From contig CAJJCB010000022.1 in assembly GCA_905182565.1 (NCBI GenBank), positions 62,001 through 126,000 of the forward strand: a DNA stretch of 64,000 bases. The letters are read 5' to 3'. The translations under genes were made by a program, and so were the position numbers. Below are positions 1 to 64,000 of this stretch, piece by piece. The notes under the pieces were generated by a model that saw only the letters and a program-made list of their open reading frames with translations, was not told the DNA's origin and made no database searches. Source of the stretch: Acidimicrobiaceae bacterium. Lineage in GTDB: Bacteria; Actinomycetota; Acidimicrobiia; Acidimicrobiales; Poriferisodalaceae. How positions within the stretch are numbered: position 1 is the first letter of the stretch; every line of letters starts with the position of its first letter.

Positions 1-93
1 TGAAGAGCTAAGTCGATAACTGATATCAGTTGATTTCAAATCTGCGAAATTCCGAGACATTTTCATAAAAACTGCGCTCCCGATAGCTATTCG

Positions 94-597
94 CTATGCA
101 TCTAGAACAACAGACCCCTTTCTTGGGTTCACTAATGGTGTCTCCGTGGACCAAGGAAAGTTAATCCACTTATCTGTATGTTTCCACACATATTCACAGT
201 CCACTACCGACTGAGGCTTTTGATAAAGAACGGCCGAACGCACATCAGCTACTTCACCTAAACAATGTTCACGCACCAAGGCCAATGTGTGCCCCGTATC
301 TGCAACATCATCAGCAATTAACACTTTCAGATCTCTGAGATCAACCATGTCAACATATGGAGGAAGCATTACAGGAACTTCGAGGCGCTCGTCTACCCCC
401 GTATAGTACTCCACGTTCATTACATACAAATTTTTCACCGATAGCGCGTAGCCAAGCGAACCAGCGATAAAGAGACCTCCTCGAGCAATGGCTAATACTA
501 TGTCAGGTCGGTACTCATCATCCGCTACAATCTGAGCGAGTGCCCGAGCGGCAGAACCATATTTTTCCCAATTAAGTTCTTCACGGTCGCTATTCAT
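94..597 (-). CDS. Phosphoribosyltransferase (xanthine/hypoxanthine type)
   Basis: A PRPP-dependent phosphoribosyltransferase of the type I fold, probably acting in purine salvage in the cytoplasm. The PRPP loop VLIADDVADTGHTL lies near residues 92-105 and is preceded by the fold's conserved IARGG turn near residue 37. I place the start at the ATG at 595-597 because GAGGAG sits 4 bases upstream; an in-frame ATG at 651 would add 18 residues that do not look conserved and has no such site. Length (167 aa) fits bacterial Gpt/XPRT-like enzymes. The exact base specificity cannot be decided from sequence. It stands alone, reading away from the divergent gene at 924. Confidence 0.85.
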   Translation of the reverse strand: MNSDREELNWEKYGSAARALAQIVADDEYRPDIVLAIARGGLFIAGSLGYALSVKNLYVMNVEYYTGVDERLEVPVMLPPYVDMVDLRDLKVLIADDVADTGHTLALVREHCLGEVADVRSAVLYQKPQSVVDCEYVWKHTDKWINFPWSTETPLVNPRKGSVVLDA

Positions 598-651
598 AGG
601 ACTCCTCGGGTAATAGTCACAATTATCTAAAATGAACCTAGAGATGCTCAA

Positions 652-923
652 TCGAGTAAGCAGGTAGATAGATCGAGCATTTGCAAATTAGCGGGCTCTT
701 GGGCCAATGTTGGTTTTTAATTAGAAGTTTCCAAATCGTTCAGAACTGAAGTTGTCTCATCGACTCTCATGCACCCCTAGACACGCACTAGATTCACTCC
801 TACGAAAACTATTAAGCAAGAAACAAAGTTGTCTATCGACTTAAAAGTTTTTAACTCGGTTAACAATCAAGTCAATCTTGTCTCAACTTCCTATCTCTGC
901 GTTTACCGAACTAGCTTTAAGGC
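652..923. other. Divergent intergenic region
   Basis: About 270 bases between divergent genes (measured from the longer upstream start), so it should hold both promoters. The only structure I see is a near-direct repeat, AAGTTGTCTCATCGACT at 749-765 and AAGTTGTCTATCGACT at 826-841, which differ by one inserted base. No convincing ORF or RNA gene. Confidence 0.4.
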
Positions 924-2921
924 ATGCCACTTCTGGCGCTTAGCGACAAAAAAGTATTGCACCACATTTTGTCTCAAGGCAAAACGTGCGTAGTGTCCGA
1001 AGTTGCAACCGCGCTCGCTACAAGCGAGCAGGAAGTGATCCAAGCTTTTGACAATCTTCGGAGAACTGGACTAACAAAAGCCGCAATTGATACCCCAGGA
1101 TTTCAGACAAATCGTTGGACTTTAACAACCCGGGGCTATCAGGTTGGTCCTTCACTAGTACTGGACGTTGTTCCATCGGAAAATAATCCTGTAACTCCGG
1201 ACAGAGTTGATCCAGCAGATGGGTGGGGCTTTCCATGGAAACCAGTCAAAGCCGAAGCCCCTGTTTATGCCAACAACTTGTCAAAACGGGCACGCCGACG
1301 CGGAAACAAGACTTGGCGCCCGACGCTAGCTGTTTATGTTCCCGAGCGGCCGCCCAAACGCCGCAGGTGGGGGTTACTCTTTTTCGCTACAACTTTTACT
1401 CTTATTGGGATAGGACTTCTTTTCGTAACCATTCGGCAGGTAAATATAGAAATATCTGGAATAGATGACGCCGCTTCTCTCCAACCCCTGAATATCGAAG
1501 GTAAAGAAATTAGCTTCAACATAGATGGAACTAACGCCCGTTCTGCTCAAATTTTTTTAGATGATTCGCTTATCAGCGGATTTCAGCGCTATGGGAATCA
1601 AATTTTTTGGGTAGTACCTCCTTTACCTGAGGGGAAACACATTCTCCGTCTGACTGTAGATCGTCGGATTTATGGTGAAGTTTCACGAGAAATTAAATTT
1701 AATATTGATGGCACACCGCCAATTTTGATAATTCCAAATGTCTTGGATCCAGTTGAAATGGGACAAGCTGTAACTATTAGCGGAATTTCCGAATCAGATG
1801 CCACAGTTGTAGTTGGCGGCATTCCAGTGTCATCATCTGATGGGAAATTCCAGCTTCAGCTGGACCGTCCACCCGCTGGGCCTTTGAGCATTCTGGCTAT
1901 TGATGAAGCTGGTAATACTTCTTCGCTAGAGATTGTAGTGCCAATCAAGTACCCGAAAACGCACGCAGTCCACGTAAGCGCAGCAGCATGGGCTTACCCC
2001 GACCTCAAAAACCCTATTATTGATTTAATTAAAGCAGGTAAAATTAACGCCGTAGAACTAACTTTAAAAGATGAAAGCGGATACCTCGGATACAACTCGA
2101 AGTTGCAATTAGCACGCGATGCCGGGTCAATTCGAAGTCAGTTTGATTTAGTCGACGCCATTAAAGAACTCCATTCTTTGGGCGTTCGAGTAATTGGAAG
2201 AATCGTCGCGTTTCGTGACCCTATTTTATCTCAGCATGCTTGGAGTCTCGGAAACAAAGATTGGGTTCTGCAAGGTATCGATGGGCAGCCTTTGAGTAAA
2301 TACGGTGGTTTCACTAATTTTTATAATGATCAGGTTCAGGAGTACAACCTAGCTATCGCTACCGAAGCCGCTAAAGCCGGAATCGATGACATTCTTTGGG
2401 ACTATATGCGTCGACCTGAAGGCAGTTTAGATAAAATGCGAATTCCGGGATTTACCTCGAGTTCAGAGAAGCCCTCTTCAGTGATAAACAAGTTCCTTGC
2501 AAAGGCACAATCTAATCTCCATGAGTTTGATGTCTTCCAAGGCGTGTCTGTGTTTGGGATTGCTGCTACACGTGGGGAACAAATAGCCCAAGATATTCCA
2601 GAAATGGCAAAGGTCGTAGATTACATAGCCCCGATGATTTACCCATCTCATTGGGCCAAGGGTGAGCACGGAGTCTCTCACCCTGAAGCGCAGCCCTATG
2701 AAATCACCTCAGCCGCACTCGCTGAGTTTCAGCGAGTGCTTAGTGGTACTAACACCGCTATCGTTCCTTGGCTACAGGATTTCACGTTGCGAGTGAGATA
2801 CGGAAGTAAAGAAGTAAAGGCCCAAATAGATGCTGCAGCAGATGTCGGAATATTTGACTGGCTATTCTGGGATCCCACGGTTACCTATACGGCGGCAGGA
2901 ATAATTCCACGTAGTAGCTAA
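924..2921 (+). CDS. Membrane-anchored putative glycoside hydrolase (DUF4015-like) with N-terminal winged-helix domain
   Basis: A 665-residue protein in four parts. Residues about 5-75 look like a winged-helix DNA-binding domain (helical segment SEVATALATSEQEVIQAFDN then a wing ending TTRGY). A basic stretch and one membrane helix follow at about 149-170. Residues about 175-345 look like Ig-like or bacterial-surface beta domains. Residues about 350-660 match the DUF4015 putative glycosyl hydrolase barrel, with DDILWDYMRRPEG and DYIAPMIYPSHW as typical barrel segments. The likely topology is cytoplasmic N-terminus and extracellular hydrolase. Substrate unknown. Such a layout resembles membrane-bound one-component regulators, but the DNA-binding role is inference. 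Confidence 0.75.
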   Translation: MPLLALSDKKVLHHILSQGKTCVVSEVATALATSEQEVIQAFDNLRRTGLTKAAIDTPGFQTNRWTLTTRGYQVGPSLVLDVVPSENNPVTPDRVDPADGWGFPWKPVKAEAPVYANNLSKRARRRGNKTWRPTLAVYVPERPPKRRRWGLLFFATTFTLIGIGLLFVTIRQVNIEISGIDDAASLQPLNIEGKEISFNIDGTNARSAQIFLDDSLISGFQRYGNQIFWVVPPLPEGKHILRLTVDRRIYGEVSREIKFNIDGTPPILIIPNVLDPVEMGQAVTISGISESDATVVVGGIPVSSSDGKFQLQLDRPPAGPLSILAIDEAGNTSSLEIVVPIKYPKTHAVHVSAAAWAYPDLKNPIIDLIKAGKINAVELTLKDESGYLGYNSKLQLARDAGSIRSQFDLVDAIKELHSLGVRVIGRIVAFRDPILSQHAWSLGNKDWVLQGIDGQPLSKYGGFTNFYNDQVQEYNLAIATEAAKAGIDDILWDYMRRPEGSLDKMRIPGFTSSSEKPSSVINKFLAKAQSNLHEFDVFQGVSVFGIAATRGEQIAQDIPEMAKVVDYIAPMIYPSHWAKGEHGVSHPEAQPYEITSAALAEFQRVLSGTNTAIVPWLQDFTLRVRYGSKEVKAQIDAAADVGIFDWLFWDPTVTYTAAGIIPRSS

Positions 2922-2922
2922 A

Positions 2923-4575
2923 TCAGAGCACTAATCGAAGTTTATATTTCTGAACTTTCCCGCTCGGCGTCATCGGAAAGCTTTCTACCAAAGCCAACGA
3001 ATCTGGCCAAAACTGCTCCGTAATATTGTTCTCTTCTAAGAAAGTTGTTAGATCTTCCAACTCTAGGTCTGCATGAATTGGGATTACAAAGGCACAAGCA
3101 GCTTCACCTAACTGATTGCCTGACTTACCGACTATCGCTACATTGGCAACCGCTTCGTGTCGAAGAAGAACATTTTCGATTTCTGTTACCGGAACATTCA
3201 CGCCACCCCTATTAATTACGTCCTGATTTCTGCCTAAAATTTTTATGTAACCCGATGAATCAACCGATGCCCGATCACCAGTATCAAACCAGCCACCATC
3301 CCAACAAGACTCAGTTGACTCTCGTCCTTGTAAATAACCGACAAAGCAAAACGAGCCCTGACACTGCAGATTTCCTTCTCGATTTACAACTGTTAATCCT
3401 TTGTCATCAACTACCCGCACACTATTTCCGGGATGTGGATACCCATCACTTAACCGACGCTCTAACGAATCAATTGGTTGACCTACCGTCAGCAAACCAC
3501 ATTCAGTCATTCCCCATCCTGGCACTACCACGCAAGGCAGTGTTTCATCTGCTCTCTCCAAGACCGATGCTGGAATTGAAGCGCCTACGCACACAAAACG
3601 TTTCCACTCTGAAAGTTCAGAGTCTTTCAGGCTCTTAGCTTCCAGCAAGTCAGTTAAGAATGAAGCACCCCCCATTGATACCTGTACTTTATGTTTCTCA
3701 ATGAGTCTCAAACACTCTTTCGAGTCCCACACATCCTGCAGCACTATTTGGCCACCGGACTCTAGAGGCGCTCGAATCCCATACAAATAGCCATTCTGGT
3801 CGCCAAGCGTAAGGGCCAGATGGAAAATCAGTCCTTCCGGCGCACTGTCAGAGAAATTAGATTTTATCCCCTCACATACAGTCGACATGAAAGTCTCTGA
3901 TGCTGCATTTAGAGTGTTCTGAGTATGCATTACCCCCTTTGGCTCTCCGGTAGTTCCAGAAGTAAAAATCAACTCGCAAACATCATTTGGGGTTGGAGTA
4001 ACTAGTTCGACGGCTGATCGGTCATATGCCGAAAATCTTCCCTGTTCTACTAGCTCATCCCAAGTCATAGCGTTGACCGGAGCATCGAGCCCTACAACAA
4101 TCAATTCTTTTACCCAGTCGCACTCTTCTCGCAACTGAGCATGCATAGACGCTAATTCGAAGCCACGAAAATTTGAAGCAGTGATAACCACCATAGGTTG
4201 AGCTAACTCGCTCATTACAGCAAGTTCGTTTGATCGAACAATAGTTGATACCGGATTTACAACTGCTCCTATACGTTCAACTGCGGCGACACTAATTACA
4301 AAGTGTCGCCAATTTGGTAACTGTATTTGAACCACTACTCCTGGACGCACGCCCAGCTCTAGCAAGCCGCAACTCACAGCTTCTACTTCTGCAACAAAAG
4401 CGTCCCAGCTGATACCACCAAAACTATCTTTTATAGCAATTGCATCTGGCTGTCGACTCGCCCAGTAACGTAACGAGTCAAAAAATAATCTATTTGACCA
4501 GTCTCCGTTGAGCTCCATCTCATCTATGCGAGTCCGCATAAGAGATGTTTCAAAATACTGTTTGTCAGGCTTCAT
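2923..4575 (-). CDS. AMP-dependent acyl-CoA synthetase/ligase
   Basis: An ANL-superfamily acyl-CoA ligase that activates a carboxylic acid with ATP to its CoA thioester. The AMP-binding signature LIFTSGTTGEPKGVMHT is at about residues 202-218. The adenylate motif region YIKILGRNQDVINRGG and the C-terminal catalytic-lysine motif PMTPSGKVQKYK are present, so the enzyme looks complete at 550 aa. The start overlaps the stop of the upstream LLM oxidoreductase gene by ATGA, so the two form an operon. Closest in character to cyclohexanecarboxylate- or long-chain-type ligases; the substrate is not readable. It converges with the gene ending at 2921. Confidence 0.9.
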   Translation of the reverse strand: MKPDKQYFETSLMRTRIDEMELNGDWSNRLFFDSLRYWASRQPDAIAIKDSFGGISWDAFVAEVEAVSCGLLELGVRPGVVVQIQLPNWRHFVISVAAVERIGAVVNPVSTIVRSNELAVMSELAQPMVVITASNFRGFELASMHAQLREECDWVKELIVVGLDAPVNAMTWDELVEQGRFSAYDRSAVELVTPTPNDVCELIFTSGTTGEPKGVMHTQNTLNAASETFMSTVCEGIKSNFSDSAPEGLIFHLALTLGDQNGYLYGIRAPLESGGQIVLQDVWDSKECLRLIEKHKVQVSMGGASFLTDLLEAKSLKDSELSEWKRFVCVGASIPASVLERADETLPCVVVPGWGMTECGLLTVGQPIDSLERRLSDGYPHPGNSVRVVDDKGLTVVNREGNLQCQGSFCFVGYLQGRESTESCWDGGWFDTGDRASVDSSGYIKILGRNQDVINRGGVNVPVTEIENVLLRHEAVANVAIVGKSGNQLGEAACAFVIPIHADLELEDLTTFLEENNITEQFWPDSLALVESFPMTPSGKVQKYKLRLVL

Positions 4576-5504
4576 CTAGCCATCTCATCCAAACTTTTAA
4601 ACCTTGGCAGCACTTCTCGTGCCATTAAACGTTCAGTTTCTTCTATGTAATGCATAGGTGACGCTGCGCTCAAAATAATAGTTCTTGCGCCTGCTTCTAC
4701 GTACTCGTTTAAACGAGCCACACATCTGTCCGGATCACCCGCAATCGCATATTTATCGATCATCTTTGTGAAGTCTTGGTTGTATTGCTTTGAAAGTCGT
4801 TCATTTGCATATTCAATTGCTTTTTCATTGTCTTCGTGGCAGCAAAAGAAAATAAATAAGCCCGGATCAACAGGAACCTCGTTGCCCTCATCATGTCGAT
4901 ATTTGCTTATTTGTTCATTCGAATTTTCCAACATCTCAGGGGTGTACATGTAGGGAAGCCAACCAGTTCCATACCTAGCCGTCCGCCGCCAAGCCGCTTC
5001 TTTCCTTCCAGAAACCCATATTGGTGGTCCAGTTTTTTGAACCGGCTTCGGGGCGAGAGTCACACCAGATAGTGTGTTGAACTTTCCATTAAAATGCACA
5101 TCGTCTTCGGTAAATAGCCGTCTCATAATCTCTAGTGCTTCATTAGTTCTGGCTCCACGTTCATTGACCGGAACGCCACACGCCTCGAATTCTTTCGGGA
5201 TTTCTCCACCTACTCCTACTCCTAAATGAAAGCGGCCTCCAGAGGCAACATCTAAAGCAGCTACTTGTTTTGCAGCCAGCACCGCTGGATATAGTGGTAA
5301 AAGAGTTATTGTAGACATTAACTTAAGGTGAGTAGTGGCCCCTGCTGCTACTGCTAACGAAATGAAAGCGTTAGCAGTAGGCACATGGAAAAAAACATGC
5401 TCCCCTGTTGTTGCATAGTCATATCCCAGGCTCTCGATTGCTTTCGCTTGTTCAGCTATTCGATCAGATCGCCGCATAGATAGGCCAAATTCGATTTTCG
5501 TCAT
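4572..5504 (-). CDS. LLM-class (F420-type) oxidoreductase
   Basis: A 310-residue luciferase-like monooxygenase-fold protein. Hallmarks are the N-terminal barrel start, TGEHVFFHV near residue 36, DVASGGRFHLGVGVGG near 95, and the flavin-contact segment GPPIWVSGRKEAAWRR. Proteins of this kind in actinobacteria use F420 or FMN to oxidise or oxygenate small molecules; cofactor choice is inference. The start has AAAGGA about 8 bases upstream. It is the first gene of an operon with the acyl-CoA synthetase and is preceded by a structured leader-like region at 5590-5850. Confidence 0.88.
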   Translation of the reverse strand: MTKIEFGLSMRRSDRIAEQAKAIESLGYDYATTGEHVFFHVPTANAFISLAVAAGATTHLKLMSTITLLPLYPAVLAAKQVAALDVASGGRFHLGVGVGGEIPKEFEACGVPVNERGARTNEALEIMRRLFTEDDVHFNGKFNTLSGVTLAPKPVQKTGPPIWVSGRKEAAWRRTARYGTGWLPYMYTPEMLENSNEQISKYRHDEGNEVPVDPGLFIFFCCHEDNEKAIEYANERLSKQYNQDFTKMIDKYAIAGDPDRCVARLNEYVEAGARTIILSAASPMHYIEETERLMAREVLPRFKSLDEMAR

Positions 5505-5589
5505 GCTGAAGTCCTTTCATTTGTCCACCAGTCAGAGATTATTTAAGCGACAATACTCCAAACTTTATTCTCTCGATCACCAAAAAGAA

Positions 5590-5850
5590 TTCAAAAAGCA
5601 GGACGGGGCGCCTATTTCAGGCGCCCCGTCCATCGCTGTCCGTGCGTTGGGGTATTGGTAACCCTCGCGCAAGCGAGATTTCGGTACCCCCCTAACCGTC
5701 GACATCTCCCCCGTAGAAGCCAATGTCAACAGCAGATGTTTGGATCAAAAGCCGAGCCGCACCTGGATGACTCGAACTCAATTACCAAACGCCAAGTCCT
5801 ACCTTAACCACCCTGCTTACTGAACGCAAGTTTAGTAAGCAGGGTGCAAG
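5590..5850 (-). ncRNA. Candidate structured non-coding RNA or attenuator leader
   Basis: A 374-base gap (5505-5878) with unusually dense secondary structure. It contains a 15-bp stem with a 4-base loop (5811-5844), a nested element in which GGGGTA (about 5649) pairs with TACCCC (about 5685) around a small CTCGC/GCGAG hairpin, and a 12-bp GC hairpin (5601-5631). Read on the minus strand the last hairpin is followed by TGCTTTTTG, as a terminator would be. The block sits just upstream of the LLM/acyl-CoA synthetase operon, so it could be a free small RNA or a transcription-attenuating leader. I looked for tmRNA, RNase P, SRP and common riboswitch motifs and did not find them. Confidence 0.4.
5601..5631 (-). 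terminator. Strong rho-independent terminator
   Basis: GGACGGGGCGCC and its complement form a perfect 12-bp stem around a 7-base loop. On the minus strand it is followed by TGCTTTTTGAATTCTTTTTG. It ends the candidate RNA about 90 bases before the start at 5504. Confidence 0.75.
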
Positions 5851-5878
5851 TTTGGGCTAAGGGTGATATGCCTTTGAT

Positions 5879-7000
5879 GTGCCAAATAGCTTGATTAATC
5901 AAAACAATGTGAATGCGCTTGTCGATCGATGCCGTCAAGATGTTGATAGCGGTCTTCTGCCCAGTTGCCAAGTTGCTCTTGGGTTTCGCGGCGAACTAAT
6001 TCTCGATGAAACCATTGGTAACGCCAGCGCAGATAGTCGGTACTGTTTTTTTTCCGCAACTAAACCATTCGTAGCCGCAGTTATGTGGCAATTACTGACT
6101 GAGGGTTTAGTTTCCCTGGATACAACTATTGCTTCTTATCTGACGGAATTCGAAGAAAACGAAAAAGGCAAGATAACTCTAGAGCAAGTTCTACTGCACA
6201 CAGCTGGGTTTCCTCATGCTCCGATGGGGCCTCGACATTGGACAACTTCTTCGAGCCGTCGAAAGCGAATGGCGGAGTGGACACTGAACTGGGAACCAGA
6301 TACCCGGTTCGAATATCATGCAACATCAGCCCATTGGGTGCTTGCGGAAATCATCAATGAAGTTACAGGTAATGATTATCGTGAAGAAATTCACCAACGC
6401 ATAACCTCCACCTTAGGTATCCCCCGAATTCTGGGGATACCGTTAAATGACCAGGAAAATATTGTCGACTTAAAGTTAGCACCTGGAGATGCAACACCCG
6501 ATGAACTTGAAGCTGCATTTGGTGTAAGAGAATTACCTCCTTCTGAAGTGAACGACAATACGATTATCAATTTCAATCGTCCTGAAACCAAAGAAATAGG
6601 AGTCCCTGGAGGCGGTGGGTTTGGGCGTGCCCAAGATCTAGCAATGTTCTATCAAGGACTGCTTCACAATCCCGAAGAGTTATGGGACCCAGTCATGCTT
6701 CAGGATGCAGTAAGCACTGTACGAAATAATTTCAAAGACCCAATGGGCGTTCCAGCTCATCGAGCGCTTGGTGTAATTATCGCAGGGAATGATGGAATGA
6801 CAAATCGAAGAGGCCTCGGAAGGTCTATATCGCCATCAGGTTTCGGACACAATGGTGTCGGTGGTCAATTGGCTTGGGCTGATCCTCACAGCGGTTTGTC
6901 ATTTGGTTATGTAACGAACGGATTAGATAGACATCAAATCCGACAGCCACGTCGCGGGACTGCTCTAGCGAGCCTCGCAGCTGTGTGCGCTACGAACTAA
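5879..7000 (+). CDS. Beta-lactamase-fold serine hydrolase
   Basis: A 373-residue member of the class C beta-lactamase/esterase EstB family. The nucleophile motif SxxK is SATK at residues 59-62, the second-element Tyr is in FEYHATSAHW near residue 144, and HNGVGG near the C-terminus fits the third (KTG/HxG) element. There is no signal peptide, so it is likely a cytoplasmic esterase or amide hydrolase. The start is GTG at 5879 with only a weak upstream GGGTGA. It reads into a 155-base gap before the CoA-transferase at 7156 and is probably co-directional with it. Confidence 0.85.
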   Translation: MPNSLINQNNVNALVDRCRQDVDSGLLPSCQVALGFRGELILDETIGNASADSRYCFFSATKPFVAAVMWQLLTEGLVSLDTTIASYLTEFEENEKGKITLEQVLLHTAGFPHAPMGPRHWTTSSSRRKRMAEWTLNWEPDTRFEYHATSAHWVLAEIINEVTGNDYREEIHQRITSTLGIPRILGIPLNDQENIVDLKLAPGDATPDELEAAFGVRELPPSEVNDNTIINFNRPETKEIGVPGGGGFGRAQDLAMFYQGLLHNPEELWDPVMLQDAVSTVRNNFKDPMGVPAHRALGVIIAGNDGMTNRRGLGRSISPSGFGHNGVGGQLAWADPHSGLSFGYVTNGLDRHQIRQPRRGTALASLAAVCATN

Positions 7001-7155
7001 ATTACAAAGAATTTTCAATTTCCTTATGTATGACACGGTGGTAAAAAATTATCTCCAATCAACGCTCTTTCTACAATAATGGTTAAAAGCTCTGGGCTCT
7101 TTGAGTACAGGCCTTATGGCCAGCTACCTAATTCGCTTAAAAGAACTGAAACTAA

Positions 7156-9495
7156 ATGACCGCTCTTCAAGGACTCCGAGTTGTTGATGCAACCGACGAC
7201 TCCGGACGTTTTAGCACAAAGTTACTTACCGAGTTTGGCGCCGACGTGGTTCGCGTAACGAGGGGCTCACCTGGGAAGCCTATGAAAAGCCAAATCGACT
7301 CTGAGCGCGGCGGAGTATTAGATTGGTGGTATGACGGCGGGAAAGAACGTCACCTGATCGATTTCACAACCACCAATGGCATCAATGCCTACAAAACTTT
7401 AACCACATCAGCTGATCTTATAATCGAAACATTTCCTCCTGGTTTTTTAGGATCTTTGTCAATTGATCATGCCGATATAGCAAAAAGCAATCCAAAAATA
7501 GTCCAAGTATCGCTTACCCCTTTCGGACGAACTGGGCCAAGGTCTCATTGGGTAAGTTCGGATTTAACTTCTGCTGCCCTCGGTGGGTTCATGTCTGTAA
7601 CAGGACTACCTGATCGCCCGTTAAACCTTTGGGGACGACAGGCCTATAACTACTCAGGTTTTATGGCTGCACTGTGCGGAATCACAGGTGTCTTAGCAGC
7701 ACGTCGCGATGGTCTAGGTCAACTAGTCGACGTTTCGGCTCACGAAACAATCTCCGGGTCGATTGAAAACATAATGATGCAATGGCTTTTCGATGACGTT
7801 TTACCGTTGCCCAAGCTCGCCGAAAGGCAGGGGGCTCTTCATTGGCTAAGACTTTATGACCTTGCTCCGTGCTCGTCCGGACACGTCATGATCACTCCTA
7901 CACCTGTGCCAGAAAACGTGTTTCAGATGATGGTCGATGATGGCTTTGCAGCTGGCAACCAATGGCTCGGCAAAGATGTTGAACAGATTCTCATCCACGT
8001 AGATGATGCCATGGACACTATTCGAGATTGGGTTAAGACGCGAGAAGCAAAAGAGCTTTGGGAAGATGCACAAAACAATCATGTTGCTTTCGGCGGTGTC
8101 TTAAATATCGCAGATGCTTGCGAAAGTCCACAATTCGCCCATCGAAATTTTTTCAAAAGTGTGATCGGGTCAACAGTTAAACAACCTTCTCGATTAGTTC
8201 GGTTTAGCGATAATCCCGTTAATGATCCCTTACCTCCAGCTTCTATCGATACACCGATTGAAGAGATAGTTGCTCGGTGGTCTCATACTGTTAGCAAAGT
8301 AGAAAAACCTGAAAAGGGGAAGCCACTCCAGGGGATTCGAGTTTTAGATTTAACCTGGGTTTTGGCTGGACCTTTTGCTACCCGGATGCTTGCTGAGCTA
8401 GGTGCGGACGTGGTGCGGCTTCAAAACGAGGGCAGCAGCACAGTTGTAAACAGTCCGGATCATCCTTTTTACTTTGTCTGGGGTCGTGGCAAGCGAAGCA
8501 TCACCCTAAACATGAAACATGAGTTAGCACTTAAAGTTTTAAAACCACTTATCGAGAAGAGTGATGTACTAATCGAAAATTACAGCGCCGGAGTTCTTGA
8601 CAGGTGGGGTCTTGACTGGGAAACCCTTCACCAATGGAACCCTAAATTGGTTTACGTCACCATGTCGGGGTGCGGTCAAGATGGCCCATGGCAACACGTT
8701 ATTTCTTACGCTCCAACTATTCATGCTATTTCAGGCATCACTCATCTAACCAATTTCCCTGACGAGGGAGCTATCGGATCAGGCTTCTCACTCAACGATC
8801 ACCTTGCCGGATTCAGCGCTGCTCTTAGCACCGTAGCTGCACTCCACGCACGCGGAGAAACTGGTAAAGGTCAGAGAATAGATATGTCACAACACGAAAT
8901 TGGGACATATTCTATTGGACCCGCTGCCTTAGATTATTTCTCAAACAACTTCGTTACACAACCAAATGGCAATCAAGATGGCCTTCAAGACCATGTACCA
9001 AATAATGTTTTTGCAACTACCGATGGGCACCTAGCTATAACAGCTACTAACGACTCTCAGTGGGTAACTCTTCAGAGAATACTCAATGATCCAGACCTCA
9101 AAACGCTTCTATTAGCTACAGAAGATGATCGGCGATTGAACCGCACTCAAGTCGAAAGTTCTTTGGCTACTTGGGCATCGCGACAAACTTCCGAGGGAGG
9201 AATGTCGCTACTTCAAGAAGCTGGTGTTCCTGCTGGGAAAGTACAAAATGCATCAGAACTCATTGAACAAGACCCACAACACAAAGCCCGACAGTTCTGG
9301 CAACCAGTCATTCATGACAACTTTGGGCAACGTGTTATAGACACATTTCCAGCTCTATGGAACGGGAAGCGACTTACTACTGATCTCTTATCTCCGGCTT
9401 ATCTTGGGGAACACAACTTTGATATCTGGACCGAGCTCGGAGGTTTGAGTTTTGATGAGGTAGCTGAAGGAATCGGAAATGACCTCTTCAGCTAA
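7156..9495 (+). CDS. Tandem family III CoA-transferase (CaiB/BaiF, two units)
   Basis: A 779-residue protein made of two CaiB/BaiF units, at about residues 1-365 and 388-775; single-unit enzymes are about 400 residues. The family moves CoA between carboxylic acids. The C-terminal unit keeps the expected catalytic Asp in FSLNDHLAGF (D548), whereas the matching place in the first unit reads AYNYSGF (about N165). Each unit starts with the family's LGADVV-type segment. The two halves may therefore form an internal pseudo-dimer, as this family forms interlocked dimers. The gene converges with 9492 by a 4-bp overlap. Confidence 0.9.
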   Translation: MTALQGLRVVDATDDSGRFSTKLLTEFGADVVRVTRGSPGKPMKSQIDSERGGVLDWWYDGGKERHLIDFTTTNGINAYKTLTTSADLIIETFPPGFLGSLSIDHADIAKSNPKIVQVSLTPFGRTGPRSHWVSSDLTSAALGGFMSVTGLPDRPLNLWGRQAYNYSGFMAALCGITGVLAARRDGLGQLVDVSAHETISGSIENIMMQWLFDDVLPLPKLAERQGALHWLRLYDLAPCSSGHVMITPTPVPENVFQMMVDDGFAAGNQWLGKDVEQILIHVDDAMDTIRDWVKTREAKELWEDAQNNHVAFGGVLNIADACESPQFAHRNFFKSVIGSTVKQPSRLVRFSDNPVNDPLPPASIDTPIEEIVARWSHTVSKVEKPEKGKPLQGIRVLDLTWVLAGPFATRMLAELGADVVRLQNEGSSTVVNSPDHPFYFVWGRGKRSITLNMKHELALKVLKPLIEKSDVLIENYSAGVLDRWGLDWETLHQWNPKLVYVTMSGCGQDGPWQHVISYAPTIHAISGITHLTNFPDEGAIGSGFSLNDHLAGFSAALSTVAALHARGETGKGQRIDMSQHEIGTYSIGPAALDYFSNNFVTQPNGNQDGLQDHVPNNVFATTDGHLAITATNDSQWVTLQRILNDPDLKTLLLATEDDRRLNRTQVESSLATWASRQTSEGGMSLLQEAGVPAGKVQNASELIEQDPQHKARQFWQPVIHDNFGQRVIDTFPALWNGKRLTTDLLSPAYLGEHNFDIWTELGGLSFDEVAEGIGNDLFS

Positions 9496-10658
9496 CCAGG
9501 GTCAATCCAACCGACAACTCGTGTGACTAAAAGATCAACTAATGCTATCTCGCCGTTATCTTTTGCAGTATCTAAGAGATCATCTGCTGCAACCATTCGA
9601 TGAGCAAGCATGATCTTCGATGTTGCGACATCTTTCAACAAATCGCTGTAGTCATAATCCGCAACGCCTGATTCAACAAGCACTTTGTGGTATTGCTTGA
9701 GCATCAGTTCTTCTTCTTTTTTATGGTGAGGTTCAAGTGCTGTGGTTATAAAGTACGCCACTTCCCAGCCTGCTCTGCCCCATGCCAGAGCCTGCCAATC
9801 CAACAAGACAGTTGCTCCCTCAGGCCGAAACAGCAAATTATCAAGTCGATAATCTCCATGTATCAATGTCCATGGAGATTTCTCCAAGCTAGCGTTATAG
9901 TCAGAAAAGTTGGCTTGAATTTCATCCATTTTTGCTATGATTTCCGGGCCAATGGCTTCTCCAAAACGAGCTACAAAAGCTTCGCGATTTCGACGATAGC
10001 TAGCTTGCACTAGTTTTGGGCTACGACCGACACTCCAAATAATTGGATTTTCAATCTTCGTTCGGTCCATCCAATTATGGGCATGGAATTTAGCAAGTAT
10101 GTCCAGACCCGCTAGAGCGTCATCCATTGACCCTCCGACTGCCTGCGAGGGTGCCCGAGCATCAGGGATATCTTCGATCATGAGGAGATACTTGCGAGGA
10201 CTATGGGCTCCAATAAACAAAACTCTATTAAACACCCAACTAACGCCGCCAACCGGAAGTTTATCGCAGAGATAAAGAACAAACGTTTCTAACCATGGCG
10301 CTGGATGAGGGTCTAAATCGCCGTAAATAAATTCCGGAGTTACGACTCCTAACCGACCAACCATCTCCTTGTAAACATAAATTTCTCGTTCGTAAGAACC
10401 TAGGACCTCTCCCAGCGCCCTATTTTTCTTAATCATTGATGGAAATTTCACGATGACCGAGTTCGGGCCGCTGCTTCCGTCTGACCATTTCAAGTTGCAT
10501 CGATGCAACTCTCCTAAGAAACCTACACCTTCTCCAATTACCTCAGTTTCAACATCTTGAACGACTCCGTCGTATTTCAAACCGATTACCTTAGTGAACC
10601 AGTCAGCAGTAAGTTCACGGGCGCTTTGAGGAATCTTCGCTTTTCGCTTCTTTCCCAT
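9492..10658 (-). CDS. Aminoglycoside/ecdysteroid-kinase-like phosphotransferase
   Basis: A 388-residue protein-kinase-fold phosphotransferase. The catalytic loop is LIHGDYRLDNLLF (HGDxxxxN type) and the metal-binding segment is TVLLDWQ. This group (APH/choline kinase, EcK-like, including acyl-CoA-dehydrogenase-associated kinases) phosphorylates small alcohols. In a catabolic setting it could phosphorylate a hydroxylated substrate, as seen for levulinate-type pathways in other bacteria; that is inference. No membrane or signal segment. Confidence 0.85.
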   Translation of the reverse strand: MGKKRKAKIPQSARELTADWFTKVIGLKYDGVVQDVETEVIGEGVGFLGELHRCNLKWSDGSSGPNSVIVKFPSMIKKNRALGEVLGSYEREIYVYKEMVGRLGVVTPEFIYGDLDPHPAPWLETFVLYLCDKLPVGGVSWVFNRVLFIGAHSPRKYLLMIEDIPDARAPSQAVGGSMDDALAGLDILAKFHAHNWMDRTKIENPIIWSVGRSPKLVQASYRRNREAFVARFGEAIGPEIIAKMDEIQANFSDYNASLEKSPWTLIHGDYRLDNLLFRPEGATVLLDWQALAWGRAGWEVAYFITTALEPHHKKEEELMLKQYHKVLVESGVADYDYSDLLKDVATSKIMLAHRMVAADDLLDTAKDNGEIALVDLLVTRVVGWIDPG

Positions 10659-10676
10659 CTAACAGTTTTAGCTCAC

Positions 10677-11201
10677 TTATGGGTTTAGTAAAACTCCCAT
10701 TGCTATTCCTATTCCTTTCAGCAGCATGTCAGAAACTATTCGATCCTCATCAACTCGTTTATCTACGTCCTTATCTAATTTAAGATGAAACTCATAATTC
10801 GCTCCATTGGTTGAGATCACAACCCATGCTTGATTGTCGCCTCGTCTAGACCTATTAGTAGTTAACGCTGCGGTGCAGGCCACTCCCGCTACTTGAATAT
10901 TGCCGGGATCAAGTATCCGAGCTCGGTGTAGGCAGGCCGATGCCATTTCTCTAGCTGTCTCTAGTGAGACTGATTGGTTTGAAGACTTACCAAGTAATTC
11001 CTCTAACGAAGAGGAGCTATAGGGAACTACTACTTCGAGTACCGTCTGCGAAGCGCCCGGCGTAGTCAATAAATCAGAAATACATGCGACGCCGCCTCCC
11101 GTTACAGCTAAGACAATCTTCATTGACGCTGTATGGAGATTCGATACAAGATTTTCGCGCCCGGTTGCACTTAATCCAGAAAATTCTTTGCCTTTCATCA
11201 T
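10677..11201 (-). CDS. CinA C-terminal-domain-like protein
   Basis: A 174-residue protein that resembles the CinA C-terminal (NMN deamidase, PncC) domain. AVTGGG near residue 33 aligns with the family's SCTGG start, followed by TTPGAS and VVVPYSSSS where CinA has PGSS and Y(S)N. The later VAGVACTAALTT corresponds to the GIAGP turn. The key Ser/Cys of the family's SCTGG turn is replaced here (AVTGG), so activity as a deamidase is doubtful. It starts inside the stop of 11198-11593 (ATGA), so the two are co-translated. Confidence 0.65.
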   Translation of the reverse strand: MMKGKEFSGLSATGRENLVSNLHTASMKIVLAVTGGGVACISDLLTTPGASQTVLEVVVPYSSSSLEELLGKSSNQSVSLETAREMASACLHRARILDPGNIQVAGVACTAALTTNRSRRGDNQAWVVISTNGANYEFHLKLDKDVDKRVDEDRIVSDMLLKGIGIAMGVLLNP

Positions 11202-11593
11202 CTCTCAACCAAACAGCCTGTTGCAGCTGTGGCAAGAGTTAGAGGGGCAATTATCGTTGGCACATTATGATGAACTACATGTTTGGTCCGAGATGCTGCA
11301 TCTTTGAAAAGTCTCGTAATGTCTCCAATGGTGCCACCAAGATTTTCTTTAATGATGACTGTTAATTGATCACCACTCATCTCTTCGGTCAATAGAAAAC
11401 ATGATGCATGTGTGGAGTAACTAGTAACAAAATCTGTTGCTAGCTGGTTCACGAAAATTGAAACACCTTCCAGGGTATTTGTCCAACCGGAATTTTGAAT
11501 GAATACATGTCCGCCCATAATGCTGAAGTTACCAGCGCTATTTGGCTCGGAGCGTCGTATCTCAGCTTTGTTTAAGGACCGAACGCATCTCAC
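11198..11593 (-). CDS. Hypothetical protein
   Basis: A 131-residue protein that I do not recognise. It is soluble, with no signal peptide, and ends in an Ala/Thr-rich stretch (PLTLATAATGC). GAGG lies a few bases before the ATG. An internal Met (MGGHVFIQNSG, about residue 26) could be the true start. The 4-bp overlap with the CinA-like gene suggests linked function. Confidence 0.55.
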   Translation of the reverse strand: MRCVRSLNKAEIRRSEPNSAGNFSIMGGHVFIQNSGWTNTLEGVSIFVNQLATDFVTSYSTHASCFLLTEEMSGDQLTVIIKENLGGTIGDITRLFKDAASRTKHVVHHNVPTIIAPLTLATAATGCLVER

Positions 11594-11644
11594 CTCAAGC
11601 AGCTGATTTACTTAACTGGCTGCTCAGACATGAGCTGATGTGGC

Positions 11645-12514
11645 ATGGTAAGTCTTATGGATTTAGGTATTTGTATGAGAGATTTACCCGTTGATGAAGT
11701 TGTACGCCTTGGCAAATTTGCTGAAGACAATGGTTACGCAAGCATTTATCTACCTGAAACTGGGAACCACCAGCCAAGCGGCGGGCTAAGTGGTCGCAGT
11801 CCCTACATAAGCCTCGCTGCGATGTTCGCAGTAACTAACTCAGTGAAAGGCGCGGTCGGAGTCGCTGCCGCTCCCTTTAGATCTCTCCCGCATTTAGCGC
11901 TATCAGCTGCTACTTTAAATGAGCAATCAGAGGGTCGTTTTACTCTAGGAGTTGGAGTCTCACACCGAGAAGCCGCATCTCGTCTAGGCATACCTTTTCC
12001 TTCGTCTCCGCTTCGATGGATGGAAATCGCTCTTGATGAACTCATGGGACAATCTAGATTTGGAGTCAGCTTCGGAAAGGGATTTGAGGTGCTCGTAGGA
12101 GCGCTCGGACCTAAGATGGTTGAATTGGGTTCGGCAAAATCTGATGGAGTAGTTCTCAATTGGCTGACACCACAACATGCTGCTGAGACAGTGAAAGTAG
12201 CTCAAGAAGCTGGCAGGAGTAACGGCAGAACTCCACAAACAGTTCTATATGTTCGCTTAAGCCCTTCCGAAGCACTTGAAACAGACGCTGTAAATTACGA
12301 CGCTATGGTTAATTACCATCAGCACTTCGTTCGTCAAGGTCTTACTTCAACCGAAGAAATTGTAAGAGGAACCTGCATGAACGTTAATGATCTCGCTCGA
12401 GCCCGAGAGCAGCTAACAGAATATGAACGAGCAGGAATAGACCTAGTTTGTGTTTATCCCCATGGGTTGAGCCGCTCGGAATATGAAACTGCCTTGGGCG
12501 CTCTTACTACCTAA
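11645..12514 (+). CDS. LLM-class (F420-type) oxidoreductase
   Basis: A 289-residue luciferase-fold protein with LGKFAEDNGYASIYLPETG near the N-terminus, NEQSEGRFTLGVGVSHREAA near 97, and a segment VLVGALGPKMVELGSAKSDG that is close to the F420-binding loop of methylene-tetrahydromethanopterin reductase-like members. That makes F420 more likely than FMN here. The start could be the ATG at 11645 or the in-frame ATG four codons later. It sits divergent to the 11198/10677 pair and converges on the SDR gene with no gap. Confidence 0.85.
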   Translation: MVSLMDLGICMRDLPVDEVVRLGKFAEDNGYASIYLPETGNHQPSGGLSGRSPYISLAAMFAVTNSVKGAVGVAAAPFRSLPHLALSAATLNEQSEGRFTLGVGVSHREAASRLGIPFPSSPLRWMEIALDELMGQSRFGVSFGKGFEVLVGALGPKMVELGSAKSDGVVLNWLTPQHAAETVKVAQEAGRSNGRTPQTVLYVRLSPSEALETDAVNYDAMVNYHQHFVRQGLTSTEEIVRGTCMNVNDLARAREQLTEYERAGIDLVCVYPHGLSRSEYETALGALTT

Positions 12515-13465
12515 CTAATTATTTGTGTCAGAAAGAAAGTGTTTCAGCAAAACGATTTCTTCATCAACATTAGTTGGGGACAGACATTTCTCGTCATCAA
12601 AAATTTCTTCTATTCGCTCACTTATTTTCTCAGCGCTTAGCTCAGATTCGTGGATCCCTCTTGTGACTGACATAAACGTTCTAGCAACTCGTCCCCCTCC
12701 CACCGATAGAGTTTCTCCGTTCAGACGACAAGATTCGTGCGCCAGGTAAGCAACTGCTGGAGCAACCTGATGCGGCCCTAACGCCGCTTCAAGATCGCTA
12801 CCTGACAAACCAATAGTTTTTGCAACGACGCTGTCTTCACCCAACGCATCTGGCGTCATTCGCGTTAAGGCTGCTGGTGCTATCGCATTTACATGAATTC
12901 CGTATCTAGCTCCCTCTATAGCTAACGTACGCGTGAATCCATATATCGCAGCTTTTGCAGCTGCGTAGGCACTTTGCCCAAAGGCGCCAAATAGTCCAGA
13001 GCCAGAACTTGTATTAACTATGCGTCCGTACCCATTTTTTTTCATATGCTCATACGCAGGACGTGTCACAAAAAAACAGCCCTTGACATGAACATCAAGT
13101 ATCGGCTCAAGTTCATCTTCTCCGATATTCAAGAAAGTTCGATTTCGAATTATCCCGGCGTTGTTTACCACAATATCTAAACGCCCAAAACTAGATAAAG
13201 CAGCATTCACGATTGCCTCGCCACCATCGCGACTTGCCACACTGTCACTGTTAGATACAGCGTTACCACCGCTCTTAAGAATTTCTTCTACGACAACATC
13301 TGCAGGATTTGAATCATGGTCCTGCCCGCCTTTAGTAGAAGAACCTAAATCGTTGACGACAACAGCGGCTCCGCGCTCGGATAAAAGAAGCGCATGTTCT
13401 CTCCCTAATCCACCACCAGCACCCGTCACCACAGCTACTCGGCCATCAAAGCGCAGTTCTTCCAT
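12515..13465 (-). CDS. SDR-family (3R)-hydroxyacyl-CoA dehydrogenase-like protein
   Basis: A 316-residue short-chain dehydrogenase. The NAD(P) motif TGAGGGLGREHA is at the N-terminus, NNAG occurs near residue 102, and the active site is Ser with YAAAK. The insert VNDLGSSTKGGQDHDSNPAD after the second strand is typical of the dehydrogenase part of peroxisomal multifunctional enzyme type 2, which acts on (3R)-hydroxyacyl-CoA in beta-oxidation. This fits the surrounding CoA-ester genes. Confidence 0.88.
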   Translation of the reverse strand: MEELRFDGRVAVVTGAGGGLGREHALLLSERGAAVVVNDLGSSTKGGQDHDSNPADVVVEEILKSGGNAVSNSDSVASRDGGEAIVNAALSSFGRLDIVVNNAGIIRNRTFLNIGEDELEPILDVHVKGCFFVTRPAYEHMKKNGYGRIVNTSSGSGLFGAFGQSAYAAAKAAIYGFTRTLAIEGARYGIHVNAIAPAALTRMTPDALGEDSVVAKTIGLSGSDLEAALGPHQVAPAVAYLAHESCRLNGETLSVGGGRVARTFMSVTRGIHESELSAEKISERIEEIFDDEKCLSPTNVDEEIVLLKHFLSDTNN

Positions 13466-13539
13466 ACTCTGACTTTAGCTCTTACATGAAGATCATTACT
13501 TGGTTGGCTGCCTGTTGGAACGCGTGCGAGACTGAGCTA

Positions 13540-14538
13540 ATGGAGATAGCAGAACTCGAGCAACATAATATTCATGCCAACGGAATCAATATTCATTATG
13601 TGGCTAAGGGCAACGGCCCTGTTGTATTGATGTGTCATGGTTTTCCAGAAAGCTGGTACTCGTGGCGACATCAGATAGATGCGCTGAGCAAAGCGGGCTA
13701 TAGGGCAGTCGCCATGTCCATGCGAGGCTACGGAGGCACTGACGCACCAGCAGATGTTAACGCTTACGGCATTATTGATTTAATTGGTGATGTAGTCGCT
13801 GTTGCCAACGATATTTCTTCTGATTCTCTCGTAGTGATGGGTCACGATTGGGGAGCTCCCGTCGCTTGGTATTCTGCGCTGGTCCGACCCGATCTATTTA
13901 AGGCCGTAGCTTGCCTCAGCGTTCCCTGGATTCCACCAGTGGGAGGTCTACCCGAGGAGATAGATCTCAATTTTTTAATGCGTCAAGCGGCAGGGCCCGA
14001 TCGAGACTATTACCGACTTTTTTTCCAGGAGCCACGGATAGCTGAGGCGGATCTAGAAGCAGACATTTATAGAACAATGCTTGGCTTCTTGTACACAATT
14101 AGCGGTGAAGCTGTCGCTAGCGGAGATCTTGCCAAAGGGTGGGATGGTTATTTCCCATTAGGGGAAGCTTTCACAGAGCAGCTAATTATTCCTCAGACAT
14201 TTCCCCAGTGGCTCACTGAGGAGGACTTACAATTTTATGTCAAAGAAATAACTCGGACCGGGTTTCGTGGAGGAGTGAATTGGTACCGTAATCTCAACAA
14301 GCTACCCGCAGCCTTGAGCCCATGGGTCGGGGAGACGATAAAGCAACCCTCGTTCTATATGGGCGGATCTACTGACTTGATAGCTGGAAACACGTCAAGC
14401 AATATTAGTGCGATGAAAGATAGTCTCGCAGACCTTCGCTACATAGAAATATTAGAAGGCGCTGGGCATTGGCTCCAGCAGGAACGCCCCGAAGAGGTCA
14501 ACAAAGCTCTTTTGGATTTCATAAATAGTCTCAACTGA
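13540..14538 (+). CDS. Epoxide-hydrolase-like alpha/beta hydrolase
   Basis: An alpha/beta hydrolase of the epoxide hydrolase group. The oxyanion motif is HGFPESWYSWR, the nucleophile is Asp in GHDWGAP, and the C-terminal His is in GAGHWLQQERPEEV. An Asp nucleophile argues for epoxide hydrolase or dehalogenase chemistry rather than esterase. I prefer the ATG at 13540 over the longer frame from 13486, because homologues begin near LEQHNIHANGINIHYV and the longer form leaves almost no room for divergent promoters. Cytoplasmic. Confidence 0.87.
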   Translation: MEIAELEQHNIHANGINIHYVAKGNGPVVLMCHGFPESWYSWRHQIDALSKAGYRAVAMSMRGYGGTDAPADVNAYGIIDLIGDVVAVANDISSDSLVVMGHDWGAPVAWYSALVRPDLFKAVACLSVPWIPPVGGLPEEIDLNFLMRQAAGPDRDYYRLFFQEPRIAEADLEADIYRTMLGFLYTISGEAVASGDLAKGWDGYFPLGEAFTEQLIIPQTFPQWLTEEDLQFYVKEITRTGFRGGVNWYRNLNKLPAALSPWVGETIKQPSFYMGGSTDLIAGNTSSNISAMKDSLADLRYIEILEGAGHWLQQERPEEVNKALLDFINSLN

Positions 14539-14567
14539 TTCTTTTAATAACAACTAGCCTTGCGCTT

Positions 14568-14942
14568 ATGAATGAAAAGCCCTTAGTCACAGTTCCTGAT
14601 AGCGAGCCAAGTGGCACCCAGCTAAAAGTAGATGACGTAGTAGTCGGCACTGGCGACGAAGCTAAGTCAGGACATGCCGCTGAGGTTCACTACGTGGGTG
14701 TTTCTTGGAAAACTGGAAATGAGTTTGACGCTTCTTGGAATCGTAATGAAACGTTTAAATTTAAACTTGGTGGCGGACAAGTTATAGCAGGATGGGATCA
14801 AGGCGTCATTGGCATGAAAGTTGGCGGGCGCCGGCAGCTGATAATTCCTCCAGCTTTGGCATACGGGGCAGCAGGAGCGGGCGGAGTCATCGGACCGAAC
14901 GAGCACTTAATTTTTGTTGTCGATTTAATTTCTGTTCGTTAA
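14568..14942 (+). CDS. FKBP-type peptidyl-prolyl cis-trans isomerase
   Basis: A 124-residue single-domain FKBP. AEVHYVG, the FDASW segment, GGGQVIAGWDQGVIGMKVGG and YGAAGAGGVIGPNEHLIF cover the usual core. There is no signal peptide, so it acts in the cytoplasm on prolyl bonds. It lies 29 bases after the epoxide-hydrolase-like gene and its 3' end overlaps the converging methyltransferase gene by 18 bases. Confidence 0.92.
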   Translation: MNEKPLVTVPDSEPSGTQLKVDDVVVGTGDEAKSGHAAEVHYVGVSWKTGNEFDASWNRNETFKFKLGGGQVIAGWDQGVIGMKVGGRRQLIIPPALAYGAAGAGGVIGPNEHLIFVVDLISVR

Positions 14943-15521
14943 CGGCTCAGGCAAGCAACCTACAAGTCTTGCTTCGTGCCGGTCTTGAAACCATTCTTCT
15001 TCATGACTTATAATTTGAAAGTCTTTACAAAGAACCAAGAGTTCATCAGGTTCAGCAAGAAATCTTTTACCTGGTCGAACATTACGCTCTAGGTTTGTTG
15101 TTGTCGCCACTCTGACGAAAAGCAGACCGCCAGGCTTCACATAACGGTCGAACATTCTAAATAAACGACGGTCAAAAAAATTGCTGCAAACTACTAGGTC
15201 CCAGCTGCTAACAAGCGGTTTTGATGACTCCAAGTCGTGATAAATAGTCTTTAAAGATAAGTTTGATTCACGAGCTTTAGTTTGTGCTATCCCTATTGCT
15301 TCAGTCGATAACTCGATAAGACTGGTGTCGAAACCTTGTTGGCTGAGCCATAAAGCAGTATCTCCTGAGCCACCAGCAAAATCAGCTGCCGAAAAATACC
15401 CGCTACCAAACTTTTCTTCTATCAAATATTTCGCCTTAGTTAAAAACTCATAGGCACCCCCTCCGTCGCTCTCATTAAAGTAATGGCGGTCCCACTTAGC
15501 CTTACTCTCTTCTTCAGTCAT
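14925..15521 (-). CDS. Class I SAM-dependent methyltransferase
   Basis: A 198-residue methyltransferase. Motif I is DFAGGSGDTALWLS near residue 64, the acidic residue after strand 2 is in DTSLIELS, and the strand 4 region is WDLVVCSNFFDRRLF. It resembles TehB/tellurite- or thiol-type small methyltransferases, and the acceptor is unknown. Its ATG overlaps the TGA of the upstream CoA-transferase, so it is the last gene of an MFS / CoA-transferase / methyltransferase operon. Confidence 0.8.
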   Translation of the reverse strand: MTEEESKAKWDRHYFNESDGGGAYEFLTKAKYLIEEKFGSGYFSAADFAGGSGDTALWLSQQGFDTSLIELSTEAIGIAQTKARESNLSLKTIYHDLESSKPLVSSWDLVVCSNFFDRRLFRMFDRYVKPGGLLFVRVATTTNLERNVRPGKRFLAEPDELLVLCKDFQIISHEEEWFQDRHEARLVGCLPEPLTNRN

Positions 15522-17899
15522 CCAATAGCGCCTGCAATCGCTAAATCAATAATTTCATCATCGCTGTACCCAAGAATCGAACGTAACACAAAGTCATTGT
15601 GCTCCCCGAGCGATGGCCCTGATCTCGTTACCTTATGTGCGGTATGAGAGAGCTGAAAGCGAGGAGCTTCCACTATCATTTTTTTATGGACCGGATGTTC
15701 TACTTCTAGCCAGTGATTTCGGTGCGCTAGCTGGGGATCTGTAAACGCTGCGGTGCTGTTAATCACGCGCTGGCAAGGAATACTAACTGATTGAAAAAGC
15801 AGCTCAATATCTTCGGCCTCTTTAGTCGACGTCCAGGCTTCTATTAAGGCATCAATCTCTGCTTTTGTTTCGAGCCGATCGCTCACTCCTAAATTTTTCA
15901 TAACGGGACAACCGATGATTGTGCTTAGTTCGACCCATTGAGTATCAGTTTCGCACGCAATTGCAACCCAGTTATCTGTTCCTTGGGTTCGGTAGATTCC
16001 ATGCGGGCAAATAAAACGATCAGAGTTACCGAGCCTTGAAACATGTGTGCCATTAACTGTTGATTCCAATACAGCGGAAGTCAGGAAATGGACTGCTGCT
16101 TCTGCTTGCGAAAAGTCTAGATATTGTCCTTTTCCGTCAATTTTTCTTTTCTCTAATGCAGCGACTAGTAGTGCTATTTTAAATCCCGGGACCACATAGT
16201 CGGTGTAGGCCAAAAATGGGCCAGCCGGATCTCTATCAGGCCAGCCAGTCATTTCATAAAAACCTGTGATCGCAGCGGCAAGATTTCCGAAACCTGCGAA
16301 GGTTGAGAGTGGACCAGTTTGGCCCATAAGACTTGTGCTCAACATGATCAACAATGGGTTTGTTTCACACAGCCTGTCATAGCCAAGGCCCCAATTATCT
16401 AAGGTTCCGGGCGTATACGATTCGACTAGAACATCTGCCCAATTAGCCAAATCACGAAACACTTTCTTGCCTTCCTCAGTATTGAGGTCGAGCGTCAAAC
16501 TTTTTTTCCCAGCATTGAGCGTCCCATAAGCAATTGATGCATCAATACCCGGATCATCATTGAGGCCTCTAGTACCTCCGCGTGTTAGATCAAATCGGTT
16601 TGGTCCTTCGACTTTTATTACAGTCGCTCCAAAATCAGCTAATAACCGTGTTGTGAAGGGTCCGGCGTAAACCCAGGTTGTGTCTAAAACTTTCAGTCCT
16701 TCAAAAGGAAGCCTGCGAGAGGTATCAGAAGCTTTTGGTGCAAAGGGCAAGCGAGTGTCCGACATTAGTTGTTTAGTGTCAGCTCCAAGTTCTGGAGGTA
16801 GGCCGCGTATTGGGAGCCTTCCGCTACTGGGTTGAACCCAGTTTCCAGGAGCAACAACTGTCCCCCAAGATGGGTCGTCTAACACATCCCAAAATTTTCT
16901 TTGTTGGAAATGATCAAGCTCGACCAGAGACCCGGGAGATGATACTGGCGCTAGCAAAACCTCTCGCTCTCGAGATTCTTCAAACAAGCTTGCTTTCGTG
17001 CGAGTCGCAGTGAAGCTGCCTATCGCGAGTTTAGCTTCTTCCATTTGAGCAGGAGCTGTGTCAGGTTCGGTAAAAAGTCGTAGTCCAAAATTCACCCAAT
17101 CCAAATCACGCAGCTCTTGGCTACAAAATCCTTCTTCGTATACCCAAGCCATGAGTCGAGAGGTGAATATGCCAATGGTATCGCCGAACAAAAGAGTAAT
17201 TGATACGTGACCATCAGATGCCGGATAAACGAATTGTAAGTGGTAGTTCATGACTAGAATGCCACCAGAAGTTCTACCTGCATCTTCTTGCCCATGCGGC
17301 CCAGTCATATTTGCCGGGAACGCAGCCTGCATAAGGGACTGTTGAGCCGATATATCAACATGTTGACCCAAGCCTGAGTTAGATCGTTCGTACAAAGCTA
17401 CGGCTATACCCGCAGCCGCTTGCTGTCCTGCATGGAAATAACTTTGAGGAGTGCTTATCCGAAGCGGAGCCCGATCAGCATCACCAGTAACTGCAGCAGC
17501 ACATGCTGAAGCAGCAATAGTCAAATCTGTCGCTACCCAATTTTTTTTAGGACCAGTACTGCCGTAGCCAGTGATAGTTGCATGGACCAAACTCGGGTTC
17601 ACAGATCTGAGCTCCTCGACGTTTAATCCCATACCGGCGTCAGGTGATTCAATTAAAACATCTGCCCCTGCAACTAGCTTAATTAACTCTGCTCGATTTT
17701 CTATAACTACGCTTTTAGCCCCACGGCGCATAGACCACCAATCAAGCGATACTCCATCAGGTCCTTGAGGAAATGAATTTCTCCCCCGCCCATCAGGTCC
17801 TTCAACTAGAACTATTTCAGCACCTAGCGTCGCTAAAATGTTAGCGGCCATCGCACCACGGTGATCGCTAAGGTCCAGTATCCGATACTGATTCAACAT
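15518..17899 (-). CDS. Tandem family III CoA-transferase (CaiB/BaiF, two units)
   Basis: A protein of about 793 residues with two CaiB/BaiF units, joined near residue 385. The second unit contains the expected Asp in FLAYTDYVVPGF; the matching stretch of the first unit (about LRISTPQSYFHAGQQ) has no Asp. I prefer the ATG at 17899 (MLNQYRILDLSDHRG) to the GTG at 17944, since the family begins at the first strand. Neither has a clear ribosome binding site. It overlaps the upstream MFS gene by about 30 bases, so translation may be coupled. Confidence 0.87.
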   Translation of the reverse strand: MLNQYRILDLSDHRGAMAANILATLGAEIVLVEGPDGRGRNSFPQGPDGVSLDWWSMRRGAKSVVIENRAELIKLVAGADVLIESPDAGMGLNVEELRSVNPSLVHATITGYGSTGPKKNWVATDLTIAASACAAAVTGDADRAPLRISTPQSYFHAGQQAAAGIAVALYERSNSGLGQHVDISAQQSLMQAAFPANMTGPHGQEDAGRTSGGILVMNYHLQFVYPASDGHVSITLLFGDTIGIFTSRLMAWVYEEGFCSQELRDLDWVNFGLRLFTEPDTAPAQMEEAKLAIGSFTATRTKASLFEESREREVLLAPVSSPGSLVELDHFQQRKFWDVLDDPSWGTVVAPGNWVQPSSGRLPIRGLPPELGADTKQLMSDTRLPFAPKASDTSRRLPFEGLKVLDTTWVYAGPFTTRLLADFGATVIKVEGPNRFDLTRGGTRGLNDDPGIDASIAYGTLNAGKKSLTLDLNTEEGKKVFRDLANWADVLVESYTPGTLDNWGLGYDRLCETNPLLIMLSTSLMGQTGPLSTFAGFGNLAAAITGFYEMTGWPDRDPAGPFLAYTDYVVPGFKIALLVAALEKRKIDGKGQYLDFSQAEAAVHFLTSAVLESTVNGTHVSRLGNSDRFICPHGIYRTQGTDNWVAIACETDTQWVELSTIIGCPVMKNLGVSDRLETKAEIDALIEAWTSTKEAEDIELLFQSVSIPCQRVINSTAAFTDPQLAHRNHWLEVEHPVHKKMIVEAPRFQLSHTAHKVTRSGPSLGEHNDFVLRSILGYSDDEIIDLAIAGAIG

Positions 17900-19082
17900 A
17901 GTTAGACAGTAATCTGCGTTTACCAGTTGAAATCGCCAAGACACTCAAAACAATCGCTAAACCCGAAAGCATTCCAATTGCCAAAGTAAAACTCGAAGCT
18001 GCATCACGAGCTACTCCGGTAATCCAGGGGCCACTCACTCCTCCGACTTCGCCCGCAGTAAAAAACAGGCCTCCCGCAGCACCTATAGTTTTCGTACTGA
18101 CTTTCGGAGCAGACATAAGTATTAGCATCGCTAATGGGACATAGGTAACACGCGCCACACCGATTAACGGCACTGCTACTAAATGAGCGATGCTAATTTC
18201 TGTTGCTAAGGCCCAAACAGCTATCGCAACCATTAGATAAAGTGCAGCCAGCGCTTTCGGTCTTTGCTTTTCTGGCACTCGTCCCGGGATACACAGGGCA
18301 CTAAGAATGCCGAAGGCGACACCAACAGCTGCAAGCCATGATGATCCTCTTTCGGTCCAACCAACATCTTGAAGCATGTCAGGCATCCATCCGCCCATGC
18401 TATGGCTGAAAAAAAATGAGCCGAAAGCAAGCACCAAAACCAGTTGCACCGTTCGGTCCTTAAGCAGTTCACTGGTCGGAAGGTGACTCTCCAAATCCAC
18501 TTGTCTGGGCGATGGTTTACGTGAAACCCACAACCACACTGCCCCGACAATTATTCCCATTGTCGCGAATACAGCCAGAACAGGACGCCAGCCGCCCAGT
18601 GCTACTCGAAGTGGGTCTGCTAGCACCAAAGCAAGCATTGCTCCAGTAGGTGCCGCAGTACTGTAAATGCCTACTGCTTTGCCGCGTTCCTCTTTGCCGA
18701 ACCATTCGGCAACAAGCTTCGGAGCACCAATAGAAATAAACGGCCCGCCAAGCCCAAAAACCGCAACAGCGAACCATAAGCTAATGCTCCCCTGAGCGCA
18801 TGCGCGAAGAAATCCTGAAGCAACAATAGAGATAATTCCTATACCGAGCCCAGAGCGCAAGCCAATCCGGTCCAAAACACGTCCAGCTTTGATTGAAACA
18901 AACAAATACACGAAGGGCCATGCCGCTAACGCAGCGCCCATCGCACTACGGGACATATCTAATTCAACTCGGATACGTTCTAACAGAGGGGCTAATGAGC
19001 CAGCTATTAAACCAAAAACTGCGTAAAGACTCCACAGAGATCCCAGCATGAGCCATCGCCGCGCATACCCGGAGTGAACCAT
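17868..19082 (-). CDS. MFS transporter
   Basis: A 404-residue major facilitator protein with about 12 membrane helices and the loop 2-3 signature in shortened form (GRVLDRIGLRSGLG). It resembles the monocarboxylate/oxalate-formate antiporter branch, which suits uptake of an organic acid used by the following CoA-transferase. The direction of transport is inferred from the family. Confidence 0.85.
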   Translation of the reverse strand: MVHSGYARRWLMLGSLWSLYAVFGLIAGSLAPLLERIRVELDMSRSAMGAALAAWPFVYLFVSIKAGRVLDRIGLRSGLGIGIISIVASGFLRACAQGSISLWFAVAVFGLGGPFISIGAPKLVAEWFGKEERGKAVGIYSTAAPTGAMLALVLADPLRVALGGWRPVLAVFATMGIIVGAVWLWVSRKPSPRQVDLESHLPTSELLKDRTVQLVLVLAFGSFFFSHSMGGWMPDMLQDVGWTERGSSWLAAVGVAFGILSALCIPGRVPEKQRPKALAALYLMVAIAVWALATEISIAHLVAVPLIGVARVTYVPLAMLILMSAPKVSTKTIGAAGGLFFTAGEVGGVSGPWITGVARDAASSFTLAIGMLSGLAIVLSVLAISTGKRRLLSNYVESVSDTGP

Positions 19083-19239
19083 TAAGTCGAAGGTACTCGA
19101 AATCAGTCTGATTGGTATCTGCAGTGTCTTGACTAGCTAAGTTTACACTTTTGATCTTTGCTACTTTAGACTTTTATATTCCACAAAATATCCCTAGTCC
19201 AAACGGAACTAAGGCCGTCTATTACGAGTTGAGTTGAAC

Positions 19240-19848
19240 ATGGCACGAACTACTTTCTTGGTCGATGACCTAAATCCAACAGAACGATACAAATTGACTA
19301 CAGGGCTGATTATTCCGAGGCCTATTGGATGGATAGGAACTAAAAGCAACGATGGAGTCAACAATCTCGCTCCATACTCTTTCTTTAATGCCGTTGCTTC
19401 GAACCCTCCGGTTCTTATTTTTTCAACTGGAGTTATAGATAACCAAATAAAAGACAGTCTTGCTAACATCCGAGAATCGGGAGTATTCACAGCAAACCTG
19501 GTTGATCATGATCTATCTGTAGCCATGAACAAAACAGCAGAAAATCTTAGCCCTGAAATTGATGAGTTTACTATCGCTGGTTTGACCGCAAATTCATTTG
19601 GGTCAGTTGATGCACCCGGAGTACTTGAAGCTAAAGCTGTACTCGAGTGCCGTGCTATACGCGAAGTTCTACTTGGGGAAGGAGCGACTCGACATGTTGT
19701 TACTTTTGGTGAAGTTATAGCCTTCCACATTGACGAAAAAATACTTGATGGAACCAAGGTAAACGCACAGGAATTAGATGCATTAGGGCGTCTTTCAGGT
19801 TCGGAGTATGCAACAACCAGAGACCACTTTAATTTAGATCGTCCCTAA
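19240..19848 (+). CDS. Flavin reductase-like (FMN-binding) protein
   Basis: A 202-residue protein of the flavin-reductase-like FMN-binding split-barrel family. PRPIGWIGT, NLAPYSFFNAVASNPP and the N-terminal TERYKLTTGLI are typical. Some relatives supply reduced FMN to monooxygenases, so it may serve a flavin-dependent LLM enzyme nearby. ATG at 19240 is favoured over TTG at 19234. It converges on the CoA-transferase at 19866. Confidence 0.85.
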   Translation: MARTTFLVDDLNPTERYKLTTGLIIPRPIGWIGTKSNDGVNNLAPYSFFNAVASNPPVLIFSTGVIDNQIKDSLANIRESGVFTANLVDHDLSVAMNKTAENLSPEIDEFTIAGLTANSFGSVDAPGVLEAKAVLECRAIREVLLGEGATRHVVTFGEVIAFHIDEKILDGTKVNAQELDALGRLSGSEYATTRDHFNLDRP

Positions 19849-19865
19849 CACATAACAGCCATTAG

Positions 19866-22313
19866 CTATTGAGCTGAGCCATCCGGCATTAAATAGTCTT
19901 CGCTAATATGGCCGTCTAGTTCCATTGCCAAATATTCGTCTTCAGTCATGCCTAGTAAGTTTTGATAAATATCCTTGTTGCTTCCACCAAGCACTGGCAA
20001 CGGACCATAGGCCATATCTGGCCCATCCCATCTCCAAACGTGAGTTGGGTAGTCATGCGTACCTGTATCTAAGTTTCCGTTTGGAGCGAACATGCCTCGA
20101 GCACGCAAATGAGAGTCAGCAAGTGCTTCTAGTTCGTTTAGAACCGGCGCGGCAGGTATCCCATATGACTGGAGTTTATGAAATAGGTCAGCTGCTTCCC
20201 GGGTTTCTACCCAAGCCCCGATTCTCTCGTCAAGCTCATCATGACGTTTCTGGCGACCTTCTACTGACTCTAACTCTTTGTCATTCGCCAAATCCGAGGT
20301 TTCCATAAGGGCGCACAAAGACTGCCATTGTTTATCTGTCGTGATTGAAAGAGCTATCCACTTGTCTGCACCTTCACACTGGTAGCACCCTTGAGGAGCG
20401 TGCACACGATGACGGTTGCCAATGGGTTCATGTTGGTTACCAGTTCGCGCTGCATCTATCAAAAACTCACCAATGTGATTAAGCATGTTTTCACACTGGG
20501 AAAGTTCGATCATTTCCCCTACCCCCGTTTTGTCACGTTTTCTTAGAGCTAGGAGGGTAGCCAAAACGCCGGCAGACCCTGAGGCTGCGTCCATATGGTA
20601 AACGCCATCATTTTCACTCAAGTCAGAATCCCCATAACCGCGGATAGATCCCAATCCGCAAAGCGCCTCAAAGTTAACTCCGAATCCTAAATAGTCTCGA
20701 TAGGGACCTTCTAGTCCCACTGCCGGCATACGAACGAGTATGAGACGAGGGTTAACTGCCCGTATCTCCTCCCATCCGATTCCTAAATGATCAAGTAAAT
20801 CGACGGAATTATTCTCAATCATTACATCGCATTTTTGAACAAGTTTGAAAAACGCTTTTCGTCCCAAGTCTTTCCGCAGATCAATAGTGATGCTTCTCTT
20901 ATTCCGTGCATGAGCGTTGAACAGTCCAACTCTGTTCCATGGCCTCTTACCTGGATCAGCATCTGGGTAGCCTCCGAAAATTCCACCAACATCTTTTATT
21001 ATCTCGGCAGGCGGACGAGGTAGCAGTCCACGAGTTACAGTCGGAAATATCCAAGGATTATCTACCCTAATAACATCAGCTCCAAGGTCACCAAGGATCT
21101 GTGTTACATAGGGCCCCGACCATACAACTGTCATATCGAGCACTCTGATGTCTTGAAGCGGTAGCTCTTGCTCTGAAGTTTTCCTTAACTCTTTTTTTCG
21201 AGACGGCTCTTCTAACAATTCCGCCGTGTGTTGTCCCAATAATGGCGCGGGGCGCAGCGTCTTCCATCCATCTTTTATACGTATTGGAGCACCAGGTAGC
21301 AGGACTTGGCCTGCTACAGGATGTTTAGTAGTTTCAAAAAACCCTCGCTGTTTAAAATGCGGATCCTGTAACAAATCAATTGGCTTATTAACTGCCGTAA
21401 CAGGCCATGACTTAGCTTGCGCCTCTTCCATCGCCTGCTGTCGATTTTTCGTTAGCGTCCACATAACTAAACGAGTGTCGGCTAACTCTGGATGCTCTTC
21501 GTTAAACAACCACATCGGATCCGCAAATAATTCTTCCATTTCCGAATCTTCAATGGTCGCTAACATTCGAGGGATCCAATTTACAAGAGTGCTCACTTGT
21601 ACATAACCATCTAAAGCCGGCCGACAACCCATGGGAAATGGCGATACTCGGTACCCGCCTTCCCTTGCTACGTGCTCATTTCGATATGAAGCATAAACTA
21701 GATACGCGGCTCTGCGATCAATTGATGTTATTTGGGTTTCTATGTTACTTAGATCAACATGAACCCCTTGACCTGACTTCTCTGCGATGGTCAACGCGCC
21801 CAGAGCAGAAACAGCTGCCATGGAGCCACACTGATACTGGCCAAGGTCTCCGCCCATTTTTAGAGGGGCACGAGTTGGGTCACCACTCGCAGACATAGGG
21901 CCCCCATAGGCATAATGAATAATTTCTTCGCCCACGTATTGAGCCAATGGACCCGTGAGGCCGAAAGAAGTAACACTTACCACTACCAGTGATGGGTATT
22001 TCTTTCGAAGTTCGGTTGGATCTGGGCTTGGTTCAGACTGAATAACTATGTCTGCTCCAGCAATTAGCTTCATCACGTGTTCGTCCGTTGAGGTACCAAT
22101 CACAGACCGTTTATTAGTGTTTAAGTGCAAGTGCAGGGCGCCACTTTCGATGTTTTCCACACCATTCCACGGGCCAAGATAACGTGCTCTATCCCCTTCG
22201 GGAGGTTCAACTTTTATTACGTCAGCTCCGTACCCAGCAAGAAGTTTCCCCGCATATGGGCCCGCTATACCTTGCGCTAGCTCTATTACTCGAATTCCCT
22301 CAAGCGGTTGCAT
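19866..22313 (-). CDS. Tandem family III CoA-transferase (CaiB/BaiF, two units)
   Basis: The third double-unit CoA-transferase (815 aa), with units at about 1-375 and 385-800. The second unit keeps an Asp in YHMDAASGSAGVLA; at the matching place the first unit reads GQYQCGSMAA, with Gln where Asp is expected, although an Asp lies three residues earlier. The first unit begins LEGIRVIELAQGIAGPYAGK, a textbook family start. It lies 11 bases downstream of an LLM oxidoreductase gene on the same strand, so the two are probably one operon. Confidence 0.9.
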   Translation of the reverse strand: MQPLEGIRVIELAQGIAGPYAGKLLAGYGADVIKVEPPEGDRARYLGPWNGVENIESGALHLHLNTNKRSVIGTSTDEHVMKLIAGADIVIQSEPSPDPTELRKKYPSLVVVSVTSFGLTGPLAQYVGEEIIHYAYGGPMSASGDPTRAPLKMGGDLGQYQCGSMAAVSALGALTIAEKSGQGVHVDLSNIETQITSIDRRAAYLVYASYRNEHVAREGGYRVSPFPMGCRPALDGYVQVSTLVNWIPRMLATIEDSEMEELFADPMWLFNEEHPELADTRLVMWTLTKNRQQAMEEAQAKSWPVTAVNKPIDLLQDPHFKQRGFFETTKHPVAGQVLLPGAPIRIKDGWKTLRPAPLLGQHTAELLEEPSRKKELRKTSEQELPLQDIRVLDMTVVWSGPYVTQILGDLGADVIRVDNPWIFPTVTRGLLPRPPAEIIKDVGGIFGGYPDADPGKRPWNRVGLFNAHARNKRSITIDLRKDLGRKAFFKLVQKCDVMIENNSVDLLDHLGIGWEEIRAVNPRLILVRMPAVGLEGPYRDYLGFGVNFEALCGLGSIRGYGDSDLSENDGVYHMDAASGSAGVLATLLALRKRDKTGVGEMIELSQCENMLNHIGEFLIDAARTGNQHEPIGNRHRVHAPQGCYQCEGADKWIALSITTDKQWQSLCALMETSDLANDKELESVEGRQKRHDELDERIGAWVETREAADLFHKLQSYGIPAAPVLNELEALADSHLRARGMFAPNGNLDTGTHDYPTHVWRWDGPDMAYGPLPVLGGSNKDIYQNLLGMTEDEYLAMELDGHISEDYLMPDGSAQ

Positions 22314-22324
22314 AATTACTCCGG

Positions 22325-23179
22325 TCAGCTCAACAAACTTCCATGAATATGCTCGATAAACGCAAGGCTCTCATCAACATTTTTGGCGCCAGAAAGTAAA
22401 ACTAGACGATCGACTCCTAGTTCACTGAAAGCTTCGATCATTTCTAAACCTGGTCGCATTCTTGGTGTCACTGTAATTTCTAAGTTTCCGAGCTCCTCAG
22501 GCCTGGAGTAGCGATTAGCCGCCTCAGCTAGCCCTTCTATGTTTTGTTTTGTCTGTTCAGCGTTAAGGGCAAATCCATACCAACCATGACTGTGCGTTAC
22601 AGATCTCCGCCACGCAGGTTTGGAATGGCCTCCCATGACAACCGGTGGACCCAATTTTTGGTGGGGTCGTGGGTTTGCTTTTACATTAGAAAATGAGACG
22701 AACTTTCCGCTATAGGAGGGTTCGGCGTCATTCCAGATAGATCTCATTGCTTCGATGTACTCGACACTCCGGGGGCCTCTGTCCTCCATTGAAATTCCTA
22801 AAGCATCAAACTCAGGCCCTAGATAGCCGACACCTACTCCAAACATAAGACGGCCTGCAGAGAGCACATCCAGGCTCGCCAACTCTTTTGCAAGCACTAG
22901 AGGGTTCCTTTGCGGCAATATTATTATTCCTGTCCCAAGTTTTATTGTCTTCGTCACAGCCGAAATATACGCAAGGGCAACGGTTGGGTCTAATAATTTT
23001 GCCTCGGGCGGAAGCGGTGAAGGTGCAACCTGAGGGTCTGGCAAAACTACATGCTCAGCTGTCCAAACTGATTCAAAACCTGCTTCCTCAGCAGCTACAG
23101 CAACCTTCGCCATATTTTCTGGATCTGCAAGGTGGTCTGTGTTTATCGAGAACAAACCAATTTTAATATTTGTCGTCAT
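22325..23179 (-). CDS. LLM-class (F420-type) oxidoreductase
   Basis: A 284-residue luciferase-fold protein. Hallmarks are GFESVWTAEHVVLPD near residue 34, LDVLSAGRLMFGVGVGYLG near 104 and KLGPPVVMGGHSKPAWRR near 177. It is the TIGR03619-like type common in F420-producing actinobacteria. It is the first gene of an operon with the tandem CoA-transferase at 19866 and is divergent from 23263. Confidence 0.88.
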   Translation of the reverse strand: MTTNIKIGLFSINTDHLADPENMAKVAVAAEEAGFESVWTAEHVVLPDPQVAPSPLPPEAKLLDPTVALAYISAVTKTIKLGTGIIILPQRNPLVLAKELASLDVLSAGRLMFGVGVGYLGPEFDALGISMEDRGPRSVEYIEAMRSIWNDAEPSYSGKFVSFSNVKANPRPHQKLGPPVVMGGHSKPAWRRSVTHSHGWYGFALNAEQTKQNIEGLAEAANRYSRPEELGNLEITVTPRMRPGLEMIEAFSELGVDRLVLLSGAKNVDESLAFIEHIHGSLLS

Positions 23180-23262
23180 AGCTATAACCGTAGGCGACCG
23201 TGCATCTGATCGCTGTCTGTGGCAACCTAAGTATCTCTCAGAACCAACAAAGAAGAATTTCT

Positions 23263-23991
23263 ATGGCACCGATTCAACTCATTAATGAAGCATCACCAAT
23301 TATTGCGGGCATTGGAGGGGCTTTCTATTTTGATGAAGCAACCATTAGCCGCGGGAAGGCTTTGGGCCTAGATGGTTTTCGTTTCTACATGTTAGGTAGA
23401 TGTGGCGTGCTCGGCGATGTCGAGGCTGACGTAGTTGAAAGTGCTATGGGATATTTCAGCAAAGCTACTGTTCAAAAAATTTGGAATTCAGCAAAAGACA
23501 TTCTTCCACCCCGGGATGCAGGCCACGAATATATGCTGTGCAACCAAAATTTTGGCGTCGCGAAATTCTCCACCCTCTCTCACCTGAGTGAATATGTGGC
23601 GGCCGCCACGAAAATCATTGAGGCACAAGAGCGCTCATCCCTGGCATTATTTTCGGGGATCGCAGCAGAACCTGTTCCAAAGAATCCAGCTGCTGCCGCT
23701 ATGCAGGTTACGTCAGTACTCAGAGAGATGCGGGGCTCGATTCATCTTAGTGCGCTTTTTAGTTCTGGTATCACGGCAGAGATGGCGCATCGGGTCAAAA
23801 GGCCAAATGAAACTTCGTTCTTCGGTTGGGAGGATGGCCCAAATCCAACTGAGGATGACCGCTCCAACTGGGGAAAAGCTGAAGCGCTCACAAATGATTT
23901 ATTAATTCCTGCTTGGTCTACTGTTTCCGACAGCGAGGGTGATCTGATTCTCTCCACTGTGACAAAAATGCAAGCAATACTGGCAAACTAA
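23263..23991 (+). CDS. SalK-like (SCO6745 family) protein
   Basis: A 242-residue soluble helical protein that matches my memory of the SCO6745/SalK family, of unknown biochemistry, seen in actinobacteria. Helpful segments are GRCGVLGDVEADVVESAMGYF and GITAEMAHRVKRPNE. I chose the ATG at 23263 because AAGAAG precedes it and the 21 extra residues from 23200 look unlike protein. It is followed at 10 bases by two alpha/beta hydrolase genes, so it probably leads that operon. Confidence 0.75.
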   Translation: MAPIQLINEASPIIAGIGGAFYFDEATISRGKALGLDGFRFYMLGRCGVLGDVEADVVESAMGYFSKATVQKIWNSAKDILPPRDAGHEYMLCNQNFGVAKFSTLSHLSEYVAAATKIIEAQERSSLALFSGIAAEPVPKNPAAAAMQVTSVLREMRGSIHLSALFSSGITAEMAHRVKRPNETSFFGWEDGPNPTEDDRSNWGKAEALTNDLLIPAWSTVSDSEGDLILSTVTKMQAILAN

Positions 23992-24001
23992 CCACACAAT
24001 T

Positions 24002-24949
24002 ATGACCAGTGAACTCGACCAAGAAGTAATAATCGCGCGCAGTGATGTGCCAACAGCACATCGCCCCGATCGAATCCGGCGGCTAAATGTAGGTGGTGGG
24101 TTAGAAGTAGCGGTAAGTGAATGGGGTAACGAATCAGCCCAACCTCTTTTAATGGCTCACGGAGGTTTTGATTTCTCCGGCACCTTCGATGTTTTCGCAC
24201 CTTTGTTAGCTGAAGCTGGACTTCGAGTGATTTCTTGGGATCACAGAGGCCATGGCGACAGTGATCTTGCATGCCTATACAGTTTCGACGCGGATATTCG
24301 AGATGCCGCTTTGGTGCTTGACTCGATAGGCAGCAACGATTTGATACCAGTTCTCGGGCATAGCAAAGGAGGCGGCATCATGAATCAACTAGCAGATGCA
24401 TTACCTCATCGAATCAGCGCTGTAATTAACCTTGATGGGATACCAAATGAGCGGGGTTTTAGCCAAAAAATTGATCGTACAGATGTTGATGCCCTCAACC
24501 AAGAACTGTCCGGATATCTAGATCATCGAAGAAAAGCTTCAAACCTGGCTCGCAAACCAGACACTCTCACAGGACTGGCGCAGCGAAGGCAGACAATGAA
24601 CCCGAGGCTCGCTCCCGAGTGGCTCAGATATTTAGTCACAGTAGGTGCTCGTAAAGATTCTGACGGTTGGCGTTGGAAAATTGATCCAGCCTTACGTTTT
24701 GGCCCAACAGGAGCATGGAACCCTCAGTGGGCTATCCCTAAACTTCGCGGGCTTCAACTACCGTATCTCGGAATTATTGGCACTGTAGAAGAAGAAATGG
24801 GTTGGGGAACGAGCCCTGACGAAGCTCTGCCAATTTTACCAGCCGGGGCCGAATTCCATGCGTTGGCAGAAACCGGCCACTTTGTACACATTGAAAGACC
24901 TGCCGAAGTATCAGCAATCGTCCTTCGTTTCTTGGGAAAACTTTTATGA
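24002..24949 (+). CDS. Alpha/beta hydrolase
   Basis: A 315-residue alpha/beta hydrolase. The oxyanion region is MAHGGFDFSG, WDHRGHGDS follows, the nucleophile elbow is GHSKGGG and the C-terminal His is in ETGHFVHIERP. This is a Ser-type esterase/lipase-like triad. Its stop overlaps the start of the next gene by ATGA. The substrate is unknown; in context it could cleave an ester or C-C bond in a catabolic route. Confidence 0.85.
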   Translation: MTSELDQEVIIARSDVPTAHRPDRIRRLNVGGGLEVAVSEWGNESAQPLLMAHGGFDFSGTFDVFAPLLAEAGLRVISWDHRGHGDSDLACLYSFDADIRDAALVLDSIGSNDLIPVLGHSKGGGIMNQLADALPHRISAVINLDGIPNERGFSQKIDRTDVDALNQELSGYLDHRRKASNLARKPDTLTGLAQRRQTMNPRLAPEWLRYLVTVGARKDSDGWRWKIDPALRFGPTGAWNPQWAIPKLRGLQLPYLGIIGTVEEEMGWGTSPDEALPILPAGAEFHALAETGHFVHIERPAEVSAIVLRFLGKLL

Positions 24950-25599
24950 AAACCACATTTTTACGCCACGTAAAAATTGATCTGGCAGTTCACGAGCTTC
25001 AACAAGGCTCGGGATGTCCGTTGCTACTCTTACATGGCCTCGGCGAACGCACTCTCCCATCACCACCATCAGGCACGCAGCATTGGGCAGGACCAATAAT
25101 TGGTTTAGATTTCACTGGTCATGGTCAATCATCATTACCGGCCGGCGGGGGCTACACATGTGAAGCCCTTATGTCTGATGCAGATGCTGTGATCCACTCT
25201 TTCGGTGATGTGACAATCTTCGGACGAGGTCTCGGCGGTTACATCGGTTTACTACTTGCTGGATCAAGACCAAATCAGGTTCGAGGCTTAGTGATTGCCG
25301 ATGGTCCTGGGCTCGATGGCGGTGGGAGTAGCCCAAGTTCATCTAAAGTTTTCTCCGAACCTCCTGCACATATGAGCAATAAAACACCAGACCCATGGGC
25401 TCTGCTAGAGCTGAGTAGCGACACGAGGCCTGGAGACTATGCAACCGAGCACGTCGTTCAGTTCGCTCAGCTAAGTGGTCTCAAGCCTGCAATCGCTGTG
25501 GCGTCAATTGGTCGCCCTGAATGGCTCGAAAAGGCAATGTTAAATAACTCAGTAGTGACTCAAACCGATGTGGCTCGAGCTCTAGCCTTATTTCGATAA
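24946..25599 (+). CDS. Alpha/beta-hydrolase-fold protein lacking the nucleophile
   Basis: A 217-residue short alpha/beta-hydrolase homologue. The core LLLLHGLGERT and LDFTGHGQSS are intact, but the nucleophile elbow reads FGRGLGGYIG, so Gly occupies position 95 where Ser, Asp or Cys is expected. The C-terminus stops without a recognisable catalytic-His segment. It is co-translated with the preceding hydrolase (ATGA overlap). It is probably non-catalytic as a classical hydrolase and might partner its neighbour. Confidence 0.75.
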   Translation: MKTTFLRHVKIDLAVHELQQGSGCPLLLLHGLGERTLPSPPSGTQHWAGPIIGLDFTGHGQSSLPAGGGYTCEALMSDADAVIHSFGDVTIFGRGLGGYIGLLLAGSRPNQVRGLVIADGPGLDGGGSSPSSSKVFSEPPAHMSNKTPDPWALLELSSDTRPGDYATEHVVQFAQLSGLKPAIAVASIGRPEWLEKAMLNNSVVTQTDVARALALFR

Positions 25600-25656
25600 A
25601 TAATTTGCTAGACGTTATTTTTACAAAAATATTAAGCTCTAGGTAAGGTGTGAGAC

Positions 25657-26532
25657 ATGCCTAATAATTCTTTCTCCACTTCTCCTATAGCTAAATCATT
25701 TGCGACAGTCAATGGCAAAACAATGGCTTACCACGAAGTGGGTTCAGGCGACCCAATCATTTTTCTACATGGTAATCCGACCTCTTCATATCTATGGAGA
25801 AACATTATTCCACACCTTTCAGAACACGCTCGGTGCATCGCCCCAGATCTAATTGGTCACGGTGATTCAGACAAGCTTGATGACACCGGGCCCGGTTCAT
25901 ACCGCTTCGTTGAACATCGCGAATATCTCGATGGTTTGTTAGAACAGCTTGATCTAGGAGACAAAATTACTTTGGTCATCCATGACTGGGGCTCAGCGTT
26001 AGGATTTGATTGGGCTAACCGAAACAGAGAACGAGTTATTGGGTTGGCCTATATGGAAGCCATTGTCCGTCCAGTAACTTGGGATGAATTTCCTAAATCA
26101 GCTGTACCAGTATTTCAGGGCTTCAGGTCAGATGCGGGTGAAGCAATGGTCATCGAAAAAAATATTTTTGTTGAACGAGTGCTACCTGGATCAGTCATTA
26201 GAGAACTCCAAGATGTAGAAATGGAAGAATACCGTAGGCCTTTTGTTCAAAAAGCAGACCGCAGACCTACTCTCACCTGGCCACGGGAAATTCCTATCGA
26301 CCAGGAGCCAGCTGACGTCACTGCAATTGTTCAGTCTTACTCAGAATGGTTACAAACATCACAGGTAAAGAAACTATTCATTAACGCTGACCCAGGTTCA
26401 CTACTTACAGGTAGTCCCCGAGAATTTTGCCGCACCTTCCCTAACCAAACTGAAGTAACCGTCACCGGTAGCCATTTTATTCAAGAAGACAGCCCCGACG
26501 AAATTGGCGAAGCTATCGCCAATTGGCTTTAA
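25657..26532 (+). CDS. Haloalkane dehalogenase (subfamily II type)
   Basis: A 291-residue enzyme with the complete haloalkane dehalogenase set: HGNPTSSYLWRN supplies the halide-binding Asn (N40), VIHDWGSALGFDW supplies nucleophile D110 and Trp W111, AYMEAIVRP supplies the acid E134, and GSHFIQED supplies the His (about 273). The Asp-Glu-His arrangement with Asn-Trp halide pair is that of DhaA/LinB-type enzymes, which hydrolyse carbon-halogen bonds to alcohol and halide. AAGGTG lies about 10 bases before the ATG. Natural organohalogens are common in the sea, which would explain it. Confidence 0.9.
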   Translation: MPNNSFSTSPIAKSFATVNGKTMAYHEVGSGDPIIFLHGNPTSSYLWRNIIPHLSEHARCIAPDLIGHGDSDKLDDTGPGSYRFVEHREYLDGLLEQLDLGDKITLVIHDWGSALGFDWANRNRERVIGLAYMEAIVRPVTWDEFPKSAVPVFQGFRSDAGEAMVIEKNIFVERVLPGSVIRELQDVEMEEYRRPFVQKADRRPTLTWPREIPIDQEPADVTAIVQSYSEWLQTSQVKKLFINADPGSLLTGSPREFCRTFPNQTEVTVTGSHFIQEDSPDEIGEAIANWL

Positions 26533-26550
26533 AATATTCAAACAAAATAT

Positions 26551-27771
26551 TTACGAGGGAAGCGTGTCATACCCCGATGCGATTACCGCTACGAGCGCTA
26601 TCGCTCCTAACGATGCGCATCCAAGAAATGCTGACATTGGGCTATTGGAATAAACGGGCAGCCAAATTAAGGGGCCGATAGCGCTCCCAAGGAAGCGATG
26701 AGACAGCACAAAGGAGATTCCGCCGCCTCGGTTACCAGTTACCGCAACAGCAGCCAATGATTGAAAACTGGTTGCTATAAAACCCGCAGCCGCTCCCCCC
26801 ATCATCCACACGATGACTAATCCACTAGCAGTTGAAACCCATATCAACAAAAGTGCACTAAGCGAACTCAAAATTACAGCTACCACTCCAGCTCTTCGTG
26901 CACCAATTAGATCTATAAAGCGACCCCAAACTGGCCCAAATGCCGCGGCGGTGAGAGTGCCAGAGACCAAAACTAAGCCTGCAGCAGAACCCGACAAGCC
27001 GATATTATCTCTTGCTACTATCGATACCAGCACCCCAACACCAGCTGGACCCGCAGAAGTAGCTAATGCCATAAGTCCCAGCGCGAGCATCCGACCACTC
27101 AGTAGCCTTCGGATGCTAACTAAATTAGTGTTCACACTTTCTTCTACTTGTCTTAGCAACAAAAAGACCAAAAGTATTGCTGACATAATCGATATTGCGA
27201 TGAACGCCCATCGCCAATTTCCATCGGCCGAGATACCACCGATTAACAGACCTAGCACTCCACCAAGCGCCTGAAAAGCCGCATAGCTACCCATAGACCG
27301 ACCAAGCCTCTCGGGTTCAGTGGCATCTACTAGGCTCGCTAGGAGTAAAGGAGTCATAAAGGCATTTGCGGTTCCTTGCATTGCCCGACCCGCAAAAAAC
27401 CAACCTAAATTCGGCGACGCAACACAAACCAAAGCTGCTAATGCATAAGTAAAAAATGCTGTCTGCACACACTTTGAGCGGCCCCAACGCTCACCTATGC
27501 TCCCAGAAACCAACAACAATAATGCATAGGGAAAAAAGTACGCACCTAATCCCCATCCCATAGTCGCAGTAGTGGTTTCGAAAGTAGTTCTTAATTCCGG
27601 AATCATCGGAATTAAGACAGTGCCCCCGAATGGCCCCATCATTCCACCTAGATACAGCGGAATTCGTTGGTTACCTAATAAATGAACTCGTCGAGCAAAC
27701 ATGCAGACAAGACGGTATCCCTTCGGACACCGATCATGCTCCCACAACCCTACTAAGCGCCTCCAAACCAT
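26551..27771 (-). CDS. MFS transporter
   Basis: A major facilitator protein with about 12 helices. The loop motif GSIGERWGRSK and the second-half GRFIDLIGARR mark the two halves; it looks like the DHA-type drug/metabolite exporter group. The frame opens at 27771, but an internal Met at about 27702 (MFARRVHLLGNQRIP) gives a more usual N-terminus. It converges with the dehalogenase gene, with only 18 bases between stops. Confidence 0.82.
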   Translation of the reverse strand: MVWRRLVGLWEHDRCPKGYRLVCMFARRVHLLGNQRIPLYLGGMMGPFGGTVLIPMIPELRTTFETTTATMGWGLGAYFFPYALLLLVSGSIGERWGRSKCVQTAFFTYALAALVCVASPNLGWFFAGRAMQGTANAFMTPLLLASLVDATEPERLGRSMGSYAAFQALGGVLGLLIGGISADGNWRWAFIAISIMSAILLVFLLLRQVEESVNTNLVSIRRLLSGRMLALGLMALATSAGPAGVGVLVSIVARDNIGLSGSAAGLVLVSGTLTAAAFGPVWGRFIDLIGARRAGVVAVILSSLSALLLIWVSTASGLVIVWMMGGAAAGFIATSFQSLAAVAVTGNRGGGISFVLSHRFLGSAIGPLIWLPVYSNSPMSAFLGCASLGAIALVAVIASGYDTLPS

Positions 27772-27806
27772 GATTTTGACGTATCAAGTTCTTTTGGTTT
27801 GAAATT

Positions 27807-28358
27807 TTATTTAGCCTTCTCTTCAACCTTGTGGAGTTCACCAGTTCTAATATCATAGACAAAACCGTGCATATAACTGTGATCTACAAATGGCGTAACA
27901 ATAAGCCGTTGCATAGATTGCCTGGTATCTAAGTAAGGATCGACAAAAGGTTCTAACGACCACCGAGGTTTGATTCCAAGCTCATCTTCTAACTCAGCTT
28001 TAAATTTATCTTCACTGACCATCTGAAGGCCACAATCTGTGTGATGCAAAAGAACTATTTCTCGGGTTCCCATGAAACGTTGAGACAGACAAACTGAGCG
28101 AATTACATCATCTGTTATGACTCCACCCGCATTTCTGATTATGTGTGCTTCACCGATCTCTAGTCCAAGTAGTTTAAAAATATCCATGCGCGAGTCCATG
28201 CAAGCCACAACCACGAGGTTCATAGTTGGCGCTACCTGCAAACCACTGTCATCAAAAGATTTAGCGAACTCATTGTTGTTACGAATTAGATCATCAATGT
28301 TTTCAGAGAAATTATTAGAGACCACAAATAGCGAACTTAGCGACCTATTGAGGTTCAT
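27807..28358 (-). CDS. Beta-class carbonic anhydrase
   Basis: A 183-residue beta-carbonic anhydrase. The zinc ligands are C53 in ACMDSR, H106 and C109 in HHTDC; D55 and R57 form the Asp-Arg dyad. It interconverts CO2 and bicarbonate in the cytoplasm. AGGTGG precedes the ATG closely. It is divergent from the LLM gene at 28515. Confidence 0.93.
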   Translation of the reverse strand: MNLNRSLSSLFVVSNNFSENIDDLIRNNNEFAKSFDDSGLQVAPTMNLVVVACMDSRMDIFKLLGLEIGEAHIIRNAGGVITDDVIRSVCLSQRFMGTREIVLLHHTDCGLQMVSEDKFKAELEDELGIKPRWSLEPFVDPYLDTRQSMQRLIVTPFVDHSYMHGFVYDIRTGELHKVEEKAK

Positions 28359-28514
28359 CCACCTAGATGGGACTTAATAACGCTTTTATCGGATATTCTC
28401 TTACCCTCAACTTGTATACCGCTTAAAATTACTTAGTGCTTCAAACCAGCTAAGCGCCAGTGAGTAGGCTCCCACTAGTGACTTATACTTAACGCGAAGA
28501 CGCTGGGAGATATC

Positions 28515-29396
28515 ATGGATATTAGTATTGCTGGGTTTTTTGGTAATTCACCTCATCGTGACCTGGCCTATATAAAAGATTTTTCTCAGACCATCGAGTC
28601 CTTGGGCTTTAAAAGTTTATCTCTCCCTGAACATGTAATTTTCTTTGCCAAATACGAATCTTCATATCCTTACACAGACGATGGAAAACCGAATTGGGAT
28701 CCCGAAACTGGAATCTATGATCCCCTCTTCGTGGCTCAAGTCGCCTCGCAACACACATCAACTTTGCGCTTCGTAACTGGAGTGCTTATCTTGACTCAAA
28801 GGCCAGCGCTTTTAACCGCCAAAGAGGTATTAACTCTTGACCATCTAAGCAGCGGACGATTCGATCTTGGCGTTGGTTCTGGATGGTCGTGGGAAGAGTA
28901 CGCAGCCTTAGGGATACCTTTCGAAAACCGAGGGCGCCGTTTGGATGAGTATATAGAATCGATGCGAGTCGCCTGGAGAGAAGAGCGAGCGACCTACCAT
29001 GGTGAGTTCGTAAACTTCGAAAATGTAGTGCTAAACCCTAAACCTATAAGCAAAGGTGGTCCTCCAATTCTTATAGGAGGAGACTCCACCGCAGCAATGA
29101 AACGCGCAGCTCGGCTCGGTGATGGCTGGTATGGCTGGTGGGCGCAACCCGATATAGAACAACATCTAAATAATTTACGCAGCATCATGAATGATGCAGG
29201 CAGAGACGTGTCAGATGATGACTTCAGTTTTCGGCTTGGCCTTCCTCTAAGGTCTCTTGACCCTCAGGTAATCAATGATCATGTGCAGCAGGCAAAGGAT
29301 CTGGGCATAGACGAACTTATATTGGCTCCACCGATTCCCGTTCGCGATTTCGATCGCCACTTATCAAGCGTTGCCGGAGCCGCTGGTCTCATCTAG
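28515..29396 (+). CDS. LLM-class (F420-type) oxidoreductase
   Basis: A 293-residue luciferase-fold protein with SLGFKSLSLPEHVIFFAKY, LDHLSSGRFDLGVGSGWSW and GGPPILIGGDSTAAMKRAAR. Residues DGWYGWW near 203 are typical of TIGR03619-like members. GGGAG lies 5 bases before the ATG. It is a single gene, converging on the ClC gene. Substrate unknown. Confidence 0.88.
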   Translation: MDISIAGFFGNSPHRDLAYIKDFSQTIESLGFKSLSLPEHVIFFAKYESSYPYTDDGKPNWDPETGIYDPLFVAQVASQHTSTLRFVTGVLILTQRPALLTAKEVLTLDHLSSGRFDLGVGSGWSWEEYAALGIPFENRGRRLDEYIESMRVAWREERATYHGEFVNFENVVLNPKPISKGGPPILIGGDSTAAMKRAARLGDGWYGWWAQPDIEQHLNNLRSIMNDAGRDVSDDDFSFRLGLPLRSLDPQVINDHVQQAKDLGIDELILAPPIPVRDFDRHLSSVAGAAGLI

Positions 29397-29431
29397 GCAC
29401 GTGAGTTAATGCACCTAGTGACAATTAACAA

Positions 29432-31192
29432 TTATTTTTCGTCGAACGCTTTGAGGGAAACTTCGTAGGCTCGCGTTATTGAAATTCGATTTGCGACACC
29501 GAGAACCCGATCGTTCCAATCTAAGACTGGTAAAAAATTTGTGTTTCCGTTCTCAAGAAGCTGCATTCCATTCTCGAGAGTTGCTCCCGGATGCGCCACG
29601 GGATGATCTTGGCGTATCGCATCTACAACTTTTCGATTTGGGACCTCTTTTAAAGCTGTCACCGCATCGCGTTTGTACACAACCCCTTTCAACGCACGAT
29701 CGTGGCTCACCACTAGAAGTACGTCCTCTCTGTTACGATCCATCAAGTTAATTGCTTCGGCCAGCAAAATATTTTCAAAACACGCTACATATTTTGCTTC
29801 AGCCGCAGCAACCAACAGCACCGAACTCATCTGCTGCTCATCACCTTGCTGGTCAGAAGCCAGCGCTCGTTTTCTTCGCAGTTTTACTTCGTAGATCGAA
29901 TCTTTCTTGATGGCTGTATAGACAACTGTTGCTGCCGCGCAAGCAGCCATTAACGGCATAATCAGACCGAAGTCATTTGTCATTTCAAAGACAATAAATA
30001 TTGCAGACATAGGCGCTTGAGCCGCTGCAGCAAACACTGCAGCCATTCCAACGATGGCGTATGCCCCTACCGGTGCCGTTGAGTCAGGGAAAATCTGGTT
30101 AACCAACTCACCGTAGGCAGAACCTAACAACGCACCGATAAAAAGTGATGGTGAGAAAATACCACCAGAACCGCCAGACCCCAAAGTCAATGCAGTCGCA
30201 ATCATTTTTCCGACGAGCAGAAATAAAATAAATTTCACAGTGAACTCGCCTGCTAAAGCTTTATCGATACCAGCAAGACCTGATCCCAACAGGTCGATAG
30301 ATATCGCTCCGAGAATTCCCACTCCTACGGCACCAATAACTGGTCGAAGATCCGCTATGACCGAAAGATTCTCAAATTTATCTTCAATAAAATAAAGAAC
30401 ACGAACAAAAATTACTGCTATTACAGCAGCAAATACTCCCAGAGCGCCATACAGAAGCAGCTCCAATGGCTCCTCAAGTCGATAAACTTCCGCAGTTAGA
30501 ATTGATTCATCTCCAACCATCACCCGCCATACAGCGTTAGCTGTGACTGCTGATATGACAACTGTAGAAAAACCTCGTGCGGTAAATGACCGCAGCACTA
30601 CCTCAAGAGCAAAAAATACTCCAGCTAGAGGAGCATTAAAAACTGCTGCGACGCCTGCAGCCGCACCTGCAGCGACGAATGTACTTCTGCGCCGGTCAGA
30701 CATACGAAAGGCTCTCGCAATTGTTGATCCAATCGCCGATCCAATTTGCACTATTGGACCTTCTCGTCCAGCTGACCCACCAGAACCAATAGTTAATGCT
30801 GATGCAATAGCCTTGATATAGGCAACACGCGTTCTGATTCTTCCCCCACGCCGAGTCACAGCTTCCATAACTTCAGGAACACCATGACCTTTAGCCTCAG
30901 GGGCAGCTCTAGTCACCAGCGGACCTACGAGCAAAGCTCCTAACATAATGGGTGGAAGGAAACGAAATTTACCCAGAGGTTCACAAAATTCAGCTATCCG
31001 ACCGAAAATTTCGTCTGATAAAAAATTAATTAAATGGTGAAATCCGACTGCAGCTAAACCACCAGCTAGACCAACAACAATTGCCATAAGAGCAAACGTT
31101 TGATTTTCAGAGAACCGAATTCTTCGTGCTTGCCTAGCAAAGTTCGCTACCGGCTTTACTCTGCGTCCAAAAAATTTACTCACATCTAACAT
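29432..31192 (-). CDS. ClC chloride channel/antiporter with CBS domains
   Basis: A 586-residue ClC-family membrane protein with about 10-12 helices. The selectivity motifs are GHGVPEV, GSAGREGPIVQIGS and GSGGSGGIFSPSLF. The external gating Glu in GREGP is present, as in H+/Cl- exchangers. A pair of CBS domains occupies about residues 465-580 on the cytoplasmic side and may sense adenine nucleotides. Located in the inner membrane. Confidence 0.92.
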   Translation of the reverse strand: MLDVSKFFGRRVKPVANFARQARRIRFSENQTFALMAIVVGLAGGLAAVGFHHLINFLSDEIFGRIAEFCEPLGKFRFLPPIMLGALLVGPLVTRAAPEAKGHGVPEVMEAVTRRGGRIRTRVAYIKAIASALTIGSGGSAGREGPIVQIGSAIGSTIARAFRMSDRRRSTFVAAGAAAGVAAVFNAPLAGVFFALEVVLRSFTARGFSTVVISAVTANAVWRVMVGDESILTAEVYRLEEPLELLLYGALGVFAAVIAVIFVRVLYFIEDKFENLSVIADLRPVIGAVGVGILGAISIDLLGSGLAGIDKALAGEFTVKFILFLLVGKMIATALTLGSGGSGGIFSPSLFIGALLGSAYGELVNQIFPDSTAPVGAYAIVGMAAVFAAAAQAPMSAIFIVFEMTNDFGLIMPLMAACAAATVVYTAIKKDSIYEVKLRRKRALASDQQGDEQQMSSVLLVAAAEAKYVACFENILLAEAINLMDRNREDVLLVVSHDRALKGVVYKRDAVTALKEVPNRKVVDAIRQDHPVAHPGATLENGMQLLENGNTNFLPVLDWNDRVLGVANRISITRAYEVSLKAFDEK

Positions 31193-31352
31193 ACTATTTA
31201 GGACCGGAGCCGTTCTTGGAAGTCGTGTCGCAGTTAATCATGAGGTCTTTTTCTAATTTACAAAAATACTAATAGATAGCACTTAACAATCTCTATATTC
31301 GAATTTAGTTTTAATATTCCGTATTCAATAGCTTCTGATATTGAAACCTTTT

Positions 31353-33404
31353 TTAATCTAACGATGCCAAAGCCAAAATTGGGCTCTCTGGTGGATCATC
31401 TCCCAAAGATCCTTGAAATCCGCAGTCGGACATCGGAGTCGCAAACACTCCCCCGTCGCTCGCCACCATAAGGTAGCCGCCACAACGACGCTCCTTCACT
31501 AAAGCTATTGGCTGATTAAGCGTTCGTGTACCGAAAGCAGATTCAATAACGTCCTGAAGTTGAGGACGGATGGGGTGCTCAAAAAACCAGGCTTTCCCAC
31601 TTGCTGCAACAACCACATATCCTTCACCATCTTTATCAGGGGCGAATGAAACTATTTTTTCGTCGATCCAATCAACTCTGGGTTTTTCAGGAACTGCGCC
31701 GGCAAATCCCGCATTACCGAAGGTAAAAATACCCCCATCTTCTGCTAGTAACCAGTAGCCAGATCTGTCAGCTGTGATCCGTGCATCAACGATCGGCGCA
31801 TTTAATTGCTCTATCCATAACAAATCTTCGCGACCGGCAGAGTCAGTTAGAGCAACAGCATCTCCTGTCCTAATCACTCTTCCAATTGATGTGAAGACGT
31901 AAGCACCTTGCCCAGATGAAGTAGGAATAGAAGACACGATTTTTTCGGGCCCAGAAGGTGAGATTCCGAAATCGTATTTTGTTTTGAGAGAAGATAAATC
32001 AGCGCTCGGGATCGAAGCTGCATCTCCAAAGTTATGGAAAATCCCGCCATCATCGAGAATCCAATAACCAAATCCGGATTTACTAGCTTCGATATCTACA
32101 GCCTTTCGTTCTTCTGCAAGAACAACATCACCAAAAACCTCAGCATCGCCAAAAGCATGGACACGCCCAGTTGCTTCCAAAAGCCAATATCCTTCAAGCG
32201 GCTCTACTGAAACACCCGGACATTGAGTCGACTTGGCATTTAAAAGCCAATCTCTCGTCGGAGTCAAAACTCCGTCAGGTATCGGTGAGATTCGCACTGA
32301 ATACGTTTCACATTCCTCGATATTTGCGAGGAACACCGCATTACTGTCTGATGCTATTTTTGTTGACCACAACGGACCCGTATTTATTTCTATCCACTCT
32401 TTGTAGGCCGATACCTTGCTATACACCAATGGCGTTATCATCGACTCGCAACTTTCTCCCCTGAAACTAGCTATGCCAAATGAATAGAGGACCCCTTTTT
32501 GGTTAATGACAAGGGGACCCCCACTGTCGCCGTGACAAGCGCTTTGACCGGCGGAGCCCACCGCGCAAACTTGGATTGTCGGGTTAATTCGCGTCCCCCA
32601 TTGACCACATTGTGAGTCGAGATTTACCAGTGCCCCTCGAAGATGGTCAACGTTGGCACCGTTCGTCGTAGTATTTCCCCAGCCCGTAATAAAAAGCGGT
32701 GATGAGCTTGTCGGGTCTCCCATATCGTGCACCGGAAGTAATCCTGCGTATCGCATGTCTACCGGTTCGTCTAGCTTCACAAGTGCAATATCGTTGTGGT
32801 TCGTCTGCCAACTGAATTGTGGGTGAACAATCTGTTGACTTGAAGACTTTATAAAATATGAGTCAGCATTCATATCTGACCTTTTCGACTTTCCGTATCC
32901 GACAATTAGTCTCGAAGGCGGCGAAAAACTATTCATTGCATAGACACAGTGAGCAGCGGTTAGCACCCATTCGGGAGTTACAAGAGAGCCACCGCACCAG
33001 CTACTTTGAGAGCCATGTGTGGTTGCTAACCTTACCTGGTACGGATGGTTTTCTATCGAAACTTCTGACCCTCCGGTAATAACTGGCTCAGGTTTCCAGT
33101 GCATAGCGGAAACATAGTTTTGGCGCTGAAATTTACTTGAAACAGTCGTGGCAAGAGGTAACCAATCCCCTGCAGGAGCATCTATTTGCCTATAGCTCAC
33201 TATCGTTTCGTGTTCATCTTGAGGCACCTGAAAATTGAATGTCAACAAGCCTGATGATGTAAGTGATGCGTCTGCTATCCCGTCATCAGTTACCAAAATA
33301 TTAATATTAGAGGCTTCTTCGACTGGTTCAATTAATGCTGCCGCTGAGTTTGACGAGATGAGTACCGAGATCGCCATAAACATTAGCGCCCAAAGCCATT
33401 TCAT
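31353..33404 (-). CDS. Secreted trypsin-like (S1) serine protease with C-terminal repeats
   Basis: A 683-residue exported protein. A signal peptide is at about residues 1-23 (LMFMAISVLISSNSAAA). The S1 protease domain follows at about 108-345, with His in TAAHC, Asp in NDIALV and Ser in CHGDSGGPL. The C-terminal 280 residues hold repeats of the type GYWLLEATGRVHAFGDA, YWILDDGGIFHNFGDA and GYWLLAEDGGIFTFGNA, seen in many actinobacterial surface proteins and probably forming a beta-propeller. A likely role is extracellular proteolysis. Confidence 0.88.
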   Translation of the reverse strand: MKWLWALMFMAISVLISSNSAAALIEPVEEASNINILVTDDGIADASLTSSGLLTFNFQVPQDEHETIVSYRQIDAPAGDWLPLATTVSSKFQRQNYVSAMHWKPEPVITGGSEVSIENHPYQVRLATTHGSQSSWCGGSLVTPEWVLTAAHCVYAMNSFSPPSRLIVGYGKSKRSDMNADSYFIKSSSQQIVHPQFSWQTNHNDIALVKLDEPVDMRYAGLLPVHDMGDPTSSSPLFITGWGNTTTNGANVDHLRGALVNLDSQCGQWGTRINPTIQVCAVGSAGQSACHGDSGGPLVINQKGVLYSFGIASFRGESCESMITPLVYSKVSAYKEWIEINTGPLWSTKIASDSNAVFLANIEECETYSVRISPIPDGVLTPTRDWLLNAKSTQCPGVSVEPLEGYWLLEATGRVHAFGDAEVFGDVVLAEERKAVDIEASKSGFGYWILDDGGIFHNFGDAASIPSADLSSLKTKYDFGISPSGPEKIVSSIPTSSGQGAYVFTSIGRVIRTGDAVALTDSAGREDLLWIEQLNAPIVDARITADRSGYWLLAEDGGIFTFGNAGFAGAVPEKPRVDWIDEKIVSFAPDKDGEGYVVVAASGKAWFFEHPIRPQLQDVIESAFGTRTLNQPIALVKERRCGGYLMVASDGGVFATPMSDCGFQGSLGDDPPESPILALASLD

Positions 33405-33509
33405 TACTTATCTTTCAAAAAGACATGCGCCATAAATTTATCCTAGTGTTCAAGGTTTTCCCGACCACATTGTTACTGGATTTACGGATTTAATATTACG
33501 GTTAAGCGC

Positions 33510-34451
33510 TCACAATTGTCCGATGAACTCTTGACCCATCAGCCCTATTTGATCGAGATCTTGGAGATTCAATACCTGAAGGTACATTCTCTCAGCCCCT
33601 GCGTCATGCCATTTTTGGAGTGTTTCAAGCGCTTCGGCTGGTGTACCTGCAAGCCCATTTTCTCGCAATTCTTTCACATCGCGACCAATGGCTTCTGCTC
33701 GCGCCGAAATTTCAGCTTCAGTGCTACCAACACATGCAACAAGCGCCACCGAATAAGTAAGTTCAGACGGGTCACGGCCCAATGTTTCACATGCCTTAGC
33801 AACTCGATCTTTTTGTTTTTTGAACGTTTCGATTGATCGAAAAGGGAGATTAAATTCGTCAGCATAGGCAGCTGCTAACCGAGGTGTTCGACGCTGCCCG
33901 CCGCCACCAATAATAATAGGGGGACCATTTTTTTGAAGTGGTTTAGGTAGAGCAGGCGAGTTTATTAGAGAATAGTGTCGTCCCTGAAAATTGTAATGGT
34001 CACCAATTTCAGTTGCCCAAAGACCCGTGATGATTTCCAATTGTTCTTCCAACATATCAAAACGATCACGCAGCGCAGGGAACGGTATGCCGTATGCCGC
34101 ATGCTCTTGTTCATACCATCCGGCACCAAGACCGAGTTCGATTCTGCCTGCGCTCATCTCATCAACTTGCGCGACCGAGATAGCTAAAGGCCCTGGCATT
34201 CTGAAAGTAGCTGAGTTGACAAGAGTCCCGAGTCGAATTTTTTTGGTCTCTCTCGCTAAACCTCCGAGGGTAATCCATGCATCAGTTGGTCCCGGCAGAC
34301 CATCGCTATCACCCATGGTTAACCAATGATCTGATCTAAAGAAAGCGTCAAACCCAGATTCTTCTGTCATCAAAGCTGCTGCTAACAAGTCCGAATAAGT
34401 TGCACCTTGTTGTGGTTCGGTAAAAATACGAAAGTCCATAGTCACTAACAC
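33510..34451 (-). CDS. LLM-class (F420-type) oxidoreductase
   Basis: A 313-residue luciferase-fold protein of the TIGR03560-like group. Segments are SGFDAFFRSDHWLT, VDEMSAGRIELGLGAGWYE and GPPIIIGGGGQRRTPRLAA. It is the fifth LLM gene in the window. It appears single, with a 231-base gap to the next gene upstream. Confidence 0.88.
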   Translation of the reverse strand: MLVTMDFRIFTEPQQGATYSDLLAAALMTEESGFDAFFRSDHWLTMGDSDGLPGPTDAWITLGGLARETKKIRLGTLVNSATFRMPGPLAISVAQVDEMSAGRIELGLGAGWYEQEHAAYGIPFPALRDRFDMLEEQLEIITGLWATEIGDHYNFQGRHYSLINSPALPKPLQKNGPPIIIGGGGQRRTPRLAAAYADEFNLPFRSIETFKKQKDRVAKACETLGRDPSELTYSVALVACVGSTEAEISARAEAIGRDVKELRENGLAGTPAEALETLQKWHDAGAERMYLQVLNLQDLDQIGLMGQEFIGQL

Positions 34452-34682
34452 TACGATAAGGCCAAGACACGCTGATATTTGTTCATATCAGGTATTCATT
34501 TGCTCTCTTTGGAATCGGACGATAAACAGTAAGTCTTAGGTATTAAGAAACATGTCTCGATGTCCACTGGTCGAGATATTCAATGCCCAGTGAGACACAG
34601 AAGGCACTTTGCTTTTATCGCTTCGTTGCATAGCTAGATTAAAAAAGAAGAAAGCCCCGCAAATGCGAGGCTTTCTTTGTAG
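34452..34682. other. Intergenic region with terminator
   Basis: This stretch separates the LLM gene from the initiator tRNA gene and contains the terminator of the tRNA (34650-34675). No ORF of interest was seen; upstream elements of the LLM gene must lie in its left part. Confidence 0.4.
34650..34675 (-). terminator. Rho-independent terminator of tRNA-Met
   Basis: GAAAGCCCCGC pairs with GCGAGGCTTTC (one mismatch) around an AAAT loop. Read on the minus strand it is followed by TTCTTTTTT. It lies directly after the tRNA 3' end. Confidence 0.8.
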
Positions 34683-34756
<74 letters not shown>

Positions 34757-34781
34757 ACGTGTGATGTAAGTATGCCTGTAC

Positions 34782-36224
34782 TTAGAGAGTAACAACAACT
34801 TCTTGACCAAGAGATCCCTGTTGGTTAACCGGAAGACTCATCAAAATTAGGAACGCCAGTAGCCCTGAAGCAACACAAACCGATACTGGAACCGTATAGC
34901 CCCCAGTTATGTCAATCAGTTGGCCGGCAAGAGGTGGGGCAAATAGCCCGGCTAAACCTTGGCTCGTGTAAAAAACTCCCATGATCGAACCCAGTCCGAT
35001 TACACCAAACATATCTGCTAAGAGAAGCGTGCTTACTGCTACGAAACACCCATAACTGATTCCAAGTACCATCATAAAAATGGCCATGAGGATGAACGAG
35101 GATCCAGCACAGAGCCAAATAACGAAACTACACGGGCACAAGCCGATACCAAACTGGAAAACTCGGAAAGTTCCGAATCGATTACATAAGTAACTAAATC
35201 CAATTCGCGAGATCACGCTTGAACCGCCAAGTATGCCAACAAGAGAGGCAGCGGCTACTGCGGAAATACCCTGTTCTTTGGCATATGGCACCATGAAAAC
35301 AAAGGGTACGAAAAGCGCAAGACCAGAAAACAGTGAACCTATCCATAGCCGCCGAAATACACGCGACCTTAAAGCTTCACGCAAACGGGATGGAGTACCA
35401 CCCGCTGACCCTGGAGCTCGAGCTATTAGGGCTGTGCATACGAGCAGAATGACAAATCCGGTAACTCCTAGTATGCGATAAGTTGTACGCCACCCGTAAA
35501 GAGCTATTAATCGTGCAGATAAAGGGCTTATAAGGCTAGTACCCACTCCAATGCCTGCGACTGCTATACCTATTGCTGTGGCTCGGTGCTTTTCAAACCA
35601 ACCGCCCACATGGGCAAGCATAGGTATATAGGCGCATGCACCTGCGATGCCTGCACCTACACCATAAGCAAAGTATCCGAGAACGATAGAGTTCACGTAG
35701 CTGGTGATCATGAGTCCTATCAGCAAGGCGAAAGCGCCCGTGGCTAAAACGGGGCGCGGACCAAACCGATCCGATAGACGTCCGGTGATAAGGCTTAGCC
35801 AAAAGAAAGTGAAGGTTGTAATACCGAATATGACGGCGGTCGGACCTTTCCCTGTCCCAAACTCGAGTGCCATTGACTCAAAGAACGCACCGAAGCTATA
35901 AATTATTCCGAGTGTTACCGCTGATGAGAGAAATGTAGCTAGAACGGTTAACCATGCGCGACCGGAATCTACTCCAGGTGCACTTATAAGTTGTTCAGAG
36001 ATTTTGTCATGTTTTGGAGCCAAGGGAATCAATCGCGGCGACAACTCCGAAACCCCAAAACCCTCACCACCCATAACCACACCACGATCAACAACCGCAG
36101 TACGCACATCACCACCAACCAAAGGAATCAATCGCGGCGACAACTCCGAAACCCCAAAACCCTCACCACCCATAACCACACCACGATCAACAACGGTTAC
36201 TAGGTGGGGGGCACTGCGAGGCAT
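34782..36224 (-). CDS. MFS transporter with repeat-derived N-terminus
   Basis: A major facilitator protein similar to monocarboxylate/oxalate-formate antiporters (GRLSDRFGPRPVL at loop 2-3). The membrane part starts at about residue 88. The first 80 residues are unusual: VVDRGVVMGGEGFGVSELSP occurs twice at a 33-residue spacing, because a 71-bp DNA repeat is translated in frame. A shorter protein starting at a TTG near 36026 (reading APKHDKISEQL) is possible, in which case the repeat would be upstream non-coding DNA. I cannot settle this by eye. Confidence 0.75.
   Translation of the reverse strand: MPRSAPHLVTVVDRGVVMGGEGFGVSELSPRLIPLVGGDVRTAVVDRGVVMGGEGFGVSELSPRLIPLAPKHDKISEQLISAPGVDSGRAWLTVLATFLSSAVTLGIIYSFGAFFESMALEFGTGKGPTAVIFGITTFTFFWLSLITGRLSDRFGPRPVLATGAFALLIGLMITSYVNSIVLGYFAYGVGAGIAGACAYIPMLAHVGGWFEKHRATAIGIAVAGIGVGTSLISPLSARLIALYGWRTTYRILGVTGFVILLVCTALIARAPGSAGGTPSRLREALRSRVFRRLWIGSLFSGLALFVPFVFMVPYAKEQGISAVAAASLVGILGGSSVISRIGFSYLCNRFGTFRVFQFGIGLCPCSFVIWLCAGSSFILMAIFMMVLGISYGCFVAVSTLLLADMFGVIGLGSIMGVFYTSQGLAGLFAPPLAGQLIDITGGYTVPVSVCVASGLLAFLILMSLPVNQQGSLGQEVVVTL
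36025..36194. repeat. Two 71-bp direct repeats at 99-bp spacing
   Basis: The segments 36025-36095 and 36124-36194 are identical over 71 bp, separated by 28 bp, giving a period of 99 bp (33 codons). On the minus strand they are rich in G and T, unlike neighbouring genes. They lie at the 5' end of the MFS frame. Confidence 0.93.
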
Positions 36225-36314
36225 AACATCAACGTTAAGCCTATAAAGACTTTGAGGCTACTACCTAAGCAAAGTCTTCTATTTCATTCATGCTTTAGAC
36301 CCGGGGCAATTGAG

Positions 36315-37064
36315 CTATTCAGTATTAATTACCCGAAAGGCTTCTGCTAAACGCCCTGGCTCCATACCTGCTGCTGTGGCCTTATCTAGTGCCCATTCGC
36401 GAAGTAATTCTTCAAGGTTTTCTATTCGTTCAGTTTGGCTGCGATGAGCTTGAAGAGCAGAAAGTTTCAGCGAAAACGTATCGGTTATATCAACGTTAAG
36501 GTTTATATTCTCAGCTATTCCCAGTCCCATCATCCATGCCTGTTTAACTGTGTGCGGCTCATAGCCGGCCTCCAACAGCTCAGGATGGGCTCTCGGATTT
36601 CGCGAGTCTGGGTAAATCGAGGCCATTGTCGCCCATGCTGTCGCTAGGTGATCCGGATGAGCGCCATAAATGCGATCCCAATTAGCCTCCGTCGATTGAC
36701 ATATAACGATATCGGGTCGCTCTTTTCGAATAACACCGGAGATATCGCGACGCAATTCCAGATTTGAAACAACTCGCCCATCAGGGTGGTGCAACCAATG
36801 AAGCTTAGAAACACCAACAATCCCAGCGGCAGATGTTTGTTCCCCTTGTCGTTCTTCGGCAAGCTCTTTCGACGAGCGGCTCAAGTCATCATCGCCAGCT
36901 TCACCGCTCGTGACTAGGCAGTAGCTAACAACTGTTCCTGCAGCTGTCAGCGCTGCCACTGTTCCAGCAGTCCCGAAATCAATATCATCTGGATGAGCAA
37001 CTACCACTAAGACGCGTTCGGGAGTGTCTAATTCTCCCTTGGCTGTCAATATCTTGGTTCTCAC
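36315..37064 (-). CDS. PIG-L family deacetylase
   Basis: A 249-residue zinc-dependent N-acetylglucosaminyl-type deacetylase (LmbE/PIG-L fold). VAHPDDIDFG near residue 22 supplies the first metal ligands and HPDHLATAW near 136 supplies the third His. Actinobacterial relatives act in mycothiol synthesis or on sugar conjugates. It starts 2 bases after the stop of the UPF0182 gene, so the two are co-transcribed. Confidence 0.88.
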   Translation of the reverse strand: MRTKILTAKGELDTPERVLVVVAHPDDIDFGTAGTVAALTAAGTVVSYCLVTSGEAGDDDLSRSSKELAEERQGEQTSAAGIVGVSKLHWLHHPDGRVVSNLELRRDISGVIRKERPDIVICQSTEANWDRIYGAHPDHLATAWATMASIYPDSRNPRAHPELLEAGYEPHTVKQAWMMGLGIAENINLNVDITDTFSLKLSALQAHRSQTERIENLEELLREWALDKATAAGMEPGRLAEAFRVINTE

Positions 37065-37066
37065 AA

Positions 37067-40042
37067 TTACGCGGAACCGTCATCGCTAGTCAAGGCATCA
37101 GACTTTTTATTGTCAGATAACCGCTGGGAAGCAAGTTGTATGTATTCAGCTGCTTCTTCAATAGCGTTCTGATATCCAGCCAAATCGCCACTTCTTAGGG
37201 CTGAACTTGCTTCTGCAAACGAGTTATTCGCAGCAGCAAGTAATTCATTTACGTCTAAGTTATTTGAAGGTGAAGACGGTTTATTGTCTTTCGGCAAACT
37301 CAGAGTACTTGAATCTTTTTCAGTATCCGTTTCCCCGCCTGATTTGGTCGATTTAGCAACGCCACCTTTGAGATCAATATCTAAATCAGGAATAATCAAC
37401 TCAAGAGCTTCTTCAAAAGAATTAGCAATAACAACGTCTGGCCCAACACCTACTATTACGAATTGAAGTTCAGGTACAGCGGTGGTTCCCGTCGCTTCTA
37501 TAAATAATGGTCGTACGTATAAGAGTGAGTCTTCAACGGGAATAAGCAAAAGGTTGCCTGGGACAACTGTTGACCCATTCTGATTTAGCAACGTGACCCG
37601 CTGAGATATCTCTTCTTCAGTTTGGATGTTCGAGTTGAAAAGAGCGGGTCCATCAACAGGCGTAGAAGATCTTATTTCGAATACTTCGATCTCTCCATAA
37701 CGCTCTGGGTCATTGTGAACAACCATGAAACCTTCAAGGTTCTTTCTTGAATCGTCATCAGAGAATGGCACGAAAGGCCTGAAGATCACAAATGACTCAT
37801 CGTCCTCACCCGGAAGCCTTAGGAGTAAATACTGAGGAGATATTCGCGCCTCTGATCTGCTGACTATGTTGCCGGTGGCATCGAAAACTGCTTCGATTGC
37901 GGTCAGGCCGATTGAATTACCTGGGTCTTGGGCGATTGCCCATGCACCGGCAGCATCGTAGAATTCAGATGCTTCATTAATACGGTACCTACCCCACATA
38001 TCAGTTTGAATTCGGAAGAGATCTTCGGGATAGCGAAAATGTTCTCTTAATTCTTGAGATGGTTCATTTTCAGTAAAAAGATCTGGGAATTGTTTTTGGT
38101 ATGACTGAGCTAACGGGTCGACTTTATCAATTATATAAAAATCAACCGATCCGTTGTAGGCATCGATAACTACTTTAATTGAATTCCTTACATAGTTATA
38201 TGAACCTGCAAGATCGCCAGATTTAACAGCTCGAGGATTTACGTTCTGCGCATACGGGAACATATTAGAGGTGGTGTATGCATCCAGCATCCACATGACA
38301 TTTCCATTTATCAGAGCCGGATAAGGATCACGGTCAAATTTGAGAAAAGGAGCCAATGTTTTGGCACGGTCAACAATATCTCTCTTATAGAGAATCCGGC
38401 TCCCGTCACCAATTTCACCTGAGACAACTAGATTTGGTTCAGCAAATCTCAACGCAAATGCAAGCTTCCGGAATATTCCGTTTATATCCACCCCATCAGC
38501 GCCTGAGTAACGCGTTACTTCAGTTTTATCATCATCATCTTGGAAATCGACTTCATCACGTGCCGCACCGACAATTGCATAACCTGACAAGCCTTCGCCT
38601 AGATATAGACCCGGGGTCTCAACAGAAAGACTTTCTGCTCCTGTTTCTGCGATAGCGGGGATATCTGCCAACGCATAGTCAGGCCTCCCATTTGAATCCA
38701 CACCATTAGCAGGTGCTGCAGCTAAACCGTATCCATGAGTAAACGCTATATGTCGCGACTCCCACGAGTCATTTGGAAGGTCTCCTTGATTCAGTTCACG
38801 CGCTGCTAACACGACCTGAGTCATTTCACCGTCAATTTCATATCGATCAACATCTATATCCCGGAAATCGTAAAAACTTTTTATACCCTGAGTTTGCTGG
38901 AAAGTATCTCGCATAACTGCGGGGTCTAAAAGCCTTACATTTCGGATAGTTCCCATATTCTCAGCAACTTTTTCTGCTGACAAACTCGGATCGTAGTCAA
39001 ATGTGCTGGGAGTGACCTTGTCAAGGCCCATAGCTAGTCTCGTCATCTCAATATTGCGCTCTATGTAAGGCGCTTCCTTCGTTGACTCTGAAGGCTCCAC
39101 TTGGAATCGTTGCACCAGGGCCGGATAAACCGTTCCCGCAAGGCTGGCAACTAAAGCCCAAAGCCCAACAGCAATTATTGGGTAAGTAAACCCACGACGC
39201 CAAATATTGAAAATGAGAAGGCCAAAACAGAACACGCTTACAATCATCAACAACTGTAAAGCTGGAAGTTTGGCTTTAATATCGGTATAGGTTGCTCCAT
39301 CTACGAATCCACGGCTTGACAACGTCAGTTCAAAGCGATCTAGGTAATAGCCAACTCCTTTGGCAAGAGCCAAAAATCCTAATAGGAAAGAAAGATGAGC
39401 TTTCACTTGAGGAGTTACGCGCGAGCCGGGCTGGCCTTGGACCCGAATACCACCGTTGAGATAATGCTGCGCTGCGGTAACAATAAACACAATAAGAATT
39501 GATGCGAACGCCCAACTCACTATGAACGTTAAAAATGGCAGCTGGAAAATGTAAAAACCGACGTCTCGACCAAACTGCTGATCAACGACGTTAAAATCAA
39601 CACGATTCGAAAAAAATAACCAATCTTCCCACTGAGCTGATACTCCTACCCCAGCTACGAGCGCAAATACAGCGGATATTCCAACACGAATTAGGCCAAC
39701 TTTTCGACCCATCAAACTCTGCCACTTTGCAGCTAGCTCTTCTTCAGGACCAGGAGCTCTTACTTTCGGAGCAAGCCTGTCAGCAATATACAAGTTAAGC
39801 CACAGCAGCAGAAAAAATATTGCTGTAAAAACTGCGCCTAACAGGAATTTAGCCCAAAGAACAGACTTCCATATGGACACAAAGCCGAGACTGTCGAACC
39901 AAAGGTAATCAGTGTAAAAACCTGCGAGTCCCCTGATTGAAGTGATCAGAAAAAGTATTCCTACAACAGCAACTCCGAGGACTATTCGAAGGCTGTTAGT
40001 TTTTTTACGGCTTCGCGAGCCCATTGCTTCCGGTGGTTTCAT
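37067..40042 (-). CDS. UPF0182 family membrane protein
   Basis: A 991-residue protein with seven predicted membrane helices in the first 310 residues, a large extracellular domain, and an acidic, Ser-rich C-terminal tail. Segments FYTDYLWFDSLG near the N-terminus, RNIEMTRLAMGLD and YSGADGVDINGIFRK are typical of UPF0182, a family of unknown function found mainly in actinobacteria and cyanobacteria. Complete in length. Confidence 0.92.
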   Translation of the reverse strand: MKPPEAMGSRSRKKTNSLRIVLGVAVVGILFLITSIRGLAGFYTDYLWFDSLGFVSIWKSVLWAKFLLGAVFTAIFFLLLWLNLYIADRLAPKVRAPGPEEELAAKWQSLMGRKVGLIRVGISAVFALVAGVGVSAQWEDWLFFSNRVDFNVVDQQFGRDVGFYIFQLPFLTFIVSWAFASILIVFIVTAAQHYLNGGIRVQGQPGSRVTPQVKAHLSFLLGFLALAKGVGYYLDRFELTLSSRGFVDGATYTDIKAKLPALQLLMIVSVFCFGLLIFNIWRRGFTYPIIAVGLWALVASLAGTVYPALVQRFQVEPSESTKEAPYIERNIEMTRLAMGLDKVTPSTFDYDPSLSAEKVAENMGTIRNVRLLDPAVMRDTFQQTQGIKSFYDFRDIDVDRYEIDGEMTQVVLAARELNQGDLPNDSWESRHIAFTHGYGLAAAPANGVDSNGRPDYALADIPAIAETGAESLSVETPGLYLGEGLSGYAIVGAARDEVDFQDDDDKTEVTRYSGADGVDINGIFRKLAFALRFAEPNLVVSGEIGDGSRILYKRDIVDRAKTLAPFLKFDRDPYPALINGNVMWMLDAYTTSNMFPYAQNVNPRAVKSGDLAGSYNYVRNSIKVVIDAYNGSVDFYIIDKVDPLAQSYQKQFPDLFTENEPSQELREHFRYPEDLFRIQTDMWGRYRINEASEFYDAAGAWAIAQDPGNSIGLTAIEAVFDATGNIVSRSEARISPQYLLLRLPGEDDESFVIFRPFVPFSDDDSRKNLEGFMVVHNDPERYGEIEVFEIRSSTPVDGPALFNSNIQTEEEISQRVTLLNQNGSTVVPGNLLLIPVEDSLLYVRPLFIEATGTTAVPELQFVIVGVGPDVVIANSFEEALELIIPDLDIDLKGGVAKSTKSGGETDTEKDSSTLSLPKDNKPSSPSNNLDVNELLAAANNSFAEASSALRSGDLAGYQNAIEEAAEYIQLASQRLSDNKKSDALTSDDGSA

Positions 40043-40073
40043 ACATGCCGAATTCTAGTGGCATCAACTAGCG

Positions 40074-41309
40074 TTAGTGCTGAAAGGCAACAACAAGGCT
40101 TCTGCAGTTAGGCCCGATGGGGGCAAAAGTGTGTCCAGTCGGAAATGCTTCACCAAACATTTGTGCACCTGCAAGACCATTATCGTGGCATCCGGTCGAA
40201 CAACAACCATTGGTTGGCGTGCGCCATCTAACTCTAGATCCTTCTTTAAGATCGCTCTGAAGTCCTAAGCTAAAAGCCAGCGTTACTGCGTCACCGCTCA
40301 CACAGTTCGCCACACTACTTTTCCATTTCTGGTAGATCTTACGTAATTGGCTCTCAATATCTTCAGCACTATCTGAGCAGCTAACTAACTGTCGACGTAA
40401 CCAGTCACCAGTGTTCCCTGCTAATTTTGTCAAAACGCTTGCAACATCTACATATTCTGCGGCCTGAGCACCTTTTTTGAAAGCTTTAGACAGCGGTTCT
40501 TCAAGCATTTTTACTAATTCTTCATCATCTGATGCTGGACTTAGTAAACACAGATCACCATCCGGGCTTTCAGCATCTCTATAAGCTTGACGAATTGACT
40601 CAAGCCTATTCGCCAAGTTGCCAGTTAAAATTTTGCTGACAAGTCCCAACAACTCTGAAATTGTCTTTTTTAATGCATCATGTGTCTCAGCACCCGGGTC
40701 TACATCACTAATTTTATCATCCGCAGAAATAGCTATAACCGGAATTTCCCCTGTTCGAATGAGTATTTCTCTCGCCCATTCAATCTCTTGTCCTTGCGGT
40801 TCACCAATAAGACCAAATAGTTCATTAATTGCTGCTGGCCGCTCTTTTGAACCTAGAACAGGGAACTGCAGCACTTCTCTACTAGATCTATTTATCGCAG
40901 GAGTGAACGCCTGTACCCGCTCTGCCAAACGCCGGTTATCAATAGTATCCCCCATTGGCAATTCTGGGTCGAGGTCATGGTTGGCTTCCTCATTGATACT
41001 GGACTTGCTAGTTACGATTCGCCGAGACTGCAAATCTATTACTGTTCCCGGACGAATATCAGTCTCTACGGTTTGCGCTTGCGAATATTCGATTACGGAA
41101 GCGAGTGCAGCCTTGTCTCTTAACCCTGCCGTCACTAACTGATCATGAGCGTTTAGGAGCTCTTGTTGTAAGTATTCTATTTGCAATCCCGTACTCTCCA
41201 GGAACTCGCGTACCTCTTCTACCGCATAGCCACGAAAACTAAGCGTAAACTCAGCATTGGTTATCGCATCCGTACTAAGAGAAACCGCCCCATGAGCGTG
41301 CGTAACCAT
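40074..41309 (-). CDS. DivIVA-domain protein with MuF-like cysteine-rich C-terminus
   Basis: A 411-residue protein. Residues about 15-60 (FTLSFRGYAVEEVREFLEST) match the DivIVA N-terminal domain that binds membrane curvature and cell poles, followed by a short coiled segment. The C-terminus carries GCCSTGCHDN and PIGPNCRSLVV, with spacing like the Cys cluster at the end of phage Mu F-like domains (CxxC ... PNCRC). The middle is unassigned. A role in polar growth or division is inference. It lies just upstream of UPF0182 on the same strand. Confidence 0.7.
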   Translation of the reverse strand: MVTHAHGAVSLSTDAITNAEFTLSFRGYAVEEVREFLESTGLQIEYLQQELLNAHDQLVTAGLRDKAALASVIEYSQAQTVETDIRPGTVIDLQSRRIVTSKSSINEEANHDLDPELPMGDTIDNRRLAERVQAFTPAINRSSREVLQFPVLGSKERPAAINELFGLIGEPQGQEIEWAREILIRTGEIPVIAISADDKISDVDPGAETHDALKKTISELLGLVSKILTGNLANRLESIRQAYRDAESPDGDLCLLSPASDDEELVKMLEEPLSKAFKKGAQAAEYVDVASVLTKLAGNTGDWLRRQLVSCSDSAEDIESQLRKIYQKWKSSVANCVSGDAVTLAFSLGLQSDLKEGSRVRWRTPTNGCCSTGCHDNGLAGAQMFGEAFPTGHTFAPIGPNCRSLVVAFQH

Positions 41310-41394
41310 GACTTTTCAGAGTACCGATTGAAATGAACGGAACAGGGATGCTCCACGTATATTTTAGCTGCGCACTTTTCCAGCACTTCTAAAA

Positions 41395-42462
41395 TTATTT
41401 TAAGCCTGATAAGTCACCACCATTCAGACGAAGAGCAGTCAGAGCATCATCTAGAGTTTCGACCGAGATTACTTTGACGTAGTCCCCAACAACTGCGCGC
41501 GCCACTGACATTTGCCCTGCAGGAACTAGAAAAATGTTGGCCCCAGACTGCATAACTGCATAACTTTTTTGTTCTAAGCCACCTATCGGCCCGATTCGTC
41601 CCTGAGCATCAATGGTCCCAGTAGCAACAACATCTAGGCCTCCCGTCAATTGGCCCTCTCCTAGCTGTTCTAGGATGGCCAAGGTAAGGCCGAGGCCAGC
41701 AGACGGCCCCCCTACCTTCTCAATAGCTACCTTTATCTCGAAAGGGAGTTCTAGCATTTCCATATAGGTACCTACCGAAACCCCTAAAAATGCTTTCCCC
41801 TCTCGGTCTCCAAGTTTGACGGTCTCTGACCGAACTGAACCATCAAACCCTTGAACTGAAAACGTAAAATCATCTCCTGGTAGAAATCGACTTAATAATT
41901 CTACAAGGTCAGTCGATATGTACAGCGGGGTACCTTCTGCTTCAATAAGGACATCCCCACGATTAAGAACCAAAGCAGCTGGTTCGCCGGGCACCAAATT
42001 CCTTATAAGAACTCCTGACTCTGTCATTACGTCGTACCCAAGTTTTTCCAACGCTACTCTTTTTGCCAAATCCAACGAATTAGACATTTGCTCTAAACCA
42101 AGTGTGCGATTCTCTTCCACAGTTCGACCGCTCAAGACGCGTTCGCTATCTTCAATTCTTATCGAGTCATCTAACCAAGCGCCGATTATCTCTAATAGAG
42201 AAGGGCTCATATTGGAGCGAACTGTCACCATGCTGATAGAGCCAGACGGATCATAAGTTTGGGCTCCGTTGACTGTTACCAGAGGCCCAAGGTACTGAGT
42301 GCTTCCCGGACTAGTTATAGCCTTGGAATCAATATAAACCCGGTCAAGCCCAAACCCAAATAATAACAATGCCCCAAGAATAAACACGACAATACGGGCC
42401 CAACTTGGCCACTCGCGATCGGCCGAGTCATAGTTTTTATGCCCTAACAAAGAACCAGTCAC
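41395..42462 (-). CDS. PDZ / Lon-like membrane-anchored serine protease (YlbL type)
   Basis: A 355-residue protein with one N-terminal membrane helix (about residues 24-42), a PDZ domain (about 140-225) and a C-terminal Lon-type proteolytic domain. The Ser-Lys dyad is Ser in GGPSAGLGL and Lys in GGLEQKSYAV. It is the actinobacterial/firmicute YlbL family, acting outside the membrane. The start is GTG. A 200-base divergent region separates it from 42662. Confidence 0.88.
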   Translation of the reverse strand: MTGSLLGHKNYDSADREWPSWARIVVFILGALLLFGFGLDRVYIDSKAITSPGSTQYLGPLVTVNGAQTYDPSGSISMVTVRSNMSPSLLEIIGAWLDDSIRIEDSERVLSGRTVEENRTLGLEQMSNSLDLAKRVALEKLGYDVMTESGVLIRNLVPGEPAALVLNRGDVLIEAEGTPLYISTDLVELLSRFLPGDDFTFSVQGFDGSVRSETVKLGDREGKAFLGVSVGTYMEMLELPFEIKVAIEKVGGPSAGLGLTLAILEQLGEGQLTGGLDVVATGTIDAQGRIGPIGGLEQKSYAVMQSGANIFLVPAGQMSVARAVVGDYVKVISVETLDDALTALRLNGGDLSGLK

Positions 42463-42661
42463 TTACTCTTAAGCGTGCCATCACAAAACCTAAATTTTGC
42501 ACCATATCGATAACATTCGCATGACTGGTAGACAACTCAATCTTCCCAACGGCCACGAAACCTTTAGCTCTCTCTCCTAATATTAAGGAGAGGATTATCA
42601 GTCCGACCCAAAAACTACTACGATTCAATGAGGAAAAGTTCGGCCTACCAAGGGACATAAC

Positions 42662-42838
42662 TTGGAGCAGACACACCCAACAACTAGCGCAACTTACAAA
42701 AGAACGCCTTTATGGCGCAAAATTTGGGCCATCATAAGTCTCGGAGCGTTTTCGATTCTTGGTGGCTTATTCCTCACTATCTTGGTTTCTCTTATAGCTA
42801 TAGCAGCAGCTTTCTTTTTGCAGGGCGTCATAAGTTGA
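42662..42838 (+). CDS. Small single-span membrane protein
   Basis: A 58-residue ORF starting with TTG, with AGGGA six bases upstream. It has a polar N-terminus (MEQTHPTTSATYKRTPLWRK) and one strong membrane helix of about 35 hydrophobic residues, then stops as the next gene starts (TTGA overlap). The longer competing frame from 42712 gives an implausible sequence over this stretch. Not recognised; it probably works with the HEAT-repeat protein. Confidence 0.7.
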   Translation: MEQTHPTTSATYKRTPLWRKIWAIISLGAFSILGGLFLTILVSLIAIAAAFFLQGVIS

Positions 42839-43446
42839 CTGAACGCGACTTATGTCTGAAAGCGATAGCTGCGGGGCATTTAGGCGACTCAGCGACTGCA
42901 GAGCAACTACTTCTCAACCCGTATGAAACGGTCCGTATTGCTGCTCTTGGAGCATTGCATAGACTTGCCTTGTTAAAGCCGAACCAACTACGTAGTGCAC
43001 TCAAAGATGCTTCTCCAGCAGTACGATGCCGCGCAGCAGAACTTTCTACTTCTTACAAGTCAGTTATTCTCTCAACCCTTCTATCTGATTCAAACTCCGA
43101 TGTAGTTGAAATGGCGGCTTTTGCTATTGGAGAACAAGAAGATACTTCGTCAATTGATTTACTGATTAGTATCGCGTCTCAACATGCCGATGATCTGTGC
43201 AGAGAGAGTGCTGTTGCCGCTCTAGGTGCCCTGTCTATGTTTGTAAAGTCTGACAACAAATCATCGACTTTACTTGCTCTCCTAGCGGCAATGTCTGACA
43301 AACCACAGATAAGACGACGGGCAATTTTAGGCCTATTCCAATTTGATACTGAAGATGCGCAAGATGCGGTTCGAGCAGCCCTAGAGGACAATGACAGACA
43401 AGTTCGTTCCCTTGCCGGAGATTTACTCGGAGTCCAGGTTGATTAG
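42835..43446 (+). CDS. HEAT-repeat protein
   Basis: A 203-residue all-helical protein built of about five to six HEAT-like repeats (for example VRIAALGALHRL, VRCRAAELSTSY, VVEMAAFAIGEQ, CRESAVAALGAL, IRRRAILGLFQF, VRSLAGDLLGVQ). I place the start at TTG 42835, which overlaps the stop of the small membrane protein, because the repeat pattern begins there. It likely acts as a cytoplasmic scaffold beside that membrane partner. Confidence 0.78.
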   Translation: MTERDLCLKAIAAGHLGDSATAEQLLLNPYETVRIAALGALHRLALLKPNQLRSALKDASPAVRCRAAELSTSYKSVILSTLLSDSNSDVVEMAAFAIGEQEDTSSIDLLISIASQHADDLCRESAVAALGALSMFVKSDNKSSTLLALLAAMSDKPQIRRRAILGLFQFDTEDAQDAVRAALEDNDRQVRSLAGDLLGVQVD

Positions 43447-44657
43447 TTGCCAAGCTGCTTAGAAACCAGACTCTTGACGTTACTTTCCGTGGGCTCAACT
43501 ACTTGAAGACGACTCCAGCCCCGATCATCAGGGTCTTCCCCTCCAGAACTAAAAAGGCCTATTGCTCGTGGGAGTATCTTAGGTTTGTTAGTCACATCAA
43601 TATCTTCAACGAATGACCTCATATTTACTGGCCCTGAGTCATCTGCAATTTCTCGAAGTCGACTTCTCGTAACTTCGCCTGATATGAAAGCTCTTTCAAG
43701 AATATCGTAGAGGCGGATTTGGGAAACGTACCCGTCCCTCAGACGACTATCCGTAAGCGCATCCGGAGTATGCCTGATTAATGCAGTCATAAATTCGCGC
43801 ATTCCAAGTGTGCTATCAACCCGCCATTTCGGAGTCAAATCAATTGCGATCTCTTGAGCACGGAGTGAACTTTCATGACTATTTCCCGATGTAGCCCGTT
43901 TAAAAAGAAATCCATCATAAGAAAGCCCTCTTAATTCTTCTTGGTGGCGACCTTCCGCAAGCTCCACAAAAAGATGGCTGCATCGATCGTTCGTCAAAAT
44001 CTCTTTTGAGCTCGCTGATGGCTCTATGAGTAACACACGTTCTTTGAGATTAGATAGCTCTTCAGCCACTCCAACTGATGCAGACACATTTGTGCCTAAC
44101 GGCGAACGATCAGCTAGCACACACCACTTAGCTTCAGGGAAGGACTCAAACAGCGTCAGTATCATGATTTCTACTGGGACTGAATGAGTAAGAAATCGTG
44201 GATCAGATTCCCAATCAAGTGTTGAGGTTGGCGAGACTGCCAAGATGTTTTCATTTACTAGTATTGGGTAGGCTGCACCCGCAGCCACCTCACTAATAAA
44301 AGCGAAACTAACTACTGATTCGGCTAACGAGGAGGCTCCAATGGCTGCCGCAGTTGGCTCTCCTTGATGATCTACTGAGAGCAGCTCAACTAAAACACGT
44401 TTTCCAATTCCACCGCTTTTATTAACCTCAGCCCAAAAAGTCTCAATACCCGCCAGTCTCGCCAGATCCAGATTTGCGCCTGACCCAGTAAGATCCGCGA
44501 GAACGCCCAGGCGAATAACCTCTCCATCGAAACCAACCGCTTGTTGCACCGGAGCTTTCAGAACTTCGGTAATGCTTTGCTCAGATGTCGCTATCTCACC
44601 ACAACTAATTAAGAGCAAAAACAGTGCATAAACGCTAACTCGAACTTTTTTACACAT
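43443..44657 (-). CDS. Periplasmic-binding lipoprotein (branched-chain amino acid type)
   Basis: A 404-residue lipoprotein. The signal ends with the lipobox LLIS-C19. The body starts VIRLGVLADLTGSGANLDLARLAG, the usual LivJ/receptor family I binding fold. No permease or ATPase genes are near, so it may be an orphan sensor or work with a system encoded elsewhere. It lies 10 bases downstream of MreB on the same strand. Confidence 0.82.
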   Translation of the reverse strand: MCKKVRVSVYALFLLLISCGEIATSEQSITEVLKAPVQQAVGFDGEVIRLGVLADLTGSGANLDLARLAGIETFWAEVNKSGGIGKRVLVELLSVDHQGEPTAAAIGASSLAESVVSFAFISEVAAGAAYPILVNENILAVSPTSTLDWESDPRFLTHSVPVEIMILTLFESFPEAKWCVLADRSPLGTNVSASVGVAEELSNLKERVLLIEPSASSKEILTNDRCSHLFVELAEGRHQEELRGLSYDGFLFKRATSGNSHESSLRAQEIAIDLTPKWRVDSTLGMREFMTALIRHTPDALTDSRLRDGYVSQIRLYDILERAFISGEVTRSRLREIADDSGPVNMRSFVEDIDVTNKPKILPRAIGLFSSGGEDPDDRGWSRLQVVEPTESNVKSLVSKQLGN

Positions 44658-44667
44658 GAGTCATATT

Positions 44668-45678
44668 TCAATACCGGGAACCGTATTTAAAAAAAGATGC
44701 CTGTAGAGTATCAAAATTTTCCAGGGCTTTTCCAGCTCCTAGGACCACGGCTTCCATAGGGGTTTTTACAATTCGTACTGGAACTCGAGCATCATTTTCT
44801 ATCCTTTGCGCTAAACCTTTCAAAAGTCCGCCACCGCCCACTAAGTGAACGCCACCGACGAGAAGGTCCTGAGATAACTCTGGTGGAGCTTGGCTTAAAC
44901 AGTCAATAACAGAGTCAACGATAGTCTGCACCGGTTCAGCGATTGCATGGCGAACTTGATCTGGGGTCAGAATAAAGGTTCTTGGCAACCCGGTGGTCAG
45001 ATCTCTACCTTTGACCTCAGCATCAAACTCATCTTCACCCGGCCAGCCTGAGCCGATCTGTACTTTAATTTCTTCAGCTGTACGTTCCCCTATTGCAACA
45101 CCATGTACACGACGACTGTAGTTTTGAAGCGCCGCATCAAAATCAAAGGACCCAACTCGAATAGCTTTCAGCGCAACGATTCCACCCAATGACAATATCG
45201 CTGTTTCCGCTGTTCCTCCTCCCACATCTATGATCATGTTTCCAACGGGTTCGTGAATAGGAAGCCCAGAGCCAATAGCTGCAGCCATTGGCTGGTCTAT
45301 TAACCGAACGTCGCTTGCTCCAGCACGTCGAGCGGCTTCGGTAACAGCCCGTCGTTCGACCGGTGTGATGACTGACGGGACACAGACAACGATGCGTGTT
45401 TTACCGAATCTACCAACTCCGACGCGCTGCAGGATTAATCGAATCATACGTTGAGTTGTGTCAAAATCTGTAATAGCGCCCTTCCTCAGAGGCCTAACTG
45501 CGATTATGTAAGCCGGGGTTCGACCAATCATCTGCCAGGCCTCACTACCTACTGCGAGCACATCACCAGTACGTTCATTTAACGCAATTACGGATGGCTC
45601 GTTTAGAACGATCCCGCGACCTCTCTCATACACAAGAGTATTAGCAGTTCCGAGGTCTATGGCAAGGTCACGTGACAC
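44668..45678 (-). CDS. mreB: Rod shape-determining protein MreB
   Basis: A 336-residue actin homologue. Phosphate 1 motif is DLAIDLGTANTLVY, phosphate 2 is IDVGGGTAETAIL and the adenosine loop is LVGGGGLLKGLA. It guides cell-wall synthesis in rods. I choose the GTG at 45678 (reading MSRDLAIDLG) because GAGGGAAGG is correctly spaced before it; the ATG at 45702 would add eight residues lying over that site. It overlaps the upstream small gene by 11 bases. Confidence 0.92.
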   Translation of the reverse strand: MSRDLAIDLGTANTLVYERGRGIVLNEPSVIALNERTGDVLAVGSEAWQMIGRTPAYIIAVRPLRKGAITDFDTTQRMIRLILQRVGVGRFGKTRIVVCVPSVITPVERRAVTEAARRAGASDVRLIDQPMAAAIGSGLPIHEPVGNMIIDVGGGTAETAILSLGGIVALKAIRVGSFDFDAALQNYSRRVHGVAIGERTAEEIKVQIGSGWPGEDEFDAEVKGRDLTTGLPRTFILTPDQVRHAIAEPVQTIVDSVIDCLSQAPPELSQDLLVGGVHLVGGGGLLKGLAQRIENDARVPVRIVKTPMEAVVLGAGKALENFDTLQASFFKYGSRY

Positions 45679-45874
45679 AGGATTGCCTTCCCTCATCATC
45701 ATCTATGTCAGTTGATGTTTTAATTTCTGCTTCAGCGCTTAGCGCATCAAGTTTTTTTCTGAACTCTTTGATTCCGGCATCCCAAGGATCGCGTCGCCTT
45801 CCTCTGAGCCAAATAACCATAAGTCCTACACAGGCTATAACAGCGGCAATACCTAAAAAAGCGATTGGGCTCAT
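45668..45874 (-). CDS. Small membrane protein between moaE and mreB
   Basis: A 68-residue protein with one N-terminal membrane helix (PIAFLGIAAVIACVGLMVIW) followed by an RGRRRD anchor and a charged cytoplasmic tail with a short amphipathic helix. Its ATG overlaps the moaE stop as ATGA and its 3' end overlaps mreB, so it is translationally embedded in the operon. Not recognised; a role as a partner of MreB would fit, but is inference. Confidence 0.65.
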   Translation of the reverse strand: MSPIAFLGIAAVIACVGLMVIWLRGRRRDPWDAGIKEFRKKLDALSAEAEIKTSTDIDDDEGRQSCVT

Positions 45875-46365
45875 TTGTCGCACCCAGGGTTATTTGTTCC
45901 ACTTGAGACATCAGAAATTTCTTGTGATGTCAATCCCCAGTCATCTCCGCCGTCCCACACTTCTCGTTTCCATATCGGAATTGTTGCTTTAAGTGTGTCA
46001 ATACCGAAACGGGCTGCTTCAAATGCTTCGGGTCGATGCGGCGATGAAACTGCGACCACCACCGAGCTTTCTTTAAGGGAAAGACCACCGATACGATGAA
46101 GTAGAGCGACTCGACGTATGTCCGGCCAACGGGCTCTCATCTCATCCACAATCAACTCAAGCCTAGGTTCCACTTGCTCTTCATAGGCTTCATATTCCAG
46201 CAAACTGACCCCGGTTCGATGCTCTGCATGATCTCTAACCGTTCCAGAGAAAACTACGATTGCGCCACAGTCATCTCGAAGACACCAGTCATATATTGCA
46301 CCTACTTGCAGTTCTTCAGTAGTTAAAGAGACCCAGGTATTTGGGTTTTGGGACGGCGTCACCAT
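45871..46365 (-). CDS. moaE: Molybdopterin synthase catalytic subunit MoaE
   Basis: A 164-residue MoaE. The family pattern GAIVVFSGTVRDHAEHRTG, LEYEAYEE, LLHRIGGLSLKESSVVVAVSS and the catalytic KATIPIWKREVW are all present. It builds molybdopterin from precursor Z together with MoaD, which is not in this window. The acidic C-terminal tail is a little long. Confidence 0.93.
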   Translation of the reverse strand: MVTPSQNPNTWVSLTTEELQVGAIYDWCLRDDCGAIVVFSGTVRDHAEHRTGVSLLEYEAYEEQVEPRLELIVDEMRARWPDIRRVALLHRIGGLSLKESSVVVAVSSPHRPEAFEAARFGIDTLKATIPIWKREVWDGGDDWGLTSQEISDVSSGTNNPGCDK

Positions 46366-46426
46366 GCCATTTTAGACAGATAATCAACTATCCCACCTCT
46401 ATGTCGCGGACGCGTAGGGGTAAATA

Positions 46427-47776
46427 TTGATTACGGTAGTAAACGTGGCAAAAAATGGGGCCGATGATGACTGTCCATCAGAGCCGAACTTCGACAGCAC
46501 TTCAGGAAATGATGATGATTTATCGTCATTCGATTGGTCACAGATACCTGATACCTCATCATTTGAGGACAATAGAAACATTCCGACAATGGCTTACCAG
46601 CTGCATCCAGATGACCGAATATGGCGTCATCCAAGCGAAGCGAAAATAACAGTAAATAGCAATTCGAGTAGTCCAGAGAGCCCATTATTTAGTTTGAAAT
46701 ATTTGGTTATATCTACTATCTCTAGTTCATTAATCGCAGTTATCGTTACGACTTTTATCTTGAGCGCAACTCTTTCTCGCCCCGCCGTGATCGAACGAAT
46801 CATCAACACGTCAAACACCGTATCCAACGTCGGATTAGCAGCCTCGCCTGATTTGTATCTGGGGCCGTCCTCGATTGCAGATGTCGCTGAAACGGTGATG
46901 CCAAGTTTAGTTAGAGTGGAAGTTTACAGATCAGGAAGACTTCTCAGCTCAGGATCCGGCGTGATTTTTCGAAGTGACGGCCATCTGATAACTAATTCTC
47001 ATGTCATCCGAAACGGAGATGCATTTAAGATTGTTCAGGATGATGGTCAGGAAATCGAAGCGAAATTAGTAGGGAGCGACATCAAAACGGATATTGCTGT
47101 TTTAAGACCGTTAGACAAAAACCTTGGTCCTTTCGTTCCTGCCCTGTTTGGAAGTACAGCAAATCTACGCGCTGGCGAAACCGCTATCGCTATTGGCTCG
47201 CCAATGCGTCTCGCTGGCAGCCCTACTGTCACTGTCGGAGTTATTAGTGCCTTGGACCGTGATCTTCAATCTCCTCAGGGTGGCTGGTTGTACAAGATGG
47301 TTCAAACTGATGCACCTATTTCTCCTGGCTCATCAGGCGGAGCTCTTTTGAACGCTCAGGGAGCCGTCGTAGGCATCACAACTGTTATTGCTGTAAGCGA
47401 AGTAGGAGCCGAGGGACTTGGCTTCGCTACACCGGTAGAGATTGCCTACGACGTAGCATCCGACATAGTCCAATGGGGCCATGCTCGACATGGTCGATTA
47501 GGACTAAGTGGACAAGACTCAAATTCTGAGGAACTACCACCCAACACAAAGTCGGGGATAAAAATTCGAGGAGTGGAGTTTGATGGCCCCGCCGAAAAAG
47601 CTGGGCTTCGGATAGGAGATATAGTCGTTGCTCTTAACAGGCGGCCTATCAGTGGAATAGCTGATTTGATAGTTAAAGCAAGAAGTCTAGAGCCAGGTTC
47701 TAAAGCAACACTTTCTGTGTGGAGAGAGAAACAATTAAGAGAAATAATAGTTACTGTTGGAGAAATAGTTTCTTAA
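46427..47776 (+). CDS. HtrA/DegP-like trypsin-fold protease with PDZ domain
   Basis: A 449-residue membrane-anchored S1C protease. The acidic cytoplasmic N-terminus ends in PDDRIWRHPSEA, a pattern common in actinobacterial HtrA proteins. A helix (about 90-115) leads to the protease domain with H192 (TNSHVI), D222 (TDIAVL) and S303 (SPGSSGGA). A PDZ domain occupies about 365-445. The TTG start at 46427 has GGGG 6 bases upstream; a GTG at 46445 is an alternative. Envelope quality control. Confidence 0.88.
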   Translation: MITVVNVAKNGADDDCPSEPNFDSTSGNDDDLSSFDWSQIPDTSSFEDNRNIPTMAYQLHPDDRIWRHPSEAKITVNSNSSSPESPLFSLKYLVISTISSSLIAVIVTTFILSATLSRPAVIERIINTSNTVSNVGLAASPDLYLGPSSIADVAETVMPSLVRVEVYRSGRLLSSGSGVIFRSDGHLITNSHVIRNGDAFKIVQDDGQEIEAKLVGSDIKTDIAVLRPLDKNLGPFVPALFGSTANLRAGETAIAIGSPMRLAGSPTVTVGVISALDRDLQSPQGGWLYKMVQTDAPISPGSSGGALLNAQGAVVGITTVIAVSEVGAEGLGFATPVEIAYDVASDIVQWGHARHGRLGLSGQDSNSEELPPNTKSGIKIRGVEFDGPAEKAGLRIGDIVVALNRRPISGIADLIVKARSLEPGSKATLSVWREKQLREIIVTVGEIVS

Positions 47777-48730
47777 TTACCGCCGTCGAGCACGTTTTGC
47801 CCAAAGAACGAAAGAAATTATTGCTCCAAAGACAGAAGTTAGTCCAACACCCAGAGACACCAACTGTCGTTGCTTGGCATTCATTGAATCCCATGGCATA
47901 CCAGCATCGGCAGTGACAAAAACCTGATCATTACCATATTTAGGTATCCACCCGTGCGCCTTAAGGCGATCATTCGCAACAACCCATGAGTAGCGAGTGT
48001 AAGGAAGTAAGCCACTTGGTGCGTTGTGCGCTACTCGTCTTGAAATATAACGATCTAGTCTGCCAGGCAACGGCACGGGGATGCGTACCTTTGGTCTTGC
48101 ACCCAAAAGCTCTCTGAGCTCCCTGGATGAGAGCCAACCATCTGGAGCCACATTAAAAACTCCACATAAATTTTTGACAACAACAAGCCCTACGGCTGTT
48201 GCCAAATCATCAAGATGTAAAAATTGAACGGGTGGGTCGTCGCGACCAGTACGAATCGGAGCAGCTGCCAATAACGCTTCTCCGACAAGACCTGTAGCTA
48301 TTGATGAAGCTACGGCTGCAGGTCTTAATATAGCTATTTCCCGTGAGGCACTTTCATCACTCCATTCCATGAGCTTACGTTCAGCATCTGCTTGATGGAC
48401 TGCAAAAGATGTCTCAGGATTTGGCCTCACTGGAGCATCTTCAGATAGCGGAATTGCGTTATTCGGCCACGCTCCATAGACCATAGCGCTTGACACTAAA
48501 ACCACTTTTTTTAAATTTCCTGATGGTTGTTCTAAAACTGCATGAAATGCTTTCTGATTCAGGTCTTCTACAAAAGCCAAGTGCACAACGGTTTCAACTG
48601 TTAAAAATTCAGCGCGTTCGTTTTCGTTACTCGGATTAAAGGCAACCACACGATCTACAACTGTTTCTAGAGCATCTACTATCCGGCGACGTAATGCTCC
48701 GTCCACACCTGAAACAGCAATTACCGACAT
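47777..48730 (-). CDS. NAD-dependent epimerase/dehydratase-like protein with C-terminal membrane helix
   Basis: A 317-residue extended-SDR protein. The nucleotide motif is SGVDGALRRR, and SSAMVYG precedes the active-site region; the usual YxxxK Tyr seems replaced (FAVHQADAERK has no YxxxK). A membrane helix is at residues about 290-312, ending in a basic cluster. It may be a non-canonical sugar-nucleotide or membrane-bound dehydratase. It converges with the HtrA gene without overlap. Confidence 0.72.
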   Translation of the reverse strand: MSVIAVSGVDGALRRRIVDALETVVDRVVAFNPSNENERAEFLTVETVVHLAFVEDLNQKAFHAVLEQPSGNLKKVVLVSSAMVYGAWPNNAIPLSEDAPVRPNPETSFAVHQADAERKLMEWSDESASREIAILRPAAVASSIATGLVGEALLAAAPIRTGRDDPPVQFLHLDDLATAVGLVVVKNLCGVFNVAPDGWLSSRELRELLGARPKVRIPVPLPGRLDRYISRRVAHNAPSGLLPYTRYSWVVANDRLKAHGWIPKYGNDQVFVTADAGMPWDSMNAKQRQLVSLGVGLTSVFGAIISFVLWAKRARRR

Positions 48731-48812
48731 AGAGGCAAAACTTTAATGCAGTGAGCTCATATACCGTGGCGCTAGGACACAATTCGCCTACTATTCCATC
48801 GTTATCCAGTGT

Positions 48813-48826
48813 TTTACAACAGTAAA
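48813..48826. promoter_or_regulatory. Candidate operator, TTTAC-AACA-GTAAA
   Basis: A perfect 5-bp inverted repeat with a 4-base centre. A second copy with the reverse-complement centre lies at 48996-49009, so a dimeric regulator could bind both and act on both divergent genes. Confidence 0.45.
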
Positions 48827-48995
48827 TAAGATTATCTCTATATTTATCAATGGTCTCAGCTATCTTTTTTTACCCTCAATAAACACGAGGGTGTCAAAGT
48901 CATGATATTCCCAACCACCCGAGTAAAGCTGTGGCGCCCATCAAATAAGTACCCGGCATTAAAAGCCAATAGTCCATTTATTTTTCTCAGATCAA

Positions 48996-49009
48996 TTTAC
49001 TGTTGTAAA
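48996..49009. promoter_or_regulatory. Candidate operator, TTTAC-TGTT-GTAAA
   Basis: The partner of the palindrome at 48813. It lies just 10 bases before the GTG start at 49020, so it would overlap the promoter or leader of that gene. Confidence 0.45.
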
Positions 49010-49019
49010 GTATGCCACC

Positions 49020-50207
49020 GTGACTGATAGCAACCCATTTGATGAAAGTAACTCTTTTGGTGGACTTCCCTTTTTCGGAGATCTAAGTAAAATGTTTCAA
49101 TCCCAGGGCCCTGTCGCCTGGGATGCAGCGAAAGAATTTGCTAAGCAATTGGCAACAGATGGCCAAGCTGAGCCAAATGTCGACCCTATTGACCGCATAT
49201 CTATTGAGGAGCTGACTCGAGTTGCCGAATTGCAAGTTGCTAAGATTACCAATCTCGATTCTTCTCAGTCTGGTAAACCCGTAAAAATCGAAGTAGTGAC
49301 GCGTAATGAATGGGCCCAGGAAACTTTGGTTGCTCATCGAGATCTAACCGAACTACTGGCGACACAGCTATCCGCTCCACCAACAACTAGCGCAGATAAC
49401 AACATTGAAGCGCAAATGTTAGGCGGCCTGTTTAAGTTCCTAAATCCCATGATGATAGCAATGGCAGCTGGCTCCATGGCTGGACACCTTGCGACTCATT
49501 CTTTCGGGAATTATGACCTTCCTATTCCACGAAGCGGCAACAAAATTTTTATCATTGATAGGAACATCAAAGAATTTGCTGATGAATGGACACTTGAAGT
49601 CACAGATATAAGGCTGTGGGTTCTTATTCACGAATTAACAATGCACAGCATTCTTTCTCGCCCTCACGTCGCCGATTCAATAATGTCTTTACTTTCCAAG
49701 TACGTCAAAGGGTTCCATCACAATCCTCATTCGTTGCAAGAAAAATTCGAGAATCTAGATTTGTCTGGATCTGATCCCTCACAAATTCAATCTCAATTGG
49801 AATCCGCTCTTGGCGATCCAGATACGCTCCTCGGTGCAATGCGCAGCGATGAGCAAGCATCTGTTGTTCCTGATCTTGAAGCGTTGCTCTCAGTAGTCGT
49901 TGCATACACCGACTATGTGATCCAAGAATCCTGCACGCAGCTGATCGCCTCCTACACTTCTCTTGTCGAAGTTTTTCATCGACGACGTGTTACCACAGAC
50001 ACAAGCGATCGTTTCGTAGAAAAACTTTTTGGAGTTAATCTTCGAATTGAGCTAATTGAACAGGGTCAACTCTTCATTAACGGAGTTATAGAACGTGCAG
50101 GGCGAGATGGCTTGGAACAACTCTGGACAGAACGCCGAAACCTTCCGACTCCAAACGAATTACTCGCACCGGGTCTTTGGCTTGCCCGAATTGAGCTTCC
50201 CGATTAA
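49020..50207 (+). CDS. Zinc-dependent hydrolase-like protein (DUF2342 type)
   Basis: A 395-residue homologue of the actinobacterial DUF2342/zinc metalloprotease-like family. The metal helix reads WVLIHELTMHS at 200-210: H204 and E205 are kept, but position 208, where HExxH needs His, is Met. H209 follows. The family is conserved but poorly characterised. The start is GTG at 49020, with an operator-like palindrome just upstream. Confidence 0.75.
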   Translation: MTDSNPFDESNSFGGLPFFGDLSKMFQSQGPVAWDAAKEFAKQLATDGQAEPNVDPIDRISIEELTRVAELQVAKITNLDSSQSGKPVKIEVVTRNEWAQETLVAHRDLTELLATQLSAPPTTSADNNIEAQMLGGLFKFLNPMMIAMAAGSMAGHLATHSFGNYDLPIPRSGNKIFIIDRNIKEFADEWTLEVTDIRLWVLIHELTMHSILSRPHVADSIMSLLSKYVKGFHHNPHSLQEKFENLDLSGSDPSQIQSQLESALGDPDTLLGAMRSDEQASVVPDLEALLSVVVAYTDYVIQESCTQLIASYTSLVEVFHRRRVTTDTSDRFVEKLFGVNLRIELIEQGQLFINGVIERAGRDGLEQLWTERRNLPTPNELLAPGLWLARIELPD

Positions 50208-50257
50208 CTGCTTAGGTAGTAGCGAGCATTGCAAGTTTCGAAAGTGCTTTGTAAGGC

Positions 50258-51613
50258 TTAGCTATGGAAAAGTTTCTTAGACTTTGTTACAACGTTACTT
50301 TTGATACGATTTTTTGCCTGCTTGTATCTCCTCTCTGAACCTAGCCTCTCGCCTAACAACTGAGAGGGCGTTCGTCTTCCTCTTGAGAGTGCCCACAACC
50401 CACCTAGATACAAGAATGCAGCAACTCCACTCACAAGCGCCAAAATTATTAGGCCCGCACGCATGGGCAAAATTTCGTTCGAAGCAATTACCGGGATTAA
50501 ACCGCCGATTACCCAGGTTAATTGGAATCGGGTTTCAAATTGAGCAAATGATCTACCCTGATTTGCAGTCGGTGCGTCTCTTTGGACTATCGCATCGAAC
50601 GAAAGCTTTCCTAAGCCCGCGGCAAACCCAATCATTAAACTATAAAACACAACAGCTGTTCGATCACTCGGAAATGCTGCAATAAAAGCGACTATCGATG
50701 CTGCAGTCAGAACTGCACCTAACAGATATTCTTCCTGCACAAAACGTCTCAAGATAGGAGCAGCGAGAGCCCCTATGAGAGAACCCGCCGCGCTAGCAGC
50801 AACCATTGCACCAAACCATCCTGTAGCAGCTCCATCTCCGCGTAACCAAAATGCAACGAGGAAAAGTGTAAACCCTGTCATGCCTCTCAACACCGCCATT
50901 GCAGAAGCAGCTAAAACGATACGAGAACTCCTTAAGTCGTTGCGTTCGCTTACTTCGATCGGCTGCACAGCGACTGAAGATTTTGGTAATCTCGCAGCTG
51001 CACCTATTAGTAGAATAAAAATTACTATTGCGAAACCAAGCACCCACTGTGACCCAGCAAGACTGAGCAGTAGCGCTGGGCCCGCAGCTAGACCCGAGCC
51101 CACACCACTCAGTAATACTAGCTTTGAATTAGCCTCTACTAAATCAGCTTTGTCACGAACCAGGCCCGGCACTATGGCGCTTTTAGCTACGTGATAGGTC
51201 TTGCCTAAAACTAAGACTCCAAAAGCTTCAGGAAATAACAGAAGCGAATCGAGATGACGGATCATTAACACTGCTAACAAAGCTCTACCGATACTTGCGA
51301 CTAGGACCATTGCGCGACGTCCACCATGAAGTCGATCGATTAGAGGGCCAATCAACGGCCCAATAACCGTAAACGGCGCAATGGTTAAAAGTAAATACAG
51401 AGCGACTTTCGGTCGAGCCGCTGCGGGGTCTAGATTGAAAAAAAGTGAACCTGCTAAGGCAATGGTCGTGCAAGTATCAGCCGCCGCAGACAAGACGTGA
51501 ACCCTAGCTAGGCGAGCAAATCCAGTTGTAAGTGGACGCACCGATCTGCTATCAGCCATTCGAGAATCAGCGTCGCGGTGTTCCTCAAAATCAGCAGGCA
51601 CAGAACCGGTCAC
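50258..51613 (-). CDS. MFS transporter
   Basis: A 451-residue major facilitator protein with about 12 helices (LIGPLIDRLHGGRRAMVL is the loop 2-3 signature). The C-terminal tail is basic. Start GTG at 51613. An inverted repeat AGTCCC-GGT-GGGACT lies at 51627-51641, 14 bases before the start, and could be an operator. Confidence 0.82.
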   Translation of the reverse strand: MTGSVPADFEEHRDADSRMADSRSVRPLTTGFARLARVHVLSAAADTCTTIALAGSLFFNLDPAAARPKVALYLLLTIAPFTVIGPLIGPLIDRLHGGRRAMVLVASIGRALLAVLMIRHLDSLLLFPEAFGVLVLGKTYHVAKSAIVPGLVRDKADLVEANSKLVLLSGVGSGLAAGPALLLSLAGSQWVLGFAIVIFILLIGAAARLPKSSVAVQPIEVSERNDLRSSRIVLAASAMAVLRGMTGFTLFLVAFWLRGDGAATGWFGAMVAASAAGSLIGALAAPILRRFVQEEYLLGAVLTAASIVAFIAAFPSDRTAVVFYSLMIGFAAGLGKLSFDAIVQRDAPTANQGRSFAQFETRFQLTWVIGGLIPVIASNEILPMRAGLIILALVSGVAAFLYLGGLWALSRGRRTPSQLLGERLGSERRYKQAKNRIKSNVVTKSKKLFHS

Positions 51614-51767
51614 ACCTTCACCTTAGAGTCCCGGTGGGACTGACAGAAACAATGTTTAGTTAACTACCAAAAAATTTGCCGGAAAACAGAGCGTCTGAAC
51701 TAAATCAAAATGCGCCCCAGAATCAATCTATGCAGATATAACAATAGTTAGCGGATTTGAGTAGCTA

Positions 51768-52031
51768 CTACTCAGGAACGCCAAGATCCCATTCGAGATG
51801 CACGTTCTCCCGCTCAGCATCGCGACTAACTCGTTCACGGTTACGTCGGAACTGAGGATCATGCGGCGGCAACAACTGCAAACGAGCCACTGTTCGTCTC
51901 CGGAATTCATCGACAATGCTCTGTTGCCCGAACAACCCTTGAATCTCCCAATGCGGAGAAACAGGTCCCAGGTACACAACACGCACACCAGTCTCAGGTG
52001 CAGATACTACTTCAGTTTCGATATTGGTCAC
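51768..52031 (-). CDS. Conserved small actinobacterial protein
   Basis: An 87-residue hydrophilic protein. VYLGPVSPHWEIQGLFG and LLPPHDPQFRRNRERV look like a conserved family, but I cannot name a function. The GTG start at 52031 has a perfect AAGGAG five bases upstream, which is strong support. Frames overlapping it on the same strand have no such site. Confidence 0.78.
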   Translation of the reverse strand: MTNIETEVVSAPETGVRVVYLGPVSPHWEIQGLFGQQSIVDEFRRRTVARLQLLPPHDPQFRRNRERVSRDAERENVHLEWDLGVPE

Positions 52032-52218
52032 TAGTGCTCCTTCTCAGGGACGCCTCTACTGTATCTGCCGTTTCGACCCGTCACTTCAAGAAGATATTTC
52101 GTAGCTCATTATTGTTGAATTAATTTTATGTAAGAAAATAAAAATTATGGAACCAAACCCCCTACCCAGGAGTCATTCTCTATAGAAACGAGATGTTTTC
52201 GCAAATACCGGAGTAAAA

Positions 52219-52491
52219 ATGACTCATGAGATAGCAACCAATTATTGGATGGCTGATGGGAAATGCGCAGATCTGAATCCATCACTTTTTTTTCCTAGTG
52301 ACGGAAAAGGTGTGGAGGTCGCTAAAAAAATATGTTCAACATGCGACATGAAAATACCGTGTTTAGAATATGCACTTCGTAATCGCGTCGACCACGGAGT
52401 CTGGGGCGGAGCATCAGAGCGTCAACGCCGTCGAATTCTAAAAGCTCGCAGAGAGCTACTGATTCAAGGTTCATCTATAGGCGTGCGTTGA
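52219..52491 (+). CDS. WhiB-family iron-sulfur transcription factor
   Basis: A 90-residue WhiB protein. The [4Fe-4S] ligands are C16, C39, C42 and C48 (CSTC, then PCLEYAL), followed by HGVWGGASERQRRR with the GVWGG turn and a basic tail. GGAGT lies 4 bases before the ATG. WhiB proteins contact the sigma factor and respond to redox or nitric oxide. It is convergent to tatA. Confidence 0.94.
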   Translation: MTHEIATNYWMADGKCADLNPSLFFPSDGKGVEVAKKICSTCDMKIPCLEYALRNRVDHGVWGGASERQRRRILKARRELLIQGSSIGVR

Positions 52492-52506
52492 TATAGAACC
52501 CAAATA

Positions 52507-52662
52507 TCATTCGTCGGTTAATTCTTCAGCTTCCTTGACACCATCCCTGAATTCTTTTTGTGCCTGACCCAAAGAACGAGCAAGTTTGGGTAATTTAGCT
52601 CCACCGAAAAGAACTAAAATGATAATCAAAACAATAATGAGTTCCGGTCCGCCAAGGTTCAC
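52507..52662 (-). CDS. tatA: Twin-arginine translocase subunit TatA
   Basis: A 51-residue TatA-type protein. The N-terminal segment GGPELIIVLIIILVLFGGAKLP and the amphipathic helix LARSLGQAQKEFRDGVKEAE are diagnostic of TatA/E. The only in-frame start is GTG at 52660-52662; no clear ribosome binding site. It would form part of the Tat export channel; tatC is not in this window. Because it is so short it is easily missed. Confidence 0.85.
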   Translation of the reverse strand: MNLGGPELIIVLIIILVLFGGAKLPKLARSLGQAQKEFRDGVKEAEELTDE

Positions 52663-52723
52663 ATCTGTGACATTACCAGTACGTGCTTAAGTTTAAAATC
52701 TCCTTGGCATAAGTTCCGATTTT

Positions 52724-53011
52724 TTATACTGCATGCTCAGAGGCTGCACGGCGGGCTAAAGCTCTTTGGCGTCGTAAGCGACGTCTTTCTCGTTCGCTCA
52801 TCCCACCCCAAATACCAAACTTTTCACCGTGACTCAGCGCATACTCAAGGCAGTCTTCTTTAACAATGCACCCGCGACAAACTTCTTTGGCTTCTTTAGT
52901 GCTAGCTCCACGCTCCGGGAAGAACAAATCAGGATCGACACCTAAGCAGTTAGCAAAATCCCACCAGCTTTTTTCGCCAGATTCCTCGTTGACCGCGCCT
53001 ACGAATGCCAT
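52724..53011 (-). CDS. WhiB-family iron-sulfur transcription factor
   Basis: A 95-residue WhiB protein with ligands C22, C45, C48 and C54 (CRGC, then CLEYAL), the turn FGIWGGMSERERRR and a basic Ala/Arg tail. It resembles the WhiB2/WhmD branch that acts in cell division, more than WhiB1. GGAAGGG is 10 bases upstream of the ATG, and a palindrome (53035-53050) lies just before that. Confidence 0.93.
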   Translation of the reverse strand: MAFVGAVNEESGEKSWWDFANCLGVDPDLFFPERGASTKEAKEVCRGCIVKEDCLEYALSHGEKFGIWGGMSERERRRLRRQRALARRAASEHAV

Positions 53012-53034
53012 TAGATGTTCGCCCTTCCGATCTT

Positions 53035-53050
53035 ATTACGTGATCGTAAT
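53035..53050. promoter_or_regulatory. Palindrome ATTACG-TGAT-CGTAAT upstream of whiB
   Basis: A perfect 6-bp inverted repeat with a 4-base centre, 24 bases before the WhiB start. It may be an operator for that gene. Confidence 0.4.
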
Positions 53051-53187
53051 TACACCGTTGTTATTGAACTCTACTTAGAGCAAGAGTGCAAGAAAAAGTT
53101 GAAGAAATACCGCTAAATCCATCATCTTTTTAACCATTCACCTTTTCATTGGCAATATGGCAGCGAAAATTTAAATTACAAAAAATA

Positions 53188-53217
53188 TTGACTCAGGGCT
53201 TCCCAAGCCACTATGAA
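53188..53217 (+). promoter_or_regulatory. Promoter of selC
   Basis: A -35 box TTGACT (53188-53193) and a -10 box TATGAA (53212-53217) separated by 18 bases. The start point would fall about 53224, just before the tRNA at 53237. Good match to a housekeeping sigma-70 promoter. Confidence 0.6.
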
Positions 53218-53236
53218 TCGTTGCATAGTTACTCAT

Positions 53237-53332
53237 GGAGGTGTCCGAGCGCCTGGTGGACTCCCCCGCCTTCAAAGCGGGTGGGACGGGAGATCCCCGT
53301 CCGGCGGGTTCGATTCCCGTCCACCTCCGCCA
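53237..53332 (+). tRNA. selC: tRNA-Sec (selenocysteine, anticodon TCA)
   Basis: A long tRNA gene with anticodon loop CTTCAAA, hence anticodon TCA, which reads UGA. The anticodon stem is CCCGC/GCGGG. A long variable arm (GGACGGG/CCCGTCC around a small loop), an extended acceptor (GGAGGTG pairs CACCTCC), T loop TTCGATT and encoded G-CCA end match bacterial tRNA-Sec. A UGA-reading tRNA-Ser suppressor would look different in the D and acceptor arms. It implies SelA/SelB/SelD elsewhere in the genome. Confidence 0.9.
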
Positions 53333-53366
53333 ACTTCTTTGGATAGCCAAACTCTAAAAAGAAAGA

Positions 53367-53450
53367 ATGCAAACAGTGAAAAAATTACTTCTCATGGTCA
53401 TGGTAGGTGCACTGATAGCAATAGCAGCGAGAAAGCTGTCAGACTCCTAA
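53367..53450 (+). CDS. Very small putative membrane peptide
   Basis: A 27-residue ORF (MQTVKKLLLMVMVGALIAIA then ARKLSDS) with a single membrane helix, 35 bases after selC. It resembles short tail-anchored or DLW-39-like actinobacterial peptides in style, but the match is weak. A purine-rich AAAAAGAAAG precedes it. Confidence 0.35.
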   Translation: MQTVKKLLLMVMVGALIAIAARKLSDS

Positions 53451-53502
53451 ACCAATAGTCGATTGAGATCCGAAAGCAAAACCAATCGCAACCTTGATCG
53501 GA

Positions 53503-54453
53503 TTAAACCGTAAGAAGATCTCGCGCTCCAGTGTCAGAGCTAGGATGACGAAGTTTGGACATAGCACGTGCTTCAATTTGGCGAATCCGCTCACGAGTCA
53601 AGTTAAAGTGTTCTCCAACCTCTTCCAGGGTTCTTGGCTCCCCACGGTCTAGACCAAATCGTAACTTTAATATCTCTCGTTCACGCTCATCTAATGGGCC
53701 TAAGAGCCGATTAATTTCATCGGGTAGCAATGCAGTCGCAGCCACCTCAAAAGGGGAGTCCGCAGATCGGTCTTCAACAACATCGCCTAATTCCGCATCG
53801 CCATCTTCCCTTAATGGTTCTGACAATGACAACGGCTCAGCAGCAAACCGGAGTGCTTCAGTAACTTTGTCTTCTGGCATATCAACTTCACGAGCAAGCT
53901 CAGTCAAACTTGCTGGTCTGCCATACTTAAGTTCCAGCCTTGATCTTGCTTTTTGCAACCGAGCGAGCGTATCTCCTGCATGAACAGGTAACCGAATAGT
54001 TCGACCTGTATTTGCTATGCCACGTGTAATGGCTTGTCTGATCCACCATGTTGCATAAGTAGAAAACTTAAATCCTTTTCGCCAATCAAATTTCTCGACT
54101 GCATGCATTAACCCCAAGTTGCCCTCTTGGATAAGATCAAGAAGTGGCAGCCCGGAAGCCTGATATTTTTTGGCGATAGACACAACAAGACGAAGATTTG
54201 ATTGGACAAAAGTACGCTCTGCTTCTTCACCAGCCCTGTCGGATTTACGAAGTTCGCGTTTTTTAGCTGGCGAGATAACTGAGCCGTCTGGTAACTCTCC
54301 AGCTTCTCTTATCCCTCGGGCTTCAATGCCTATCTCAATTTCTTGTGCCAGACGAACTTCATCATCTTTTGTCAGTAATGGGTACTGACCTATATCGGTT
54401 AGATACAGACGGACAAGATCTTCCTCATCACGCTCGACCCGATCTTTGGCCAC
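53503..54453 (-). CDS. Sigma-70 family RNA polymerase sigma factor (RpoD-like)
   Basis: A 316-residue sigma factor with all core regions: 1.2 (DLVRLYLTDIGQYPLLT), 2.1-2.4 (NLRLVVSIAKKYQASGLPLL and FSTYATWWIRQAI), 3 (TLARLQKARSRLE) and 4.2 (LTRERIRQIEARAMSKLR). It lacks a long 1.1 region, so it is either a short primary factor or a group 2 (SigB/HrdB-like) factor. The start is GTG at 54453 with GAGG 5 bases upstream. The gene converges on the selC/53367 segment. Confidence 0.9.
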   Translation of the reverse strand: MAKDRVERDEEDLVRLYLTDIGQYPLLTKDDEVRLAQEIEIGIEARGIREAGELPDGSVISPAKKRELRKSDRAGEEAERTFVQSNLRLVVSIAKKYQASGLPLLDLIQEGNLGLMHAVEKFDWRKGFKFSTYATWWIRQAITRGIANTGRTIRLPVHAGDTLARLQKARSRLELKYGRPASLTELAREVDMPEDKVTEALRFAAEPLSLSEPLREDGDAELGDVVEDRSADSPFEVAATALLPDEINRLLGPLDEREREILKLRFGLDRGEPRTLEEVGEHFNLTRERIRQIEARAMSKLRHPSSDTGARDLLTV

Positions 54454-54674
54454 CTGTACCTCGCTCCCTCAATGGGTGAAACGGCGCCTTAGCCCCGCCA
54501 CCCGCAGCTACGATCAAACTTGCAACTAGTCCGCCCCTCAAACTCAGGACCAGATTTATAAATGCTTCTTAGATCTCACAAGCTATCGGTCCCGATGTTC
54601 ATTTCCGATGTCTGGTCACGCTATAACCATTTCAATTGCTTAACTATTGGAAACGACATGGGCGATTTATCACA

Positions 54675-54995
54675 ATGACAATCGAAGAAACTATCGAAAC
54701 GACTCTACTCCAACTGAGTTTCACAACTCATGACGTGAAAGGGCTTTTAGCAATATTGTCTAAATACGTTGTCATGACACGCTCTGAAACTGGTTGCAGA
54801 AATGTTGATCTTTGTGGTTCATTCACCGACTCGAACAAATTTATTATTATAGAAAAGTGGGACTCCGAAATAGCTGCTCGAAGCCATTTCGATTCTGATG
54901 TCATGATAGAAATGGCAAAAAATTGTTCAGATTTACTTACCAAGCAACCAGAAATCGACCTACTCGAGGGTATAAGCGCCCACGACTTAGCCTAG
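54675..54995 (+). CDS. Antibiotic-biosynthesis-monooxygenase (ABM) fold protein
   Basis: A 106-residue ferredoxin-like dimeric alpha/beta barrel protein of the ABM type. TGCRNVDLCGSF and IIIEKWDSEIAARSHF fit the family, which includes small quinone monooxygenases and haem-degrading enzymes. The ATG at 54675 is chosen over a TTG frame at 54636 on length. It lies 9 bases before the epimerase gene and may be co-transcribed with it. Confidence 0.72.
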   Translation: MTIEETIETTLLQLSFTTHDVKGLLAILSKYVVMTRSETGCRNVDLCGSFTDSNKFIIIEKWDSEIAARSHFDSDVMIEMAKNCSDLLTKQPEIDLLEGISAHDLA

Positions 54996-55004
54996 AAGGA
55001 TCTT

Positions 55005-55955
55005 ATGATTAAAAGAATCTTAGTGTGTGGCGCAGGCGGATTTATAGGTAGTCACCTTGTCAACAAACTGGTCGAAGAAGGCTTCTATGTTCGCGGAGTA
55101 GACCTTAAAGAACCAGAATGGAGCAAATCTAAAGCGCAAGAATTTGTGCTAGCAGATCTTCGTGAACCAGATCAGGCTGCTAAGGCTTTAAGCGGCGGCT
55201 TCGATCATGTTTACCAACTAGCAGCCGATATGGGCGGCATGGGTTTCATACATTCAGCTGAAACTGAGATCATGAGAAACAGCATGCTTGTCAATCTGAA
55301 CGTCATAGACCAAGCAGCACGTAGCGGGGTCAAAAAATATTTTTTAGCTAGTTCAGTCTGCGTGTATCGTGACATGAAAATCGGAGAAGGCGAACTATCG
55401 GAAACAGATGCCTATCCAGCCAATCCTGACAATGAGTACGGCTGGGAGAAGCTCTACGCAGAAAGAGCAGTCCTGGCTTACGGCAGAGAATTTGGCATTT
55501 CTACACGTATTGCACGCTTCCAAAACTGTTACGGGCCAGAGGGAACCTGGATAGGTGGACGAGAGAAGGCCCCCGCAGCTCTTTGCCGTAAAGTCGCTGA
55601 AAGTACCAACAGTCAGATCGAAGCCTGGGGCGATGGCACTGCTGTACGCAGTTTTATATATGTAGCTGACCTAGTAGCTGGAATACGCAAGCTTATGGAA
55701 AGTGATATCCAAGAGCCAACTAACATCGGCACAAGAGAGTATGTGTCCGTCCAAGAACTTATCCAAATAGTTGCAAATGTAGCGAATAAACAAATCAAAC
55801 CACAATGGGTAAGCGGCCCTGTGGGGGTCCAAAGCCGGAATTTCTCAAATGACGTAATTGAGTCGACGGGTTTCAAACCGATCTATTCTCTAGCCGCCGG
55901 TCTAGCTCTAACCTACCCATGGGTAGAAGAGCAGTTACTTGCCTTTAATTCTTAA
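55005..55955 (+). CDS. NAD-dependent epimerase/dehydratase (GDP-mannose 3,5-epimerase-like)
   Basis: A 316-residue extended SDR. GAGGFIGSHL binds NAD, AADMGGMGFI and SSVCVY are features of GDP-mannose 3,5-epimerases, and the active site is YGWEKLYAE (Tyr-Lys pair). It probably converts a GDP- or UDP-sugar for cell-surface glycans. It overlaps the converging gene 55952 by 4 bp. Confidence 0.82.
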   Translation: MIKRILVCGAGGFIGSHLVNKLVEEGFYVRGVDLKEPEWSKSKAQEFVLADLREPDQAAKALSGGFDHVYQLAADMGGMGFIHSAETEIMRNSMLVNLNVIDQAARSGVKKYFLASSVCVYRDMKIGEGELSETDAYPANPDNEYGWEKLYAERAVLAYGREFGISTRIARFQNCYGPEGTWIGGREKAPAALCRKVAESTNSQIEAWGDGTAVRSFIYVADLVAGIRKLMESDIQEPTNIGTREYVSVQELIQIVANVANKQIKPQWVSGPVGVQSRNFSNDVIESTGFKPIYSLAAGLALTYPWVEEQLLAFNS

Positions 55956-56506
55956 ACTAAAGCGATCCGACAACCTACAGAAATTCTTTCAATATCAGCC
56001 CAAACGAGTTTGTTTGGCGATCCCCAAAGGAATGTAAAGGCTTCGTCTGCCGCGTCTGAGAATCCATGGCGATTCCTAAATTGGTACTGTCTACGCTTTT
56101 TTTGTGTACTCAGTCCTAAATGGTTCAGTCGTCCAGCCGTGTAGGTATCCCAAGCAACTCGCAATGGTAAATCTAATAAATCATCTTCCGGAGCATTTGC
56201 AAATCCAGGAGATCTTCGATCAATTATCCTCATCAACAAACGAGCGATTGTTTCAGATGTGCGCGTCTCTCCCAGATATCTTGGTCGTTGGGTATTTTCG
56301 AAGGCTCCACCATCGACAGCTAAAATTATCGGCTCGTAACTTTCTACTTTGCTTCGTCCCATCGAAGACGTTTCATCTATTCGTAACTTAATTTGCTCAT
56401 CACCTAGCTCCAATATTTGAGCTACCTCCGATGCTAAATTAGCAATTTTTTCAGCATCAAAAAAAACCATTTCAAAAGAGTTCGGTTCAATCTGGATTTC
56501 AGTCAT
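55952..56506 (-). CDS. Conserved hypothetical protein of the ferritin-like operon
   Basis: A 184-residue soluble protein that I do not recognise. It is acidic and shows DEAFTFLWGSP and AWDTYTAGRLNHLGLS. Its start overlaps the stop of the DUF455-type gene by one base (TAATG), so it is co-translated as the third member of the operon. Confidence 0.65.
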   Translation of the reverse strand: MTEIQIEPNSFEMVFFDAEKIANLASEVAQILELGDEQIKLRIDETSSMGRSKVESYEPIILAVDGGAFENTQRPRYLGETRTSETIARLLMRIIDRRSPGFANAPEDDLLDLPLRVAWDTYTAGRLNHLGLSTQKKRRQYQFRNRHGFSDAADEAFTFLWGSPNKLVWADIERISVGCRIALV

Positions 56507-57303
56507 TAATGAACTGTTTCCGCCGCCGCCTCACGGGACATTTGAGCGATATCATCGATTTCTTCGTCAGAAAAGCCAGCCAATTCCCGAAATCTTCGAG
56601 TTAGCTGAATAGGGTTTTCATCATCCTCACCACGAAATCCATTGAATGAGAACAAACGGTCGACTACTTTTTGAAATTCGAGTGCCTTCGTTAAGCGCTC
56701 TTTATCATTCAAAGTTAGTTCCCTCAACCAATCAGATCCCATCTTGACATGGGTTACTTCATCAGCCAGCATCCAATCTTCACAAAACTCGAGGACCGGA
56801 TCACCCGCAATACTACCGAACTCTTTCATAGTGTTGAAAACATCTATAGCAAGTCCTTCAAGGGCTCGGTTCACGCCCGTTAATCGCAAAACAGGGTCAG
56901 GGTTACAAGCCGCCTGATAGAGAAGCGTGTTTTCCGCAAATTCCCCTATCTCTGTTCCCATATGTTCCGCTAACGCAACTGATATTTCGCAGTGTCGTGC
57001 CTCATCCCAACATTGGCGAGCCATGTCTAGCTTCATAGCAAACGGAACATCGGTAGTGGTTTCAAAGTCGTAACAGGTACGCCCAGCACCTTCTAGGGCC
57101 TGGATTTCACCAACGAATATTCCGTGCATTAATGCACGCGCCCGATCGGGACCGTTGGGAAGATTAGGCGTCAACTTACTTAATTTCTCTCCTGTACTTC
57201 CGCCCACGCGTGCTCCGCGTGGATCGTTCATTCGGTCTTCGTTACTTTGTCGAACGAAACGCGAGTCGCGTGCCAATTCTTCAGCAGGGAAAATTTTCCG
57301 CAT
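56506..57303 (-). CDS. Ferritin-like protein (DUF455 type)
   Basis: A 265-residue helical protein of the ferritin-like superfamily. CWDEARHCEI and ADEVTHVKMG look like di-metal EARH/DExxH ligand pairs, and AACNPDPVLRLTGVNRALEG lies between them. It probably carries a diiron or Mn/Fe site. It overlaps the upstream gene by one base (TAATG). Substrate unknown. Confidence 0.75.
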   Translation of the reverse strand: MRKIFPAEELARDSRFVRQSNEDRMNDPRGARVGGSTGEKLSKLTPNLPNGPDRARALMHGIFVGEIQALEGAGRTCYDFETTTDVPFAMKLDMARQCWDEARHCEISVALAEHMGTEIGEFAENTLLYQAACNPDPVLRLTGVNRALEGLAIDVFNTMKEFGSIAGDPVLEFCEDWMLADEVTHVKMGSDWLRELTLNDKERLTKALEFQKVVDRLFSFNGFRGEDDENPIQLTRRFRELAGFSDEEIDDIAQMSREAAAETVH

Positions 57304-57959
57304 TATTTCTCCTCAGTAATATCGATGTAAGCATTCCCTATAGAGCCCTTACCTGCAATTCCGCCAGCAGCTAGCATCAATTTTTCTAGTCGAGCTTGGT
57401 GGGCAGTGGCACGTTCAATTTCTTCGTCAGTCTCAATGATAGATTTAAGCAACATCTCACCTTCACGCCAATCGTTCATTTCATCTTGTAAAACAAAATC
57501 GAGCATACGTATAGTTGGCATATCGGTCACTTCGCTCGTGCCGTTCCGGTGATAGGTGTAAGCAGCAATTTTATGCGGAAGAAGAACTCGATACGCTCCG
57601 ACGAGCTTTTCTATGGTCAAACCAGGTGCTTCTGGTTCACTCATCGCTTCCATGAAATCTACTAAATTTTCGTTTGGGGGAATAGCTAGTCGCTCTGGAT
57701 TCATTTCCCGAAGTTCGGGCAGTCGCTTATCAAATAGCTCTGCATGCCAGGCATGGTGATAACAATGAGTTCCCAGGCGAAGTTTCACATCAAGTTCGGG
57801 AACAGTAGCTATCCATCCCCCTAAAGTCTCAAAAAGTTTTGTCTCCACCCACTTGTAATTACCTACTCGACGGGCAGTCTCTTCGACATCGAAAAGCCCC
57901 GGCAGCACCCGCCTATCCCAGGGTGCGAACGGCTCTCGTGGACGTTTCACTTCGGCCAT
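57303..57959 (-). CDS. Ferritin-like protein, first gene of operon
   Basis: A 218-residue helical protein, apparently a second ferritin-like member: TARRVGNYKWVETKLFETLG and HCYHHAWHAELFDKRL give Glu and HxxE-type ligands. GGAAAGG lies 5 bases before the ATG. It heads the three-gene operon and is preceded at 58009 by a palindrome. A two-component diiron oxygenase is possible, but that is inference. Confidence 0.68.
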   Translation of the reverse strand: MAEVKRPREPFAPWDRRVLPGLFDVEETARRVGNYKWVETKLFETLGGWIATVPELDVKLRLGTHCYHHAWHAELFDKRLPELREMNPERLAIPPNENLVDFMEAMSEPEAPGLTIEKLVGAYRVLLPHKIAAYTYHRNGTSEVTDMPTIRMLDFVLQDEMNDWREGEMLLKSIIETDEEIERATAHQARLEKLMLAAGGIAGKGSIGNAYIDITEEK

Positions 57960-58008
57960 ATTTACCTTTCCTAAACGTCCACATAACGATAGGGTTCACA
58001 TTAAATTT

Positions 58009-58022
58009 AGTAAGACCTTACT
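58009..58022. promoter_or_regulatory. Candidate operator AGTAAG-AC-CTTACT
   Basis: A 6-bp inverted repeat with 2-base centre, 50 bases before the ferritin-like operon start. The position suits a repressor site in the promoter. Confidence 0.4.
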
Positions 58023-58051
58023 GGTCGCTCGTTTACATCTAAGTTTAATCG

Positions 58052-59734
58052 CTAACGGTACAAATTTGTTATCGGTAGCCGTCTATCTTTTCCAAAAGCT
58101 TTAGGGGTGATACGTGGGCCTGGAGGGGATTGGCGACGTTTGTACTCGGCTAGATCAACGAGCCTGGTGATACGAACCACTAATTCAGAGTCATAACCTT
58201 CAGCTACGAGTTGAGAGGCAGTTAGATCATCTTCGATGTACGCCTCAAGCATCGGATCTAAAATTTCATAGCTAGGCAGCGATTGCTCATCTGTTTGGTC
58301 AGGTCTCAACTCGGCCGACGGGGGTTTGGTTATGGAAGCTATAGGAATCCAGGGTATTCCAGATTCGTTATTTCTCCATTCACAAAGTTCATAGACCAAA
58401 AGTTTTGGGCAATCCTTAATAACTGCAAAACCTCCCGCAGTATCTCCGTAAAGAGTTGAGTAACCCACTGCTGTTTCACTTTTATTTCCGGTAGTTAGAA
58501 CTAACCACCCAAATTTATTCGACAGCGCCATCATCAGAACACCTCGGATCCGACTCTGTAAATTTTCCTCTGTTGTATCAGGCTCTTTTATTCCAAAAGC
58601 CGGGGTAAGGCTTTCAAGAAACGCTTGATGAGCCGGTTCAATAGGAATAGTTTGATAACTAATCCCCAAGTTATTCGCTAGTTCTGCGGCATCACTGCGC
58701 GAGCCCTCGCTGGAATAGCGAGATGGCATAGAAACACCGTGAACTCGATGGCTTCCGATTGCATCTACCGCAATCGCCGCCACCAAACTCGAATCTATTC
58801 CTCCTGATAATCCTACGACAACATCCGTAAAGCCATTTTTTTGCACATAGTCTCGAGTAGCTATTACAAGAGCACTCCACACTTCTGAAGAGCGATCCAA
58901 CGCCTGAAGTATCTTTGGTTCCTCTATCACTTGCGTTCGCTGAACTTCAGAAGAAATAAGGGTACGATTTATCAGGGTGTCTCTATCGTTTTTTTGCGTA
59001 ATCTCGATATCGATTAACGCCACTTCTTCAACGAATTTTTGCAAACGGCAAATCGTGTTGCCCTTCTCATCAACCACAAACGAACTACCGTCAAATATTA
59101 AATCATCCTGTCCACCAACCTGGTTTACATAAACCAATGGGATCTCAGACTCAACTGCTCTCGAACTCACAACCCGTTCACGGTTTTTTTGTTTCTTATA
59201 ATCATAAGGCGAGCTATTGAGGCTTATTCCTAATTCAGCGCCATCTGGAATCACCGAAAAATTCGGTTCACCATCTACCCATAGATCCTCACAAATAGAC
59301 AACGCTAAGAGAACACCATTGACCTCATACAAATCGCTAGACGCTTGACTAGCTTTGAAGTACCGAGCCTCATCGAAGACAGAGTAATTAGGCAGAAACT
59401 GCTTTCTGTAGATCCCCAAAATCTCACCATGTGCGCAAAGTGCTGCTGCGTTGTAGAGGTCTCCATCATGAAATTCTGGAAATCCAACTACCGCCACAGT
59501 TCGCGTTGTTTCTAGTGCTAATAGTTTTACGCATTTATATGCTTCTTCTACAAACTTCGGTTTTAGCAAGAGGTCTTCAGGGGGATACCCAGTGATCGTC
59601 AATTCACTAAAAACAGCAACATCTGCCGCATTATCTACTGCAGTATTGTAAGCGTCAAGAATTTTTTGTTTGTTCTCAATAAGGTCACCGACTCTTAAAT
59701 TGAGTTGGGCCATCGCCACCCGAATATTTCCCAC
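58052..59734 (-). CDS. nadE: Glutamine-dependent NAD+ synthetase
   Basis: A 560-residue NadE with two domains. The nitrilase-type glutaminase (about 1-260) has Glu in FSELTITGYPPEDLL, Lys in YRKQFLPNYSVFDE and Cys in SICEDLW. The synthetase domain (about 285-550) has the ATP loop GLSGGIDSSLVAAIA. It makes NAD+ from deamido-NAD+ with glutamine as nitrogen donor, next to the glutamine synthetase genes. Confidence 0.95.
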   Translation of the reverse strand: MGNIRVAMAQLNLRVGDLIENKQKILDAYNTAVDNAADVAVFSELTITGYPPEDLLLKPKFVEEAYKCVKLLALETTRTVAVVGFPEFHDGDLYNAAALCAHGEILGIYRKQFLPNYSVFDEARYFKASQASSDLYEVNGVLLALSICEDLWVDGEPNFSVIPDGAELGISLNSSPYDYKKQKNRERVVSSRAVESEIPLVYVNQVGGQDDLIFDGSSFVVDEKGNTICRLQKFVEEVALIDIEITQKNDRDTLINRTLISSEVQRTQVIEEPKILQALDRSSEVWSALVIATRDYVQKNGFTDVVVGLSGGIDSSLVAAIAVDAIGSHRVHGVSMPSRYSSEGSRSDAAELANNLGISYQTIPIEPAHQAFLESLTPAFGIKEPDTTEENLQSRIRGVLMMALSNKFGWLVLTTGNKSETAVGYSTLYGDTAGGFAVIKDCPKLLVYELCEWRNNESGIPWIPIASITKPPSAELRPDQTDEQSLPSYEILDPMLEAYIEDDLTASQLVAEGYDSELVVRITRLVDLAEYKRRQSPPGPRITPKAFGKDRRLPITNLYR

Positions 59735-59801
59735 CCTCTTGAGAGTAGGAGGACAACAACAACAACACTTGCCAGAAATAGAAAAGTCTCCCCTAAAATT
59801 T

Positions 59802-59839
59802 GTAAATGGGACAGAGAGCTAAGCCCCTGCCCCATTTAC
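59802..59839. terminator. Hairpin terminator after glnII
   Basis: GTAAATGGGACA pairs with TGCCCCATTTAC (one mismatch) around a 14-base loop. On the minus strand it follows the glnII stop; a T-rich tract (AAATTTTAGG) comes next. A T-run also exists on the plus side, so it may be bidirectional. Confidence 0.55.
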
Positions 59840-59881
59840 CCCCATAATATTTTTTTAAGGTTTGGAAAACTCTACAACCTT

Positions 59882-60895
59882 TTAAACAAGTGCTTCACAA
59901 CAAGTATTCGTCATCAAAGTCGCAACAACATAAGGATCCGCATTCGCATTCGGGCGGCGGTCTTCTATATAACCTTTTTGGTCTCGCGCTACTTGCCAAG
60001 GAATTCTGACAGAAGCTCCTCTGTCAGAAACTCCATAACTGAACTGATCATAACGTTGTGTCTCATGAGCACCGGTAAGACGATCCTCTATCCCAGCTCC
60101 ATAACCCAATAGGTGCTCTTCAGGTTTTCCAGGAGCACCCAGTGATTGAGCTGCTGTCTCAACAGCTGCATAACTTTCACGCATGGCTTTCGTCGAAAAG
60201 TTGGAATGCATACCAGCACCATTCCAGTCGCCTTTCATCGGCTTCGCATCGATACTTATTGCCACATCAAAGAGCTCTCCAGCTCGATACAACAAATACC
60301 TAGCCATCCAAAGCTGATCACCGACGCTGACAGTATCAACCGGCCCAATTTGGAACTCCCACTGCCCAGGCATAACTTCAGCATTTGTTCCGGAGATTTG
60401 CAGGCCAGCCTCGATACACCAAGTTGTGTGCAACTCAACTAATTCTCTACCTGAAATTTTTTCTGCGCCTACACCACAATAATAAGGTCCTTGAGCCGCT
60501 GGAAAACCACCTTCAGGAAACCCAGCAGGCCATCCAGTTACTGGGTCCAACATCGTGTACTCCTGCTCAAACCCGAACCATGGTTCCTGAGACCCGTATT
60601 TTTCGAGCGATTCACGAGCCGCTGCACGCGTATTTGTCGGGTGTGGCGAAAAATCGGCACTTAAAGCAACTTCGCAAAGAACAAGAACGTCGTTGCCACC
60701 ACGTATTGGGTCAGGACATTGAAAAACTGGTTGAAGAACAACATCAGAATTATCACCGGTGGCTTGATTCGTGCTTGAGCCGTCGTAGCCCCAAATACCT
60801 AATGCCTCGCCGTCGGCAACAACCTTGGTTTTTGATCGAAGTTGCACGGTTGGCTCTGTGCCATCAATCCATATGTATTCGGCCCTATAAACCAC
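59882..60895 (-). CDS. glnII: Glutamine synthetase type II
   Basis: A 337-residue GSII (eukaryote-like) enzyme. GIWGYDGSSTNQA, PWFGFEQEYT, the metal/ATP region SGTNAEVMPGQWEFQIGP, DWNGAGMHSNFSTK and RGASVRIPW all match. It joins ammonium to glutamate with ATP. GSII is regulated by transcription rather than adenylylation in actinobacteria. It is divergent from glnA, sharing a 281-base region. Confidence 0.94.
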   Translation of the reverse strand: MVYRAEYIWIDGTEPTVQLRSKTKVVADGEALGIWGYDGSSTNQATGDNSDVVLQPVFQCPDPIRGGNDVLVLCEVALSADFSPHPTNTRAAARESLEKYGSQEPWFGFEQEYTMLDPVTGWPAGFPEGGFPAAQGPYYCGVGAEKISGRELVELHTTWCIEAGLQISGTNAEVMPGQWEFQIGPVDTVSVGDQLWMARYLLYRAGELFDVAISIDAKPMKGDWNGAGMHSNFSTKAMRESYAAVETAAQSLGAPGKPEEHLLGYGAGIEDRLTGAHETQRYDQFSYGVSDRGASVRIPWQVARDQKGYIEDRRPNANADPYVVATLMTNTCCEALV

Positions 60896-61176
60896 TTTTT
60901 ACTCCTGAATCTAGAATGAATGAAGGGGGTATCAGATGCAAAACCTAACAATTTCCAATGAATTAAACGACATGCCTCAAACTTCTCTTCAGCCCAAAAC
61001 ACTAACCAGGAGTTGATTTCCCAACGTATCGTGCTTATGTGAACAGAATATGAATTTATTTAGTTCAGTAGCAGGTCTAGGCTGCTAACAGATCAAGAAT
61101 GGCCGAGAGAAACTAAACACATCTATTTAAAGGCACAAACCAGAAACAGCTGAGACACAAAGAACTGAGTAATTCC
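60896..61176. other. Divergent regulatory region between glnII and glnA
   Basis: A 281-base gap that should hold both promoters. I looked for the actinobacterial GlnR pattern (gTnAC-n6-GAAAC) and found GAAAC in GAGAGAAACTAAACAC near 61110, but no proper partner. No ORF or RNA gene of note. Confidence 0.4.
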
Positions 61177-62508
61177 ATGGAGAGACCCCAAGATTATGTG
61201 CTTCGAAGAGTCGAAGAAAGGGGCATCCGCATAGTTCGTCTTTGGTTTACTGACGTACAAGGTCAACTAAAATCATTCGCTATTTCTCCTGCTGAGCTCG
61301 AGTCAGCTTTCGAAGATGGAATGGTTTTCGATGGCTCATCGATAGATGGATTTTCGCGGATAAGAGAAGAAGACATGCTGGCAAGGCCCGACCCAACAAC
61401 CTTCGAATTAATGCGTTGGGGTAATAATGACGAAAATGCTGCACGGATGTTTTGTGACATTCAGCGAGCTGATGGAACTCCTTTTCCTGGTGACTCTCGT
61501 CACGTTCTCAGGCGCGTTATGGAACAAGCCAGAGTAAAAGGGTATACATTTTTTGCTGCACCCGAAATGGAATACTTTCTTTTTGAAGAAAACAGAAAAG
61601 GGAGCCCAATCCCGCTCGACAGAGGTAGCTACTTCGATCTAACCACTGCAGATATAGCTAGTGATATAAGAAGACACACACTTTCAAGTCTTGAGGCAAT
61701 GGGTATTTCAGTTGAATACTCGTTCCACGAAGATGCTCCGTCCCAGCACGAAATTGATCTTCGTTATACAGACGCGCTAATGATGGCTGACAACGTCATG
61801 ACTTTTCGTCTTATCGTGCGCGAAATAGCGCTTGAACACGGCGTCCATGCAACTTTTATGCCTAAACCCCTCGCAGGAGAACAGGGCTCAGGCATGCATA
61901 CACACTTATCCCTTTTCCGGGATGGAAAAAATGCTTTTTATGACCCAAATAGCCCAGATGGGCTTTCTGAGACAGCGAAACATTTCGTCGCAGGATTACT
62001 TCATCATGCGCGTGAGATAACAGCAGTCACTAATCAACTAGTTAATAGCTATAAACGTCTCATCACCGGGTATGAGGCACCGGTAAACGTTTCGTGGGCG
62101 AGATCAAACCGAGCCGCCTTGATCCGAATCCCGACTCCTCGAGCAGGATCAGGAGAAGACGCAACGCGCATTGAATACAGGGCACCAGATCCCGCTTGTA
62201 ACCCATATCTCGCATTCGCAGTTATTCTCGCTGCTGGCATGAAAGGCATCGAGATGGGTTACGAATTGCCGCTAGAAGCTCCCCCCTCAATGACCGGCTA
62301 CACAGAACACGGCGGCCTTATAGATCAAGATCAGCTTCCGCAATCACTGTCGGAGGCACTGGACGAAATGGAAAAAAGTGAACTCGTTGCAGAAACCTTA
62401 GGTGAACACTTATTTGGATGGTTTCTGCGAAACAAACGTCTTGAATGGGCCGAATATAAGACTCAAGTAACACCCTTCGAGCTTGACCGTTACTACTCGA
62501 GTTTGTGA
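61177..62508 (+). CDS. glnA: Glutamine synthetase type I
   Basis: A 443-residue GSI. MVFDGSSIDGFSRIREEDM, AAPEMEYFLFEE, KPLAGEQGSGMHTHLSLF and NPYLAFAVILAAGMKGIE are family marks. The region where GSI-beta has the adenylylated Tyr (NLYDLPPEE) is replaced by a GSI-alpha-like stretch (APPSMTGYTEHGG), so control by adenylylation is unlikely. The length also suits the alpha type. It is followed closely by the GlnR-like regulator. Confidence 0.92.
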   Translation: MERPQDYVLRRVEERGIRIVRLWFTDVQGQLKSFAISPAELESAFEDGMVFDGSSIDGFSRIREEDMLARPDPTTFELMRWGNNDENAARMFCDIQRADGTPFPGDSRHVLRRVMEQARVKGYTFFAAPEMEYFLFEENRKGSPIPLDRGSYFDLTTADIASDIRRHTLSSLEAMGISVEYSFHEDAPSQHEIDLRYTDALMMADNVMTFRLIVREIALEHGVHATFMPKPLAGEQGSGMHTHLSLFRDGKNAFYDPNSPDGLSETAKHFVAGLLHHAREITAVTNQLVNSYKRLITGYEAPVNVSWARSNRAALIRIPTPRAGSGEDATRIEYRAPDPACNPYLAFAVILAAGMKGIEMGYELPLEAPPSMTGYTEHGGLIDQDQLPQSLSEALDEMEKSELVAETLGEHLFGWFLRNKRLEWAEYKTQVTPFELDRYYSSL

Positions 62509-62522
62509 TCGGAGTTACCTCA

Positions 62523-63200
62523 ATGTCACCTGTAGCGCTCTATACCCCTGAGGCTTCTCCTGAATTGACTCAACTCCTAGATCTCGGTGGCCATATTTGG
62601 AAACGCATTGTTACTGAGAACGATGTTGTTGACCTAGAACCGGAGGAGGGTTGGGCTGGTGCCATCATCCAACTCGGAGAAGACCCGGAACGAGGATGGG
62701 CGATTATTCGGGCGCTTCGCAGAAAAGATGTTCCTACCGAACCAGTAATGCTTCTTATCAAAGGAAATCAGCTTCATGAGCTGCAATTGCGTGACGAACT
62801 CTTTGATGATTTCTGTTTAGACCCTTTTCATCCTAAAGAACTAGAAGCTCGCCTAACCCACTTATTTGCCAGCGAATTAGATATCAGTATTTCCGACCTC
62901 ATTGAATACGGTCCCTTAGTAATTAACCTCGAAACATACGAAGCCGTGGTCGAGGGCCAACCTCTCGATTTGACCTATATGGAATATGAACTACTTCGTT
63001 TCTTAGCAGTAGCTCCTGGTCGTGTGTTCACACGAGAAATCCTGCTTAACAGAGTTTGGGGCTACGAATACTATGGCGGAGCCAGAACTGTCGACGTTCA
63101 CGTACGCCGCTTGAGAGCCAAATTAGGTGAAGAGAACGCTAACTTGATTCAGACGGTTCGAAGTGTTGGTTACAGATTCGGAAAATCACGCTGGCAATAA
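62523..63200 (+). CDS. GlnR-like orphan response regulator (OmpR-type winged helix)
   Basis: A 225-residue protein with a degenerate receiver (about 1-115) and an OmpR/PhoB winged helix (about 130-222, with LTYMEYELLRFLAVAPGRVF, TVDVHVRRLRAKLG and TVRSVGYRF). In the receiver the normal phospho-acceptor stretch reads GAIIQLGEDPERG, with no Asp where it should be. ATG 62523 is chosen over GTG 62505, since GGAG lies 8 bases before it. No kinase is near. Context with glnA and glnII supports a nitrogen regulator such as GlnR. Confidence 0.82.
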   Translation: MSPVALYTPEASPELTQLLDLGGHIWKRIVTENDVVDLEPEEGWAGAIIQLGEDPERGWAIIRALRRKDVPTEPVMLLIKGNQLHELQLRDELFDDFCLDPFHPKELEARLTHLFASELDISISDLIEYGPLVINLETYEAVVEGQPLDLTYMEYELLRFLAVAPGRVFTREILLNRVWGYEYYGGARTVDVHVRRLRAKLGEENANLIQTVRSVGYRFGKSRWQ

Positions 63201-63228
63201 CACTTTTAGATGGGCAACCGATTGTTTC

Positions 63229-63420
63229 TTAATAGTTTGTCTCTACAAGGCTGCTTCCTTCATGTCGCTCTTCAGCATCACGTTTTAGCATCCCACCCAT
63301 TAACGCAGCCAGAGCCGCAAGGCTCATCGGTATTATAAATGGGCTTAGCAACAACAAAGCCGCCATTACTATTCCACCTGCCATGACATTGATAGTAGCG
63401 AATTCGTGAAGCGAAATCAT
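63229..63420 (-). CDS. Small membrane protein
   Basis: A 63-residue protein with one or two hydrophobic segments (GGIVMAALLLLSPFIIPM then SLAALAALMGGM) followed by a charged tail KRDAEERHEG. Not recognised. It converges with the regulator and is followed upstream by the selenoprotein candidate, with which it may be transcribed. Confidence 0.5.
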   Translation of the reverse strand: MISLHEFATINVMAGGIVMAALLLLSPFIIPMSLAALAALMGGMLKRDAEERHEGSSLVETNY

Positions 63421-63467
63421 GATCTGGCTCTAATCCGATACTGCACCTAAGCCAATAAGCGTTGTGT

Positions 63468-63767
63468 TCATTTGATCTCACTCGATGCAGCGTTGAAAAC
63501 CGCAACAATTTTTCGACCAGTTAAGCCTCTAGCTACTAACACCAATTCTCCAAACTGACTGTTCAAAAAAGGAGCAACTAATACCCTAATGCCGTCAATT
63601 TCATGGATTATGTAACCTGAAATATCTTTGCCCTTTCGTGCAATGTCGACCGACATTTGCGATGTTTCAGGACTTCAACCAGATGTTGGAGCTATCCAAT
63701 CGATAACTACCGCCTGGGTCCGGCGAGAGATCAAAGATTTTACTTTCGAGCTAACAGATACTTTCAT
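63468..63767 (-). CDS. Candidate selenoprotein, in-frame UGA at codon 31
   Basis: A 99-residue reading frame (with UGA read as Sec). The ATG at 63765-63767 has GAGG five to six bases upstream. The first 30 codons read MKVSVSSKVKSLISRR then TQAVVIDWIAPTSG; an in-frame UGA (63675-63677) follows, then 68 more codons in good protein style (GIRVLVAPFLNSQFGELVLV) to a normal stop at 63468. The downstream part starting at the Met at 63656 has no ribosome binding site. A hairpin with a GGUC loop follows the UGA, and selC is in the window. The fold is not recognised; a plain nonsense mutation or sequencing error is the alternative. Confidence 0.62.
63640..63660 (-). promoter_or_regulatory. SECIS-like hairpin after the in-frame UGA
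   Basis: On the minus strand GCAAAUGUC pairs with GACAUUGC (8 bp, one bulged A on the 5' side) around the loop GGUC. The loop lies 23 bases after the UGA. The E. coli fdhF element also has a GGUC loop, a 5' side bulge, and lies about 18 bases after its UGA. Confidence 0.6.
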
Positions 63768-64000
63768 ATAAACCTCAGGCCGAACAATAAACTAATGCAG
63801 GTTCGACTGTCGAACTTAGTAAGCATGAATTACAAGCCTCACCCAGTTGTCACAAGAATTAAGTTCTTCTCAGGCTTCAACGTGCTGATTTACTTCTTCC
63901 CAAGATTGACGAAAATTCGATCACCAACCATCATCAACCAACTAATATCTATTATTTAACAAAGTTTAAACTTTCACGAATTCGGTCGACATCAAAAATC
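63768..64000. other. Window end, no clear gene
   Basis: Beyond the palindrome I see no convincing ORF on either strand. A 100-codon plus-strand frame overlapping it is antisense to the selenoprotein gene and looks random. Confidence 0.4.
63801..63815. promoter_or_regulatory. Palindrome GTTCGAC-T-GTCGAAC
   Basis: A perfect 7-bp inverted repeat with a 1-base centre, 34 bases before the ATG of the selenoprotein candidate. It could be its operator. It is unlike the actinobacterial LexA box, which has the half sites in the opposite order. Confidence 0.4.

Follow-up and report, generated by a model that had tools for sequence, protein, structure and literature searches.

The locus studied here raises two questions: whether a small reading frame containing one in-frame UGA is a genuine gene for a selenocysteine (Sec) protein and, if so, what kind of protein it encodes. 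We analysed a 64-kb stretch of DNA (hereafter the window) from contig C22 of a draft genome that measures 2.65 Mb and is 96% complete.

Gene and reading frame

The frame runs on the minus strand from 63767 down to 63468. Beginning with ATG, 30 codons precede the UGA, 68 open codons follow it (32–99), and a second UGA serves as the stop at codon 100. The relevant features are:

63468–63767, minus strand: very probable selenoprotein gene, 99 amino acids plus the stop UGA at 63468–63470; 56 Sec-type members read
63675–63677, minus strand: in-frame UGA at codon 31, probably read as selenocysteine; invariant column with UGA in 56 sequences and a Cys codon in six
63773–63776, minus strand: Shine-Dalgarno-like GAGG, 5 nt before the ATG, read directly

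A preliminary description had reported a small gene with a good ribosome binding site, a single UGA at codon 31 and 68 open codons beyond it, all of which holds, with the gene on the minus strand. Its translation is MKVSVSSKVKSLISRRTQAVVIDWIAPTSGUSPETSQMSVDIARKGKDISGYIIHEIDGIRVLVAPFLNSQFGELVLVARGLTGRKIVAVFNAASSEIK. A 63-codon frame for a small membrane-type protein lies 48 nt downstream (63229–63420, minus strand) and is also kept by the sister species, with identical spacing.

Taken alone, the open frame around UGA31 is weak support for a selenoprotein, since among the window's 2376 UGAs 16 are preceded by at least 30 open codons and followed by at least 68. Comparison with relatives, on the other hand, lifts this reading far above chance, because dN/dS is low on either side of the UGA and both UGA and hairpin occur in 56 of 56 Sec-type members.

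Conservation and distribution of the family

The sister species carries the gene at 85% identity, UGA included. Between the two species dN/dS is about 0.2–0.35 before and 0.16–0.28 after the UGA, depending on the method; judged from these sequences, purifying selection persists beyond UGA31. The family is widespread in bacteria of the Acidimicrobiales type: two rounds of searching, the first with the NF041239 model and the second with a nine-member alignment, gave matches in 55 of the 397 genomes searched within the order and in 14 of 396 genomes sampled across the phylum. More distant relatives of a CC type appeared as well, two in each search.

The UGA falls in one alignment column in 56 Sec-type sequences, and six others carry Cys exactly there, in a GCG motif, as the preliminary description had proposed to look for; the Sec/Cys column is invariant in all 62. 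Coding sequence is conserved on both sides of the in-frame UGA, including the part upstream of position 31, whose lack of conservation had been named as a possible refutation. The conserved residues are Sec31, Tyr52, Asp23, Gly30 and those of the VSVDT and KGK blocks. Of the 56 Sec members, 51 have a C-terminal Cys; the five that lack it include the window's genus, where Sec31 is the only Cys/Sec-type residue of the protein.

In the protein tree the GCG forms are nested inside the Sec forms, and replacement of Sec by Cys therefore seems the simpler reading; strongly supported branches do not fix the number of changes. Within the window's own family the gene occurs only in this genus, although twelve others tested retain SelB. 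One member (L032, genome G180) has a second in-frame UGA at codon 95, followed by HGNC and TAG, which would restore the C-terminal Cys of its relatives (HGPNC); it is possibly a two-Sec member or a sequence error.

A covarying hairpin downstream of the UGA

Just downstream of UGA31 lies a hairpin with G in its apical loop and support from covariation:

63640–63660, minus strand: SECIS hairpin GCAAaUGUC-GGUC-GACAUUGC, with a bulged A on the 5' side and the loop GGUC at 63648–63651; loop in 56 of 56 and compensatory stem changes
63630–63673, minus strand: possible outer SECIS stem GUCCU/AGGGC, seen only in the two species of the genus

The GGUC loop and 5' bulge, 23 bases after the UGA, had been described from the window sequence, and the family bears them out. 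In the window gene the loop begins 23 nt beyond the last base of UGA31; all 56 Sec-type members have the GGUC apical loop, which starts 23 or 26 nt after the UGA, counted from its U. The stem has six pairs, and across these members 335 of the 336 cells hold a standard pair; three of the six show changes on both sides: U-A to G-C, accompanied in the protein by SVD to AVA; G-C to A-U in the window's genus, accompanied by V to M and T to I; and G-C to C-G. The covariation score of 0.187 compares with 0.066 for shuffles. None of 500 shuffles reached it; kinship among the sequences inflates this result, but the signal is destroyed when the partner column is slid by one to three. In the outer stem, a one-sided change from U-G to C-G preserves pairing in the sister species.

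Codon usage follows the same pattern. The stem serine is TCG in 52 of 52 cases, compared with 69 of 222 for serines elsewhere in the same genes, and the loop valine is GTC in all 56 Sec members. The GGUC loop is absent from that site in all seven genes without the UGA, and none of the six GCG Cys forms keeps it. Because of this loop invariance, stem covariation, codon bias and absence of the loop without UGA, the RNA structure itself, beyond the peptide, appears to be under selection. The local folding energy of the region is unremarkable (z -1.07), and energy alone is not decisive.

Selenocysteine machinery of the genome

53237–53332, plus strand: tRNA-Sec (selC), found by ARAGORN and by Rfam RF01852 (65.5 bits)

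The tRNA-Sec had already been noticed in the window. Adjoining genes for selA and then selB lie 6.6 kb beyond the window's end, and therefore the selenoprotein gene sits between selC and selAB; selA was named by its sequence and its position before selB. With selD, which has a UGA of its own at codon 11 of the matched stretch, selA, selB, selC and selD are all present in the genome, including the three that the preliminary description had suggested looking for. Between the selenoprotein gene and selA-selB lie genes for a carrier of the ErpA type and a P-loop protein of the Mrp/ApbC type (L021 3588-5198).

By their sequences, formate dehydrogenase alpha (FdhA) would be the second selenoprotein of this genome and SelD the third. 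The FdhA gene (L119, G000:C17:181488-183362) contains a single in-frame UGA, and the hairpin after it has the loop GGUCU. After the SelD UGA (L024 1531) we found no hairpin with a GGUC apical loop at the usual distance downstream, and the loop is therefore common to FdhA but not established for all Sec genes here.

Of the 28 Sec-type genomes tested, 27 have a SelB that scores above the cut-off, and the one that does not is 80% complete; among the six GCG-Cys genomes only one has it (p 1e-4, without correction for kinship). Matches of about 400 amino acids near E 1e-61, under the cut-off and EF-Tu-like by length, were left out of this count.

Reading of UGA31 and of the terminal UGA

The preliminary description had proposed a candidate selenoprotein, and the 56 UGA members, six Cys homologues, SECIS covariation and sel genes support it. 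We put the probability at roughly 0.93 that this is a real selenoprotein gene with UGA31 as Sec, its product belonging to the IscA/SufA/HesB fold class predicted by modelling; the estimate excludes the biochemical role. Mechanistically, SelB carrying Sec-tRNA-Sec would bind the GGUC-loop hairpin just downstream and the ribosome would read UGA31 as Sec, as covariation and gene content suggest.

Other readings of the two UGAs fare poorly. A pseudogene, two short frames split by an ordinary stop, or a sequencing error might look like this, and the window does contain 16 comparably long frames around a UGA; however, UGA, frame and hairpin are conserved in 56 genes, dN/dS is well below 1 on either side, and Cys appears in the same column mostly in genomes lacking SelB, all of which makes such an accident extremely improbable. 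General reassignment of UGA to Trp or Gly is scarcely credible, with nothing found in its favour: the gene itself terminates at UGA, its homologues have Cys and never Trp or Gly in the column, and the downstream hairpin covaries. Finally, UGA100 could also encode Sec, giving a U31/U100 protein with six or seven extra residues. In both species of this genus, which has lost the C-terminal Cys, the frame does continue for several codons past UGA100, but non-synonymous differences between the two affect 4 of 7 codons after UGA100 against 14 of 98 before it, and no GGUC hairpin is visible in the few remaining codons. We therefore rejected this second Sec as very unlikely.

Predicted fold and proposed function

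An AlphaFold model based on 62 sequences has a pLDDT of 83. Among solved folds, those standing out against it are of the IscA/HesB type; the closest structures are SufA (2d2a, Z 9.3) and IscA (1x0g, Z 9.0), followed by other HesB-type proteins. Foldseek E-values for this match, obtained with the predicted model as query, are just above 1e-3. In the profile alignment Sec31 falls on Cys35 of the genome's own ErpA. The product would be a small protein whose predicted fold is of the IscA/SufA/HesB class, with Sec31 at the position of IscA's cluster- or metal-ligating Cys35.

Fold, the Sec31/Cys35 alignment, the conserved residues and the C-terminal Cys pattern lead us to infer either a carrier-like or a redox role. 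The most likely function, at somewhat less than even odds, is that of an A-type-carrier-like protein whose selenolate serves as ligand to iron, to an Fe-S cluster or to another soft metal. A close second, still tentative, is a redox selenoprotein in which Sec31 forms an oxidoreductase or peroxidase-type site, with either the C-terminal Cys or an external thiol, e.g. mycothiol, as resolving partner. Most characterised selenoproteins are indeed redox proteins (PMC13188914), and most members have no such residue other than Sec31 and a single C-terminal Cys; the predicted fold, however, is IscA-type and not thioredoxin-type, and five Sec members have no C-terminal Cys.

Neighbouring genes do not decide between carrier and redox roles. 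Among the loci compared we found no constant neighbourhood pointing to Fe-S metabolism, and a fixed operon partner was rejected, as neighbours vary between families. In several families (L089, L090, L092, L093) hemY is found upstream of the gene, preceded by hemE in L089 and L090, and lnt downstream, with dtd after it; in others it lies between rne and rplU (L094), and one further family has an ogt-like neighbour. Only in the window's genus are selAB neighbours.

Returning to the carrier-like function, a more specific version, which we consider rather unlikely as a whole, is a free-standing A-type-carrier analogue with one selenolate per chain in place of IscA's three cysteines: a selenium-ligated metal or Fe-S carrier, forming an undescribed family common in Acidimicrobiales-type Actinomycetota.

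Significance

These results add a well-supported selenoprotein subfamily in environmental actinobacteria, a group for which our literature search found no described selenoproteome. As no curated model matches them at threshold, annotation is likely to truncate its genes at codon 30 or to overlook them. The family also lends itself well to studying how Sec is retained or lost in nature: Sec-to-Cys swaps coincide with SelB loss, and SECIS pairing is tied to amino-acid changes (S-V-D to A-V-A; V to M; T to I). If Sec does ligate metal in an IscA fold, this would be a new use of selenium.

Relation to known families

The preliminary description did not recognise the family and thought it might be undescribed. 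No curated model captures it at threshold, which upholds part of that view, but it does have a remote relative, NF041239, and a predicted fold of IscA/HesB type. Pfam and PHROGs searches gave no meaningful family, the family profile had no match among PDB sequences, and the viral contigs searched held no relative.

The A-type Fe-S carriers IscA, SufA and ErpA share the IscA/HesB fold with our protein, here by predicted model only. They have three Cys (C35 and a C-terminal CxC), whereas the window protein has Sec31 for Cys35 and no CxC; in place of that tail, most Sec members keep one Cys and the window's genus none. Against the IscA HMM TIGR02011 the protein scores 12.5 bits (cut-off 150.6). 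The HesB-like selenoprotein TIGR01911 likewise has Sec in an IscA/HesB-type protein (PMC13188914), but its HMM gives no match at E<=1 and its UxGP motif is missing (the window gene has U-S-P-E, others mostly U-G-K or U-G-G). Hypothetical protein DG (NF049953, motif GUxG; PMC12013277) has a short motif similar on paper, yet its model also gives no match at E<=1. A published list of 119 prokaryotic selenoprotein families includes NF041239 and TIGR01911, and no entry in it could be matched to the features of this subfamily (PMC13188914).

The only clear NCBIfam relative, below threshold, is NF041239, the CC/Se motif family (seleno)protein, a hypothetical protein predicted in Moorella thermoacetica. 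The two are homologous over their whole length (profile-profile probability 97.5, E 6e-12 versus four CC-type actinobacterial relatives), with Sec/Cys at the matching place in both. All 11 first members match its model at E<=1; the window protein reaches 24.6 bits, below the curated cut-off of 40. NF041239, however, has C-C or C-U, whereas the present proteins have G-U-G, with Gly for the preceding Cys and no Cys before Sec in 56 of 56; they also differ in their conserved VSVDT, KGK and Tyr52 and in the C-terminal Cys of most members. Neither NCBIfam (June 2026) nor Pfam has a model that captures the GUG-motif proteins at threshold, and single members may already be annotated in RefSeq. Sequence comparison thus points to a new subfamily distantly related to NF041239, a solid but incremental addition to the known selenoproteins.
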